From: a virus
Reading direction: 5' to 3' (one strand)
IMG/VR virus record: IMGVR_UViG_3300045996_004166
Location: 1 to 39,942 of that record
Length of the DNA stretch: 39,942 nucleotides
Of the stretch, positions 1 through 39,942 are shown piece after piece. Under the pieces are notes generated by a model. It saw only the letters and a list, made by a program, of their open reading frames with translations. It was not told the DNA's origin and searched no databases. Every line of letters starts with the position of its first letter. The stretch's first letter is position 1. Both the position numbers and the translations under genes were made by a program.

Positions 1-109
1 CAAGGCGTTCCTGACCGTGGGCGGGAAGCCCTGGCTGAACGGGCCGATCACGCTGGAGAACGGCTACCAGGTGTCGCCCTTCGTGGCGCTGGACGTCCCG
101 GAGGTCTGA
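1..109 (+). CDS. major capsid protein, 3' end (repeat copy of the gene at 38428-39924)
   Basis: These are the last codons and the TGA stop (107-109) of the HK97-type major capsid gene. The reading frame starts at base 2. The stretch is identical to 39816-39924, because the circular genome was cut inside this gene. It is not a separate gene. Confidence 0.95.
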   Translation, partial: KAFLTVGGKPWLNGPITLENGYQVSPFVALDVPEV

Positions 110-127
110 TCCAACCCGGCGCGCGCC
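1..127. repeat. terminal direct repeat (assembly overlap), copy 1
   Basis: Bases 1-127 are identical to 39816-39942. An exact 127-base overlap is what a de Bruijn assembler run at k=127 leaves at the ends of a circular or circularly permuted molecule. It marks a complete genome of about 39,815 bp rather than a biological terminal repeat. It starts and ends inside unremarkable sequence (capsid codons and intergenic bases), which fits an artefact. Confidence 0.9.
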
Positions 128-154
128 GTCGCCCCCGCGGGTGACGGCGCGCGC
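119..154. terminator. strong hairpin after the capsid gene
   Basis: A 12-bp perfect stem (119-130 with 143-154) encloses a 12-base loop, 9 bases after the capsid stop codon. No T-run follows on either strand. It could be a weak terminator or an mRNA-stabilising hairpin that keeps the capsid transcript abundant. The next gene starts at 190. Confidence 0.55.
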
Positions 155-189
155 ACCCATGCGCTGACCTGAACCAGGAGCATCCTCAG

Positions 190-450
190 ATGGCGGAAGC
201 CAAGCCGCAGGACACGAAGGAGTCGGTGACGGTGACCAGCGAGTTCATCGACCGCGACTCCGGCAAGACGGTGACGGTGGGGACGAAGCTCACGGTGGAC
301 GCCGGGCGGAAGGCGGAGCTCGAGCAGTCCGGCGTGATCGGCGGGGTGGTGCCCGAGGCGAAGGAGCAGCCGCGGAAGCTCCGCACCGCCGGGCAGGTCC
401 GGCGCGCGGCCGCGGAGAAGGCGACCCGCGCGAAGGGCGAGAGCCGGTGA
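190..450 (+). CDS. small unknown protein after the capsid gene
   Basis: An 86-residue protein, start ATG with AGGAG about 10 bases upstream. The first 55 residues look like a small beta-rich fold (alternating T/V around TVTVGTKLTV, then a turn and GVIGGVVP). The last 30 are basic (RKLRTAGQVRRAAAEK). Its place between capsid and head-tail connector is often held by a small capsid-associated or decoration protein. I recognise no family, and that role is inferred from position only. Its stop overlaps the next gene's GTG start. Confidence 0.75.
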   Translation: MAEAKPQDTKESVTVTSEFIDRDSGKTVTVGTKLTVDAGRKAELEQSGVIGGVVPEAKEQPRKLRTAGQVRRAAAEKATRAKGESR

Positions 451-1028
451 GCTGCCGCGTCCTCTCCGTCCGCGCGCTCGCTCCGGCGACGGCGCTTCCC
501 GTGTCGCTCGACACGGCGAAGCTCCAGCTGCGCGTGGACGGGGGGGACGACGACGTGCTGATCGGCGACAAGCTGGCCGCCGCGGTGGAGGTGGCGGAGA
601 AGACCACCCGGCGGTGCATCGCGAAGCGGCCCTGGGAGGTGGTGCTGAACGAGTTTCCCTGCTCCCCGCTGAAGCTCCCGCGGCCGCCGCTGGACGAGGC
701 TCTCGGCGTCACCGTGCACTACACCGACGAGCTGGGCGGCGCGGCCGTCGCGGACCCCGGCCTCTACGCGGTGGAGCCTGGAGAGCCGGCGCTCCTGCGC
801 CTGGTGAGCGGCGGCGCCTGGCCGGCCCGCCTTGCCGACTCCCTCGTCCGCCTGCGCTTCACCGCCGGCTACACCGCGGAGACGCTGCCGAAGAGCCTGC
901 AGGATGGGATCCTCGTGGAGCTCGCCACCGGCTACGCGTTCCGCGAGGACTCGGTGATCGGGCGCCTGGTGAGCGCTGGTCCGCGCTCGGCGCGTTCGCT
1001 CTTCCTCCGGCACCGAGTGGGCGCGTGA
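447..1028 (+). CDS. head-tail connector protein (HK97 gp6-like)
   Basis: A 193-residue protein, start GTG overlapping the previous stop (GTGA). The N-terminus (SLDTAKLQLRVDGGDDDVLIGDKLAAAVEVAEKTTRR) is the typical pattern of phage gp6-like connectors: a helix with a short acidic loop, then a helix ending in a basic patch. It ends with the family's usual GYTAETLPKSLQDGILVELATGYAFRE stretch. These proteins form a ring under the portal that joins head and tail. Position right after the capsid gene and before the head closure protein agrees. Confidence 0.85.
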   Translation: MSCRVLSVRALAPATALPVSLDTAKLQLRVDGGDDDVLIGDKLAAAVEVAEKTTRRCIAKRPWEVVLNEFPCSPLKLPRPPLDEALGVTVHYTDELGGAAVADPGLYAVEPGEPALLRLVSGGAWPARLADSLVRLRFTAGYTAETLPKSLQDGILVELATGYAFREDSVIGRLVSAGPRSARSLFLRHRVGA

Positions 1029-1342
1029 ACGCCGGGAAGCTTCGCCACCGCTTCCGCCTGGAGGAAGGCACGCGCGCCCCCGGCGCCGGCGGTGGCGGGG
1101 TGACCACCTGGACCGAGGTGGTCACCGTGTGGGCGAACGTGGTGCCCCTGACCGGCGTTGAGCGGATCGCCGCCATGCAAGCGGCGGCCGCGCTCACGCA
1201 CCGCGTGGAGATCCGCTACCGGCCGGGCATCACCGCCAAGCACCGCGGCGTCTACGCAGGCCGCGTTTTCGAGATCCGGGCCGTGATCGACGTCGACGAA
1301 GCGCACGACGAAATGCACCTGCTCTGCGAGGAGAAGGCGTGA
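1025..1342 (+). CDS. head closure protein (phage head-tail joining, gp7/SPP1 gp16-like)
   Basis: A 105-residue protein, start GTG at 1025 overlapping the preceding TGA by GTGA. MNAGKLRHRFRLEE opens like members of the head-tail joining family, which begin with a short strand naming the 'RI..q' motif. TWTEVVTVWANVVPLTG, then VEIRYRPGITAKHRGVYAGRVFEI, is the expected small beta-barrel. It closes the connector channel. Gene order (connector, closure, gp10-like, terminator) is the standard siphovirus one. Confidence 0.85.
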   Translation: MNAGKLRHRFRLEEGTRAPGAGGGGVTTWTEVVTVWANVVPLTGVERIAAMQAAAALTHRVEIRYRPGITAKHRGVYAGRVFEIRAVIDVDEAHDEMHLLCEEKA

Positions 1343-1695
1343 TCCGGGTCGAAGGGCTGGCCGAGCTGCGCCGGGCGAGCCGCGGCGCGAAGCGCGAAGT
1401 GCGGCGCGCGGGCGAGGCGGAGGTGCTGCTCGCGTCGCAGAACGTGCGCGCCGCCGCGCGCGCCCGGGTGCGGGTGAAGAGCGGGGCGACGCGCGACTCC
1501 ATCCAGCTCGACGTCCGCGGCCTCCGCGGCGGGGTCAAGGTGACTGACTTCAAGGGGCACTGGATCGAGCTGGGGACCGTCCGTGCGCCGGCGTACCCCT
1601 ACCTCTTCAACTCGTGGGAGGAGGAGCGGCCGCGGTTCCAGCGCCGCCTCGCCGCCGCTACCGCGGCCGCGCTGGCCAGGGGAATCGCCGGGTGA
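1339..1695 (+). CDS. HK97 gp10-like head-tail/tail component
   Basis: A 118-residue protein, start GTG overlapping the previous stop. It has a long basic N-terminal helix (about residues 5-45), then VKSGATRDSIQLDV, GHWIELGTVRAPAYPYLFNSWEEE and a C-terminal helix. The 'WIE.GT...PA.P.L..A' pattern is characteristic of the HK97 gp10 family, which acts in tail completion. Position before the tail terminator gene agrees. Confidence 0.85.
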   Translation: MIRVEGLAELRRASRGAKREVRRAGEAEVLLASQNVRAAARARVRVKSGATRDSIQLDVRGLRGGVKVTDFKGHWIELGTVRAPAYPYLFNSWEEERPRFQRRLAAATAAALARGIAG

Positions 1696-2093
1696 GCGTC
1701 GCATGGTGGGCCGTCCAGGTGGCGCTCGCCGCCCGCTGGCTGGGGTGGGCACCGCTGGCCGCCCTGGTGGGGGACCGCATCTACGATGGCCGCGCGCCCG
1801 ACGGCGCGGAGAAGCCCTACATCGTGATCGACAGCCCCACCGAAGTGCCGCAGGGGACGTTCGGTCGCGACGGGGCGAACAGCACGCTGAGCGCCCACGT
1901 GCACAGCGACTTCGACGGTGCTGAGGAGATCGCTGCGGTGATGAAGGAGATGTTCGCCGCGCTGGCCGAGCCGCTGGTGCTCGACGGGCACACCAGGGCG
2001 CGGCTCCGGAGAGACTTCGCAACGGTGCTGGTGGAGGGCGACAGCCGACACGCGCCCGTCCGCTTCCGCGCCCTGACGATGGAGACGGTCTGA
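1692..2093 (+). CDS. tail terminator protein (DUF3168-like)
   Basis: A 133-residue protein, start GTG overlapping the previous stop by GTGA. The pattern 'LAALVGDRIYDGRAPDGAEKPYIVID', then 'HVHSDFDGAEEIAAVMKEMFAAL', is typical of the DUF3168 family of tail completion proteins. They cap the growing tail tube and fix its length with the tape measure protein. The order (gp10-like, terminator, tube protein) supports it. Confidence 0.8.
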   Translation: MSVAWWAVQVALAARWLGWAPLAALVGDRIYDGRAPDGAEKPYIVIDSPTEVPQGTFGRDGANSTLSAHVHSDFDGAEEIAAVMKEMFAALAEPLVLDGHTRARLRRDFATVLVEGDSRHAPVRFRALTMETV

Positions 2094-2332
2094 TGAGATA
2101 CGACGCCGACAACCCCGAGCACCAGGACGTCCGAGTGCTCGATGCCTCCGGGGCCGAGATCGCCGACGTGCGGTGGGTCGACACCGACGCGGGCGAGTTC
2201 TGCCGGTTCGTACGCGACCCCGGCGGGAACCTCGTGGACGATCCCGACGACCCCGGCGAGTGCCTCACCGAGGTGGTGCGCGCGCCCTTCACGGTCCGCC
2301 TCCCGGCGAGCCTGCAGGCGGCGCCCGCATGA
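2093..2332 (+). CDS. unknown small acidic protein in the tail operon
   Basis: A 79-residue protein whose ATG shares one base with the previous stop (TGATG). It is acidic, with short predicted strands (DVRVLDASGAEIADVRWVDTDAGEFCRFV) and a DDPDDPGE turn. It is tightly coupled to the neighbouring genes, which supports its being translated. I recognise no family. A role in tail assembly is inferred from location only. Confidence 0.7.
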   Translation: MRYDADNPEHQDVRVLDASGAEIADVRWVDTDAGEFCRFVRDPGGNLVDDPDDPGECLTEVVRAPFTVRLPASLQAAPA

Positions 2333-2508
2333 GCGCCGTCAACGCCGACGCCATCGCGGGCCAGGTGCTCGCGCTGCGAGCGCAGAACCTCGCCATGCAG
2401 GAGCAGCTCGACGCGCTGCTCGCCCTGCTGGGGGCCGGGGCGGCGGAGGAGGGACCGCCGGCGAAGGAGAAGCCGCGAACCTTCGGACGCAAGGAGGAGC
2501 GAGCATGA
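2329..2508 (+). CDS. unknown small coiled-coil protein
   Basis: A 59-residue protein, ATG overlapping the previous stop by ATGA. Residues 5-36 form an amphipathic helix with leucines at heptad spacing (VLALRAQNLAMQEQLDALLALL), likely a short coiled coil. The tail is charged (KEKPRTFGRKEERA). No family recognised. Both ends overlap neighbouring genes, which argues for a real translated gene. Confidence 0.65.
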   Translation: MSAVNADAIAGQVLALRAQNLAMQEQLDALLALLGAGAAEEGPPAKEKPRTFGRKEERA

Positions 2509-2753
2509 CGACGCGCAAGGATCAGCCGCCCGGGCGGACGGTGCTCGCCCGCTGGCAGCGCGAACGGCTGGCGGCGAAGGCGGCGGCCGACCCCGCGACC
2601 ACCGCCGCCGAGCTGGAGGCCACCGCCGCGGACCTGCGGGTGCCGGTGCCGGAGCGGCCCGCGCCGGCGCGGCCGCGCCGGAAGAGAACGGCGAGCCGCC
2701 GCAGCAGCACCACCACCACGAAGAAGTCCACCACCGCCGACAAGGAGAGCTGA
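2505..2753 (+). CDS. unknown small basic protein with a Ser/Thr/Lys-rich tail
   Basis: An 82-residue protein starting with ATG overlapping the previous stop (ATGA). A helical, alanine-rich middle (WQRERLAAKAAADPATTAAELEATAADL) is followed by a proline/arginine linker and a low-complexity tail rich in S, T and K. The composition suggests a flexible, perhaps nucleic-acid or protein binding, C-terminus. No family recognised. It sits directly before the tail tube gene. Confidence 0.65.
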   Translation: MTTRKDQPPGRTVLARWQRERLAAKAAADPATTAAELEATAADLRVPVPERPAPARPRRKRTASRRSSTTTTKKSTTADKES

Positions 2754-2754
2754 G

Positions 2755-3186
2755 ATGCCCGCCCCATACGATCCCGCAGACGTCGAGCTCTGGGTCTCCC
2801 CGACGGGCGTGGAAGGCACGTTCGTCCAGATCATGGAGATGACCAGCCAGGACGCCAACCGTGGTACCGAAGGCTTGGTGAAGACCGACACGTTCGGTCG
2901 CGCCACGCCCCACACCCGCGCCGGCCGCAAGACGAGCAGCTACAGCCTCTCCGGGCTGCTCAACTTCGACGACCCCGGCCAGACCATCCTCCGCGACGCG
3001 TACGACGATGGCTCCGCCATCTGGTACCGCCGCCTCTTCCCCGACGACCACCGGGTTACCGAGGAGGGCCGCGTCACCGAGGCGCCCGACTCCGCCGAGC
3101 GCGACGGCGACTGGGTGGAGAACGGCTTCACCATCGAGGCCGTCGGCGCCCACGTGAAGGACGAGGGTCCCGCGAACGACCCGTGA
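2755..3186 (+). CDS. major tail (tube) protein
   Basis: A 143-residue protein, start ATG preceded by AAGGAG. It opens with PYDPADVELWVSPTG, then DTFGRATPHTRAGRKTSSYSLSGLLNFDDPGQTILRDAYDDG. The 'r.t..s..lsg....d..q..l..a...g' pattern is typical of small phage tail tube proteins. They stack in hexameric rings to build the tail tube. The place between tail terminator region and assembly chaperone is the standard one. A 36-bp palindrome follows the gene. Confidence 0.8.
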   Translation: MPAPYDPADVELWVSPTGVEGTFVQIMEMTSQDANRGTEGLVKTDTFGRATPHTRAGRKTSSYSLSGLLNFDDPGQTILRDAYDDGSAIWYRRLFPDDHRVTEEGRVTEAPDSAERDGDWVENGFTIEAVGAHVKDEGPANDP

Positions 3187-3196
3187 TCCTGAAGCT

Positions 3197-3239
3197 GCAC
3201 CCCCCCCGCTCGCGCAAATTTGCGCGAGCGGGGGGGTGC
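3197..3239. terminator. very long palindromic hairpin after the tail tube gene
   Basis: Bases 3201-3236 are a perfect 36-bp palindrome (18 bp each side of the centre at 3218/3219). With one bulged C, three more pairs extend it to 3197-3239. No T-run follows on either strand. It probably attenuates or terminates transcription after the highly expressed tube gene, or protects the mRNA end. The central CGCAAATTTGCG and the right arm recur at 18905-18926. Confidence 0.7.
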
Positions 3240-3274
3240 GATAGCCTCCTCAACCTCGAACGAAGGGAACCGCA

Positions 3275-3670
3275 ATGCCCAGCGACACCGCGCAGCCCGC
3301 CACCAGCTTTCTCGACCGCCTCGCAGCCGCGGTCCCGCCGCGTCAGCGGGTGCGGGACAAGCTCGGGTCCGTGGAAGTCGACCTCGTCGCCCTGACCGGC
3401 GGCGAGCGCAACCGGATCATCGACCGGGCCAAGGCGCCGGGGGGCGGCAAGGGGATCGTCCTCGCCCGCTACCAGGTGGACCTCGTCATCGCAGGGGTCT
3501 ACCGGCCCGACACGGACGAGCGGGTCTTCACCGCGAAGAACGAGGAACTCATCAACCGCTTCCCGGCCGAGGAGATCGACCGCGTCTGCAAGGTGATCGA
3601 GAAGCTCTCCGGGCTCGACAAGAAGGCGGAGGAGCGGGCGGAGGGAAACTCCGAGGAGGGCGACGTCTGA
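3275..3670 (+). CDS. tail assembly chaperone, short product (gpG-like)
   Basis: A 131-residue protein, start ATG with GAAGGGA upstream. The core (EVDLVALTGGERNRIIDRAK ... DLVIAGVYRPDTDERVF) and its place between tube and tape measure genes match gpG-type chaperones. These coat the tape measure protein before the tube polymerises around it. A slippery heptamer G GGA AAC (3643-3649) lies in frame seven codons before the stop, so some ribosomes go on into the longer GT product. Confidence 0.85.
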   Translation: MPSDTAQPATSFLDRLAAAVPPRQRVRDKLGSVEVDLVALTGGERNRIIDRAKAPGGGKGIVLARYQVDLVIAGVYRPDTDERVFTAKNEELINRFPAEEIDRVCKVIEKLSGLDKKAEERAEGNSEEGDV

Positions 3671-3804
3671 TCTGGGACATCGCCCGCGCCCTGGGGAAGT
3701 TCCCGTGGGAGGTGGAGTGCCTCCCTGCGGACGAGGTGCTGGAGTACGCGGTGCTCCAACGGATCGAGGCTCGGGAAGCACGAGCCCGCACCCGAACGCG
3801 CTAG
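3275..3804 (+). CDS. tail assembly chaperone, long -1 frameshift product (gpGT-like)
   Basis: At the heptamer G GGA AAC (3643-3649; GGA and AAC are zero-frame codons) a -1 slip makes translation continue from base 3649 in the frame ending at 3804. The added 51 residues include LIWDIARALGKFPWEVECLPADEVLEYA and a basic tail, typical of gpT-type extensions that bind tube subunits. The same X XXY YYZ arrangement is established for lambda G-T. The -1 direction is correct for this family. Joined segments: 3275-3649 and 3649-3804. Confidence 0.85.
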
Positions 3805-4130
3805 CGCGGCGCCTGAAGGGGCGCCGGCGAGGCGCCAACGGTGTCAATGAGGATGGGCCCGCCCCGATCGATTGGCGGCGACGGCGGGGCTGCCGCAGCG
3901 GCCGCAGCAGCTCGGAAGCCGGCGGTCGTATCGGCCGCGACTTCCATCCCTGCGGCCGCGGTGGCGACGGAGTCGGCGCGCTGGACGATGGCATAACCCG
4001 CCACCAAAGCGGCTCCGATCATCACGGCCGAAGCCACGCGCAGGTAGACAGGGCGGCTCGGCGTCGACGCGAGGTCGAGCGCGCGCAGGACGCAGTAGGC
4101 GCAGAAGAGCAGCCCGATTGCTTCGATCAT
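3801..4130 (-). CDS. small membrane protein on the opposite strand
   Basis: A 109-residue protein read leftward. The first 50 residues contain two hydrophobic segments (about 4-20 and 34-52) joined by a short arginine-containing loop, followed by an alanine/proline-rich tail. Its TAG stop is the complement of the chaperone's TAG: the two stops share CTAG at 3801-3804. No clear Shine-Dalgarno is seen. This stretch has no plausible plus-strand gene, so the antisense frame best explains it. It could be a membrane-acting accessory (for example superinfection exclusion), but that is a guess. Confidence 0.55.
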   Translation of the reverse strand: MIEAIGLLFCAYCVLRALDLASTPSRPVYLRVASAVMIGAALVAGYAIVQRADSVATAAAGMEVAADTTAGFRAAAAAAAAPPSPPIDRGGPILIDTVGASPAPLQAPR

Positions 4131-4178
4131 GTTTCGTTTCGCCGGTGGTGAGGGCGGACGGATGAAAGGCCTGAACGA

Positions 4179-7100
4179 ATGACGCTCGCGCAGCTCCTCG
4201 TCAAGATCGGCGCCGACCCCAGCGGGCTTTCGACGGGTCTCACGGCCGCCGAGCGCAACATCAACCAGTTCGCCGCGCGCGCCCAATCGGCCGGCGCTGC
4301 GCTGACCGCTGGGCTGACCGGGCCGATCCTCGCCATCGGAGGCGCGGCCTTCGCCGCCGCGAACAGCGTCGACTCGGCGATGGACGAGATCCGCACGGGT
4401 ACCGGCGCCACGGGCGCCGCCCTCGAGGCGCTGGGGGCGGACTTCCACGCCGTGGCCACCAGCGTGCCCACGGCGCTCGCCGACGCGTCGACGGCTATCG
4501 CGGAGCTGAACAAGCGAACCGGACAGACGGGCGAGGGGCTTCAAGATCTCGCCGCGCAGGAGCTCAACCTCGCCCGCATCACTAAGTCGGATCTCCAGCC
4601 GCTGATCGCGAGCACCACGCGCGCGTTCGCGGATTGGGGCATCGGCACGAGCCGGCAGTCTGGCGCGCTCGACTACTTGTATCGGGCGAGCCAGGCGACC
4701 GGGGCCGGCGTCTCCAGCCTGGCCGAGAAGGTGGTGCAGTTCGGAGCGCCGCTCCGGCAGCTCGGGTTCAGCTTCGAGCAGTCCGTGGCGATGCTGGGGA
4801 AGTTCGAGAAAGAAGGCGTGAACGTCGACTTGGTGCTCGGGTCGCTCAGGCGCGGGCTCGCGCAGTTCGCAAAGGCGGGCGTGGACGCACCTGCCGCACT
4901 GCAGGCGGTCATCAACCGGATGCAGGCACTGGGGCCCGGCACGCAGGCCACGGCGCTTGCCCTGAAGGTGTTCGGCGCGCGCGCTGGACCCGACATGGCG
5001 GCCGCCATCACCGAGGGCCGACTCGCCATCGACGGCTTGGTGCAGCAGCTCACCACGTCGACCGACTCGATCACTGCCGCAGCGGCGGACACCGACGATT
5101 GGGGCGAGTCGCTCCAGATCCTCCGCAACAAGGCCGTGCTCGCCTTCGGGGCTTTCGCCACGCCCATCATCCCCATCGTCACCGGCTGGGTGGAGAAGGC
5201 GATCTCGGTCTTCTCCGTCTTCGCTGGGTGGCTGGAGAGCATGACGCCGCACACCCGGTCCTGGGTGATCGGCATGGGGGCGGCCGCGGCGGCGGTGGGT
5301 CCGCTGCTGCTGGTGGTGGGATCGCTGACGCGCGCCATCCTCACGCTGCGCGCCGCGTGGATTGCGTTCCAGCTCACGGCCGGCCCGGTCGGCTGGATCA
5401 CCCTCGCGGTCGGGGCGCTCGCTGCGCTGGCGTTCGCCTTCTTCAACGCCGGAGCGAAGGCGGAGGAAGCGGCCCGGCGTGCGCAGCGCGCGATCGAGGC
5501 GTTCAAGGGAACTCTCGCCGGCCTGCGCGATGTGGACGTGCAGACGCAGTTCGTCGCTGAGTCCGCGACTGCCGCCGCGTTGACGCGGAACCTCGAGGCG
5601 CACCGGCGGAACCTGGTGAACTGGGAGTACACCCTGTCTCAGATCCAGGCAGGGAAAGCGCCCGACAGCAGCGCCGCGGCGGCGCGCGCTGCGTTTGCCG
5701 AGATCGAGGCCGAGCGCGCCGCGGTCGCCACTCTGTCTCGGAACCAGGTGGTTCAGGAGGGCCGGCTGAAGGCCGCCTTCGACGAGATGATCCGCCGCGG
5801 TCGGGCCGCGCGCGAGGCGGAGGCCGCTGCGGCGTCGGCGGGTTCGACCCCGGCCGGACCGCAGGTCGACCTGAGCCGCATTGGTGCCAGCGCGGGGGAG
5901 GCTGCCGACAAACTCGCTGGCGCCCGCGACGCCATCCAGGGCCTCGTCCGCGACTTCGCCGTGCTCGCCCGCTTCCCCGGAATCCATGCGCTCTCGGATC
6001 TGCCGGACGAAGTGCAGCAGCAGGTCCGCCAGGTCCAGCAGCTGAGCGACCAGGTGGCGCAGGCGCAGGCGCACCTGGCCGAGCTCGGCACGCGGGCGCC
6101 CGCCGGCGGGTCCGCGGCGGTGGCCGCCCTGAACGCGCAGCTCGCGGAGGCGGAGCGCCGGCTGAACGACGTCGCCGCGAAGTTCAACGCCAACCCCGCC
6201 CTGGCCTCGCGCACCCATATCGCCACCGAGATCGGGCCCAAGGAGATGCCCGCGGCGCAGCGCACGGTCGAGCAGAAGATCAGCGCGCAGCTCGACACCC
6301 CGCTCCCCGGCGGCCTCGGCTCGCTCTTCGGCGACGTGCCGGCGCAGATGGGCCTCCTGAGCACCGGCATCGCCATCCTGCGCGAGAGCGTCTATCAGGC
6401 GGGCCGGGCGGTTCTGGAGTTCGGCACCAGCCAACTCAACAACGCCGTCTCTGGCGTCGCCAGCATGGCCGCGCAGTTCACTCCCGCCGGCCTCGCCGCA
6501 TACGCGCTCAGCTCGGCGCTCGAGGCGATCCGCCCGTTCGTGGAGGCGCTGCTCCTCCCCATCCGGATCTTCGGGGAGATCATGGCGCTCGCGCTGGTGC
6601 CGGTGCTCCGGCTCCTGTTCCCGGTCATCAAGGCCGTGGCGATCGTCTTCGCGTACCTGCAGGAGGGGGTGAACCGCGTGGTGGGCGGCATCCTGTGGGC
6701 GGCCGGCAAGTTCGTGGCGGGGCTCGGGAAGCTCATCAACGCCATCACCCCGTTCGCGAGCCCCGGCAACCCTCTGATCCGGGCGGGCGAGGCCATCCTG
6801 AAGACGGCGGACAACTTCTTCGACGCGGCCGATGAGATCGCGAAGAAGAGGAAGGAGCTGGAGAATCTCAATTTCAACGACGCGCTGGAGAAGACCAGCC
6901 AGGCGGCGGACCGGCTGTCGGAGAGCCTGTTGAACGCGGTTCAGGGCTTCAAGGCGAACCCCTACCGCTTCGCCGCGACGGACCCGCAGCGCGTTTCGCA
7001 GACCGCCCGGGCGATGGCGCCCGCCGCCTCCGCGCCGCAGGCGGTGCAGTCTGCTCCGCCTGCTCCCCCGCTGGTGCTTCAGCTCAACCCCGGTGCCGTC

Positions 7101-7232
7101 GTGGTCAACGGCGCCCTCGACCCGCTGGCGGTCGGCCAGGCCGTGCTCCACCAGCTTCAGGAGTGGGCGCGGTCGAGCCCCGAGATGCGGAAGTGGGTCG
7201 CGTCGATCCCCACCCCCGGCTACGTGGTCTGA
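4179..7232 (+). CDS. tail tape measure protein
   Basis: A 1017-residue protein, the second largest gene. It opens with LLVKIGADPSGLSTGLTAAERNINQFAARAQSAGAAL, the usual tape measure start, and has the phage minor-tail region about 60-300 (STAIAELNKRTGQTGEGL, FSFEQSVAMLGKFEKEGVNVDLVLGSLRRGLAQF). Hydrophobic segments lie near residues 325-430 and 770-860. Coiled-coil stretches lie at about 430-560 and 600-690. The protein sets tail length and is ejected ahead of the DNA. Its length predicts a tail of roughly 150 nm, if the usual 1.5 angstrom per residue applies. Start chosen at ATG 4179. Confidence 0.95.
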   Translation: MTLAQLLVKIGADPSGLSTGLTAAERNINQFAARAQSAGAALTAGLTGPILAIGGAAFAAANSVDSAMDEIRTGTGATGAALEALGADFHAVATSVPTALADASTAIAELNKRTGQTGEGLQDLAAQELNLARITKSDLQPLIASTTRAFADWGIGTSRQSGALDYLYRASQATGAGVSSLAEKVVQFGAPLRQLGFSFEQSVAMLGKFEKEGVNVDLVLGSLRRGLAQFAKAGVDAPAALQAVINRMQALGPGTQATALALKVFGARAGPDMAAAITEGRLAIDGLVQQLTTSTDSITAAAADTDDWGESLQILRNKAVLAFGAFATPIIPIVTGWVEKAISVFSVFAGWLESMTPHTRSWVIGMGAAAAAVGPLLLVVGSLTRAILTLRAAWIAFQLTAGPVGWITLAVGALAALAFAFFNAGAKAEEAARRAQRAIEAFKGTLAGLRDVDVQTQFVAESATAAALTRNLEAHRRNLVNWEYTLSQIQAGKAPDSSAAAARAAFAEIEAERAAVATLSRNQVVQEGRLKAAFDEMIRRGRAAREAEAAAASAGSTPAGPQVDLSRIGASAGEAADKLAGARDAIQGLVRDFAVLARFPGIHALSDLPDEVQQQVRQVQQLSDQVAQAQAHLAELGTRAPAGGSAAVAALNAQLAEAERRLNDVAAKFNANPALASRTHIATEIGPKEMPAAQRTVEQKISAQLDTPLPGGLGSLFGDVPAQMGLLSTGIAILRESVYQAGRAVLEFGTSQLNNAVSGVASMAAQFTPAGLAAYALSSALEAIRPFVEALLLPIRIFGEIMALALVPVLRLLFPVIKAVAIVFAYLQEGVNRVVGGILWAAGKFVAGLGKLINAITPFASPGNPLIRAGEAILKTADNFFDAADEIAKKRKELENLNFNDALEKTSQAADRLSESLLNAVQGFKANPYRFAATDPQRVSQTARAMAPAASAPQAVQSAPPAPPLVLQLNPGAVVVNGALDPLAVGQAVLHQLQEWARSSPEMRKWVASIPTPGYVV

Positions 7233-7234
7233 CC

Positions 7235-7585
7235 ATGATCATCGCCGGCATCGAGGTGGAGATGACCGCCTTCCAGGAGCGCGAGCCCGAGGTGCGCGGC
7301 GAGGCCGTGCGCAGTTGGGAGAACGATCTCATGGACGGCACCGACGCGGGCAAACGGGTGTGGGAAGGGACCACCTACATCATGACTCCCGCCGCGGTGG
7401 CCGCGCTCCGCCTGGCGGTGGCCGGCGGACCGGTCGTCTGCTCCGGCGTCGAGCTGCTGGGGGAGAGCGTGCTGGCCACGGTCAAGATCGGCGCGGTGCC
7501 GCGTGGGCCAGCCTACGACGAGAACGGCCGCCCCGACTGGACAGGGGTGAGCCTGACGCTCCCGCTCACCGTGCGGGAGGCGTAG
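7235..7585 (+). CDS. tail protein of unknown type, probably distal tail/tip component
   Basis: A 116-residue protein two bases after the tape measure gene. It appears beta-rich: MIIAGIEVEMTAFQERE, TTYIMTPAAVAALRLAVAGGPVVCSGVELLGESVLATVKIGAVP. In siphoviruses the gene after the tape measure usually encodes a distal tail or hub adaptor. No family is recognised from the sequence, so the role rests on position. Confidence 0.65.
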   Translation: MIIAGIEVEMTAFQEREPEVRGEAVRSWENDLMDGTDAGKRVWEGTTYIMTPAAVAALRLAVAGGPVVCSGVELLGESVLATVKIGAVPRGPAYDENGRPDWTGVSLTLPLTVREA

Positions 7586-7587
7586 CC

Positions 7588-10500
7588 GTGCCTACCCTCA
7601 ACCGGATCGACGAGGGCCTGCTCCTCCGCGACCAGTTCAACCGGGCGGACGGCGCCCCCGGCGCGAGCTACGACAGCGCGGCGGGCGCCTGGTCCGTCAC
7701 CGGCAACAAGTTGCGCTACGAGGCCGGCACGCCGCTGATCCGCGTCGCTGGGCTGGACGTGGCCGACGTGGTGGTGCAGGCCGTCCGGCCCTGGGGCAAC
7801 CTCTTCGACTACGGCGGGTGGCGCCTTCGCCACGCAGCGGGCGGCGGCTCCTACATCATGTTCGACATGGGGACCGACTCCGGCCAGCTCCGGTGCCGCA
7901 TCTACCGCTGGACGGGCGCCGCCTTCGTCGTGATCGCCGTGTCGGCGGCCATCAACCACCTGACCTACCCAGGCGCGTGGCTGCGCAAAACGGTGCTGGT
8001 CGGGACCATGGCGTACTTCTACCTCGACGGCGTGCTGGTCTGCTCCGGCGCGGTGCCGGCCGCCTCCGCAGTCGCGGGCGCCAACGAGGTGTGGCTGGGC
8101 GGCAGCACCAACGTCGCCAACACCTTCGACGACCTGGTGATCGCCTCGGCGAACACGCAGGAGGTGGGCGAGCTCCCTGCCGGGTGGAAGGCGCGCGCCG
8201 CCGGCGTGACGGCGGTGGAGAGCGGGGGCACGGCGATCATCGACACCGCCGGCGCCTCCTTCCCGCTCGCGGTGGTGGAGGTGCTGGACGGGGCCGACGT
8301 GGTCCGCCACACCTTCGCCGGGGACGCGTGGGGCGGAGACGTCTTCGAGATCCCGGCGCCCGACGCGTCGAGCGTCGCGGTCTCGCGCATCCGGCGAACC
8401 ACCGCCTACGTAACGCCGGGCGCCTACGCTCACCCGCAGGGGATCGCGCACGCCTTCCGCCGTGCGCGCGCGCGGCGCGTCTCCACCGACACCGTCATCG
8501 TTCCCGCCGCGGCGGTCGCGCTGGCCGGAGGGTTCTACCTCACCGGGCTTCCGGAGGGCCCGGCAGGTGCGGACGGGCGCCCCGTGGTCGACCCCGACCT
8601 GGTGGTGGAGGTGCAGGACGAGGACGCGGCCGGGACCCTGGGCGAGTGGGGCACGTCGGCTGTGTTCCAGACGCTCAACCTGTGGGAGTCGGGCGAGTAC
8701 CTGGTGAACGTCGACGTGCAGATCGAGCGGCCCGAGGGCGCCGGCACCGTGATGCAAAGCTATCGCGCGTTCGGGCCGAACGACCGGAATTGGATTCGCT
8801 CCTGGCGCCTGACCCCCGGCACGATCGACACCCCCATCGGCTCGGGCACCTTCAACTTCTTCCGGCAGGTGGGCACGGAGTCGCTGGCCCCCCTGGTGAC
8901 CGCGAGCCCGCTCAACCGGGACGCGGACGACGAATTCGCCCCCGCGCTGGACTACGGCCGGGAGCTCCTCTTCCTCGCCTGCATCACCGCCGTGGGTGGG
9001 CGCGTCACGACCGCAGCGGCCGCGGTCGTGGGGGCGGTGGAGCTGGACGTGGAGCCGCTCGACCAGGCGATCGGCGCCGGCTCAATCCTGCACTTCGCCC
9101 ACGCGACCGCGACCGTCACCGACGAGGCACCCGCGGGTGCTGTCGTCCTCGAGGTGGCGCCCCTGCTGAACGCGATCGCGGACGCCGAGGTGGCCGCGGT
9201 CAGCCCCGAGCCCACGGCCGACGATTGGGCCGCCGGCCTCATCTGGCGCGGCCTCACGGACGACATCGAGTGGCCGCGCAAAGTGGGCGACGTGACGGTC
9301 CCGGTGCGCGACTATCTCGGCCTCCTATCCGAGACGGAGATCCGCGTCCCGCGCCGCTACGGCGACCCCGACGAGCCGGTCGACGCGCTGGTGGTGATGC
9401 AGCAGATCGTGGACGACAACCTGGGCGCCGGGCAGTTCACCATCGCGGACTTCACGGTGGGTGCGCGGTACCTGGTGAAGCGGTACGAGGTCGACGGCGT
9501 GTACGTGCTGGAGGCGATCCAGAAGCTCGCGGAGGAGTGGGGCGGGAAGGCGCTCCGCCAGGTGGATCTCGCGGAGGAGTCGGTAATCGGAGTGATCTCC
9601 GTTGACCGGGAGGACGAGACGCCGGCTTACACCGTCTCGCCCCACACTTACATCGAGGTCCACAACATCAACACCGCGGGGAAGAACCGGCGCACCATCG
9701 TGATCGGCCGAGCGACGGAGTACGGGACGGGGCGGCCGCTGTTCAAGCAGATCCCAGCGGAGGCGGACATCGACACCGACCCGCTGGTGAGCGAGTTCGG
9801 GGAGCGCACGATGGAGCTCCGCGAGGCCACCACCATCGACACGCAGGCCGAGCTAGACGCGTACATCGCGGCCGTCTACGCCGACGTCTCCGTGCCGCCG
9901 ATCCCGCTCCGGCCGGAGACGAAGTTCGCCCCCTTCGCCCGCGTGAACGACGTCGTCCGCTGGCTACCCAACGGGCTGCTGCACGACGAGGAGCTTGTTG
10001 CGGCCGTGCTGGGGATGGGGCACGACGGGCCGAGCCCGGGTGTGGCGCGCTCGCAGTGGTCCGCCGGCGGGAGGCCGAAAGGGCTCTACGAGGCGTGGAC
10101 GCGGCGCGGGGTGCAGATCGCGGGGGTCGGGAAGCGCGCGTCGATCTTCGACCTGGTGCTGACTCACACCCCGCTGGGCACCGCCAACGCGACGCCGGAT
10201 CTCAACCGCCACGTTGACCACTGGTCCATCTGGAGTCGGCCCGACGCCTCGCCCTTGGTGGGCGGCATCCCCGACGACCAGTACCTCGTTGGGGACAACC
10301 TCCGGCCGCAAACGGCGTCGGTATCGTGGAGCGTGCAGAACGGCGAGCACCACGTCCTGGTGCGCGCGTATCCCGCCGACGGTGGGAAGTTCGCGGAGTT
10401 GGAGGACACGATCGAGGTGACCGGCGTGGGCGGCGGGGGCGGCGACCCGCTGGTCGACGTGCCCGGGACGCCGCGCATGTACCGCGGGCCGGTCGACGGC

Positions 10501-10770
10501 GGGATGCAGGAAGCCCCGGCGCAGTGGGTGAACAGCCGCGTCGATCTCGCGATCGAGGCGGAGTACGTCGTCGACGGCGAGAGCGGAGGGATCACCGCGA
10601 TTGCGGCCGGCGCCTCCACCGACACGCATGCGTACGCCGTCGGCTCGCACGTCCGCGTGCGGCTCCGCTACGTGGAGGAGGGGGTCGATCCGGAGGACCG
10701 CGTCGAGGGGTCGTGGTCGGCATTCTCGCCCGAAATCTTCCTGCCGGGCGGCCTGCCCGAGGAGCCCTGA
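7588..10770 (+). CDS. large tail tip/hub protein
   Basis: A 1060-residue protein, start GTG at 7588, two bases after the previous stop. Residues 1-190 resemble a lectin-like (LamG/concanavalin type) beta sandwich: RDQFNRADGAPG, then a 'W...G..L' repeat and AYFYLDGVLVCSG. The middle (about 330-800) contains VVGAVELDVEPLDQAIGAGSIL and EWPRKVGDVTVPVRDYLGLL, typical of phage hub or minor tail proteins. The end (about 840-1060) looks like fibronectin-type repeats, with VSWSVQNGEHHVLVRAYP and VRVRLRYVEEG. It probably joins the tail tip to the receptor-binding fibre and may contact the host surface. Confidence 0.75.
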   Translation: MPTLNRIDEGLLLRDQFNRADGAPGASYDSAAGAWSVTGNKLRYEAGTPLIRVAGLDVADVVVQAVRPWGNLFDYGGWRLRHAAGGGSYIMFDMGTDSGQLRCRIYRWTGAAFVVIAVSAAINHLTYPGAWLRKTVLVGTMAYFYLDGVLVCSGAVPAASAVAGANEVWLGGSTNVANTFDDLVIASANTQEVGELPAGWKARAAGVTAVESGGTAIIDTAGASFPLAVVEVLDGADVVRHTFAGDAWGGDVFEIPAPDASSVAVSRIRRTTAYVTPGAYAHPQGIAHAFRRARARRVSTDTVIVPAAAVALAGGFYLTGLPEGPAGADGRPVVDPDLVVEVQDEDAAGTLGEWGTSAVFQTLNLWESGEYLVNVDVQIERPEGAGTVMQSYRAFGPNDRNWIRSWRLTPGTIDTPIGSGTFNFFRQVGTESLAPLVTASPLNRDADDEFAPALDYGRELLFLACITAVGGRVTTAAAAVVGAVELDVEPLDQAIGAGSILHFAHATATVTDEAPAGAVVLEVAPLLNAIADAEVAAVSPEPTADDWAAGLIWRGLTDDIEWPRKVGDVTVPVRDYLGLLSETEIRVPRRYGDPDEPVDALVVMQQIVDDNLGAGQFTIADFTVGARYLVKRYEVDGVYVLEAIQKLAEEWGGKALRQVDLAEESVIGVISVDREDETPAYTVSPHTYIEVHNINTAGKNRRTIVIGRATEYGTGRPLFKQIPAEADIDTDPLVSEFGERTMELREATTIDTQAELDAYIAAVYADVSVPPIPLRPETKFAPFARVNDVVRWLPNGLLHDEELVAAVLGMGHDGPSPGVARSQWSAGGRPKGLYEAWTRRGVQIAGVGKRASIFDLVLTHTPLGTANATPDLNRHVDHWSIWSRPDASPLVGGIPDDQYLVGDNLRPQTASVSWSVQNGEHHVLVRAYPADGGKFAELEDTIEVTGVGGGGGDPLVDVPGTPRMYRGPVDGGMQEAPAQWVNSRVDLAIEAEYVVDGESGGITAIAAGASTDTHAYAVGSHVRVRLRYVEEGVDPEDRVEGSWSAFSPEIFLPGGLPEEP

Positions 10771-10772
10771 CC

Positions 10773-12212
10773 ATGGCCGCACCCGCTCTGCTGGTCGACG
10801 GCGTGATCGTCCCCCTGACGGGGCTGATCCAGGCGGTGGGGAACATCCGCGCGACCCCCCTCCCCGCCGGGTCCGCCGCACCGTACATGCTCGACTTCGG
10901 CGGCGCCACCACGGCGAGCGACGACGTGGGCGGCGGGGCCGTGCCGGTGCACGGGGCTACGCACTACGACACCGACCCGCTGGACGTCGACCTGATCCCC
11001 GCACCGGATGGGTTCGATGCGGGGAAGCTGCGCTTCGAGATCGACGGCGCCGTGGCGGTCTACTACGACCCCGCCGAGAAGCGCGTGATGCTGCCGGCGG
11101 GCGGTAGCATCATCCTCCTGCCGGATGGGCCCGATGGCGGCTCGATCAACGTGGCCGGCGTGCAGGCGGTCCACATGTCGGTGGACCACGTCACCGTCTA
11201 CGGCGACGGCTCGGGGGTGGGGATCTACCTGCAGTCTCCGATCGAGTGGGCGGGCGGGGACGACCCGTTCGTCCAGCTCCCGGCCGACTACCCGATGGTC
11301 CCAAACCTCGACGCGGAGTTCCTGGGCGGCGAGGACGGCGCATTCTACCGCAACGCCAGCAACCTGAACGCCGGGCTCGTGGCGCTGGCGCGCGGCGGCA
11401 CGGGGGTGGACGGCAGTGGCCAGGCGGTGAACCTGGTGTTCGCGTCGCCGGCGAGCGGCGGCGCCGGCGCTGCGGCGTTTCGCGCGCTGGTGGCGGGAGA
11501 CATCCCGGACCTCGACGCTGCCAAGATCGCGTCCGGCACCCTACCCAAGGCCCGCCAGCACCCGCAGACCCCCTATCTCGACGCGGCCAATCTGTTCGCG
11601 GCACTGGCGACGTTCGGGGCGGGGCTCGCCGTTACCGGCGGCAACAATAACACCGGCCGAATCTGGAAAGACGCCGCGGACGGGTTCGCGGTTCGCGGGG
11701 TGGCGGGGACGACGCACTCGTTCCGGATCGTGAACGAGCTGAACCAGACCATCCTCGCCATCCCGGTAGGCTCCCAGGCCGCCTCGTTCCCCGGCAACCT
11801 CAGCACGGGGGGAACGTTCGGCGCGACCGGGGTGGCCACGTTCGGCACCACGGCGAGCTTCGGCGGGATGATCACCGCCGGCGGCGGGCTGGCGGTGTCC
11901 GGCGGGGCGTCGGGTGCGGGGCGGGCCTGGTCGGATGCCGTCGCCGGACTCAGCCTGCGGGGGATCACTGGCTCCGCGTACTGCTTCCAGCTGGTCAACG
12001 ACGCAAACGCCGCGGTGCTGCGCGTGGCGGCCGGGGGCACGCAGGTGCAGACCGTGGGGGCGCTCCAGGTGGGGACGGACCTCACTCTCGTCGCGCCCAC
12101 GACCGCGGCCGGGGCCACCGCGGGCGCCGCATCGCTTCCGGCTGGGCCCGTGGGATTCATCGTGGTGAACATCGCGGGGACGAACCGGAAAATCCCTTAC
12201 TACGCGACCTGA
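10773..12212 (+). CDS. tail fibre protein (likely receptor binding)
   Basis: A 479-residue protein. It contains the stretch ALARGGTGVDGSGQAVNLVFASPASGG ... AFRALVAGDIPDLDAAKIASGTL, which is typical of trimeric phage tail fibres and short fibres. The second half is glycine/alanine/threonine-rich with two similar modules: GGNNNTGRIWKDAADGFAVRGVAG and GGASGAGRAWSDAVAGLSLRGITG, about 80 residues apart. The repeats suggest a fibrous beta shaft. The C-terminus has no chaperone-type domain that I can see. Confidence 0.8.
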   Translation: MAAPALLVDGVIVPLTGLIQAVGNIRATPLPAGSAAPYMLDFGGATTASDDVGGGAVPVHGATHYDTDPLDVDLIPAPDGFDAGKLRFEIDGAVAVYYDPAEKRVMLPAGGSIILLPDGPDGGSINVAGVQAVHMSVDHVTVYGDGSGVGIYLQSPIEWAGGDDPFVQLPADYPMVPNLDAEFLGGEDGAFYRNASNLNAGLVALARGGTGVDGSGQAVNLVFASPASGGAGAAAFRALVAGDIPDLDAAKIASGTLPKARQHPQTPYLDAANLFAALATFGAGLAVTGGNNNTGRIWKDAADGFAVRGVAGTTHSFRIVNELNQTILAIPVGSQAASFPGNLSTGGTFGATGVATFGTTASFGGMITAGGGLAVSGGASGAGRAWSDAVAGLSLRGITGSAYCFQLVNDANAAVLRVAAGGTQVQTVGALQVGTDLTLVAPTTAAGATAGAASLPAGPVGFIVVNIAGTNRKIPYYAT

Positions 12213-12221
12213 GGAAGGGCC

Positions 12222-12560
12222 ATGGGTTTCACGGTAGAGGTCACCGGAGTCGCGCTCAACCCACTCACCGTCGAGGTGCTGCTGACGCACTCGAGTGGGG
12301 CCAGCCGCACCTTCGTAGCGACCAGGCCGGAGGCGGTGCCGAACGTCCACACCGGGACGCGCCCGATCACGGACGCCGAGCTGGCGGCGTTCCAGGGCGC
12401 GACGACGCAGGCCCAGCGGCGCGCGGCGCTCAGGGCAATCGTGCAGGCGCGGCTTCCCGAGGAGCGACCGCGTGTGCTCGCCATCGTCGCCGCGCCGGCC
12501 AACGCCGGAGCCGCTCCGGCGTCCGATCTGCCGGCGCCGTTCTCCGCCACCGATACATGA
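12222..12560 (+). CDS. unknown protein after the tail fibre
   Basis: A 112-residue protein, ATG with a strong GAGGAAGGG upstream. The N-terminal half is beta-like (MGFTVEVTGVALNPLTVEVLL, SGASRTFVA). The second half is helical (DAELAAFQGATTQAQRRAALRAIVQARL). It could be a fibre-associated or assembly protein, as its neighbour is the fibre. No family recognised. Confidence 0.65.
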   Translation: MGFTVEVTGVALNPLTVEVLLTHSSGASRTFVATRPEAVPNVHTGTRPITDAELAAFQGATTQAQRRAALRAIVQARLPEERPRVLAIVAAPANAGAAPASDLPAPFSATDT

Positions 12561-12570
12561 AGGAGCCGCC

Positions 12571-12732
12571 ATGATCCTCGACCGCGAAGAACACCGCCCG
12601 CTGCTCCTTGCCGTGCTCGAGCAAGCCACCGTGCAGGGCGTCGCCTCGGCGCGCGCGCTGGTGGCGCTGGCCGACGCCGTAGCAGGCGCGAGCGTGGCGG
12701 TGCAGCCCCAGCGGCCGGCGGCGGCGGAGTAG
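12571..12732 (+). CDS. unknown small helical protein
   Basis: A 53-residue protein, ATG at 12571 with AAGGAG 6 bases upstream. It is helical (EHRPLLLAVLEQATVQGVASARALVALADAV) and has no membrane segment long enough to be a holin. The good ribosome site and tight fit between neighbours support a real gene. Function unknown. Confidence 0.6.
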   Translation: MILDREEHRPLLLAVLEQATVQGVASARALVALADAVAGASVAVQPQRPAAAE

Positions 12733-12741
12733 CAGAACGTC

Positions 12742-13464
12742 ATGAAGCGACTCCGCGCCTTCTGGCTGCCGGCCACGCACCCGCTCACCTCACCCTGCAC
12801 GCTGGAGACGGCGAAACAGCATGTGCTGAGCGCAGCCGCGTGGGGCTACTCGGCGGCGGCCGTGGCGGTCGCGGAGTTCACCATTCCGGGGAAGTGGCCG
12901 CTGGTGGGACTCCTGTTCCTGGGCCTGCTGCTGGCGATGACCATCGAGCTCTGGACCGGCTACGCCACGCTGCCACGCGCTGAGCGCGGTGTGTTCCAGT
13001 GGAACCGCGAGGTCGTCGGGAAGATCCTGCTGATCTCGCTGGTGGCGGTCTCGCTGATCCTGGACGGCGTGATCTACACGTCAGTGGCCGCGTTCAACTT
13101 CGATAATCTGCCGGTGCTGGGGAGCGGCTGGCCGTTCGTCACCTGCACATCACTCCTGTGGCTCATCGTGGCGCAGTGCGCCGGCGCGATCGAGCATGTG
13201 CGAACCTCCGAGGGGCCCGGCAGCATCCCGCCCACGATGGATTTCATGGTCGGCCGGGTGCGCTCGGCCCTCCGGAGCATGCGGCGCATCGACCACGCCC
13301 GCTTCCGTCAGGCGCACCCGGACGCCGAGCTCCCCAGCCGGTGGCAGGACCGGCTGTCGGAGGACCAGCTGGCGCGCATCCTCGCGATCGTGGAGGAGAG
13401 CCCAGACCCGCCGCCTGCTGATCCCACGCAGTTGCTCAAGACGCCAACCAAGGAGGAACGATGA
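12742..13464 (+). CDS. phage holin (toxin-secretion/lysis holin type)
   Basis: A 240-residue protein with four hydrophobic segments, at about residues 25-45, 50-75, 90-115 and 125-145, followed by a charged cytoplasmic tail. The pattern KWPLVGLLFLGLLLAMTIELWTGY ... NREVVGKILLISLVAVSLILDGVIY matches the phage holin family with the 'D..TG......g...S......K' arrangement. It would make membrane holes to release or trigger the endolysin at 13918. It is longer than usual because of a roughly 95-residue tail. Its stop overlaps the next ATG. Confidence 0.8.
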   Translation: MKRLRAFWLPATHPLTSPCTLETAKQHVLSAAAWGYSAAAVAVAEFTIPGKWPLVGLLFLGLLLAMTIELWTGYATLPRAERGVFQWNREVVGKILLISLVAVSLILDGVIYTSVAAFNFDNLPVLGSGWPFVTCTSLLWLIVAQCAGAIEHVRTSEGPGSIPPTMDFMVGRVRSALRSMRRIDHARFRQAHPDAELPSRWQDRLSEDQLARILAIVEESPDPPPADPTQLLKTPTKEER

Positions 13465-13718
13465 TCAAGTCCGAGCCCGTCGCGATCACCGCGGCCGTCG
13501 CGCTCCTCGCCCAGGCGGGCGCGGCCGCGGTGCTCCCCGATGCGTCCACGGAGGTGCATATCGCCGTCGCAACGCTGGTCACGGGCGGGGTGACGGTGCT
13601 GGCGCGCCGCTTCTCTTTCAGCGAGAACACCATCCGCGAGGCGAACCTGGACCCGGAGCGCGTGCGCGAGCGCGCAGCCGACCCCATGGTGGACCGCTGC
13701 ACGGTGGGGGAGGAATGA
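13461..13718 (+). CDS. small membrane protein, possible second holin
   Basis: An 85-residue protein, ATG overlapping the holin stop (ATGA) with AAGGAGG upstream. It has two hydrophobic stretches (about 6-25 and 33-50) and a charged tail (RRFSFSENTIREANLDPERVRERAAD). The layout resembles small two-segment holins or antiholins found next to holin genes. Which role it plays cannot be told from the sequence. Confidence 0.7.
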   Translation: MIKSEPVAITAAVALLAQAGAAAVLPDASTEVHIAVATLVTGGVTVLARRFSFSENTIREANLDPERVRERAADPMVDRCTVGEE

Positions 13719-13921
13719 GCGAGATGCAAAGGCGTAGGCGCCTCGACCTGCTCACGCCCGCCGAGCGCGCGATCGTGGACGCGGTGGACGCCGTCGAGAA
13801 GGTCGGCGCCGATGAGCGCCTGACGAATGCGGTCATCCTGCTGGGCCGCGCGCGCGAACTGGTCGGGGATTACCTCGACGAATCCTCCGCACTTCCACCC
13901 AAACCGGAGACGCCGCCATGA
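13715..13921 (+). CDS. unknown small helical protein in the lysis region
   Basis: A 68-residue protein, ATG overlapping the previous stop. It starts with arginines, then has two helices (TPAERAIVDAVDAVEKVGA and DERLTNAVILLGRARELVGDYLDE) and a proline-rich tail. No membrane segment or signal. It overlaps both neighbours by 4 bases. Function unknown. Confidence 0.6.
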   Translation: MSEMQRRRRLDLLTPAERAIVDAVDAVEKVGADERLTNAVILLGRARELVGDYLDESSALPPKPETPP

Positions 13922-14481
13922 GCTTCGAGACCGACGCGTGGCCGTTCATCAAGGCCCGCCACTTCACCGATCTCAAAGGCCAGACGCCGCGGCGGGTGCG
14001 CCTCATCGTGATCCACGACATGGAGTACCCGGAGAAGCTCACCGCGGCAGAGGATGTCGCGCGCTACTTCGCGAAGACCGACACGCAGGCCAGCGCGCAC
14101 ATCTGCGTCGACGCCGACTCCATCGTTCAGTGCGTGTACGACCGCGACGTGGCCTACGCCGCGCCGGGAGCGAACCGCGACGGAATCCAGGTGGAACTCG
14201 CCGGCTACGCTCGCCAGACCCGGGCGGAGTGGATGGACGAGTACGGGCGGCGGATGCTCGAGCAGGCGGCGCGCGCGGTTGCGCAGTACTGCCGAAAGTA
14301 CACGATCCCGGCCGTCCACCTCAGCAGCGACCAGCTCCGCGCGGGCAAGGCGGGAATCATCGGCCACTACCAGGCGAGTCAGGTCTACAGGAAGAGCGAC
14401 CACATGGACCCCGGGCCCGGCTTCCCGTGGGACTACTTCATCGACCGCGTGCACGTGCACGCACTCAGGCTGGCGGCCTGA
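13918..14481 (+). CDS. endolysin, N-acetylmuramoyl-L-alanine amidase
   Basis: A 187-residue protein of the amidase_2/PGRP fold. It cuts the bond between muramic acid and the stem peptide in peptidoglycan. Likely zinc ligands are H33 (in VIHDMEYP), H150 (in IIGHYQAS) and D164 (in HMDPGPGFPWDYF); the DPGP.FPWD motif is typical. SAHICVDADSIVQCVYDRDVAYAA is the usual middle. No signal peptide or cell-wall-binding domain is seen, so it should need the holin for access. It sits in the lysis cassette. Confidence 0.92.
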   Translation: MSFETDAWPFIKARHFTDLKGQTPRRVRLIVIHDMEYPEKLTAAEDVARYFAKTDTQASAHICVDADSIVQCVYDRDVAYAAPGANRDGIQVELAGYARQTRAEWMDEYGRRMLEQAARAVAQYCRKYTIPAVHLSSDQLRAGKAGIIGHYQASQVYRKSDHMDPGPGFPWDYFIDRVHVHALRLAA

Positions 14482-14702
14482 TGGTTACCAAATCCACGGG
14501 GAGGCGCGGCCGGGCCGCAGCGCTCGCCGCGGCCGCGCTCCTCGGCCTGGCCGCCTGCTCCCCCGCCACGGTCACGGCTCTCGCCGCCGGGCGCGAGCGC
14601 CTGTGTTCGCCGGTGGCCGACTCGGCTCTGGCGATCATCAAGCGGAAGGTGGCCGAGGTGGAGGAGGGGAAGAAGGCGCCGCCGGCGAAGGTGATCCCCT
14701 GA
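14481..14702 (+). CDS. small lipoprotein, possible outer-membrane spanin subunit
   Basis: A 73-residue protein. Basic N-terminus, then AALAAAALLGLAAC, a clear lipobox (LAAC, Cys26) for signal peptidase II. The remaining 47 residues are short and helical with no domain. Small lipoproteins right after an endolysin are often o-spanins (Rz1-like), which would fit a Gram-negative host. No typical i-spanin is seen next to it, so the spanin label is uncertain. Confidence 0.65.
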   Translation: MVTKSTGRRGRAAALAAAALLGLAACSPATVTALAAGRERLCSPVADSALAIIKRKVAEVEEGKKAPPAKVIP

Positions 14703-15058
14703 TGCCGTGGCCCTGCGTCTTGTACCCGAGCCGGAAGGCGGCGCGGCTCGCCGGTGGTGGTCGCGTCCGCATCGGCGCGATGTGGCCGATGGAGATGTGG
14801 GAGGACTGGATGGTGTCCGACCAGTTCAGGGCCATGCACGCGGGCAAGCGCGCGCCGCTGGTGGTACAGATCCCGAGCGGCCCGTTCCCCGTCGACGGCC
14901 CGCGGTCCGGGAGCACCAACGGCTGGCACGTGAGCGGGGAACCGCCAAACCTCACACTCACCCCCTCGATTAACGTAGTCGGCTTCTACCACGGGTGGAT
15001 CACCGACGGCGTCATCACCGACGACTGCGAGGGTCGCACCTTCGCGGAGCCAGCCTGA
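14702..15058 (+). CDS. unknown conserved-looking phage protein
   Basis: A 118-residue protein whose ATG overlaps the previous stop. It is soluble, with tryptophan-rich patches (MWPMEMWEDWM, TNGWHVSGEPPNLTLTPSIN) and GFYHGWITDGVITDDCEGRT near the end. The density of aromatic and acidic residues suggests a compact domain. I do not recognise a named family. It lies between two membrane-directed genes. Confidence 0.7.
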   Translation: MPWPCVLYPSRKAARLAGGGRVRIGAMWPMEMWEDWMVSDQFRAMHAGKRAPLVVQIPSGPFPVDGPRSGSTNGWHVSGEPPNLTLTPSINVVGFYHGWITDGVITDDCEGRTFAEPA

Positions 15059-15201
15059 TGCTCGCCACGGTGCGCGACGCGCTGCTGGTGATCGTCCTCG
15101 CCCCGTTCGCGGGCTTCGTGCTGCTGGCAGCCGGCGCCTTGGCCGCCCGCAGCTGCGTCGGGCTCTGGCGCTGGGTCCTCAACGGCTGGGGGCGGCGGTG
15201 A
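15058..15201 (+). CDS. small single-span membrane protein
   Basis: A 47-residue protein: a hydrophobic segment about residues 8-30 (LLVIVLAPFAGFVLLAAGALAA), then WRWVLNGWGRR. ATG overlaps the preceding stop; the next gene's GTG overlaps its stop. Could be an i-spanin-like or regulatory membrane peptide, but it lacks a coiled-coil periplasmic part. Function unknown. Confidence 0.6.
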   Translation: MLATVRDALLVIVLAPFAGFVLLAAGALAARSCVGLWRWVLNGWGRR

Positions 15202-15485
15202 GCGGTCCGCGCCGGTCTCAGGCCGCGCCGGAGGTCACCGCGCTCACGCCGGCCGACGAGGACCGCGTCCTGCTCTTCTCCACCTGGCGCGGCGCGGAGC
15301 TCCGGATCGAGGTGCTCGCCGACGGGACGCTCTGGCTGGAGACGCCGGGCTACTTCCTCACCGGGACGAACAAGTCGATCTCGTGCGTGCCGGGGGAACG
15401 CGGCCGCTCCCGTCCGACAACCTCCCCCAAGCGGCGCTCGAGGCGCCCCCGCCCGCCCGGCCGGGTTCCGCCGGGCTCATCCTGA
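15198..15485 (+). CDS. unknown small protein
   Basis: A 95-residue protein, GTG start overlapping the previous stop. The middle is beta-like (DRVLLFSTWRGAELRIEVLADGTLWLETPGYFL). The last 25 residues are basic and proline-rich and probably disordered. No family recognised. Translational coupling to the upstream gene is the main support. Confidence 0.55.
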   Translation: MSGPRRSQAAPEVTALTPADEDRVLLFSTWRGAELRIEVLADGTLWLETPGYFLTGTNKSISCVPGERGRSRPTTSPKRRSRRPRPPGRVPPGSS

Positions 15486-15497
15486 GGAGAACCACCG

Positions 15498-15686
15498 ATG
15501 CGACGCACGACACTCGCGGCCCTGGCCGCCCTGACGCTCACCATCGCCGCGGCCGCGTGCAGCGGCACCACCGCCCCCGACGAGCAGCGGGCGCCGCTTC
15601 CGACGGCGCCCGCTCTGGATGGTGGTGGTATCCCCTGCGACTCGGCCAAGGGCGGGCCGATGCTGGGCTCGGGCGCGCGCTGCTAG
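15498..15686 (+). CDS. small lipoprotein
   Basis: A 62-residue protein with GAGGAGAA 8 bases before ATG. N-terminus MRRTTLAALAALTLTIAAAAC has two arginines, a hydrophobic core and a lipobox (AAAC, Cys21). The mature part is short (SGTTAPDEQRAP ... GARC). It could be a lysis-associated or a superinfection-exclusion (immunity) lipoprotein expressed late. Its TAG stop shares CTAG (15683-15686) with the convergent gene. Confidence 0.6.
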   Translation: MRRTTLAALAALTLTIAAAACSGTTAPDEQRAPLPTAPALDGGGIPCDSAKGGPMLGSGARC

Positions 15687-16408
15687 TGCGCCTCCGCCGC
15701 GCGGACGATCTCGGCTGCCGCGCGCCTCCAGTCCGGCCGACCACAGAGGCGGGCCGCGCGTGCTGCGCGGTCCGCCGCTTCCTTTGCCTCACGCAGGGCC
15801 CCCGCCGCGCGCCACACGGTCGCGAGGCTGAGAAGCACCCACGCGTCCCCGCCACCGTCCCCAAGCCCCACAGCGACGCGCGTAGCGTCTGCGTGCCGCC
15901 TCTCCGCCGAGAGGGCGAGGGCGAGGTTCGCCCGGACCACCGGCACGCCAGCCAGCGGCCCAGCCGCGGAGCGAGAGAGCAGGCGGACCGCGCCGGCGGC
16001 ATCACCCTGCAGCAGAAGGGCGGCGCCACGGTCCGCCTCCAACCTCCACCGTACCGGATCGCCTTCCGTGCTCAGCCGTAGGCCGCGCCCGTACGCGTGC
16101 TCCGCGGAGCTGGCCGCGCCCATGACGGCGAGTGCGGCGTGCAGGTCCACGAACGCCGCTATGCGGAGCGGGTCTGGCGTCCGGCCGCTCTCCACATTCA
16201 CCACCGCACGGCGCGCGTGACGAACCGCCCCAGCCACGTCGCCGCAATCGAGGCACGCCGCCCCGGCTACGGCCAGCGCGCGCGCCTCCGTCTCCGCGTC
16301 GTCAACACGCCGCGCGTCGCCGGCCGCCTCCAGCGCGAGACGCTCCGCCATCCGGTGATCGGCCCGCGCGAGCGCCTCGCGGGCCACGGGAAGGAGCGAT
16401 GTTGTCAT
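15683..16408 (-). CDS. TPR-like helical repeat protein
   Basis: A 241-residue protein read leftward, all helical and alanine-rich, with repeated pairs of helices about 34-40 residues apart. Examples are LALEAAGDARRVDDAETEARALAVAGAACLDCGD and AFVDLHAALAVMGAASSAEHAYGRGLRL. This is the tetratricopeptide-type pattern, a protein-protein scaffold. No enzymatic motif. It is the last gene of the leftward operon that starts at 18399, and overlaps the preceding gene by ATGA. Function unknown. Confidence 0.65.
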   Translation of the reverse strand: MTTSLLPVAREALARADHRMAERLALEAAGDARRVDDAETEARALAVAGAACLDCGDVAGAVRHARRAVVNVESGRTPDPLRIAAFVDLHAALAVMGAASSAEHAYGRGLRLSTEGDPVRWRLEADRGAALLLQGDAAGAVRLLSRSAAGPLAGVPVVRANLALALSAERRHADATRVAVGLGDGGGDAWVLLSLATVWRAAGALREAKEAADRAARAARLCGRPDWRRAAAEIVRAAEAH

Positions 16409-16896
16409 GTTTCCCCCAGCGCGTGAGCGAGCGCGTACACCTTCTCCTCCACTCCATCGAAGTCATACCCCGCCGCGGTGAGCGCGGCCACCACGAACGC
16501 CTCCGGCACCGCCGGCGGCTCGTAGGCCGAGAGCGCGAGCGCGAACTGGCGCACCTCGCCGATGGCGTGGACCGGGTGGTCAGGCTCTTCCCGGCTCGCC
16601 GGCCCGTCCGGGTACAGGGCGAGCTCCTGCGCGAGCCGGGCGAAGCGCGCCCGCAGGAACTCCACCACGTACCCGATCCCCTCGTGCACCTGCGGGTGCG
16701 CGCCGGCGTGCGGCCCGTCGCCCACGTCACCGAAGGCGAACAGCGGGACGAACGCCTGGTGCATCGCGCCCGCGGCGTCCAGCGCAGCGCGCCGCTCCGG
16801 CGGGCTCTCACCGCCCGGGAAGCGGAACGGCCCGCGCGCCCCGAACGGCGACTCGGCGCGGAGCCAAGCCTCGCGGTCCCCCCGCGCGGCGCTCAC
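16405..16896 (-). CDS. unknown protein of the leftward accessory operon
   Basis: A 163-residue protein. I chose GTG at 16896 because it overlaps the previous stop in the genome's usual GTGA style; an alternative GTG lies at 16908. The first 40 residues are basic and glycine-rich. The rest is helical (GAMHQAFVPLFAFGDVGD, VVEFLRARFARLAQELALYPDG) with an acidic end. No family recognised. Confidence 0.6.
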   Translation of the reverse strand: MSAARGDREAWLRAESPFGARGPFRFPGGESPPERRAALDAAGAMHQAFVPLFAFGDVGDGPHAGAHPQVHEGIGYVVEFLRARFARLAQELALYPDGPASREEPDHPVHAIGEVRQFALALSAYEPPAVPEAFVVAALTAAGYDFDGVEEKVYALAHALGET

Positions 16897-17588
16897 GGCT
16901 GGCTCCACAGGTAGCGGTTCACGCGCTCAATCATCGAGCGCGGAGCCTCGTGCCACACCTTGATCCGCATCAGGTCACGGAGCGCCGCGACCTGCGCCTC
17001 CGCGCCTTCGTCCAGCACGTCCCGCGGCAGAGCCGCGATCAGGCCGACCACCTCGGCGACCAGGAACTCGCGCGCGGTTCCCGGTGAGGCGACGGTGCGT
17101 AGGATGATCTGCTTCGCGCGCGCGATCCGCTTGGCACGTTCGGACCGGGGGATGGCCCCCAGCCGGCGCCACGCGCGCGAGCGAGCACGCTCGTACTCGC
17201 GCACCATCTTGGCGGGGTGGGGGCTCAGGTGCATGCAGACCTTCCGGACCACGAAGCACACCTCGGCCGGCGTCGGAGGATCCGCCGGGGCGACATCGGC
17301 CGGAAGGTAGATCGCGGTGGGGTGCCCGGCCCGGGCGGGGCCGCGCGAGACACTGAACCCTACCCCGTCGATGCCCGACCGCTCGCTGGCCACCACCAGC
17401 CCGCGCGAGGACACCAGCCGGGTCAGGTCTGTAGCCGAGAGCCTGCGCAGCCCCAGGTGGGGAACGACGGCGCGGAGCTCCGCCACCACCGCCGAGACTG
17501 CGTCGGTGGCGTCCATGCCGTGCGTCGGCGCCGGCGTCAGGGTGAGCGACCCCGGGCGTCGGGGGTCGGTCGCGTTCGCCGGGGCCAT
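16893..17588 (-). CDS. unknown protein, possibly a degenerate ImmA/IrrE-like protein
   Basis: A 231-residue protein; ATG at 17588 shares a base with the upstream stop (TGATG). Residues 120-124 read HLSPH, then E131 and E133 with a helix ending in LGAIP. This recalls ImmA/IrrE metalloproteases (HExxH, then an ExEA helix ending in LLxP), but the catalytic Glu is Leu. It lies next to an HTH gene, the usual ImmA arrangement. I infer this from spacing and context; identity is unproven. An inactive protein-binding form or a chance resemblance are alternatives. Confidence 0.4.
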   Translation of the reverse strand: MAPANATDPRRPGSLTLTPAPTHGMDATDAVSAVVAELRAVVPHLGLRRLSATDLTRLVSSRGLVVASERSGIDGVGFSVSRGPARAGHPTAIYLPADVAPADPPTPAEVCFVVRKVCMHLSPHPAKMVREYERARSRAWRRLGAIPRSERAKRIARAKQIILRTVASPGTAREFLVAEVVGLIAALPRDVLDEGAEAQVAALRDLMRIKVWHEAPRSMIERVNRYLWSQP

Positions 17589-18139
17589 CAGTCCCTCGCC
17601 GCGCAGGGGGGCGGACGCCGCGCGCAGCTCAACGGGTGCGTATCGGGCGTGAGCGGCGGCGCGGGCCGTCGGTCCGCGCCCTGGACGCCGTAGCAGTGCC
17701 ACACGCCGGACTGGTCCACCGCGCACAGTCGCCCGGTGGCGTTCACCACGGCGGTGTCGATCGTAGCGCCACGGGCCGGCACTCGCTCCCCACCGCTGCA
17801 CGCGCAGAGCGCCACGAGCACCAGCGTGGGGAGCCACTTGCGGAGCTTGTCCAGCGTGGACCACTGCGGCGTGGTCTTTCCCCGGAGCGCGTTCCGCAGC
17901 ACGTCCGTCGTGAGCCTGCAGCCGCGCGCCACGGCCCCCAGGCTGGTGCGCCCAACCGCCGAGCGCGCGACCCGGATCAACTCCGCGGCCTCCGCTTTCC
18001 GCTGCGCTTCCCGTCGCGCCGTGGCCGCCTTGGCTTCCGCGCGCTCGACCAGAAGCCCGCGGGTGCCCGCCAGCGGCATCCGCGCGTAGCGCCGCAGGCG
18101 CGCGAACCCAGCGCCCGGTGCCTCTCCACGGGGATTCAT
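17588..18139 (-). CDS. HTH protein with an internal lipobox-like segment
   Basis: A 183-residue protein. Residues 67-103 (SLGAVARGCRLTTDVLRNALRGKTT then a helix) look like a lambda-repressor-type helix-turn-helix. Immediately after, residues 102-118 read LPTLVLVALCACSGG, a hydrophobic run ending in a lipobox-like cysteine (Cys114). The rest is short and cysteine-containing. This is odd for a DNA-binding protein; it may be a fused lipoprotein domain or a membrane-tethered regulator. No in-frame ATG or GTG start separates the halves. ATG overlaps the upstream stop (ATGA). Confidence 0.6.
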   Translation of the reverse strand: MNPRGEAPGAGFARLRRYARMPLAGTRGLLVERAEAKAATARREAQRKAEAAELIRVARSAVGRTSLGAVARGCRLTTDVLRNALRGKTTPQWSTLDKLRKWLPTLVLVALCACSGGERVPARGATIDTAVVNATGRLCAVDQSGVWHCYGVQGADRRPAPPLTPDTHPLSCARRPPPCAARD

Positions 18140-18399
18140 GCGGCCACCTGCGTGTCGAAGTCGAACACGACCTTCTCCAGCGCGTCGACCGCCGCCGTGA
18201 CCTGCGTGTACAGCGTGCTCACGTGCTCCACCACGTCGACCGGCGCCGACACGGTGTCGGTGCTCGCTGCCGCGATCGCCACGTCGGCCCAAGCCGAGAC
18301 GGTGGCGAGGGGGAGCACCTGCTGGCGCAGCCTCTCGAAGGCGTTGCCGAGATCCCCGCGCCGCCTCTCGGCTGCGGGGTTGGTGCGGGGTACGTGCAT
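18136..18399 (-). CDS. first gene of the leftward accessory operon, unknown
   Basis: An 87-residue protein. ATG at 18399 has AAGGAG 9 bases upstream, which decides it over the longer frame to 18594. It is helical: RRRGDLGNAFERLRQQVLPLATVSAWADVAIAAAS, then a second helix (VVEHVSTLYTQVTAAVDALEKVVFDF). It is transcribed from the promoter at 18560-18588. No family recognised. Confidence 0.6.
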   Translation of the reverse strand: MHVPRTNPAAERRRGDLGNAFERLRQQVLPLATVSAWADVAIAAASTDTVSAPVDVVEHVSTLYTQVTAAVDALEKVVFDFDTQVAA

Positions 18400-18611
18400 G
18401 GCGCGCGCTCCTTGGCGCTTGACCGGCCGCACCCCGGCGAGCCAGATTCCATTGAATCCGGGGGCGGCTTCGGTCGTTCCTGGGGGAGGGCGTCGCACGC
18501 GGCAACTCTTTCCGGGGGAGTCGCGTGCGGCGCTCTTGTTCATGGGCTCGCTGCGGAGTAGTTTAAGCGGGCTTCTACAGCGAGTCAAGCGCACTTAAAC
18601 AACCGCTGCTC
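18400..18611. promoter_or_regulatory. divergent control region with GTTTAAG/CTTAAAC inverted repeat
   Basis: This 212-bp gap separates the leftward operon from the HTH gene on the plus strand. It holds an inverted repeat GTTTAAG (18561-18567) and CTTAAAC (18594-18600), separated by 26 bp. On the minus strand, a -35 TTGACT (18583-18588) and -10 TAAACT (18560-18565) have a 17-bp spacer, so the left half-site overlaps the -10 box. On the plus strand the HTH gene's ATG is only 12 bases past the right half-site, without a Shine-Dalgarno. The rest shows nothing I can name. Confidence 0.65.
18560..18588 (-). promoter_or_regulatory. leftward promoter for the 18399-15683 operon
   Basis: TTGACT, 17 bp, TAAACT, read on the minus strand. 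Both boxes match sigma-70 consensus well (5/6 and 4/6). The -10 box overlaps the GTTTAAG operator half-site, so a protein bound there should block transcription of the operon starting at 18399. Confidence 0.55.
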
Positions 18612-18905
18612 ATGACACCGACCAACCCGACGGAGAAGGCGCGGTTCGCCGCATTCGCGGAGCGCCTTACGGAGGCGGTAGGGCCACAACTCCAGCGAAT
18701 GGCGGAGCGGCTCGGCGTCACGCCGCAGTACCTATCCAACTGGCGCAACCCCGCGAACAAGCGCGGGCCGCAACCTGGGTGGGAGGCGGCCGCCGCGGCC
18801 GAGGCGAGGGCGGGCGCGGAGAGCTACCGCGCGAAGGCTGCGGACTTGGACGCGCTGGCGGCAGAGCTGGAGGAGGCTGCGGCAGGGCGGGCCGTCTCCC
18901 GCTGA
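18612..18905 (+). CDS. small HTH regulator (Cro/CI-like)
   Basis: A 97-residue protein. Residues 10-50 contain FAERLTEAVGPQLQRMAERLGVTPQYLSNWRNPANKRG, a Cro/CI-type helix-turn-helix with the recognition helix in VTPQYLSNWRN. The last 45 residues form an alanine-rich helix that may dimerise. No peptidase domain. ATG is 12 bases from the operator repeat with no ribosome site, so the mRNA may be nearly leaderless. It probably binds the GTTTAAG sites at 18561-18600 and 20715-20760; this is inference. Confidence 0.7.
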   Translation: MTPTNPTEKARFAAFAERLTEAVGPQLQRMAERLGVTPQYLSNWRNPANKRGPQPGWEAAAAAEARAGAESYRAKAADLDALAAELEEAAAGRAVSR

Positions 18906-18930
18906 CGCAAATTTGCGCGAGCGGGGGAGA
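18893..18930. terminator. imperfect palindrome after the HTH gene
   Basis: An imperfect inverted repeat covers the gene's last codons and TGA. The core CGCAAATTTGCG is flanked by matching CTCCCGCT and AGCGGGGGAG blocks, with a 2-base mismatch. It shares the core and right arm (22 bases, 18905-18926) with the palindrome at 3197-3239. It looks like a two-way terminator between convergent genes. Confidence 0.6.
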
Positions 18931-18935
18931 AGCGA

Positions 18936-18968
18936 GGGGGGGCGGACCGTCAGGTCCGCCCCCCCTTC
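18936..18968. terminator. terminator between convergent genes
   Basis: A perfect 13-bp GC stem (18936-18948 with 18953-18965) with the loop GTCA, followed by TTCT on the plus strand. It lies right after the imperfect palindrome and 27 bp before the stop of the convergent gene at 18995. Confidence 0.75.
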
Positions 18969-18994
18969 TGTCGCCTGTGCCACTCCCCCAAGGT

Positions 18995-19276
18995 TCAGGG
19001 CTCGAAACCCTCGGGCGGCGGGTTGAGGCGCCCGCTGGCCAGCGCCTCGTTGAGGAGATCCGCCGCCGTGGAAGCGAACCTCTCGCGGTCGAAGGCCAGC
19101 GCCGGGTCGTCGAGGTGCTCACGAGCCAGCCGCATCACGGGCATGGCGTGCGCGTCTGAGAAGCTGACCGCACGGTATTGCGCTACGAGTACACCGTCCA
19201 CGATCTCGAACCGGTCGGGCAAAACCCACTCCCCGGCGGGTGCCTCCGGGGGTGCCGCGTCGCGTGCCTCGTTCAT
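18995..19276 (-). CDS. unknown small protein
   Basis: A 93-residue protein; ATG at 19276 has AGGAG 9 bases upstream. Contains a short beta pair (EWVLPDRFEIVDGVLVAQYRAVSFSDAHA), then helices (MRLAREHLDDPALAFDRERFASTAADLLNEAL). No family recognised. Its transcript is read leftward toward the two terminators at 18893-18968. Confidence 0.6.
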   Translation of the reverse strand: MNEARDAAPPEAPAGEWVLPDRFEIVDGVLVAQYRAVSFSDAHAMPVMRLAREHLDDPALAFDRERFASTAADLLNEALASGRLNPPPEGFEP

Positions 19277-19384
19277 TCGGTTCGTCTCCTGTCTCGGGGT
19301 AAGGTTGGCGGGGATGATGGCAGTAGTACCGACGTCATCGGCGGGGGGGGGGCGCACGGGCCCGGCGCGTAGGCTCCCGCACCA
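19277..19384. other. intergenic gap, nothing recognised
   Basis: A 108-bp gap on the leftward side. It has a run of nine Gs near 19346 and a small palindrome (CCGA...TCGG) near 19331-19343. The only clear signal is the Shine-Dalgarno of the gene starting at 19276. No convincing promoter. Confidence 0.4.
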
Positions 19385-19735
19385 TCACGCCGGTTCCGCA
19401 GGCGGCGGCCAGAGCCCGACCGACGCGCGCTGATCGAACCAGCCCTGACGCCAGTGGTCCCGCCGGACGCCGCCCATGTGCGTCGCGGAGTACGTGCAGG
19501 ATTCGAGGTCCGCGCCCGCGGCGGCGGCGGCCCACCCGGCATCGTAGAGCTCCATGATCCGGTCCCGCATCGGGCGCAGGTGCTTCGCGCGCGCCCGCTC
19601 GGTATCCCCAGCGAGGCGCCACGCTTCACAGGCGCGCGCCCGCGCGGCGTTGCGGTCGGCCAGCGAAGCGCCCTCGCGGTCGAGGCGCACCACCTCCAGC
19701 TCGGCATCTTTCGCGGCGGCGATCTCTTCACGCAT
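19385..19735 (-). CDS. unknown protein, paralogue of its upstream neighbour
   Basis: A 116-residue protein. Its N-terminal half (LEVVRLDREGASLADRNAARARACEAWRLAGDTE) resembles the same region of the 19728-20030 protein (LTLDRAGASVEARNAARERARAAWVKAAE). The two may be duplicated relatives. The C-terminal half has tryptophan- and histidine-containing stretches (HMGGVRRDHWRQGWFDQRAS). The ATG lies inside the upstream gene (8-bp overlap). Function unknown. Confidence 0.6.
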   Translation of the reverse strand: MREEIAAAKDAELEVVRLDREGASLADRNAARARACEAWRLAGDTERARAKHLRPMRDRIMELYDAGWAAAAAGADLESCTYSATHMGGVRRDHWRQGWFDQRASVGLWPPPAEPA

Positions 19736-20030
19736 CTCGGCCTTCCTGAACAGGGAGAAGGAACGGAACCTCCGAACGGAACTCGCACTCGTCGGCGTGG
19801 CCGAACCATCCGATTGCGCGGTGCGCCTCGGCGGCCTTCACCCACGCGGCCCGCGCCCGCTCGCGTGCGGCGTTCCGGGCTTCTACGGACGCGCCGGCGC
19901 GGTCCAACGTGAGGACGTCCCCGTCGGCAGCGCAGGCCGAGCGGCGGAGGTCGGTAGCAGTCTTGCCGTCCATCGGAAGGGTCTCCCACGGGCGCGGGGT
20001 GAGGGGCGGGCAGAGGCAGGCGAGGAACAT
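19728..20030 (-). CDS. unknown protein, paralogue of its downstream neighbour
   Basis: A 100-residue protein. ATG at 20030 shares a base with the upstream stop (TGATG) and has a strong AGGAGG 8 bases upstream; this decides it over ATG 19973. The first 20 residues (MFLACLCPPLTPRPWETLP) are cysteine/proline-rich. The middle, LDRAGASVEARNAARERARAAW, matches the next protein. The end is FGHADECEFRSEVPFLLP. No known family. Confidence 0.6.
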   Translation of the reverse strand: MFLACLCPPLTPRPWETLPMDGKTATDLRRSACAADGDVLTLDRAGASVEARNAARERARAAWVKAAEAHRAIGWFGHADECEFRSEVPFLLPVQEGRDA

Positions 20031-20305
20031 CAACCCACCTCCTGCTGGGCGGCCATGCACACGCGGAGGCACTCCACCGCCGCGTCGAAGACAACGGGGT
20101 CGCGCTCCACGATCCGCGCGGCGATCAGGTGCATGCACACCACCTTGCGCTTCAGGTGGTCGCGGCAGTTGCAGGTCTTCGCGGCCGTGTCCACCCGGTG
20201 CGGCTCGCGGCCGCCGGTGACGCGGTAGACCTGCAGGCCGATCCGCTCGACGCGGAGCTGGGTAGCGCGGAGGAGGCGGCCGGGTTCGATGGTATCGGCG
20301 TCCAT
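20030..20305 (-). CDS. small SWIM-type zinc-finger protein
   Basis: A 91-residue protein. The SWIM pattern CxC...CxH is present as C45, C47, C57 and H59 in TCNCRDHLKRKVVCMHLIAARI. It follows a short beta hairpin (LQVYRVTGGREPHRVDTA), as in other SWIM domains. SWIM domains bind zinc and mediate nucleic acid or protein contact. As a stand-alone phage protein its target is unknown. It lies in a leftward operon starting at 20663. Confidence 0.75.
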   Translation of the reverse strand: MDADTIEPGRLLRATQLRVERIGLQVYRVTGGREPHRVDTAAKTCNCRDHLKRKVVCMHLIAARIVERDPVVFDAAVECLRVCMAAQQEVG

Positions 20306-20306
20306 C

Positions 20307-20663
20307 TCAGTCCTCCTCCATCCGGCACGCGAGAGCGGCCTGTCGGTGAAGCTCCAGCGTCTCGGCGCGCATGCGCGGGTTGGTGCTGGGGCCGCCGGGC
20401 CACATGCGCATGCAGCGCTCGATCAGCTCCTCAATCTGCCCGCTCGCGTTGCCGGGATTCCACAGCTTCAGGTAGTCGACCATGTGGGGCGGGAGCGTCG
20501 CGTGGACCTGCACCCGCGGCTCCGGGTCGGGCTTCAGGAAGCGGCGCACCTGGCAGCGATCGCAGCCGCAGGACTTCGCGTGTCGACCGGCACCGCGCCG
20601 CGCGCCGCCCCAGCGGGGAGGGGCGGCTGTGCGGGCGCGAGGGGCGGTCTTGATTGCGGGCAT
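20307..20663 (-). CDS. first gene of the second leftward operon, possible DNA-binding protein
   Basis: A 118-residue protein, start ATG at 20663. The N-terminus is arginine/glycine-rich (APPRWGGARRGAGRHAK), similar to openings of some small DNA-binding and terminase-type proteins. A cysteine pair cluster (CGCDRCQ) follows. Then comes a strand and helix (RVQVHATLPPHMVDYLKLW ... ASGQIEELIERCMR), which could be a ribbon-helix-helix type unit. No named family. It is transcribed from the promoter at 20720-20748. Confidence 0.5.
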   Translation of the reverse strand: MPAIKTAPRARTAAPPRWGGARRGAGRHAKSCGCDRCQVRRFLKPDPEPRVQVHATLPPHMVDYLKLWNPGNASGQIEELIERCMRMWPGGPSTNPRMRAETLELHRQAALACRMEED

Positions 20664-20706
20664 CGTTCGATTCAAGCGTTGCGGTTTCCGGCGCGCCTCC
20701 TTCACT

Positions 20707-20768
20707 CCGGGCGTGTTTAAGTGTACCGTGACACACTCGATTGCGCAAGTAGACTTAAACACGCCCGG
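20707..20768. promoter_or_regulatory. 15-bp inverted repeat around divergent promoters
   Basis: CCGGGCGTGTTTAAG (20707-20721) is repeated inverted at 20754-20768, spacer 32 bp. Its inner end is the same GTTTAAG/CTTAAAC seen at 18561-18600. Minus-strand promoter: -35 TTGCGC (20743-20748), -10 TACACT (20720-20725), spacer 17. Plus-strand candidate: GTGACA (20728-20733), TAGACT (20750-20755), spacer 16. Each -10 overlaps a repeat half, so a repressor here should turn off both directions. It probably responds to the HTH protein at 18612. Confidence 0.65.
20720..20748 (-). promoter_or_regulatory. leftward promoter for the 20663-18995 operon
   Basis: TTGCGC, 17 bp, TACACT on the minus strand, 57 bp upstream of the ATG at 20663. 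The -35 is weak, the -10 fair. Overlap with the inverted repeat supports a regulated promoter. Confidence 0.45.
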
Positions 20769-20894
20769 GCGTGCAAGGGCGGGCGCCGATCCCGCGTACG
20801 GCGCCGTCTACCCCCCTCGCCCGCGCATCCGTCCCACGAACGACCCGCTCGCCCCGGCGGAGGCGTTACATCACACCAGGGGCGGGAGAGCTTG

Positions 20895-20920
20895 AAACAA
20901 GTCTTGTGACAAGTTCTGAA
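20895..20920. repeat. left integrase arm-type sites (candidate)
   Basis: Two ACAAGT boxes (20897-20902 and 20909-20914) lie 12 bp apart. The second lies within TGTGACAAGTTCTGAA (20905-20920), which recurs exactly at 21107-21122. Pairs of short sites on both sides of a recombination core are the usual arm sites of lambda-type attP regions. Confidence 0.6.
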
Positions 20921-20926
20921 CGCGGC

Positions 20927-20965
20927 AAGGCCCCGAGCGGAAAATCCGCACGGGGCCTTACTTTT
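20927..20965 (+). terminator. rho-independent terminator left of attP
   Basis: Stem AAGGCCCCG (20927-20935) with CGGGGCCTT (20951-20959), continued by GCGGA/TCCGC with an AAA loop, then ACTTTT. It faces the plus strand. The only upstream plus promoter candidate is at 20728-20755, which would give a transcript of about 200 bases with no convincing gene. Confidence 0.75.
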
Positions 20966-20967
20966 CA

Positions 20968-21018
20968 GAGCGGGAGACGGGACTCGAACCCGCGACCCTT
21001 AGCTTGGAAGGCTAAAGG
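20968..21018 (-). other. attP: attP core, 3' half of a tRNA-Gly(UCC) gene
   Basis: Read on the minus strand, this is the 3' half of tRNA-Gly: anticodon stem TTAGC/GCTAA around loop CTTCCAA (anticodon UCC, loop at 21004-21010), variable loop, T-arm with GGGTTCGAGTCCC, and the 3' acceptor strand CTCCCGCT. The 5' half is missing, so it is not a tRNA gene. Temperate phages carry such ends so that integration restores the host tRNA. Arm-type sites flank it and the tyrosine integrase lies about 2 kb away. Confidence 0.88.
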
Positions 21019-21106
21019 TTTTCGCAACTGAGCGCGAAAAACCCCGCATTTCTGCTCGCCTTCTCGCATAACCGAGAACGGCGCGCCGCCGTTTTCCGGG
21101 CCTTGC

Positions 21107-21128
21107 TGTGACAAGTTCTGAAACAAGT
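21107..21128. repeat. right integrase arm-type sites (candidate)
   Basis: TGTGACAAGTTCTGAA (21107-21122) duplicates 20905-20920, and a second ACAAGT (21123-21128) follows 12 bp after the first (21111-21116). This is the same pair spacing as on the left side, so four ACAAGT sites frame the attP core. Confidence 0.6.
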
Positions 21129-21164
21129 TTCGACGGACCAGGGGGCCGGGGTGGCTGAGTTCCC

Positions 21165-21213
21165 GAAGGGTTCCTTAACCCTTTCGGAAGGGTTCGCGAA
21201 GGGTTCGCGAAGG
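21165..21213. repeat. GAAGGGTTC repeat cluster next to attP
   Basis: GAAGGGTTC occurs at 21165-21173, 21187-21195 and 21198-21206; the last two are part of an 11-bp tandem GAAGGGTTCGC. An inverted AACCCTTTCG (21177-21186) lies between. It is just beyond the ASCH gene's stop. Possible excisionase or accessory-protein sites, or an imperfect hairpin in the lysogeny transcript's 3' end. Confidence 0.5.
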
Positions 21214-21225
21214 CCAAACCCGTGC

Positions 21226-21732
21226 TCAGATCTGCGCACGGACGGCTCGCTCTTCGGCCGGCGTGAGGCGGAATACGCGGTGCCGCCCTGGCATCCTCAC
21301 CGGCTCCGCCAGGCGCCGGACGTTGGCGAGCTGCAGGAGGATCCGGCCCGGGTTGAAGTTCCCGAGGGCGCCGGCGCGCCCGCCCGGAAGGGGGTAGCCG
21401 TTGGCGGGGTCGGGCCGCAGCCGGTCCATGTGGCCGGCGCGGGTGCGCCAGACGGCGACCACGTCGACCAGGGCGAGCGCGTAGCCGAAGCGCAGGTCCG
21501 CCATCCCCATCCCGTGCTCGCGCAGCACACGGCCGTGCTCCGCCTCCTCCACCAGGTGCAGATCCTTCCGCGAGCCCGCCGCGTGGATCACGAGCTCCCC
21601 CAGCTCGATCACCGCCGCCCAGCGGCCGCGCGTCTCGAACGGCTTCTCCGCCACGCGCTCGGGGTTCGGCCCGCGGCGGAGCAGCGACAGGACCGTGGCG
21701 GAGGGCTCCCACACCGACAGGCCGCGCAGCAT
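21226..21732 (-). CDS. ASCH-domain protein
   Basis: A 168-residue protein. The order of motifs fits the ASCH fold: LSVWEPSATVLSLLRRGP (N-terminal strand-helix), EKPFETRGRWAAVIELGELVIHAAG, a helical part, then FGYALALVDVVAVWRT, and FNPGRILLQLANVRRLAEPVRMPGRHRVFRL at the end. ASCH proteins bind RNA or modified nucleotides, and some are nucleases. In a lysogeny operon it may act on host or competing-phage RNA. It ends the leftward repressor-integrase operon next to attP. Confidence 0.75.
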   Translation of the reverse strand: MLRGLSVWEPSATVLSLLRRGPNPERVAEKPFETRGRWAAVIELGELVIHAAGSRKDLHLVEEAEHGRVLREHGMGMADLRFGYALALVDVVAVWRTRAGHMDRLRPDPANGYPLPGGRAGALGNFNPGRILLQLANVRRLAEPVRMPGRHRVFRLTPAEERAVRAQI

Positions 21733-22094
21733 CAGGCGCCGCCCATCTCAACGGGCCACTCCTCCACCACCAGGAACCCGAGCTCGCCCGCGTGGCTGTC
21801 CGCGGCGTCGCGCGAAGCGAACACGCCGCTGATCTGCCCGCAGATCTCGCCCGCCCCGCACCCATCACCGATCGAGCCGACGACGAAAACCTGCGCCGGG
21901 AGAGCGCCCGCGGAGGCGGCGCCGCGCGCCCACGCCGCGTTGAGCGCGGCGACGATCGCACGCGCCTGCTCGCCGGTGAACATCCACTCGGCCAGCACGA
22001 GCCTGCCGGCCTCGCCTATCACCTTGAAGTGGGCGGGATCGGGCACACCCGGGGCGGACATCGCCGGCGCGGTGCTGTACGGCGGCGCGCTCAT
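21732..22094 (-). CDS. unknown protein of the lysogeny operon
   Basis: A 120-residue protein, ATG overlapping the upstream stop; its stop overlaps the ASCH start (TGATG). Pattern: HFKVIGEAGRLVLAEWMFTGEQARAIVAALNAAW, QVFVVGSIGDGCGAGEICG, SHAGELGFLVVEEW. It looks like a small alpha-beta protein. No family recognised. Confidence 0.6.
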   Translation of the reverse strand: MSAPPYSTAPAMSAPGVPDPAHFKVIGEAGRLVLAEWMFTGEQARAIVAALNAAWARGAASAGALPAQVFVVGSIGDGCGAGEICGQISGVFASRDAADSHAGELGFLVVEEWPVEMGGA

Positions 22095-22684
22095 GGCTGC
22101 ACCGTAACCGGGATGAGGCGCTCGGGGAGACGGTAGAAGACGGTGCGCATCTCCGGTACGGGCGCGAGATAGAACTGCAACGCTCCAAGCTGCGCGGGCC
22201 GAAGCTCGACGCGGCGCCTGGGGACGGTTGGAATCACCGCCACCCGCACGGCGGTCCCGTACTTCACCGGCAACCACTTCCACGTGCCGGTGAGCTCCAT
22301 CCCCGGCAGCGTCACGCCGGCGCACTTCAGGTCGCGCAGCTCCTCGTCCGGCTCGGCCGCCGCCGCCCGGATCGAGTCGGGGATGCCGCCGGCGGCCTGC
22401 GCCATGAACTGCTCCGTGTAGACGCACGCGCGCTCACCGTACGCCCACAGCTCGTAGGTGTGCGAGTCCGGAAAGAAGTGCAGGCCGGTCGGGCGGGTCG
22501 CCTCCTGGGAGCTGGCCAGGCGGAGACCGCCGGCAACCTCCGTGACCAACCCGGCGCGGACGAGGTCCGCGCGAACGTGGGGGCCTATCGGCTCCCAATC
22601 CTCGTCGAACACCTCGACCGGGAGCGGCACGAGGCTGGTGTTGCGGATGTACCGGACGTACTTCACCAGGTGCTCGTCGCTCAT
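22091..22684 (-). CDS. unknown protein of the lysogeny operon
   Basis: A 197-residue protein starting at ATG 22684, which overlaps the upstream stop. The longer frame to 23098 runs through other genes, so this start is preferred. Contains KYVRYIRNTSLVPLPVEVFDEDWEPIG, HFFPDSHTYELWAYGER and PVKYGTAVRVAVIPTVPRRRVELRPAQL. No known motif. Function unknown. Confidence 0.6.
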   Translation of the reverse strand: MSDEHLVKYVRYIRNTSLVPLPVEVFDEDWEPIGPHVRADLVRAGLVTEVAGGLRLASSQEATRPTGLHFFPDSHTYELWAYGERACVYTEQFMAQAAGGIPDSIRAAAAEPDEELRDLKCAGVTLPGMELTGTWKWLPVKYGTAVRVAVIPTVPRRRVELRPAQLGALQFYLAPVPEMRTVFYRLPERLIPVTVQP

Positions 22685-22908
22685 CCCCCCCACTCCTCGT
22701 CGAAGTCGTCGCCCTTCCAGGCGTCGGGATCGGTTTCCCACGGGCTCTCGGCGCGCTCCTTCTCCATGCGCCATGCGACCCTGCGAAACTGGCGCGTCGC
22801 CTGTCGCATGTTCATGGCGAGGTCGTCCACTGCTCGTGTGAACTGAGCGAGCGCCGCCGAGACATTGCTCATCGCCCGGCGGCGGGCCGCCGCATCGCGG
22901 TCGTTCAT
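22681..22908 (-). CDS. unknown small helical protein
   Basis: A 75-residue protein. ATG at 22908 overlaps the upstream stop. One long basic helix (RRRAMSNVSAALAQFTRAVDDLAMNMRQATRQFRRVAWRMEKER) and an acidic, tryptophan-containing tail (DFDEEWGG). Charge distribution suggests a dimeric coiled coil. Function unknown. Confidence 0.6.
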   Translation of the reverse strand: MNDRDAAARRRAMSNVSAALAQFTRAVDDLAMNMRQATRQFRRVAWRMEKERAESPWETDPDAWKGDDFDEEWGG

Positions 22909-23123
22909 TCCCCCTCCCCCTGTGGAGTGCGGTCGAGCGCTTCCCCACCACGCCTTTCCACTTCGGGGCCGAGGGACGCTGGCCCGGCGATGTACTGCCC
23001 CTGCTCGTCCATGCCGTAGGAGGCCGCGGGGATCTCGCCGTTGCTGAGCGCCTCGCTGATCCACGCGACGGCTTCGCCGAACTGCTGATCGTCGGCAAAG
23101 TACCAGACCCGGTCGTTGCTCAT
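22905..23123 (-). CDS. unknown small protein after the integrase
   Basis: A 72-residue protein; ATG at 23123 shares a base with the integrase stop (TGATG); a GTG at 23126 is an alternative. Starts SNDRVWYFADDQQFGEAVAWISEALSNGEI, with an alternating strand-helix feel, and ends acidic. No family recognised. Position suggests a small factor co-expressed with the integrase, perhaps a recombination directionality factor, but no HTH is visible. Confidence 0.6.
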   Translation of the reverse strand: MSNDRVWYFADDQQFGEAVAWISEALSNGEIPAASYGMDEQGQYIAGPASLGPEVERRGGEALDRTPQGEGE

Positions 23124-24601
23124 CACCCCGCCTTTCGCCCGCTCGCGTGGAGGAAGGCTTCCATCTTCGCCACGGTGTCGGGCTTTGCCGTCCGCTGGCC
23201 GCGCCGGAGGCGGTAGAGGGTCGCGTGGTCGATCCCGCCGGCCGCGATCACGTCAACCTCGCGCATCCCCTCGATCGCTTCAAGGAACAGCCGCACCGTC
23301 TCCCGCGAGTCGGCCCACTGCCGCACGTCAACCCAGCTCTCCACCGCCTGCAGGCGCTCGGTGGGGATCATGTGCCGCCAGCGCTCCAGGCTGAAGTCCA
23401 GCGCCGGGCCCATGCGCTCGGGTAGGAGCTGCGCGCGGTCGTAGATCCGCTCGAAGGTGTCGGACCGGCCGCGGTGCCCCAGCGCCGCACGGACCTGGTT
23501 CGCGCTCACCCCGTCGACGGTGGCGTAGTAGGTGGCGAAGGCGGTGCGGAACATCCGGGTCGTGAAGAATCCCGCCCCGAAGCCTGCCCGCTCGGCCACG
23601 AAGTCGATCGCGCGCTGGCAGTCCTCCACCCGGTTCCCCAGCGTCGTCTCGAACAGGCGGCCGCCGATCTTCCCGGTGCGCTTCGTGTACGCGGCCAGCG
23701 CCTCGGCGAGGGCGGGAGGAAGGGCGATGATGCGCGTGACCGGCGCGTGGCCGTGGCGGATCTTGGACGCGCGGATCTCCAGCCGCGAGGCGTGGGGGTG
23801 CGCATCCCCCACCTGGGCGTTCGCCACCTCGGCCGCGCGGGCGCCGGTGTAGATGTAGAACGCCAGCAGCTCGTACACGCAGTGCGCGACGCCGCTCCCG
23901 CGGCGCTCGAGGAGCGGGCCCGCGTCCACCGCGGCCGCGAGGAACAGGGCGATCTCCCACGCCTCGCGCAGCGGCGTGTTGCTCCGCGGCGCGACGGGCT
24001 TCCCCTTCAACGCGCGGACCGGGTTCCGATCCTCCCGCACCAGCCCCTCGCTGATGGCGAACTTGTAGAGGCCGGAGAGCGCGTTCAGCGCGTGGCGGCG
24101 GGTCTGCGGCGCCCACAACCGCCCGCCCTTCCCGCGGCGGCGTGAGAGCCAGCGATCCCACTCGCGCACGTCCGTTGGCTTGATGGTCGCGAGGTTGCGC
24201 TCGCCGGGGACGAGGCGCCGGGCGGCCCACTCGGCGGAGCCCGCGTTCTCCTCGAACTGCGCCGCGGTGAAGAAGCGCGCCGCGAGCACCAGCCGCTTCT
24301 TGACGTTGTGCAGGGAGGCGGGGGTCATGGTGCCGTCGGCCTCGCTCGCGCTCAGGTACAGGTCGCCCATGCGCACCAAGTCGAGCTTCGGGTTGAGCCC
24401 CAGCGCGGCCCGGTCCCGCTGCGCCCCGGTGAGCCTCACCACCTCCGCCGCGGCGAGCTCCTCCGCCTTGACCGGATCGGTGGTCCCCTGCTTCTGGCCC
24501 GGGGGGATGAGGGCCATCTGCTTCCCGCCGGGCAGGTCGCGGAAGTCGCCCCACAGGATTCCTCTCTTGCCCCGGCGGTAGATCCGTTGACGCGCGTTCA
24601 T
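23123..24601 (-). CDS. int: tyrosine recombinase (integrase) with a C-terminal HTH extension
   Basis: A 492-residue protein from ATG 24601 (GTG 24610 would add 3 residues). Catalytic residues seen: R255 (in YTGARAAEV), K280, R352 (TRMFRTAFAT), H376 (LGHRG) and nucleophile Y387 (FERIYDR). The His that usually sits three before R352 is replaced by R349. Residues 447-487 form a separate helix-turn-helix (VIAAGGIDHATLYRLRRGQRTAKPDTV), unusual after the catalytic domain. It would integrate the phage at the tRNA-Gly site. It is read right after the repressor gene. Confidence 0.9.
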   Translation of the reverse strand: MNARQRIYRRGKRGILWGDFRDLPGGKQMALIPPGQKQGTTDPVKAEELAAAEVVRLTGAQRDRAALGLNPKLDLVRMGDLYLSASEADGTMTPASLHNVKKRLVLAARFFTAAQFEENAGSAEWAARRLVPGERNLATIKPTDVREWDRWLSRRRGKGGRLWAPQTRRHALNALSGLYKFAISEGLVREDRNPVRALKGKPVAPRSNTPLREAWEIALFLAAAVDAGPLLERRGSGVAHCVYELLAFYIYTGARAAEVANAQVGDAHPHASRLEIRASKIRHGHAPVTRIIALPPALAEALAAYTKRTGKIGGRLFETTLGNRVEDCQRAIDFVAERAGFGAGFFTTRMFRTAFATYYATVDGVSANQVRAALGHRGRSDTFERIYDRAQLLPERMGPALDFSLERWRHMIPTERLQAVESWVDVRQWADSRETVRLFLEAIEGMREVDVIAAGGIDHATLYRLRRGQRTAKPDTVAKMEAFLHASGRKAG

Positions 24602-24606
24602 TTGAG

Positions 24607-24622
24607 GCACCTAACGCTAGGT
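24607..24622. other. small inverted repeat before the integrase start
   Basis: CACCTA, ACGC, TAGGTG: a 6-bp hairpin just upstream of the integrase ATG and overlapping the repressor stop (24617-24619). It may tune integrase translation, as the AGGTG ribosome-binding stretch is inside the stem. Low certainty. Confidence 0.35.
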
Positions 24623-25330
24623 GGATTCCGGCTCGGGGTCTGCTGGCGGCGACCCAATCTCGTGCCATTCCTTCCCGTGGAACTCCTCAACGTCGTTGAT
24701 CGCCTTACCCATCGCCCTCCGCTCTTCAACAACGCCGTCGGGGACCGCATCCAGCAACTCGGAAAGCGCCCGAGCGATGCTGGTCAACGCGCGACTCTGC
24801 GCGGTCGCCGGCGCGAGGTGGCCGTGGGCGAGCCCGACCACCGTAGCGAGCGCCCCCACTGCCATCGTCGCGACGTTCTCTATCACCGGGGCCGCCTCCT
24901 CCTCTGACGCGGTATACTCGTTCAGCGCTTCCAGCACTTCACCCTGCGTCTTCCGCAGCAGGCTCACCGCGAAGTCCGCAGCCGCGTTCACCGCCGCAGC
25001 GTCGCCGAAGGCGCTCGGGATGAACGTCTGTATCTTCCGACTCACGCCGGCACGCAAGCTCTCCTCGGCCCACTTCACCGGCGGTGTGTCCTCCGGGTAA
25101 ACCAGACCCTCTCCGGTGGCGAGCCACAGGAAGTTGCACCCCAGCCTCTTGGCGGCCTCGAGGACGAACTCGACCGGCGGGTTTCCCTTGTCCGAGAAGT
25201 AGCCGTAGACCGTCGAGAATCCCGCACCGGGGATCTCGGACCCCTCCATCAAACGCGCGAAACCTCGCCGCGAGAGGCCCGCCGCGTAGATCGCCAAGTC
25301 CAGGCGCTTCCCGAAGCCCGCTAACGCCAT
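24617..25330 (-). CDS. CI-like repressor without a visible peptidase domain
   Basis: A 237-residue protein. Residues 1-75 include KRLDLAIYAAGLSRRGFARLMEGSEIPGAGFSTVYGYFSDKGNPP and EFVLEAAKRLGCNFLWLATGEG, a typical repressor helix-turn-helix with the 'LATGEG' end. The remaining 160 residues are helical and acidic, without the Ala-Gly cleavage site and Ser/Lys pair of LexA-type (S24) repressors. SOS self-cleavage therefore looks unlikely. ATG at 25330 follows a GGGGGG run. It starts the leftward lysogeny operon, and it likely binds the sites at 25374-25430. Confidence 0.8.
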   Translation of the reverse strand: MALAGFGKRLDLAIYAAGLSRRGFARLMEGSEIPGAGFSTVYGYFSDKGNPPVEFVLEAAKRLGCNFLWLATGEGLVYPEDTPPVKWAEESLRAGVSRKIQTFIPSAFGDAAAVNAAADFAVSLLRKTQGEVLEALNEYTASEEEAAPVIENVATMAVGALATVVGLAHGHLAPATAQSRALTSIARALSELLDAVPDGVVEERRAMGKAINDVEEFHGKEWHEIGSPPADPEPEST

Positions 25331-25481
25331 CGCTCGAACCCCCCTCACTTGACCGCGTGCCGAACGACATGTAACGTAATTCGTACGGCGCGTGACGAAA
25401 TCCGAATGCGGGCAGAAACGTAATACGCATCGGGCATCCACGCAAGCAATTACCCACCTCCCGCGCGGGGCCGCAACACGG
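25331..25481. promoter_or_regulatory. immunity region with three operator-like repeats
   Basis: This 151-bp gap separates the leftward repressor from the rightward early operon. Three similar sites occur: ACGTAATTCGT (25374-25384, a palindrome with a TAATT centre), ACGAAATCCG (25395-25404) and ACGTAATACGCAT (25418-25430), with starts 21 and 23 bp apart (about two helical turns). This is the pattern of a tripartite phage operator. The first site overlaps the -10 of the rightward promoter. Whether the repressor binds them is inference. Confidence 0.65.
25349..25377 (+). promoter_or_regulatory. rightward early promoter (PR-like)
   Basis: TTGACC (25349-25354), 17 bp, TAACGT (25372-25377). The -35 is good and the -10 weak. 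The -10 overlaps the first operator, which suits a repressed early promoter. It would drive the operon from 25482. Confidence 0.5.
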
Positions 25482-25667
25482 ATGAAAGAGATTGAGCCGC
25501 GGAAGGTCGTCACGCTGCGTCTTGCGAACGATGAGCGTGACCTGATCGCCGGTGCTGCCGGAGCCGCAGGCGAGAGGGTTTCCGTGTGGATGCGTCGCAC
25601 CCTCTTGGACAGCGCCCGCCGCCGGATCTTGCTCGCGCAGGGGGCGGGCCGGGAGGCAGTCGGATGA
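25482..25667 (+). CDS. small ribbon-helix-helix-like protein
   Basis: A 61-residue protein, ATG at 25482, first gene of the rightward operon. KVVTLRLANDERDLIAGAAGAAGERVSVWMRRTLLDSARRR fits a ribbon-helix-helix pattern: a strand (VVTLRL), a helix, a turn (GER) and a second helix. As the first early gene opposite the repressor, it could be the Cro counterpart, but this is inference. Its stop overlaps the next ATG. Confidence 0.65.
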   Translation: MKEIEPRKVVTLRLANDERDLIAGAAGAAGERVSVWMRRTLLDSARRRILLAQGAGREAVG

Positions 25668-26116
25668 ACGCCGCCGACTTGGACGACGACGTTCTGCTGG
25701 AGGAGCTCTCCCGCCGAAGCCCGAGGGCGACAGTGGAGATCGACTTCGCCTTGCGCGCGGTCGCAGCGGCCCGCAGGCGTCGCCGCCAACTCGAACCCCC
25801 TCCCGGCGGGTACCACACCCTGGCGCAGCTCGCCCCCCTGTTCCCGAATGGTCGCGGGGAGCCGCGGTCGGTGCGGGCTCTCGCGCTCGACTGCGAGAAG
25901 GGCCGCTTCGGCGAGCCCGGCTCGCCGGACGGACCGAAGAAGGAGGGGACTCGATGGAAGGTCCCCCATGCCGCAGCCCTCGCGGCGCTCGGGGCGAACG
26001 AGTCGCCGGCCGCGCCCCCCGCGGAGAAGGTCGAAGGCGTCCACCCCCTCCGACCGCGCGCGGCTGGCAGAGGCGGCGGTCCACTCTCCGAGGCTCTCCG
26101 CGCCGCCGACCCGTGA
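25664..26116 (+). CDS. excisionase-like DNA-binding protein
   Basis: A 150-residue protein, ATG overlapping the previous stop. The middle part, YHTLAQLAPLFPNGRGEPRSVRALALDCEKGRFG ... TRWKVPHAAALAAL, resembles excisionase/MerR-type winged helix domains, which typically end in 'W.V...A'. The C-terminus is proline-rich and likely disordered. Early expression opposite the integrase operon fits a directionality factor. The family match is by eye. Confidence 0.55.
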   Translation: MNAADLDDDVLLEELSRRSPRATVEIDFALRAVAAARRRRRQLEPPPGGYHTLAQLAPLFPNGRGEPRSVRALALDCEKGRFGEPGSPDGPKKEGTRWKVPHAAALAALGANESPAAPPAEKVEGVHPLRPRAAGRGGGPLSEALRAADP

Positions 26117-26295
26117 CCCCCGCGCCCCCGCCGTTCCCGCCCGGCTCCCTCGCCGCCGCCGAGGCCGCCCGCGCCCGCGCCGAGATGGCCGAGTCGTGGG
26201 CGAGCCGCGCGGCTACGCTGTCGGGGGTCGCGGCCAAGATCCAGGCAGACGCCGACGCCGCGCTCGCCAGCCGCCGCCGAGCCGCCAATGGCTGA
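26113..26295 (+). CDS. unknown small helical protein
   Basis: A 60-residue protein, GTG start overlapping the previous stop (GTGA). After MTPAPPPFPPGS there is one alanine-rich helix with heptad-like spacing, probably a coiled coil. Function unknown. Confidence 0.55.
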   Translation: MTPAPPPFPPGSLAAAEAARARAEMAESWASRAATLSGVAAKIQADADAALASRRRAANG

Positions 26296-26554
26296 GGAAG
26301 CGGCCCGCCCGCCCCTTCAGCGCGCGCAAGAGCACCTCGCCAGCGCCGCGGCGGCGGTAGACGAGGCCGCCGGGAGCACGCACCCAGCGCTTGCGCGGTA
26401 CCGCGACGCGCTGGCGCTGGTGCAGGCGGACGTCCACCACGTTCTCGGCCGGGTGGCTACGCTGCGCCGGATGCTCAACCTCTCCGCGGCCACCCCGGCC
26501 GCGCCCGCCCCTGCACGCCCGAACCCGCGGGGGCCTCATGGCCGCAGTCGCTGA
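26288..26554 (+). CDS. unknown small helical protein
   Basis: An 88-residue protein; ATG lies inside the previous gene (8-bp overlap). Helical (QRAQEHLASAAAAVDEAAG, YRDALALVQADVHHVLGRVATLRRML) with a proline-rich tail. No motif. It may partner the preceding coiled-coil protein. Confidence 0.55.
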   Translation: MAEEAARPPLQRAQEHLASAAAAVDEAAGSTHPALARYRDALALVQADVHHVLGRVATLRRMLNLSAATPAAPAPARPNPRGPHGRSR

Positions 26555-26999
26555 CCTCCCCGCTCTCACCGAGCCGATCGCGCTCGCGCTGGTGGCCGCC
26601 GCCGCCGAGGTGGACGAGCCAGCCGCGGCGTTCGCCGCCGCGGTCGCCGCCGACGCCGTCGCCGAGCTGCGCGCCAGCGGGGTCGACCCGGCCGGGATCG
26701 AGGAGGACGCGGTGCGGCTGGTCGGCGCGTTGATCACCGCCCCCGATCCGGAGATGCTGGTGGAGGGCGCGCGCCGCGTGGCCGCCGCCGGGGGCGCGGT
26801 GAACACCTGGGTGAGCATGTGGGGGCTGGACGCGCTCGCGGTGGCCGATGACGCCGCCCGCGCGCTCGCCGCCATCGGCCCGGGCTCGCTCTTCGGCCCG
26901 TGGGCGGCGCACCTCAACCTGATCCGGGGTTCCGTGAACGAGACAGCCGCCGCACACCTCCTCCAGCGGGCGGTGGCGATCCGCAGCGCCGTAGCCTGA
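26538..26999 (+). CDS. unknown alanine-rich protein
   Basis: A 153-residue protein, ATG at 26538 within the previous gene. All helical, acidic, very alanine-rich (EPAAAFAAAVAADAVAELRAS), with WVSMWGLDALAVADDAARALAAIGPGSLFGPWAAHLNLI near the end. No known family. It lies directly before the replicative helicase gene, so a replication role is possible. Confidence 0.55.
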   Translation: MAAVADLPALTEPIALALVAAAAEVDEPAAAFAAAVAADAVAELRASGVDPAGIEEDAVRLVGALITAPDPEMLVEGARRVAAAGGAVNTWVSMWGLDALAVADDAARALAAIGPGSLFGPWAAHLNLIRGSVNETAAAHLLQRAVAIRSAVA

Positions 27000-27021
27000 C
27001 GACCCTTCCGGCCTTCGCAGA

Positions 27022-28590
27022 ATGACGACCCGTAACGGACGCGGACGCGAACCTGCCGCAGCCTCGGCGCCCCTCCTTCACGACCCCGCGACCGAGCGGC
27101 TGGCGGTGGGGCGCGCCGCGTTCGATCCGGGCATCCGCGCCGATCTGCTCGCGCGCTTGGTGGACGCGGACTTCTTCGTCGACGCGCACCGCGTGCTCTT
27201 CGGCGCCGTGCGCACGATGGCGCTGGGCGAGGCTGGGGCCGACCTGGTGGCGCTGGCGGACAGGGTAGAGAGCTCCGCGGACGTCTTCGAGAAGCTGGGC
27301 GGCGTAGCGACGTTCGTGCGCGACCTGCAATCCGACCCGGAAGTTCGGTCGAGCAGAGACTGGCCCGCGGACGTCTTCCTGGACGCGACGGCTACGCCGC
27401 TCCGGCGCCTCGCGATCCAGCGCCGGATCGCCAACACCGCGCGCGCCCTCGCCGCCACCCCCAGCGATGCGAAGCTGGTGGCGGCGCTGGCGGAGATGCA
27501 GGCGCAACTCGACGCGGGCTCCACGAGCGCGCGCGCTCTCGCCCCGCCCGATCGCTGGAGCGACCTGCTGCGCCTGCCGCCCCCGCAGGAGGTGTGGATT
27601 GCGAGCGAGCTGATCCCGGCCGAGGCGAACGTGCTGGTCGCCGCCTACCCGAAGAGCCACAAGACGAACCTGTGCATCGACCTCGCGGTCGCGGCGGCTT
27701 CCGGTACACCCTTCCTGGGCCACTACGCCGTTCCCCGGCAGCACCGCGTCGGGATTGTCCTGATGGAGGGCGCGAAACACCAGCTCGTCCGCCGGACCAT
27801 GCGCATCGCGCAGGCGCGCGGCGTGGAGGACCTGGGCGACCTGGACGACTTCCTCCACCCGTGGTTCCGGCCGAAGCTCTCCCTCGCCTCGCCGGCCGTG
27901 ATGACGGAGATGGCCGCCTACGTGTCGCGGCTACAGCTCGACCTGCTGGTGATCGACAACTGGAGCTACGTGGCAAGCGGCAACAGCAACGACTCGGACG
28001 AGGTCACGCCGCAGTTGAAGGCGCTCTCCGATCTACGAGAAGCGTCGCCCGGGCTCACCGTCGTGCTGGTGCACCACGCGAGAAAGAGCGGCGGGGCGGA
28101 CAAGTCGGGCGAGCGGCTCGCGGACATGATCCGCAACTCCACCGCGTTCCCCGCATGGTACGACGTGGGGATCGCCGCCGCGCGCAAAGACGAGACTTCG
28201 CCTGTGGTGGACCTGCGCATCGAGATGCGCGACTACCCCACTCCGCCCGCGTTCTCGTTCATCGTCGAGGATGAGCACCCGGCCTCGCCCGAGTACGGCC
28301 CCTACCCCGGCGGCTGGCTTCGGCTGCGCGTCCACGGCCAGAAGTCTGATCGCGCGGTCGCGGTGGCGGTGCTGGAGGGCCTGTTCCCAGCGATCGCCGA
28401 CGTGCTGGCAAGCTTCCCCGGCTGTACCTCCCGCGGCCTGCGACAGCATGTGAAGGGGAACAACGAACGGATCGACGACGCGGTCGCGCTGATGGTTGAG
28501 CGCGGCCTCGTGCTCTGCGATGTCAACGTGAGGGGCAGCAAGTCGTACAAGTTGGTGGGGCCCCCGCCGGCGGCACCCTCGCTGCTCTGA
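27022..28590 (+). CDS. replicative helicase (DnaB N-terminal domain plus RepA-type ATPase)
   Basis: A 522-residue protein. The first 120 residues match a DnaB N-terminal domain (TERLAVGRAAFDPGIRADLLARLVDADFFVDAHRVLF). The ATPase core has Walker A AAYPKSHKTN (207-216) and Walker B LDLLVID (306-312), with LTVVLVHHARKSGG downstream, as in the RepA/AAA_25 group of hexameric helicases. The C-terminal part (about 450-515) looks like a winged helix. It probably unwinds phage DNA at an origin; the GGGCACG array at 30301-30596 is a candidate. No loader or primase is seen nearby. Confidence 0.85.
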   Translation: MTTRNGRGREPAAASAPLLHDPATERLAVGRAAFDPGIRADLLARLVDADFFVDAHRVLFGAVRTMALGEAGADLVALADRVESSADVFEKLGGVATFVRDLQSDPEVRSSRDWPADVFLDATATPLRRLAIQRRIANTARALAATPSDAKLVAALAEMQAQLDAGSTSARALAPPDRWSDLLRLPPPQEVWIASELIPAEANVLVAAYPKSHKTNLCIDLAVAAASGTPFLGHYAVPRQHRVGIVLMEGAKHQLVRRTMRIAQARGVEDLGDLDDFLHPWFRPKLSLASPAVMTEMAAYVSRLQLDLLVIDNWSYVASGNSNDSDEVTPQLKALSDLREASPGLTVVLVHHARKSGGADKSGERLADMIRNSTAFPAWYDVGIAAARKDETSPVVDLRIEMRDYPTPPAFSFIVEDEHPASPEYGPYPGGWLRLRVHGQKSDRAVAVAVLEGLFPAIADVLASFPGCTSRGLRQHVKGNNERIDDAVALMVERGLVLCDVNVRGSKSYKLVGPPPAAPSLL

Positions 28591-28617
28591 TTCCCTTACC
28601 CCCGGAGGGCTTCCGTC

Positions 28618-28836
28618 ATGCACATCGATGACCGCGCGACACTTCCGCCCGAGGCCCTGGACGGGGACGGCGGGTGGGATCTCTCCCGAGACGGCGACAC
28701 GTGGTGCTGGACGTTCTACGGCAACCCGGACTGGGAGTACCCGGACGGGGCGAACGGCTGGACGATCCGGATGCCACTCGGACCGGGCGAGCGCCCCACC
28801 CTTGAAGACCTGCGCGCGCACCTGCAGGTGAAGTGA
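28618..28836 (+). CDS. unknown small protein
   Basis: A 72-residue protein, ATG with GGAGGG upstream. Tryptophan- and aspartate-rich: GGWDLSRDGDTWCWTFYGNPDWEYPDGANGW. A compact beta domain is likely. No family recognised. Between helicase and zinc ribbon genes. Confidence 0.6.
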   Translation: MHIDDRATLPPEALDGDGGWDLSRDGDTWCWTFYGNPDWEYPDGANGWTIRMPLGPGERPTLEDLRAHLQVK

Positions 28837-29111
28837 GCGACGCGGCCCCGGCCCCAGCGGAGCCCCCCGCCGAGCTCCACCGCACCGGTGCCGCGTGCCC
28901 CCGGTGCGGAGCGGCGCCGGCGCTGCGCGTCGCGGCCTCCCTCTGCCACGTGGTGCGTCAGCTCCTCCCGTCGTCGGAGGTGGCCACGTACCAGTGCCAG
29001 CGGCGGGGGTGCGGGCACGTCTACGCCATCACCGCAGCCGAGCTGGCGGAGCACGGGAGCACAAAGCGGCGGCGGCGGGTTATTACGCGCGGCATAGAGC
29101 CCGAAGGTTGA
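28833..29111 (+). CDS. small zinc-ribbon protein
   Basis: A 92-residue protein, GTG overlapping the previous stop. Two cysteine pairs, CPRCG near residue 22 and CQRRGC near residue 55, are the ribbon ligands, as in phage transcription-type zinc ribbons (Ogr/delta-like). The end, YAITAAELAEHGSTKRRRRV, is basic. It may bind DNA or RNA polymerase and control late genes; not proven. Confidence 0.65.
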   Translation: MSDAAPAPAEPPAELHRTGAACPRCGAAPALRVAASLCHVVRQLLPSSEVATYQCQRRGCGHVYAITAAELAEHGSTKRRRRVITRGIEPEG

Positions 29112-29137
29112 CGGGCCGTACGGCATTCCGGTATCGT
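29108..29137 (+). promoter_or_regulatory. promoter candidate before the 29233 operon
   Basis: TTGACG (29108-29113), 18 bp, TATCGT (29132-29137). It overlaps the zinc ribbon's stop. It uses the same -35 hexamer as the promoter before the capsid gene. A terminator-like hairpin follows at 29166-29199. Confidence 0.45.
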
Positions 29138-29232
29138 TGCGGAACCGGACACGAAAGTTGAGCAGAGGCGCCCCAGCGGGAGATCCCGCCGCGGCGCCTT
29201 TCCGTTTCCCCCCACAGAGGAGATCCCCCGAC
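29112..29232. promoter_or_regulatory. leader between zinc-ribbon gene and the HNH operon
   Basis: A 121-bp gap. Promoter candidate overlapping its left end, then a hairpin: stem AGGCGCC (29166-29172) with GGCGCCT (29193-29199), continued by GCGGG/CCCGC around the loop AGAT, followed by TTCCGTTTC. A good ribosome site (GAGGAG) for the gene at 29233 comes after it. The hairpin with a T-rich tail reads like an attenuator or terminator between promoter and gene. Confidence 0.55.
29166..29207 (+). terminator. terminator or attenuator hairpin
   Basis: A 7-bp stem plus an inner 5-bp stem with a 4-base loop, then TTCCGTTT on the plus strand. It lies between a promoter candidate and the ATG at 29233. 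Confidence 0.55.
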
Positions 29233-29499
29233 ATGGCGACCGCGATCGAGCACCTGGAGAAGAAGGCCGAAGCCAACCGCGACAACGCTGGGATCCTGCG
29301 CTCGAAGGTCCGAGGCCTGAGGGAGGACGCCGCCGACCACGAACGGCGCGCGCTGCTGCTGGAGGAGGAAGCCTGCGAGCTTGACTCCGCCGCCGCCGAG
29401 CTCCGCCGCGCGCGCATGCCGACCGCCGGCGTCTTCTTCGTGGCGAGCGCCGGCATCAGCGACCAGCCGCCTGCGCCGCCCCCCCACCAGCCCGCGTGA
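29233..29499 (+). CDS. small coiled-coil protein
   Basis: An 88-residue protein, ATG with GAGGAG upstream. One long helix with heptad repeats (EHLEKKAEANRDNAGILRSKVRGLREDAADHERRALLLEEEA), then a short hydrophobic stretch and a proline-rich tail. A likely coiled-coil dimer. No family recognised. The next gene's GTG overlaps its stop. Confidence 0.6.
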   Translation: MATAIEHLEKKAEANRDNAGILRSKVRGLREDAADHERRALLLEEEACELDSAAAELRRARMPTAGVFFVASAGISDQPPAPPPHQPA

Positions 29500-29891
29500 G
29501 GCGGCGCCTCGATGTGCCCCGCCGACTCCCTTCCCCCTGCGCGCAACCGCGCTGCCCGGTGCTCTGCCACACGCGCTACTGCGCGGAGCACCAGCGCGAG
29601 ACCACCCGGGCGTACGACCGGGCGCGGGGGAGTGCGGCTTCCCGCGGCTACGGCGCGAGGCACCGGCGCTGGCGCGAGCTGGTGCTGGCCCGCGACCCGG
29701 TGTGCGTAGACCCGTTCGGTGACCACGCGGCGGTGGGGGAGGTGGCTCCCTCCACCGACGCTGACCACATCAAGAGGATCGAGGAGGGGGGCGCCCGCTT
29801 CGACCTGGCGAACGGCCAAGGGCTGTGCGCCACGTGCCACGGGAAGAAGACCGCGATGGAGACCAGAGCGAAGCCAGGAGCGAAAGCATGA
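29496..29891 (+). CDS. HNH endonuclease
   Basis: A 131-residue protein, GTG start overlapping the previous stop. RGYGARHRRWRELVLARDPVC starts the domain as in phage HNH proteins. DADHIKRIEEGGARFDLANGQGLCATCHGKKTA holds the HNH-type metal site, with D-H-I, an N (in LANGQGLC) and the CATCH zinc pair. Cysteines C29-C30 at the N-terminus may bind a second zinc. In phages such proteins often help terminase cleave DNA for packaging; here it lies about 3 kb upstream of the terminase. Confidence 0.85.
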   Translation: MRRRLDVPRRLPSPCAQPRCPVLCHTRYCAEHQRETTRAYDRARGSAASRGYGARHRRWRELVLARDPVCVDPFGDHAAVGEVAPSTDADHIKRIEEGGARFDLANGQGLCATCHGKKTAMETRAKPGAKA

Positions 29892-30088
29892 GCGGAACGC
29901 TGTGGCTGGGAGTGCCGAGGCGCGTGCTGCTGCCCGCCGCGATGCTGGCGCTGGGTATCGGCATCGGGCGCGCCTGGCAGTTCCGCCGCACGCTCGACGC
30001 GCGCGAGGACGCCGCGCGGTGGGAAGCGCTGGCCACGGCGCGCGCCGACATCCTTCGGGTGTGCCTCGACGTGCGGGCCGCCCGGTGA
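29888..30088 (+). CDS. small single-span membrane protein
   Basis: A 66-residue protein, ATG overlapping the previous stop. Residues 10-27 are hydrophobic (RRVLLPAAMLALGIGIGRAW), then a charged helix. It could be an anchored small protein. Function unknown. Confidence 0.55.
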   Translation: MSGTLWLGVPRRVLLPAAMLALGIGIGRAWQFRRTLDAREDAARWEALATARADILRVCLDVRAAR

Positions 30089-30291
30089 GCGCCGCGGCTG
30101 ACGACGCACGCGCGGCCGTGGAGGACGCCGACGCGCTGCTGAGGGACGCCAGCGACAACGACCGTGACGACAGCATGCGCATCCTCTCGGCGACGATGGC
30201 CTGCGCGATCCTGCTCCGCGTGCTGGTGCTGGACACCGTCCGCGAGTCGGGCGGAGGGGGCGTCGCCCCGTCGGATGCGGTACCCGCATGA
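30085..30291 (+). CDS. unknown small protein
   Basis: A 68-residue protein, GTG overlapping the previous stop (GTGA). Acidic helix (DDARAAVEDADALLRDASDNDRDDSM), then a hydrophobic stretch (ILSATMACAILLRVLVL) that could be a membrane or core helix. It is the last gene before the GGGCACG array. Confidence 0.5.
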   Translation: MSAAADDARAAVEDADALLRDASDNDRDDSMRILSATMACAILLRVLVLDTVRESGGGGVAPSDAVPA

Positions 30292-30300
30292 GCCGGCCAG

Positions 30301-30596
30301 CGTGCCCCGGGCACGGGCCGGGCACGGTCGGGCACGCTGGGCACGGTGTCCACAGGCACCGTGCCCCGTCAACGGGCACGCGGGGTTGCCGTCCAGTTGG
30401 CGCCGGGCACGGTCAAATCCCGCTCTTTCCGTCCATTCAGCGTGCCCCGGGCACGGTCGGGCACGCTGGGCACGGGGAGCGTGCCCGTCCAGTAACGGCG
30501 CCATTTTCAACGGTTTTACTGGACGGGCACGGTGGGTGTGCCCGAGCGTGCCCCGAAGAGCCGAAGCTAGGAAATACTTGACGGAACACCGTGCCC
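30301..30596. repeat. GGGCACG array (16 exact copies, both orientations)
   Basis: Forward GGGCACG at 30309, 30320, 30330, 30339, 30374, 30405, 30449, 30459, 30468 and 30525. Reverse CGTGCCC at 30301, 30360, 30441, 30480, 30547 and 30590, and variant TGTGCCC at 30537. Many forward copies follow each other by 9-11 bp (about one helical turn). The block from 30301 to 30346 is repeated with an 11-bp shortening at 30441-30475. Such spacing suggests cooperative protein binding on one face of the DNA. Confidence 0.85.
30480..30531. repeat. 16-bp inverted repeat in the array
   Basis: CGTGCCCGTCCAGTAA at 30480-30495 matches inverted at 30516-30531, with a 20-base spacer containing ATTTTCAACGG. The outer part is the GGGCACG motif, the inner GTCCAGT occurs again at 30391-30397. 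It could be the main initiator site or a cruciform. Confidence 0.7.
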
Positions 30597-30616
30597 GACC
30601 CCCGAAAACCAGCCCT

Positions 30617-30648
30617 GTGGCCCCCCCTATAGGGGGGGCGGGGGCCAC
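30617..30648. other. GC-rich hairpin pair with C7-TATA-G7 palindrome
   Basis: Perfect palindrome of seven C, TATA, seven G (30621-30638), overlapped by GTGGCCCCC (30617-30625) pairing with GGGGGCCAC (30640-30648). The two structures share bases, so they may be alternatives. There is no T-run after them. Role unknown; it lies between the repeat array and the ParB-like gene. Confidence 0.55.
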
Positions 30649-30846
30649 GGACTGAGGGGCGCGGGGGTCCAGCACGGCCCATCAGGGGGGGAAGGAGCGA
30701 CAGCCGCACGGTCGACGCGAGCCGCGCGACGCCTCCAGGCTGGCAGGGGGGGGATGGGGGGGTCGAAAGTCCAGACGCTCGACAGCCGGGACCGCGCGTC
30801 CAGTCAGACGTATGCGCCCGCAAGTTTTGATAGGGGGGGGTTCGCC

Positions 30847-31458
30847 ATGGCGGGGAGAGGTCGATCGAAGGCGCAGGCGCCCGCGGGCGGCGTGCGGATA
30901 CTGAACCAGGAGACGGTGCTGGTCTCGGTAGACGCGGTGCGCCCGCACCCGCGGAACGTGAACGAGGGCGACCGCGCGGCGATCCGTGAGTCGCTGAAGG
31001 AGAACGGATTCTGGGGCTCGCTCATCGTGCAGCGATCCACCGGCTACATCCTCGCCGGCAAACACCGCTGGGAGGAGGCGACGGCCGCCGGCTACGCCGA
31101 GCTGCCGGTGACCTACGTGGACGTGGACGACGCGACCGCGCTCCGGATCATGCTGGCCGACAACCGCACCGGGCGCCTCGGCGCGGACGACGACGCGGCG
31201 CTCGCGGCGCTGCTCCAGGAGATCGCCGCCGACGCCGGCACGCTGGCCGGGACGGCGTTCGACGATGACTCGCTCGCGGTGCTGCTGAAGAGCCTGGAGC
31301 CGCCGCCCCCACCGCCACCGCCCGAGGAGCCGGGCGGGAAGGACAACTACGTGGAGCAGTACGGCGTGGTGGTGGTGTGCGCGAACGCGGCCGACCAGGC
31401 GGCGACGTACGAGCGCCTCCGTGGCGAGGGCTTCAACTGCAAGGTGGTGACGACGTGA
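30847..31458 (+). CDS. ParB-like (ParB/Srx fold) protein
   Basis: A 203-residue protein from ATG 30847 (an upstream in-frame ATG at 30754 is possible but lies in the G-run). Motifs: VSVDAVRPHPRNVNEGDRAAIRESLKENGFWGSLIVQ, then GYILAGKHRWEEATAAGYAELPVTYVDVDDATALRIMLADNRTG. The 'GxxR' type motif (AGKHRWEEA) and the 'ADNR' motif are typical of phage ParB-like proteins, which bind CTP or cut DNA in known members. A proline run precedes the last 40 residues. It may act on the adjacent GGGCACG array. Confidence 0.85.
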   Translation: MAGRGRSKAQAPAGGVRILNQETVLVSVDAVRPHPRNVNEGDRAAIRESLKENGFWGSLIVQRSTGYILAGKHRWEEATAAGYAELPVTYVDVDDATALRIMLADNRTGRLGADDDAALAALLQEIAADAGTLAGTAFDDDSLAVLLKSLEPPPPPPPPEEPGGKDNYVEQYGVVVVCANAADQAATYERLRGEGFNCKVVTT

Positions 31459-32342
31459 GAGTCGAGGTCCACAACCGCTGCAGCGACTTCGAGAGCTTCC
31501 GGGCCGCCAGCGTCAAGAGCCTCTTCAACGTCGAGGCCGGCTGCAACTTCGACCTGGTGGCGGAGCTGCCGGTGGAGGCGGAGCCCTGGTCGCTGGGCGT
31601 GATCGTCGGCCCATCCGGCAGCGGCAAGACGTCGCTGGGCCGCCAGCTCTTCGGGCCCGACGCCATGTGGGCGCCGGCGTGGCCAGGCGACCGCCCGCTG
31701 GTGGACGCAATCGCGCCGGACAGCGACTTCAACGACGTGACCGCGGCGCTCTCCGCGGTGGGCCTGGGCTCCGTCCCCGCCTGGCTTCGCCCCTTCCCCG
31801 TGCTCTCGAACGGCGAGCAGTTCCGCGCGAACCTCGCGCGCCTGGTGTGCGAGGCGCCGGAGCGCGTGGTGGTGGACGAGTTCACCAGCGTCGTCGATCG
31901 ACAGATCGCGAAGGTGGGGGCGCTCGCGTTCCAGAAGGCATGGCGCCGCACGCCCGGGCAGTGCGTCCTCCTGTCCTGCCACTTCGACGTCCTCGACTGG
32001 CTGGAGCCGGATTGGGTGTTCGACACGGCCAAGGGGGAGTTCCTGCGCGGGAGGGGGCTTTGGCGACGGCCCCGGATTGAGCTCGAAGTTCTCGAGACGA
32101 ACTGGAGTGCGTGGCCGCTGTTTGAGCCGCATCACTATCTGAAGCTCCCGCGGATGCCGTGCTCGACCTGCTACGTCGGGCTGGTCGACGGGGAGCCGGT
32201 CGCGCACCTCGCGGTCAGCTCCAAGACGCCTGGTGGTGATGCCCGAGTGGCAGGGCGCGGGGGTGGGGATGCGCTTTCCTCAACCACATCGCCCAGCGGT
32301 ACCTCGACGGGGAGGGGCGGCTGTGGATCGGGCGCCGGCTGA
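31455..32342 (+). CDS. ABC-type ATPase with broken GNAT extension, first part
   Basis: A 295-residue frame, GTG overlapping the previous stop. Walker A GPSGSGKT (52-59), signature LSNGEQ (117-122), Walker B RVVVDE (137-142): a full ABC ATPase. It then runs into a GNAT-like start (LFEPHHYLKLPRMP, YVGLVDGEPVAHLAVSS). After about base 32223 the frame loses sense and stops at 32342. The acetyltransferase part continues in two other frames (see the fused call). This ATPase-acetyltransferase fusion is a known conserved architecture (COG2401). Confidence 0.85.
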   Translation: MRVEVHNRCSDFESFRAASVKSLFNVEAGCNFDLVAELPVEAEPWSLGVIVGPSGSGKTSLGRQLFGPDAMWAPAWPGDRPLVDAIAPDSDFNDVTAALSAVGLGSVPAWLRPFPVLSNGEQFRANLARLVCEAPERVVVDEFTSVVDRQIAKVGALAFQKAWRRTPGQCVLLSCHFDVLDWLEPDWVFDTAKGEFLRGRGLWRRPRIELEVLETNWSAWPLFEPHHYLKLPRMPCSTCYVGLVDGEPVAHLAVSSKTPGGDARVAGRGGGDALSSTTSPSGTSTGRGGCGSGAG

Positions 32343-32575
32343 ACACCCTGTTTCACACCTCGCACCCGGGGCTGGCGGCGGCGCTCCGGCGCGACCCGAA
32401 GTGGCGACAGGTCAGCGCGGTCCTGCATGGGTCGAACAAGGCCGCGAGCGCGCGCTCCATCAACCGCTCCACGCGGGCGCGGGTGAAGTCGCGGGGTGAG
32501 CAGGCAGGGTACGGCGGGCACTTCCGCGCGGTGCAGGGATTCCGGTACGTGGGCGAGAGGAGGCCGGGGTGCTGA
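31455..32575 (+). pseudogene. ABC ATPase-GNAT fusion gene, interrupted by two +1 frameshifts
   Basis: Restoring two single-base excesses gives one continuous protein of about 372 residues. After SSKT (about 32223-32230, one extra C) the frame continues as LVVMPEWQGAGVGMRF, and after that (TTT at about 32267-32269, one extra T) as LNHIAQRYLDGEGRLWIGRRLNTLFHTS up to GERRPGC and TGA at 32573. VVMPEWQGAGVG is the acetyl-CoA loop of GNAT enzymes. Either the gene is decayed, or the two indels are sequencing errors, or frameshifting occurs. Confidence 0.8.
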
Positions 32576-33084
32576 AGGTCTACGTGTACGGCCGGTCCAC
32601 GACTCCCGCGGTCGCGGTGTCGATCGAGGCGGTGCGCGCCGCCCGCGCCGTCCTGGTCGACGAGCCGGCGGCCGCGGACGTGGCGGTCGCGCCGCTCCTC
32701 ACCCGCACGCTCGCGCCGGAAGAGTACGCGGCGCCATGGCTGGGGACGCTGATCTTCCACCCCTCGCTGCTCCCGCGCCACCGCGGCCGCGACGCCATCC
32801 GCTGGGCCCTCTCCCAGGGCGAGACGTACACCGGCGCGACGTGGTTCTGGGCGGCCGAGGGGCTGGACACCGGCGACATCTGCGAGCAGGAGGTGCTGGA
32901 GATCCAGCCGAGCGAGCGCCCGCGCGAGTTCTACGAGCGCGCCGTCGTGCCCGCCTGCGGACGGCTGCTCCTCCTCATCCTCGCCGACCTGCAGGCGGGG
33001 CACGTCCGGCGCCGGCCGCAGCGTGAGGAAGCAGCTACGTACGAGCCGCCGTTCCCGCGCGCGGCCGCGGCGGCGGCCGGCTGA
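32569..33084 (+). CDS. formyltransferase-family protein
   Basis: A 171-residue protein, GTG overlapping the upstream gene's end. It carries the formyltransferase core: GTLIFHPSLLPRHRGRDAIRWALSQGETYTGATWFWAAEGLDTGDI, with His64, the SLLPRHRG loop and Asp100. The Asn two before the His, part of the usual catalytic trio, is Ile here. Family members transfer a formyl group from 10-formyl-tetrahydrofolate. Substrate unknown; with the ATPase-GNAT and ParB-like genes it may modify phage DNA bases. That is inference. Confidence 0.8.
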   Translation: MLKVYVYGRSTTPAVAVSIEAVRAARAVLVDEPAAADVAVAPLLTRTLAPEEYAAPWLGTLIFHPSLLPRHRGRDAIRWALSQGETYTGATWFWAAEGLDTGDICEQEVLEIQPSERPREFYERAVVPACGRLLLLILADLQAGHVRRRPQREEAATYEPPFPRAAAAAAG

Positions 33085-33569
33085 TGGGACACCGCGGGCC
33101 CCCGCCGGAGCCGACCCGGCTGAAGCTCCTGAAGGGGAATCCCGGCAAGCGGGCGCTGAACGATGCGGAGCCGCAGCCGCCTGCGAAGGCGCCGCCCTGT
33201 CCCCCGGAGCTGAGTGACCTGGCGAAGAAGGAGTGGCGGAGGATTTCCCGCCTGCTGCTGGAGCTCGGTCTGCTCACCGAGATTGACCGCGCGGCGCTCG
33301 CGGGCTACTGCGACGCGTACGCGACGTGGATCAAATCGGGTGAGGAGCTGCAGCGCACGCCGCTGGTGATCATTTACAAGGGCCTGCCGATGCAGTCGCC
33401 GTACGTGGCGATCCACAACGCCGCCGGGAAGCAGATGCTCCAGTACCTCCAGCAGTTCGGGTTGAGCCCCAGCTCGCGCTCGCGCGTGAGAGTGGATAAG
33501 CCCGAAGCCGCCGACGAGCTCGACGAGATCCTGGCGCGGGGGAGGAAGCGTGGCAGGCGGTCCGCGTGA
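33084..33569 (+). CDS. terS: terminase small subunit (P27 family)
   Basis: A 161-residue protein, ATG sharing a base with the previous stop (TGATG). The start RGPPPEPTRLKLLKGNPGKRALNDAEPQPPAKAPPCPPELSDLAKKEWRRI is the P27-type small terminase signature. Then helices (LLLELGLLTEIDRAALAGYCDAYATWIKSGEEL) and a basic tail (ILARGRKRGRRSA). It recognises phage DNA at pac or cos and hands it to the large subunit. The large subunit starts within its 3' end (20-bp overlap). Confidence 0.93.
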   Translation: MGHRGPPPEPTRLKLLKGNPGKRALNDAEPQPPAKAPPCPPELSDLAKKEWRRISRLLLELGLLTEIDRAALAGYCDAYATWIKSGEELQRTPLVIIYKGLPMQSPYVAIHNAAGKQMLQYLQQFGLSPSSRSRVRVDKPEAADELDEILARGRKRGRRSA

Positions 33570-35271
33570 TCCGACGACCGCCTACGCGCGGAAGGTGGTG
33601 GCCGGGAAGATCCTCGCCGGCCGACTCGTGCGCCTGGCGTGCGAGCGTCACCTTCGCGACCTACAGCACGGTGAGCTGCGCGGGCTCCACTTCGACGTCG
33701 AGGAGGCGCAGGCCGCAATCGACTTCTTCGGCCTCCTCACCCTCCCCGAGACCGAGGGTGAGCCGTTTGACCTGGAGCCCTTCCAGCAGTTCATCGTCGG
33801 GAGCCTGTTCGGGTGGATGGGGCCGGACGGGTACCGGCGTTTCCGCATCGCGTACGTCGAGATCGGGAAGGGGAACGGCAAGTCACCGCTCGCGGGGGGG
33901 ATCGGGCTGCGCGGCTTGGTGGCGGATGAGGAGAGGGGCGCACAGGTCTACTCCGCCGCCACAACGCGGGACCAGGCGAAGATCGTCTTCAGCGACGCCG
34001 AGCAGATGGCGCAGGGTTCACCCGCGCTTGCGCGCCGGCTGGTCTTCACGGTCAACAACATCGCGCATCCAGAGTCCAACTCCTTCTTCCGGCCGGTGTC
34101 TTCCGAAGCGCGGGGGCTCGACGGTAAGCGGGTGCATATCGCGCTGATCGACGAGCTGCACGAACACCCGTCCGCCCTGGTGGTGGACAAGATGCGCGCG
34201 GGCACGAAGGGGCGCCGCCAGGCGCTCATCTTCGAGATCACCAACTCCGGCTACGACCGCAACTCAGTGTGTTACCAGCACCACGATTACAGCGTGAAGG
34301 TGCTGGAGGGGGTGCTGGAGAACGACGCTTGGTTCGCGTACGTCTGCCAGCTCGACCCGTGCGAGGCCTGCCGCAACGAGGGGAAGACGCAGCCCAGCGA
34401 CGACTGCGGCGAGTGCGACGACTGGCGCGACGAGGCGACCTGGGAGAAGGCGAATCCCTGCCTCGACGTGAGCGTCACGCGCAAGTACCTGCGCGAGCAG
34501 GTGACCGAGGCGGAGGGGATGCCCGGTAAGGAGAACATCGTCCGCCGGCTGAACTTCTGTCAGTGGACGGAGCAGGCGCAGCGGTGGCTCTCGATGGAGC
34601 TGTGGGACGCGAACGGATCCACGCCGCGGCGCCTCAATGGTCGCCGGTGCTGGGCAGGGATGGACCTGGCGTCCAGCGACGACATCGCGGCGTTCGTGAT
34701 GGTGTTCCCGGGGTTCGAGGGCGAGGAGGAGTACTTCGACCTGCTCTGCAAGTTCTGGATTCCCCAGGACAACATCCAGAAGCGCGTGAGGAAGGACCGC
34801 GTGCCCTACGACGTGTGGGTTCGGCAGGGGCTGATCACCGCTACCGAGGGCGACGTGATCGACTACGATACGATCCGGGCCGACATCAACGGACTGAGCG
34901 AACTGTACCAGATCGAGGAGATCGCGTTCGACCGATGGGGCGCGCTCGACATCACGGCGAAACTCACGCAGGACGGGTTCACGGTGGTGCCGCACGGGCA
35001 AGGGTTCGGCTCGATGGCAGCGCCGACCAAGGAGTTCGGGACCGCCGTCAAGCGTCGCCGCCTCCGCCACGGAGGCAACCCCGTGCTCCGCTGGATGGCG
35101 AGCAACACTGCCGTGGAGACGAACGCGGCCGGGGATCAGAAGCCGTCGAAGGAGCGTTCTACGGAGAAGATCGACGGGATACCCGCCGCGATCATGGGGC
35201 TCGGCCGAGCAGTCATTGCGCCGAAGAAGAAGAAGTCCGTCTACGCCACCCGGGGGCTGCAATCGCTATGA
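33550..35271 (+). CDS. terL: terminase large subunit
   Basis: A 573-residue protein, GTG start overlapping the small subunit. ATPase motifs: Walker A-like EIGKGNGKS (104-112), Walker B HIALIDE (195-201) with ELHEHPSALVVDKM after it. A cysteine cluster (CEACRNEGKTQPSDDCGEC) lies between. The nuclease part has WAGMDLASSDD and EEIAFDRWGA with acidic metal ligands. It matches the HK97-type terminase family. It packages DNA into the prohead through the portal. The packaging strategy cannot be told from the sequence alone. Confidence 0.95.
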   Translation: MAGGPRDPTTAYARKVVAGKILAGRLVRLACERHLRDLQHGELRGLHFDVEEAQAAIDFFGLLTLPETEGEPFDLEPFQQFIVGSLFGWMGPDGYRRFRIAYVEIGKGNGKSPLAGGIGLRGLVADEERGAQVYSAATTRDQAKIVFSDAEQMAQGSPALARRLVFTVNNIAHPESNSFFRPVSSEARGLDGKRVHIALIDELHEHPSALVVDKMRAGTKGRRQALIFEITNSGYDRNSVCYQHHDYSVKVLEGVLENDAWFAYVCQLDPCEACRNEGKTQPSDDCGECDDWRDEATWEKANPCLDVSVTRKYLREQVTEAEGMPGKENIVRRLNFCQWTEQAQRWLSMELWDANGSTPRRLNGRRCWAGMDLASSDDIAAFVMVFPGFEGEEEYFDLLCKFWIPQDNIQKRVRKDRVPYDVWVRQGLITATEGDVIDYDTIRADINGLSELYQIEEIAFDRWGALDITAKLTQDGFTVVPHGQGFGSMAAPTKEFGTAVKRRRLRHGGNPVLRWMASNTAVETNAAGDQKPSKERSTEKIDGIPAAIMGLGRAVIAPKKKKSVYATRGLQSL

Positions 35272-35459
35272 CCGACACTGACTCGCCGCCGCCGCCGCCG
35301 CGGCCGCTGGCCCGCCTCATGGCCGCGCTCGACCTGCGAGACTGCCTCTTCTTCGGCGGCCTGCTGATGGCGGCGGTGGGGGTCGCCTGGCTGTACCATC
35401 CCGCCGCGGCGCTGATCGCCGTCGGCTCCGTTCTGGCCTTCGTCGCGAAGAGGGGGTGA
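35268..35459 (+). CDS. small membrane protein between terminase and portal
   Basis: A 63-residue protein, ATG overlapping the terminase stop. Proline-rich start (SPPPPPRPLARL), then two hydrophobic stretches (CLFFGGLLMAAVGVAWLY and AAALIAVGSVLAFVA) ending in KRG. Such small membrane proteins are common between terminase and portal genes. Function unknown. Confidence 0.65.
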   Translation: MTDTDSPPPPPRPLARLMAALDLRDCLFFGGLLMAAVGVAWLYHPAAALIAVGSVLAFVAKRG

Positions 35460-35462
35460 CGC

Positions 35463-37505
35463 ATGGGACTTCTCGACACCCTGGAGCGGCGCGCACCCGC
35501 GCACCCGCGCGGGGAGCGGCGGAGCGGCCAGACGCAGCTCCTCTCGGAAGAGCCGCAGAGTTGGTTCCTGAAGGCGGTCAACGCGCGGCCCAGCAACACG
35601 GGTGTGCAGGTCGACTCCTTCACCGCGCTCAACATGGTGACGGTGCACGCCTGCGTGGAGCTGATCGGCGGGACGCTGGGGAGCGCGCCGCTGGTCACCT
35701 ACCAGCGCAGCGGCACGGCCCGCAGCCGTGCGTACGACCACCCCAGCTACAACCGCCTCCATGACCGGCCGAATCCGGAAGTCTCGGCGGCGGTGCTGTA
35801 CGAGATGCTGCAGGCGCACGCGCTGCTGTGGGGGCGGGCCTACGCCGAGATCGAGTTCGACCAGGCCGGCCGCTTCCTCGCGCTCTGGCCCCTGCTCCCC
35901 GGGCGGACGTACGCCAGGCGCCGGGGCGGGGTGAAGGAGTACGTGACCACCCTTCCCAACGGTCAGCAGGTGGCCCTGCCCGCGGACAAGGTGCTCCACA
36001 TTCGCGGCCTCAGCCTGCGCATGCTGGACGCCGACGACCCGATCCACCGCGCTCGCGAAGCGATCGGCCTGGGCCTCGCGGCGGAGGAGTCGGCCGCCCG
36101 GTTCTTCGCCAACGGCCAGCAGTCCACGGGCGTGCTCACGCACCCGCAGGAGCTGGAGCCCGAAACGCGGGACGCGCTCCGAGAGCAGTGGCAGGAGATG
36201 CACTCCGGGCTGGAGAACGCGCACCGCGTCGCCATCCTCGAGGAGGGGATGGACTGGAAGAAGATCGGCGTCGACCCCGGCGCCGCGCAGTTGCTGGAGA
36301 GCCGGCAGTTCTCGGTGAAGGAGATCGCCCGCTTCTTCCGCGTCCCGCCGCACATGGTCGGCGACTCGGAGGGCTCCACGTCGTGGGGGACCGGGATCGA
36401 GCAGCAGACTATCGGGTTCCTCACCTACACCATGCTGCGCTGGTTCACCCGCTGGCAGCAGGAGATCAACCACCAGCTTTTCAGCGAGCGCGAGCGCGGG
36501 CGCTTCTTCACGGAGTTCTTGCTCGCCGGGCTCGCCCGGGGCGACCAGAAGTCGCGCGCCGAGTTCCTGGAGATCCAGCGCCGGAACGGGGTGATTAATG
36601 CCGACGAATGGCGCGAGTTCGAGAACATGAACCCGCAGGCCGGCGGGCAGGGCCGCACCTACTGGATGCCGGTCAACATGATGCCCGCCGACCAGGTGCT
36701 CGACCCCGGCGGCGAAGACGCTCCCCCCACGCCGGCGCCCGCGGGGCCCCCCGCTTCCCGGGCCCTCCCGCATGGGCGGGAGCAGCGGTCGCTCTCCGCG
36801 CGCCGCCGGTTGCGGCAGAACCACGAGCGGCTGTTCCGCGACGCCGGCGAGCGCATCGTGAAGCGGGAGGCGAGCGGTGTCCGCGCGGTGGTGAGGAAGT
36901 GGGCGGCCGCTCGGACGAAGGGCGATCTGGTCGCGGCGCTCGAGCGCTTCTACCGCGAGCACGGGGAGTACGTTCGGCGCACCATCCTCCCCCCGGTGAC
37001 GGCGCTCGCCGCGGCAGTGCAGGACGTGATCACCGACGAGATGGACGCGGGCGCCGACATCTCCGCGCAGATCGAGCGGTTCGCGGCGGAGTACGCGGCC
37101 GCCTTCCGCACGCGGCACACCGGCTCCGCCCTCGGCCAGCTCCGCCAGATCATCGACGCCGCCGAAGCCGAGGCGATGGAGGCCGAGCTGGAGGAGCGCC
37201 TCGGCGAGTGGGAAGAGGGGACACCGGAGAAGATCGGCCGCAGGGAGGTGGTGCGCACGGTGAACGCCGTGGCCCGCGTCGCCTACGTGCTGGTGGGCGT
37301 CCAGACGCTGCGCTGGGTGACCAGCGGCGAGGCGTGCGCGATCTGCACCTCCCTCGACGGCAGGGAGGTTTCGGCCAGCCGGTCGTTCGTCGCGGCCGGC
37401 GACACCGTGGAGGGCGGCGAGGACCAGGAGCCCATCACGGTGGAGCACGACGTATCCCACCCGCCGCTGCACGACGGGTGCACCTGCGACCTTGTTCCCG
37501 CCTGA
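35463..37505 (+). CDS. portal protein fused to a MuF-like domain
   Basis: A 680-residue protein. Residues 20-420 are an HK97-type portal: VQVDSFTALNMVTVHACVELIGGTLGSAPLVTY, LHDRPNPEVSAAVLYEML, ALWPLLPGRTYAR, then EIARFFRVPPHMVGDSEGSTSWGTGIEQQ. A proline-rich linker (about 420-450) leads to a helical region and a C-terminal Mu gpF-like part: SGEACAICTSLDGREV, PPLHDGCTCDLVPA (end) with CxxC and CTC cysteines. Normal portals stop near 400-450 residues. The fusion combines portal and head-completion or injected-protein functions. Confidence 0.9.
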   Translation: MGLLDTLERRAPAHPRGERRSGQTQLLSEEPQSWFLKAVNARPSNTGVQVDSFTALNMVTVHACVELIGGTLGSAPLVTYQRSGTARSRAYDHPSYNRLHDRPNPEVSAAVLYEMLQAHALLWGRAYAEIEFDQAGRFLALWPLLPGRTYARRRGGVKEYVTTLPNGQQVALPADKVLHIRGLSLRMLDADDPIHRAREAIGLGLAAEESAARFFANGQQSTGVLTHPQELEPETRDALREQWQEMHSGLENAHRVAILEEGMDWKKIGVDPGAAQLLESRQFSVKEIARFFRVPPHMVGDSEGSTSWGTGIEQQTIGFLTYTMLRWFTRWQQEINHQLFSERERGRFFTEFLLAGLARGDQKSRAEFLEIQRRNGVINADEWREFENMNPQAGGQGRTYWMPVNMMPADQVLDPGGEDAPPTPAPAGPPASRALPHGREQRSLSARRRLRQNHERLFRDAGERIVKREASGVRAVVRKWAAARTKGDLVAALERFYREHGEYVRRTILPPVTALAAAVQDVITDEMDAGADISAQIERFAAEYAAAFRTRHTGSALGQLRQIIDAAEAEAMEAELEERLGEWEEGTPEKIGRREVVRTVNAVARVAYVLVGVQTLRWVTSGEACAICTSLDGREVSASRSFVAAGDTVEGGEDQEPITVEHDVSHPPLHDGCTCDLVPA

Positions 37506-37516
37506 AGGAGGCCACG

Positions 37517-38122
37517 ATGAAGAAGGGGATGGAGCGGCGCTACGTGCCCGCGCGCGAGCTGCGGGTGGAGGGCGATGCAAGTGAGATCCGCATCGCCGGC
37601 TACGCCGCGGTGACCGGGGCCTGGAGCGACAACCTGGGCGGGTTCCAGGAGATCATCGAAGCGGGCGCGTTCGGCGAGGCGATCGGCGTCTCGGACGTGC
37701 GCCTGCAGTTCAACCACGACGGGATCGCGCTGGCGCGCTGCCGCATGGGCGCGAGCGACGGGACGATGAGGATCGAGGAGGACGACACCGGCCTCCACTT
37801 CGACGCCACGATGGACGGGGGCTCGCCCGCGGTGCAGACCCTCGCCTCCGCCATCCGGCGCGCGGACGTCGACCAGTGCTCGTTCTCCTTCCTCATCGCG
37901 GAAGGTGACGACCGCTGGGTGGACGACGGCAAGGTGATGAAGCGAACCATCGTCCGCGTGGCCGAGCTCTTCGACGTGGGGCCCGTGAACTTCCCGGCGT
38001 ACCCCGACACCACCGTCGCGCTGCGCTCGCGCGACGCGGCGCTGGCGGCGCAGCGCGCGGTCGCGCCCGGCGGTGCGGCTCGGGTGAAGATTCTGCGGCG
38101 GCGCCTCGCGCTCGACACGTAG
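37517..38122 (+). CDS. prohead protease (HK97 gp4-like)
   Basis: A 201-residue protein, ATG at 37517 with AAGGAG 7 bases upstream. EIRIAGYAAVTGAWSDNLGGFQEIIEAGAF is the family start. Likely catalytic residues are His67 (FNHDGIALAR) and Ser122 (DQCSFSF). It cleaves the capsid delta domain and itself during head maturation. C-terminus is basic (KILRRRLALDT). It precedes the capsid gene with a long leader between them. Confidence 0.92.
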   Translation: MKKGMERRYVPARELRVEGDASEIRIAGYAAVTGAWSDNLGGFQEIIEAGAFGEAIGVSDVRLQFNHDGIALARCRMGASDGTMRIEEDDTGLHFDATMDGGSPAVQTLASAIRRADVDQCSFSFLIAEGDDRWVDDGKVMKRTIVRVAELFDVGPVNFPAYPDTTVALRSRDAALAAQRAVAPGGAARVKILRRRLALDT

Positions 38123-38194
38123 GAGCGGCGCGCGGTTGAAATCCGCGAGCGGGCAATTCAAGCTGGGCCCGCCGGCACCGCTCGGCCGCGAGAG

Positions 38195-38223
38195 TTGACG
38201 GGGATTGTTCGGCTGTGTACTGT
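38195..38223 (+). promoter_or_regulatory. promoter for the capsid leader
   Basis: TTGACG (38195-38200), 17 bp, TACTGT (38218-38223), a close sigma-70 match (5/6 and 4/6) with ideal spacing. Predicted start near 38230, just before the hairpins. It would add a dedicated transcript for the capsid gene or for a small RNA. Confidence 0.65.
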
Positions 38224-38229
38224 TCAGGC

Positions 38230-38380
38230 CGAAGCAATCAGGTGCAGCACGGCCCCCAACGGGGGCGGAGGCCTCGGGCCTGTCCGGTCGTGCTGTGCGT
38301 GGCTACCAGGGGTCTCAGCACCCCCAGACGCCATCGATACCAGTCCGCTTGTCGAACTGGTGCCGGTGGCGTCTTTCGTT
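38230..38380 (+). ncRNA. candidate structured RNA or leader before the capsid gene
   Basis: About 150 bases with a promoter before and a terminator-like hairpin at the end. Stem CAGCACG (38245-38251) with CGTGCTG (38289-38295) encloses two perfect hairpins: GCCCCC/GGGGGC (loop AAC, 38252-38266) and AGGCC/GGCCT (loop TCG, 38269-38281), making a three-way junction. Another hairpin GGGGT/ACCCC (38309-38324) follows, then a bipartite stem (38326-38374). It could be a small RNA, an attenuator or a packaging RNA; only the structure is seen. Confidence 0.55.
38326..38380 (+). terminator. terminator or attenuator hairpin before the capsid gene
   Basis: AGACGCCA (38326-38333) pairs with TGGCGTCT (38367-38374) and ACCAGT (38339-38344) with ACTGGT (38356-38361), separated by a 5-base internal loop; TTCGTT follows. 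It looks like a rho-independent terminator with a T-rich tail, and the capsid ATG is only about 50 bases further on. Read-through or antitermination would then control capsid synthesis. Confidence 0.6.
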
Positions 38381-38427
38381 TGCGCCCCTCCCGGCACCCA
38401 CCTGATCCCTCGGAGGGGACTCCCGCC

Positions 38428-39924
38428 ATGAAGCAGACTCTCTACCTGGGGGCACTCGGCGTCGTCGCCGCGCTGCTGATCCTGGGGCTCATCGGACTGC
38501 CGAACATCGCCGCCGCCGCCCGCGCCGCCGCCCGCCTGCCGGACCGCGTGCTCCTGTGGGGCGGCATGCACGCGTCGCTCCTGCACGCCGGCATCCTGAA
38601 CGCCACCGGCGCGTCCGCGAAGCGGCTGAAGGAGCGCCGCGCCGCCGTCGTGGCCGAGATGCGCACGATCCTCGACACGGCCGACGGCGAGAACCGCGAC
38701 CTGACCGCCGAGGAGCAGACGCAGTACGACGCGCTCGAGCAGGAGCGTACCGGCCTCATCACGCGCATCGAGCGCACCGAGGCGCTCGACACGGAGGAGC
38801 GCGCGCTGGCCGCGAGCGGTGGCGTCGCCGCCGGCCGGCAGGACGAGGACCCGGGGCGGCGCTCCCGCGGCGGCGGCCGGCGCGAGCCCGGCCACACCGA
38901 GAGCCGCGAGTTCCAGAACGCCGGCGAGTTCCTGTTCGCCGTGCGGTTCCGCCCCGACGATGCGCGTCTGCAGTACGTGGACGGCACGGAGGAGCGTGAC
39001 CGCGAGGGCCGCGCGATGTCCATGGGGACCGACACCGCCGGCGGCTTCATGGTGCCGGAGGAGTTCCGCGAGACGCTCCTCTCGGTGGAGCCGCAGGACG
39101 CCATCGTGGAGCCGCGCGCCACGGTGATCCCCGCCGGCGACAGCCCCGACGCGAAGCTGCGGATGCCCGCCCTCGACCAGTTCGGGGTCGGCCAGAACAT
39201 CTACGGCGGCGTGGTGGTGGACTGGATCGCCGAGGGGACCACCAAGCCCCTCACGAACGGCAAGCTCCGCGACGTGGAGATCGTCCCGCACGAGGTGGCC
39301 GGCCGGATGGAGGTCACCGACAAGCTGCTGCGCAACTGGCGCTCGGCGAACGCGGTGATCGAGAAGCTGTTCCGCGGGGCGCTCATCGCCGCGAAGGACG
39401 ACGCGTTCATCAACGGCGACGGGGTCGACCGCCCGCTGGGGATCCTCGCGGCCGACGCGACGCTGCTGGTACCGCGCCTGGTGGCCGACCAGATCTCGTT
39501 CGCCGACGTGGTGGCGCTGTACGGCCGGATCAAGATGGGCGGGCCGCTCACCTGGATCACCACCCAGGAGGCGCTGCCGCAGCTCATGACCATGGAGGAC
39601 TCGGCCGGGCACCTGATCTGGCTCCCGAGCGGCCGCGATGGTTCGCCGGGCACGCTGCTGGGGATCGAGGTGAAGGTGAACGAGCGCAGCCCGCGCCTGG
39701 GCGACCTGGGGGACCTGACGCTCGCCAACCTGCCCTACTACCTGGTGAAGGAGGGGGTCGGCCCGCTGGTGTCGGCCTCGCCGCACGAGAAGTTCTCCGA
39801 CAACAAGACCGTGATCAAGGCGTTCCTGACCGTGGGCGGGAAGCCCTGGCTGAACGGGCCGATCACGCTGGAGAACGGCTACCAGGTGTCGCCCTTCGTG
39901 GCGCTGGACGTCCCGGAGGTCTGA
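38428..39924 (+). CDS. major capsid protein (HK97 family) with an N-terminal hydrophobic segment
   Basis: A 498-residue protein, ATG at 38428 with GGAGGGG about 11 bases upstream. Residues 65-130 (KRLKERRAAVVAEMRTILDTADGENRDLTAEEQTQYDALE) are the usual helical scaffolding (delta) region. Residues from about 190 (MSMGTDTAGGFMVPEEFRETLLSVE) are the HK97 capsid fold. The first 25 residues are a hydrophobic helix (YLGALGVVAALLILGLIGL), unusual for this family. A start at ATG 38566 (residue 47) would remove it but has a weaker ribosome site. It forms the head shell. Confidence 0.95.
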   Translation: MKQTLYLGALGVVAALLILGLIGLPNIAAAARAAARLPDRVLLWGGMHASLLHAGILNATGASAKRLKERRAAVVAEMRTILDTADGENRDLTAEEQTQYDALEQERTGLITRIERTEALDTEERALAASGGVAAGRQDEDPGRRSRGGGRREPGHTESREFQNAGEFLFAVRFRPDDARLQYVDGTEERDREGRAMSMGTDTAGGFMVPEEFRETLLSVEPQDAIVEPRATVIPAGDSPDAKLRMPALDQFGVGQNIYGGVVVDWIAEGTTKPLTNGKLRDVEIVPHEVAGRMEVTDKLLRNWRSANAVIEKLFRGALIAAKDDAFINGDGVDRPLGILAADATLLVPRLVADQISFADVVALYGRIKMGGPLTWITTQEALPQLMTMEDSAGHLIWLPSGRDGSPGTLLGIEVKVNERSPRLGDLGDLTLANLPYYLVKEGVGPLVSASPHEKFSDNKTVIKAFLTVGGKPWLNGPITLENGYQVSPFVALDVPEV

Positions 39925-39942
39925 TCCAACCCGGCGCGCGCC
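39816..39942. repeat. terminal direct repeat, copy 2
   Basis: Identical to bases 1-127. See copy 1; it indicates a circular assembly and should be counted once. Confidence 0.9.

Follow-up and report, generated by a model that had tools for sequence, protein, structure and literature searches.

The window analysed in this study, an IMG/VR virus record of 39,942 bases, carries a cassette of three genes directly ahead of the terminase genes (Table 1). They encode a ParB-like protein, an ABC ATPase followed by the sequence of a GNAT acetyltransferase domain (ABC-GNAT), and a formyltransferase-fold protein (FT). A first-pass annotation of this DNA had placed a ParB-fold protein, an ABC ATPase and a formyltransferase-like protein ahead of the terminase, and profile searches now back each of these three assignments. 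Just 5' of the ParB gene, at 30308-30475, the unit CGGGCACGGT is repeated in tandem in two short arrays, with 4.0 and 2.9 copies; these are the repeat array mentioned in the first-pass annotation.

Table 1. Features of the cassette and its neighbours in the window.
Feature	Position	Strand	Evidence
ParB-like protein, 203 aa	30847..31458	+	PF02195 3.6e-6; PHROG 723 2.4e-35
ParB_N domain of ParB-like protein, aa 33-106	about 30943-31164	+	
C-terminal TAIL module of ParB-like protein (EQYGVVVVCANAADQAATYERLRGEGFNCKVVTT)	31348..31455	+	phrog_28816 1.6e-11, aa 168-202
GTGA overlap, ParB stop and ABC-GNAT start	31455..31458	+	sequence
ABC ATPase ORF, GTG start; enters first part of GNAT, then out of frame	31455..32342	+	PF00005 2.5e-6; phrog_11143 8.6e-113
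GNAT-domain lesions: 32-nt deletion at 32226/32227 and 1-nt insertion near 32277	32226..32278	+	nucleotide alignment
Out-of-frame GNAT remainder: RLVVMPEWQGAGVGMRF, then LNHIAQ...FHTSHPGL...GYGGHFRAVQGFRYVGE	32227..32575	+	translations
FT, 171 aa, GTG start; IFHPSLLPRHRG	32569..33084	+	PF00551 1.7e-21
FT catalytic positions; no Asn two residues before His	His64 at 32758; Asp100 at 32866		
Terminase small subunit (neighbour, outside cassette)	33084..33569	+	PF05119 1.6e-26
Terminase large subunit (neighbour, outside cassette)	33550..35271	+	PF20441/PF03354

The last ~36 residues of the ParB-like protein in the window form the TAIL module, which Mu-like phages encode separately, as a micro-gene of ~45-60 aa. 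The 4-nt overlap between the stop of the TAIL and the start of ABC-GNAT is also found in most of 74 parsed relatives, and the GTGA overlap in the window suggests translational coupling of the two genes. When the whole ParB-like protein was searched against cultured phages, the listed matches that extend through the TAIL were carriers of ABC-GNAT (EastWest and the AnClar group), and the remaining listed matches ended at about residue 150. Some of these latter phages, from Gordonia, carry a fusion of the ParB domain with a DNA methyltransferase. Against an anti-phage defence library, the ParB-like ORF matched PADLOC MTase_II (3.7e-11), a match that reflects a ParB domain seen fused to DNA methyltransferases; the other matches were weak or generic ABC matches. 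A ParB domain is also known to accompany phage DNA modification by CmoX (PMC12783734). The cassette resembles the ParB-methyltransferase fusions, the CmoX neighbours, DndB and DpdB in that a ParB_N-like domain adjoins modification enzymes. Unlike those ParB partners, however, the ParB-like protein of the cassette bears the TAIL, which was seen only beside ABC-GNAT in these searches. One TAIL micro-gene, in a Porphyromonas phage (L006 7876-8004), is annotated as 'acr candidate', although it has the look of an ABC-GNAT TAIL and not of an anti-CRISPR.

The ABC nucleotide-binding domain is complete in the window (PF00005, phrog_11143), with Walker A (GPSGSGKTS), signature (LSNGEQ), Walker B/D-loop (VVVDEFTSVVD) and H-loop (SCH) all present, and its ORF is 73% identical to those of the relatives L016 and L017. 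In relatives, ABC-GNAT is a single ORF of about 360-410 aa in which the GNAT domain is in frame with the ABC domain, and the family conserves Walker A, signature, Walker B and H-loop together with the GNAT CoA-binding motif QGAGVG. The AlphaFold model of L016 (mean pLDDT 79.7, pTM 0.55) comprises an ABC domain at residues 1-206 (Z 15.8) and a GNAT domain at residues 206-375 (Z 14.8 to 1y9k, the only PDB row with a GNAT fold among the matches listed, the rest being filled by ABC). The fusion of ABC ATPase and acetyltransferase claimed for the window by the first-pass annotation stands only in part: GNAT sequence can be recognised, with 66-100% identity to relatives, but it is spread over three successive frames and does not form an intact fusion with the ABC domain. 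The frame that opens at 31455 runs to ~32226, the next covers 32227-32278 and the third continues to 32575. Nucleotide alignment with L016, L017, L029, L037 and L049 traces these shifts to the two lesions listed in Table 1. Because the out-of-frame pieces still match relatives at 100% over 17 aa and at 66-70% over ~90 aa, the lesion should be either recent or an assembly error. Exact searches for the lesion junction and for the intact flank matched no other contig, and a megablast of the window end against cultured phages gave no match. The ABC-GNAT ORF is intact in almost all of 80 relatives, but decay in nature is plausible, since a few other copies are damaged as well: L058 is split in two, L178 and L181 are truncated, and L201 (3096-3470) and L202 (1700-2074) retain a deletion remnant, a single ORF that runs from the first ~30 residues of ABC-GNAT straight into the end of FT. 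The cassette copy in the window is probably inactive, provided that the lesion did not arise in assembly. With its GNAT disrupted, the window phage may carry no DNA modification of the kind proposed below.

The cassette is widely distributed and its parts are closely linked. The ABC domain of the window matches 61 records of cultured phages, whose hosts range from Gordonia and Rhodococcus to Pseudomonas, Porphyromonas, Leptospira, Pasteurella and Streptococcus. In IMG/VR it has 391 confirmed stretches. A search with FT alone found ABC-GNAT directly upstream in 77/77 testable loci, these being the loci with room upstream among the best 80, a set that favours close relatives of the query. A search with the TAIL alone, for which a 6-sequence alignment was used because a 16-sequence alignment had too few conserved stretches, found ABC-GNAT or its remnant downstream in 39/39 loci. 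The linkage is obligate in the loci covered, and the ABC-GNAT and FT distances are correlated (r 0.61; maximum 0.27 in 2000 permutations). The window itself has a ParB protein with TAIL directly upstream of ABC-GNAT. Thus, co-occurrence of the three genes, whose lack the first-pass annotation had named as a result that would speak against it, has now been searched for and proves strongly conserved. More distant ABC-GNATs have ParB and no FT, as in Jace, EastWest, Pmp13, LE4, Streptococcus phages and planctomycete contigs, which indicates that FT belongs to one clade; because ABC-GNAT without FT is common in these more distant phages, FT appears to be dispensable for the core activity. In the planctomycete contigs (L213-L217) a TAIL-bearing ORF stands with a divergent ABC-GNAT. 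In one phage (L050 119-4703) a ParB-TAIL/ABC-GNAT system with FT and a second system of the divergent type lie in tandem.

The FTs are about 160-250 aa long, and PF00551 is the sole family that they match above threshold. Profile searches found neither carrier nor aldehyde dehydrogenase domains in the FTs, nor Formyl_trans_C, the tRNA-binding part of Fmt, in FT. The best solved sequence relative of FT is 1s3i, the hydrolase domain of 10-formyl-THF dehydrogenase (1.5e-23), and the same structure is the top fold match for the model of the window FT (pLDDT 94). The FT family profile likewise matches 10-formyl-THF dehydrogenase at 5e-47 as against 2e-27 for Fmt, a difference of about 20 orders of magnitude. 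It had been remarked earlier that the usual Asn near the catalytic His is missing and that the chemistry of the protein may therefore differ. Both remarks agree with our results: the window FT has I-F-H in place of the N-x-H of amine formyltransferases, and it is of the 10-formyl-THF dehydrogenase type by sequence, profile and fold. This Asn is absent from all 112 distinct FTs (a count that leaves out 9 ORFs not fitting the search pattern), its position being taken by Gly (73), Ile (34), Val (3), Ser (1) or Ala (1), and 112/112 retain both the Ser and the D-x-G that holds the catalytic Asp. A database name that makes FT a PurN-type purine synthesis gene was rejected, given the profile ranking and the lack of Asn-His-Asp in the scored FTs; against NCBIfam PurN, FT scores far under the cut-off.

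In 10-formyl-THF dehydrogenase, Ile104 occupies the position at which FMT, ArnA and GART have the catalytic Asn (PMC4388273), the same substitution as in the window FT. This enzyme passes its formyl group to a 4'-phosphopantetheine thiol (PMC4388273, PMC6802093), and HypX, a related enzyme, is a proposed maker of formyl-CoA (PMC6802093). FT has the fold and the His-Ser-Asp in common with the N-terminal hydrolase domain of ALDH1L1 and the N-terminal domain of HypX. Unlike ALDH1L1, it is free-standing, with no carrier or aldehyde-dehydrogenase domains, and its long form has Gly at the Asn position. CoA thioesters are the substrates of GNAT enzymes, so that a thiol-loading FT beside a GNAT makes a coherent pair, and we infer that FT provides the GNAT with formyl-CoA or a thioester like it. 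The main rival to formyl-thioester supply is amine formylation after the GNAT step, in which the same DNA-modification system would have its GNAT install an amine-bearing group (e.g. aminoacyl or glycyl) on the base and FT would then formylate that amine as Fmt and ArnA do. The order of the genes, ABC-GNAT then FT, fits such a second step, His and Asp are kept in FT, and other members of the fold do formylate amines; however, with the Asn of amine formyltransferases missing from every scored FT and the profile preferring 10-formyl-THF dehydrogenase over Fmt so strongly, we consider this order of events doubtful. FT could also act as a 10-formyl-THF hydrolase, altering the folate pool to serve phage nucleotide synthesis, and be linked to the cassette only by chance, since the related dehydrogenase domain has hydrolase activity (PMC4388273). 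Neither the linkage to ABC-GNAT in 77/77 loci nor the correlated divergence is expected of a pool enzyme, and this explanation seems to us very improbable.

Further evidence on function comes from the Mu-like phages that carry the cassette. Com is the translational activator of mom, and in Mu both com and mom lie at the right end, after the tail-fibre genes. The cassette takes the same place in Pseudomonas phage Komp_PAO1_1, which has Gam-like and transposition proteins: there it lies after the tail-fibre assembly gene, where the late region ends. Matches to the Mu transposase C-terminal family occur in 14/21 records with a stand-alone TAIL and in 0/12 with ParB-TAIL. Com (PF10122) is encoded directly upstream of the TAIL in 21/21 Mu-like stand-alone-TAIL records, in 20 of them above the curated cut-off. 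Komp_PAO1_1 has a Com match as well (2.7e-22), whereas the same search found none in 12 ParB-TAIL records or in the window record. The com gene typically overlaps the start of the TAIL and ends about 100-270 nt 5' of the ABC-GNAT start.

Com of Mu recognises a short hairpin ahead of mom and binds it at the loop motif CC(N)2-3GAG (PMC6483171). A hairpin of the form NNGCC-N2-3-GAGCNN occurs in the corresponding region of 31/64 stand-alone-TAIL loci, where dinucleotide shuffles give an expectation of 1.15, as against 0/56 ParB-TAIL control loci, and the window phage has no such hairpin. The stand-alone-TAIL loci that lack it are mostly of the Porphyromonas/faecal type, with no Com in those tested. 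Among 23 hairpin sequences including that of Mu, 98.9% of the cells of the 4-bp stem are paired, and in 9 cells both partners of the pair have changed, a number as high as which occurred in 0/500 shuffles (mean 2.4). The C-G pair that closes the loop is invariant among them, as it is in a published in vitro selection for Com binding (PMC6483171). Part of this conservation may reflect coding, because the hairpin sits inside the com coding region. Tandem Com-type hairpins with different stem sequences, 20-22 nt apart and about 170-235 nt 5' of the ABC-GNAT start, are found in L035, L057, L061, L065, L067, L079, L081 and L094, an arrangement that suggests binding of two Com molecules.

The Mu-like cassettes therefore have in common with Mu com-mom the right-end place, a Com gene upstream that overlaps the next ORF, the hairpin and a GNAT-fold enzyme. 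They differ by the addition of the TAIL, the ABC ATPase and FT, and the window phage differs further by having no Com. Homology of the cassette GNAT domain with Mom was considered and rejected, as Mu Mom shows no detectable similarity to ABC-GNAT (hhalign probability 0.3%); a search run without a positive control also found no Mom match in 22 Mu-like cassette-bearing records. The control circuit is thus shared, whereas the enzyme differs. The first-pass annotation had left the choice between base modification of phage DNA and control of packaging. Its first alternative is the best supported, by the linkage and by the com-mom locus, a position that favours DNA modification over packaging control. 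The cassette does lie directly before the terminase genes in the window, in AnClar and in some others, but the Mu-like phages carry it at the right end after the tail fibres, far from the packaging genes, and in Jace, EastWest and others it lies elsewhere, so that a role in packaging is extremely unlikely and this part of the earlier proposal was abandoned.

Taken together, these comparisons of sequence and gene order make it likely that the cassette hypermodifies phage DNA in the manner of Mu Mom, though built from different parts. In the scheme we propose, the ParB domain and the TAIL would bring the ABC-GNAT protein to DNA, and the ATP-driven ABC ATPase dimer would open the DNA or travel along it, exposing a base. 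The GNAT domain would then move an acyl group from a CoA thioester onto the base amine, and the modified phage DNA would be protected from restriction. In the FT-bearing clade, FT would load formyl from 10-formyl-tetrahydrofolate onto a thiol, most simply that of CoA, and the resulting formyl thioester would supply the GNAT donor, by analogy with HypX and 10-formyl-THF dehydrogenase, or FT might instead tailor the product. In Mu-like phages, Com would activate translation of the cassette genes. The most specific version of the scheme, in which FT converts 10-formyl-THF and CoA to formyl-CoA and ABC-GNAT puts an N-formyl or derived group on a DNA base, is offered as a tentative possibility. Several points weigh against the DNA reading or its link to Com. 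The GNAT target could be protein or RNA instead; control by Com shows common regulation, not common chemistry; and neither the window phage nor any ParB-TAIL record tested has Com or its hairpin. If the cassette acylated or formylated a host protein or tRNA, for example in host takeover, ParB and DNA would be incidental, but the ParB/TAIL linkage and the com-mom locus with its Com and hairpin point to DNA, and FT is without the tRNA-binding Formyl_trans_C domain. Many phage GNATs do act on proteins, Rac among them (review PMC7824862), yet we regard this explanation as unlikely, and DNA hypermodification remains the reading we favour.

According to PMC7824862, Iyer et al. predicted in 2013 that an ABC ATPase-GNAT system, exemplified by phage pT24, acylates a DNA base, and pT24 itself is among the matches of the window ABC. 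The cassette has in common with that predicted system (PHROG 11143) an ABC domain joined to a GNAT in phages and a predicted base acylation. It differs from the prediction as cited in that one clade has the obligately linked FT, the Mu-like members have Com and an RNA hairpin, and the window copy is frameshifted. Our literature search, in which the 2013 prediction was represented by the citing paper PMC7824862, turned up no paper that connects FT, TAIL or Com with the ABC-GNAT system. Within that coverage, the links of FT, TAIL and Com to ABC-GNAT appear to be new, while ABC-GNAT as a DNA modifier had already been predicted. These links join the 2013 computational prediction to a well-studied genetic switch, since a single RNA regulator, Com, appears to control two unrelated DNA-modification machines that occupy the same place in the genome. 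If the formyl-CoA route is true, it would be a previously unknown path from one-carbon folate to DNA modification, one that Mu-like phages would have placed under the com RNA switch instead of mom. Such use of folate one-carbon units in DNA hypermodification would broaden the chemistry known for phage DNA. Komp_PAO1_1 and AnClar, which are in culture and have intact cassettes, offer DNA in which LC-MS could look for a possibly new base. The current records of both differ from our assignments. In Komp_PAO1_1 the Com gene (L004 7695-7826; PQ287647.1 22105-22236) is unannotated, the record giving a different frame, and the FT of Gordonia phage AnClar and its relatives (L005 2312-2962) is annotated as 'tRNA-methyltransferase', which is at odds with its formyltransferase profile.
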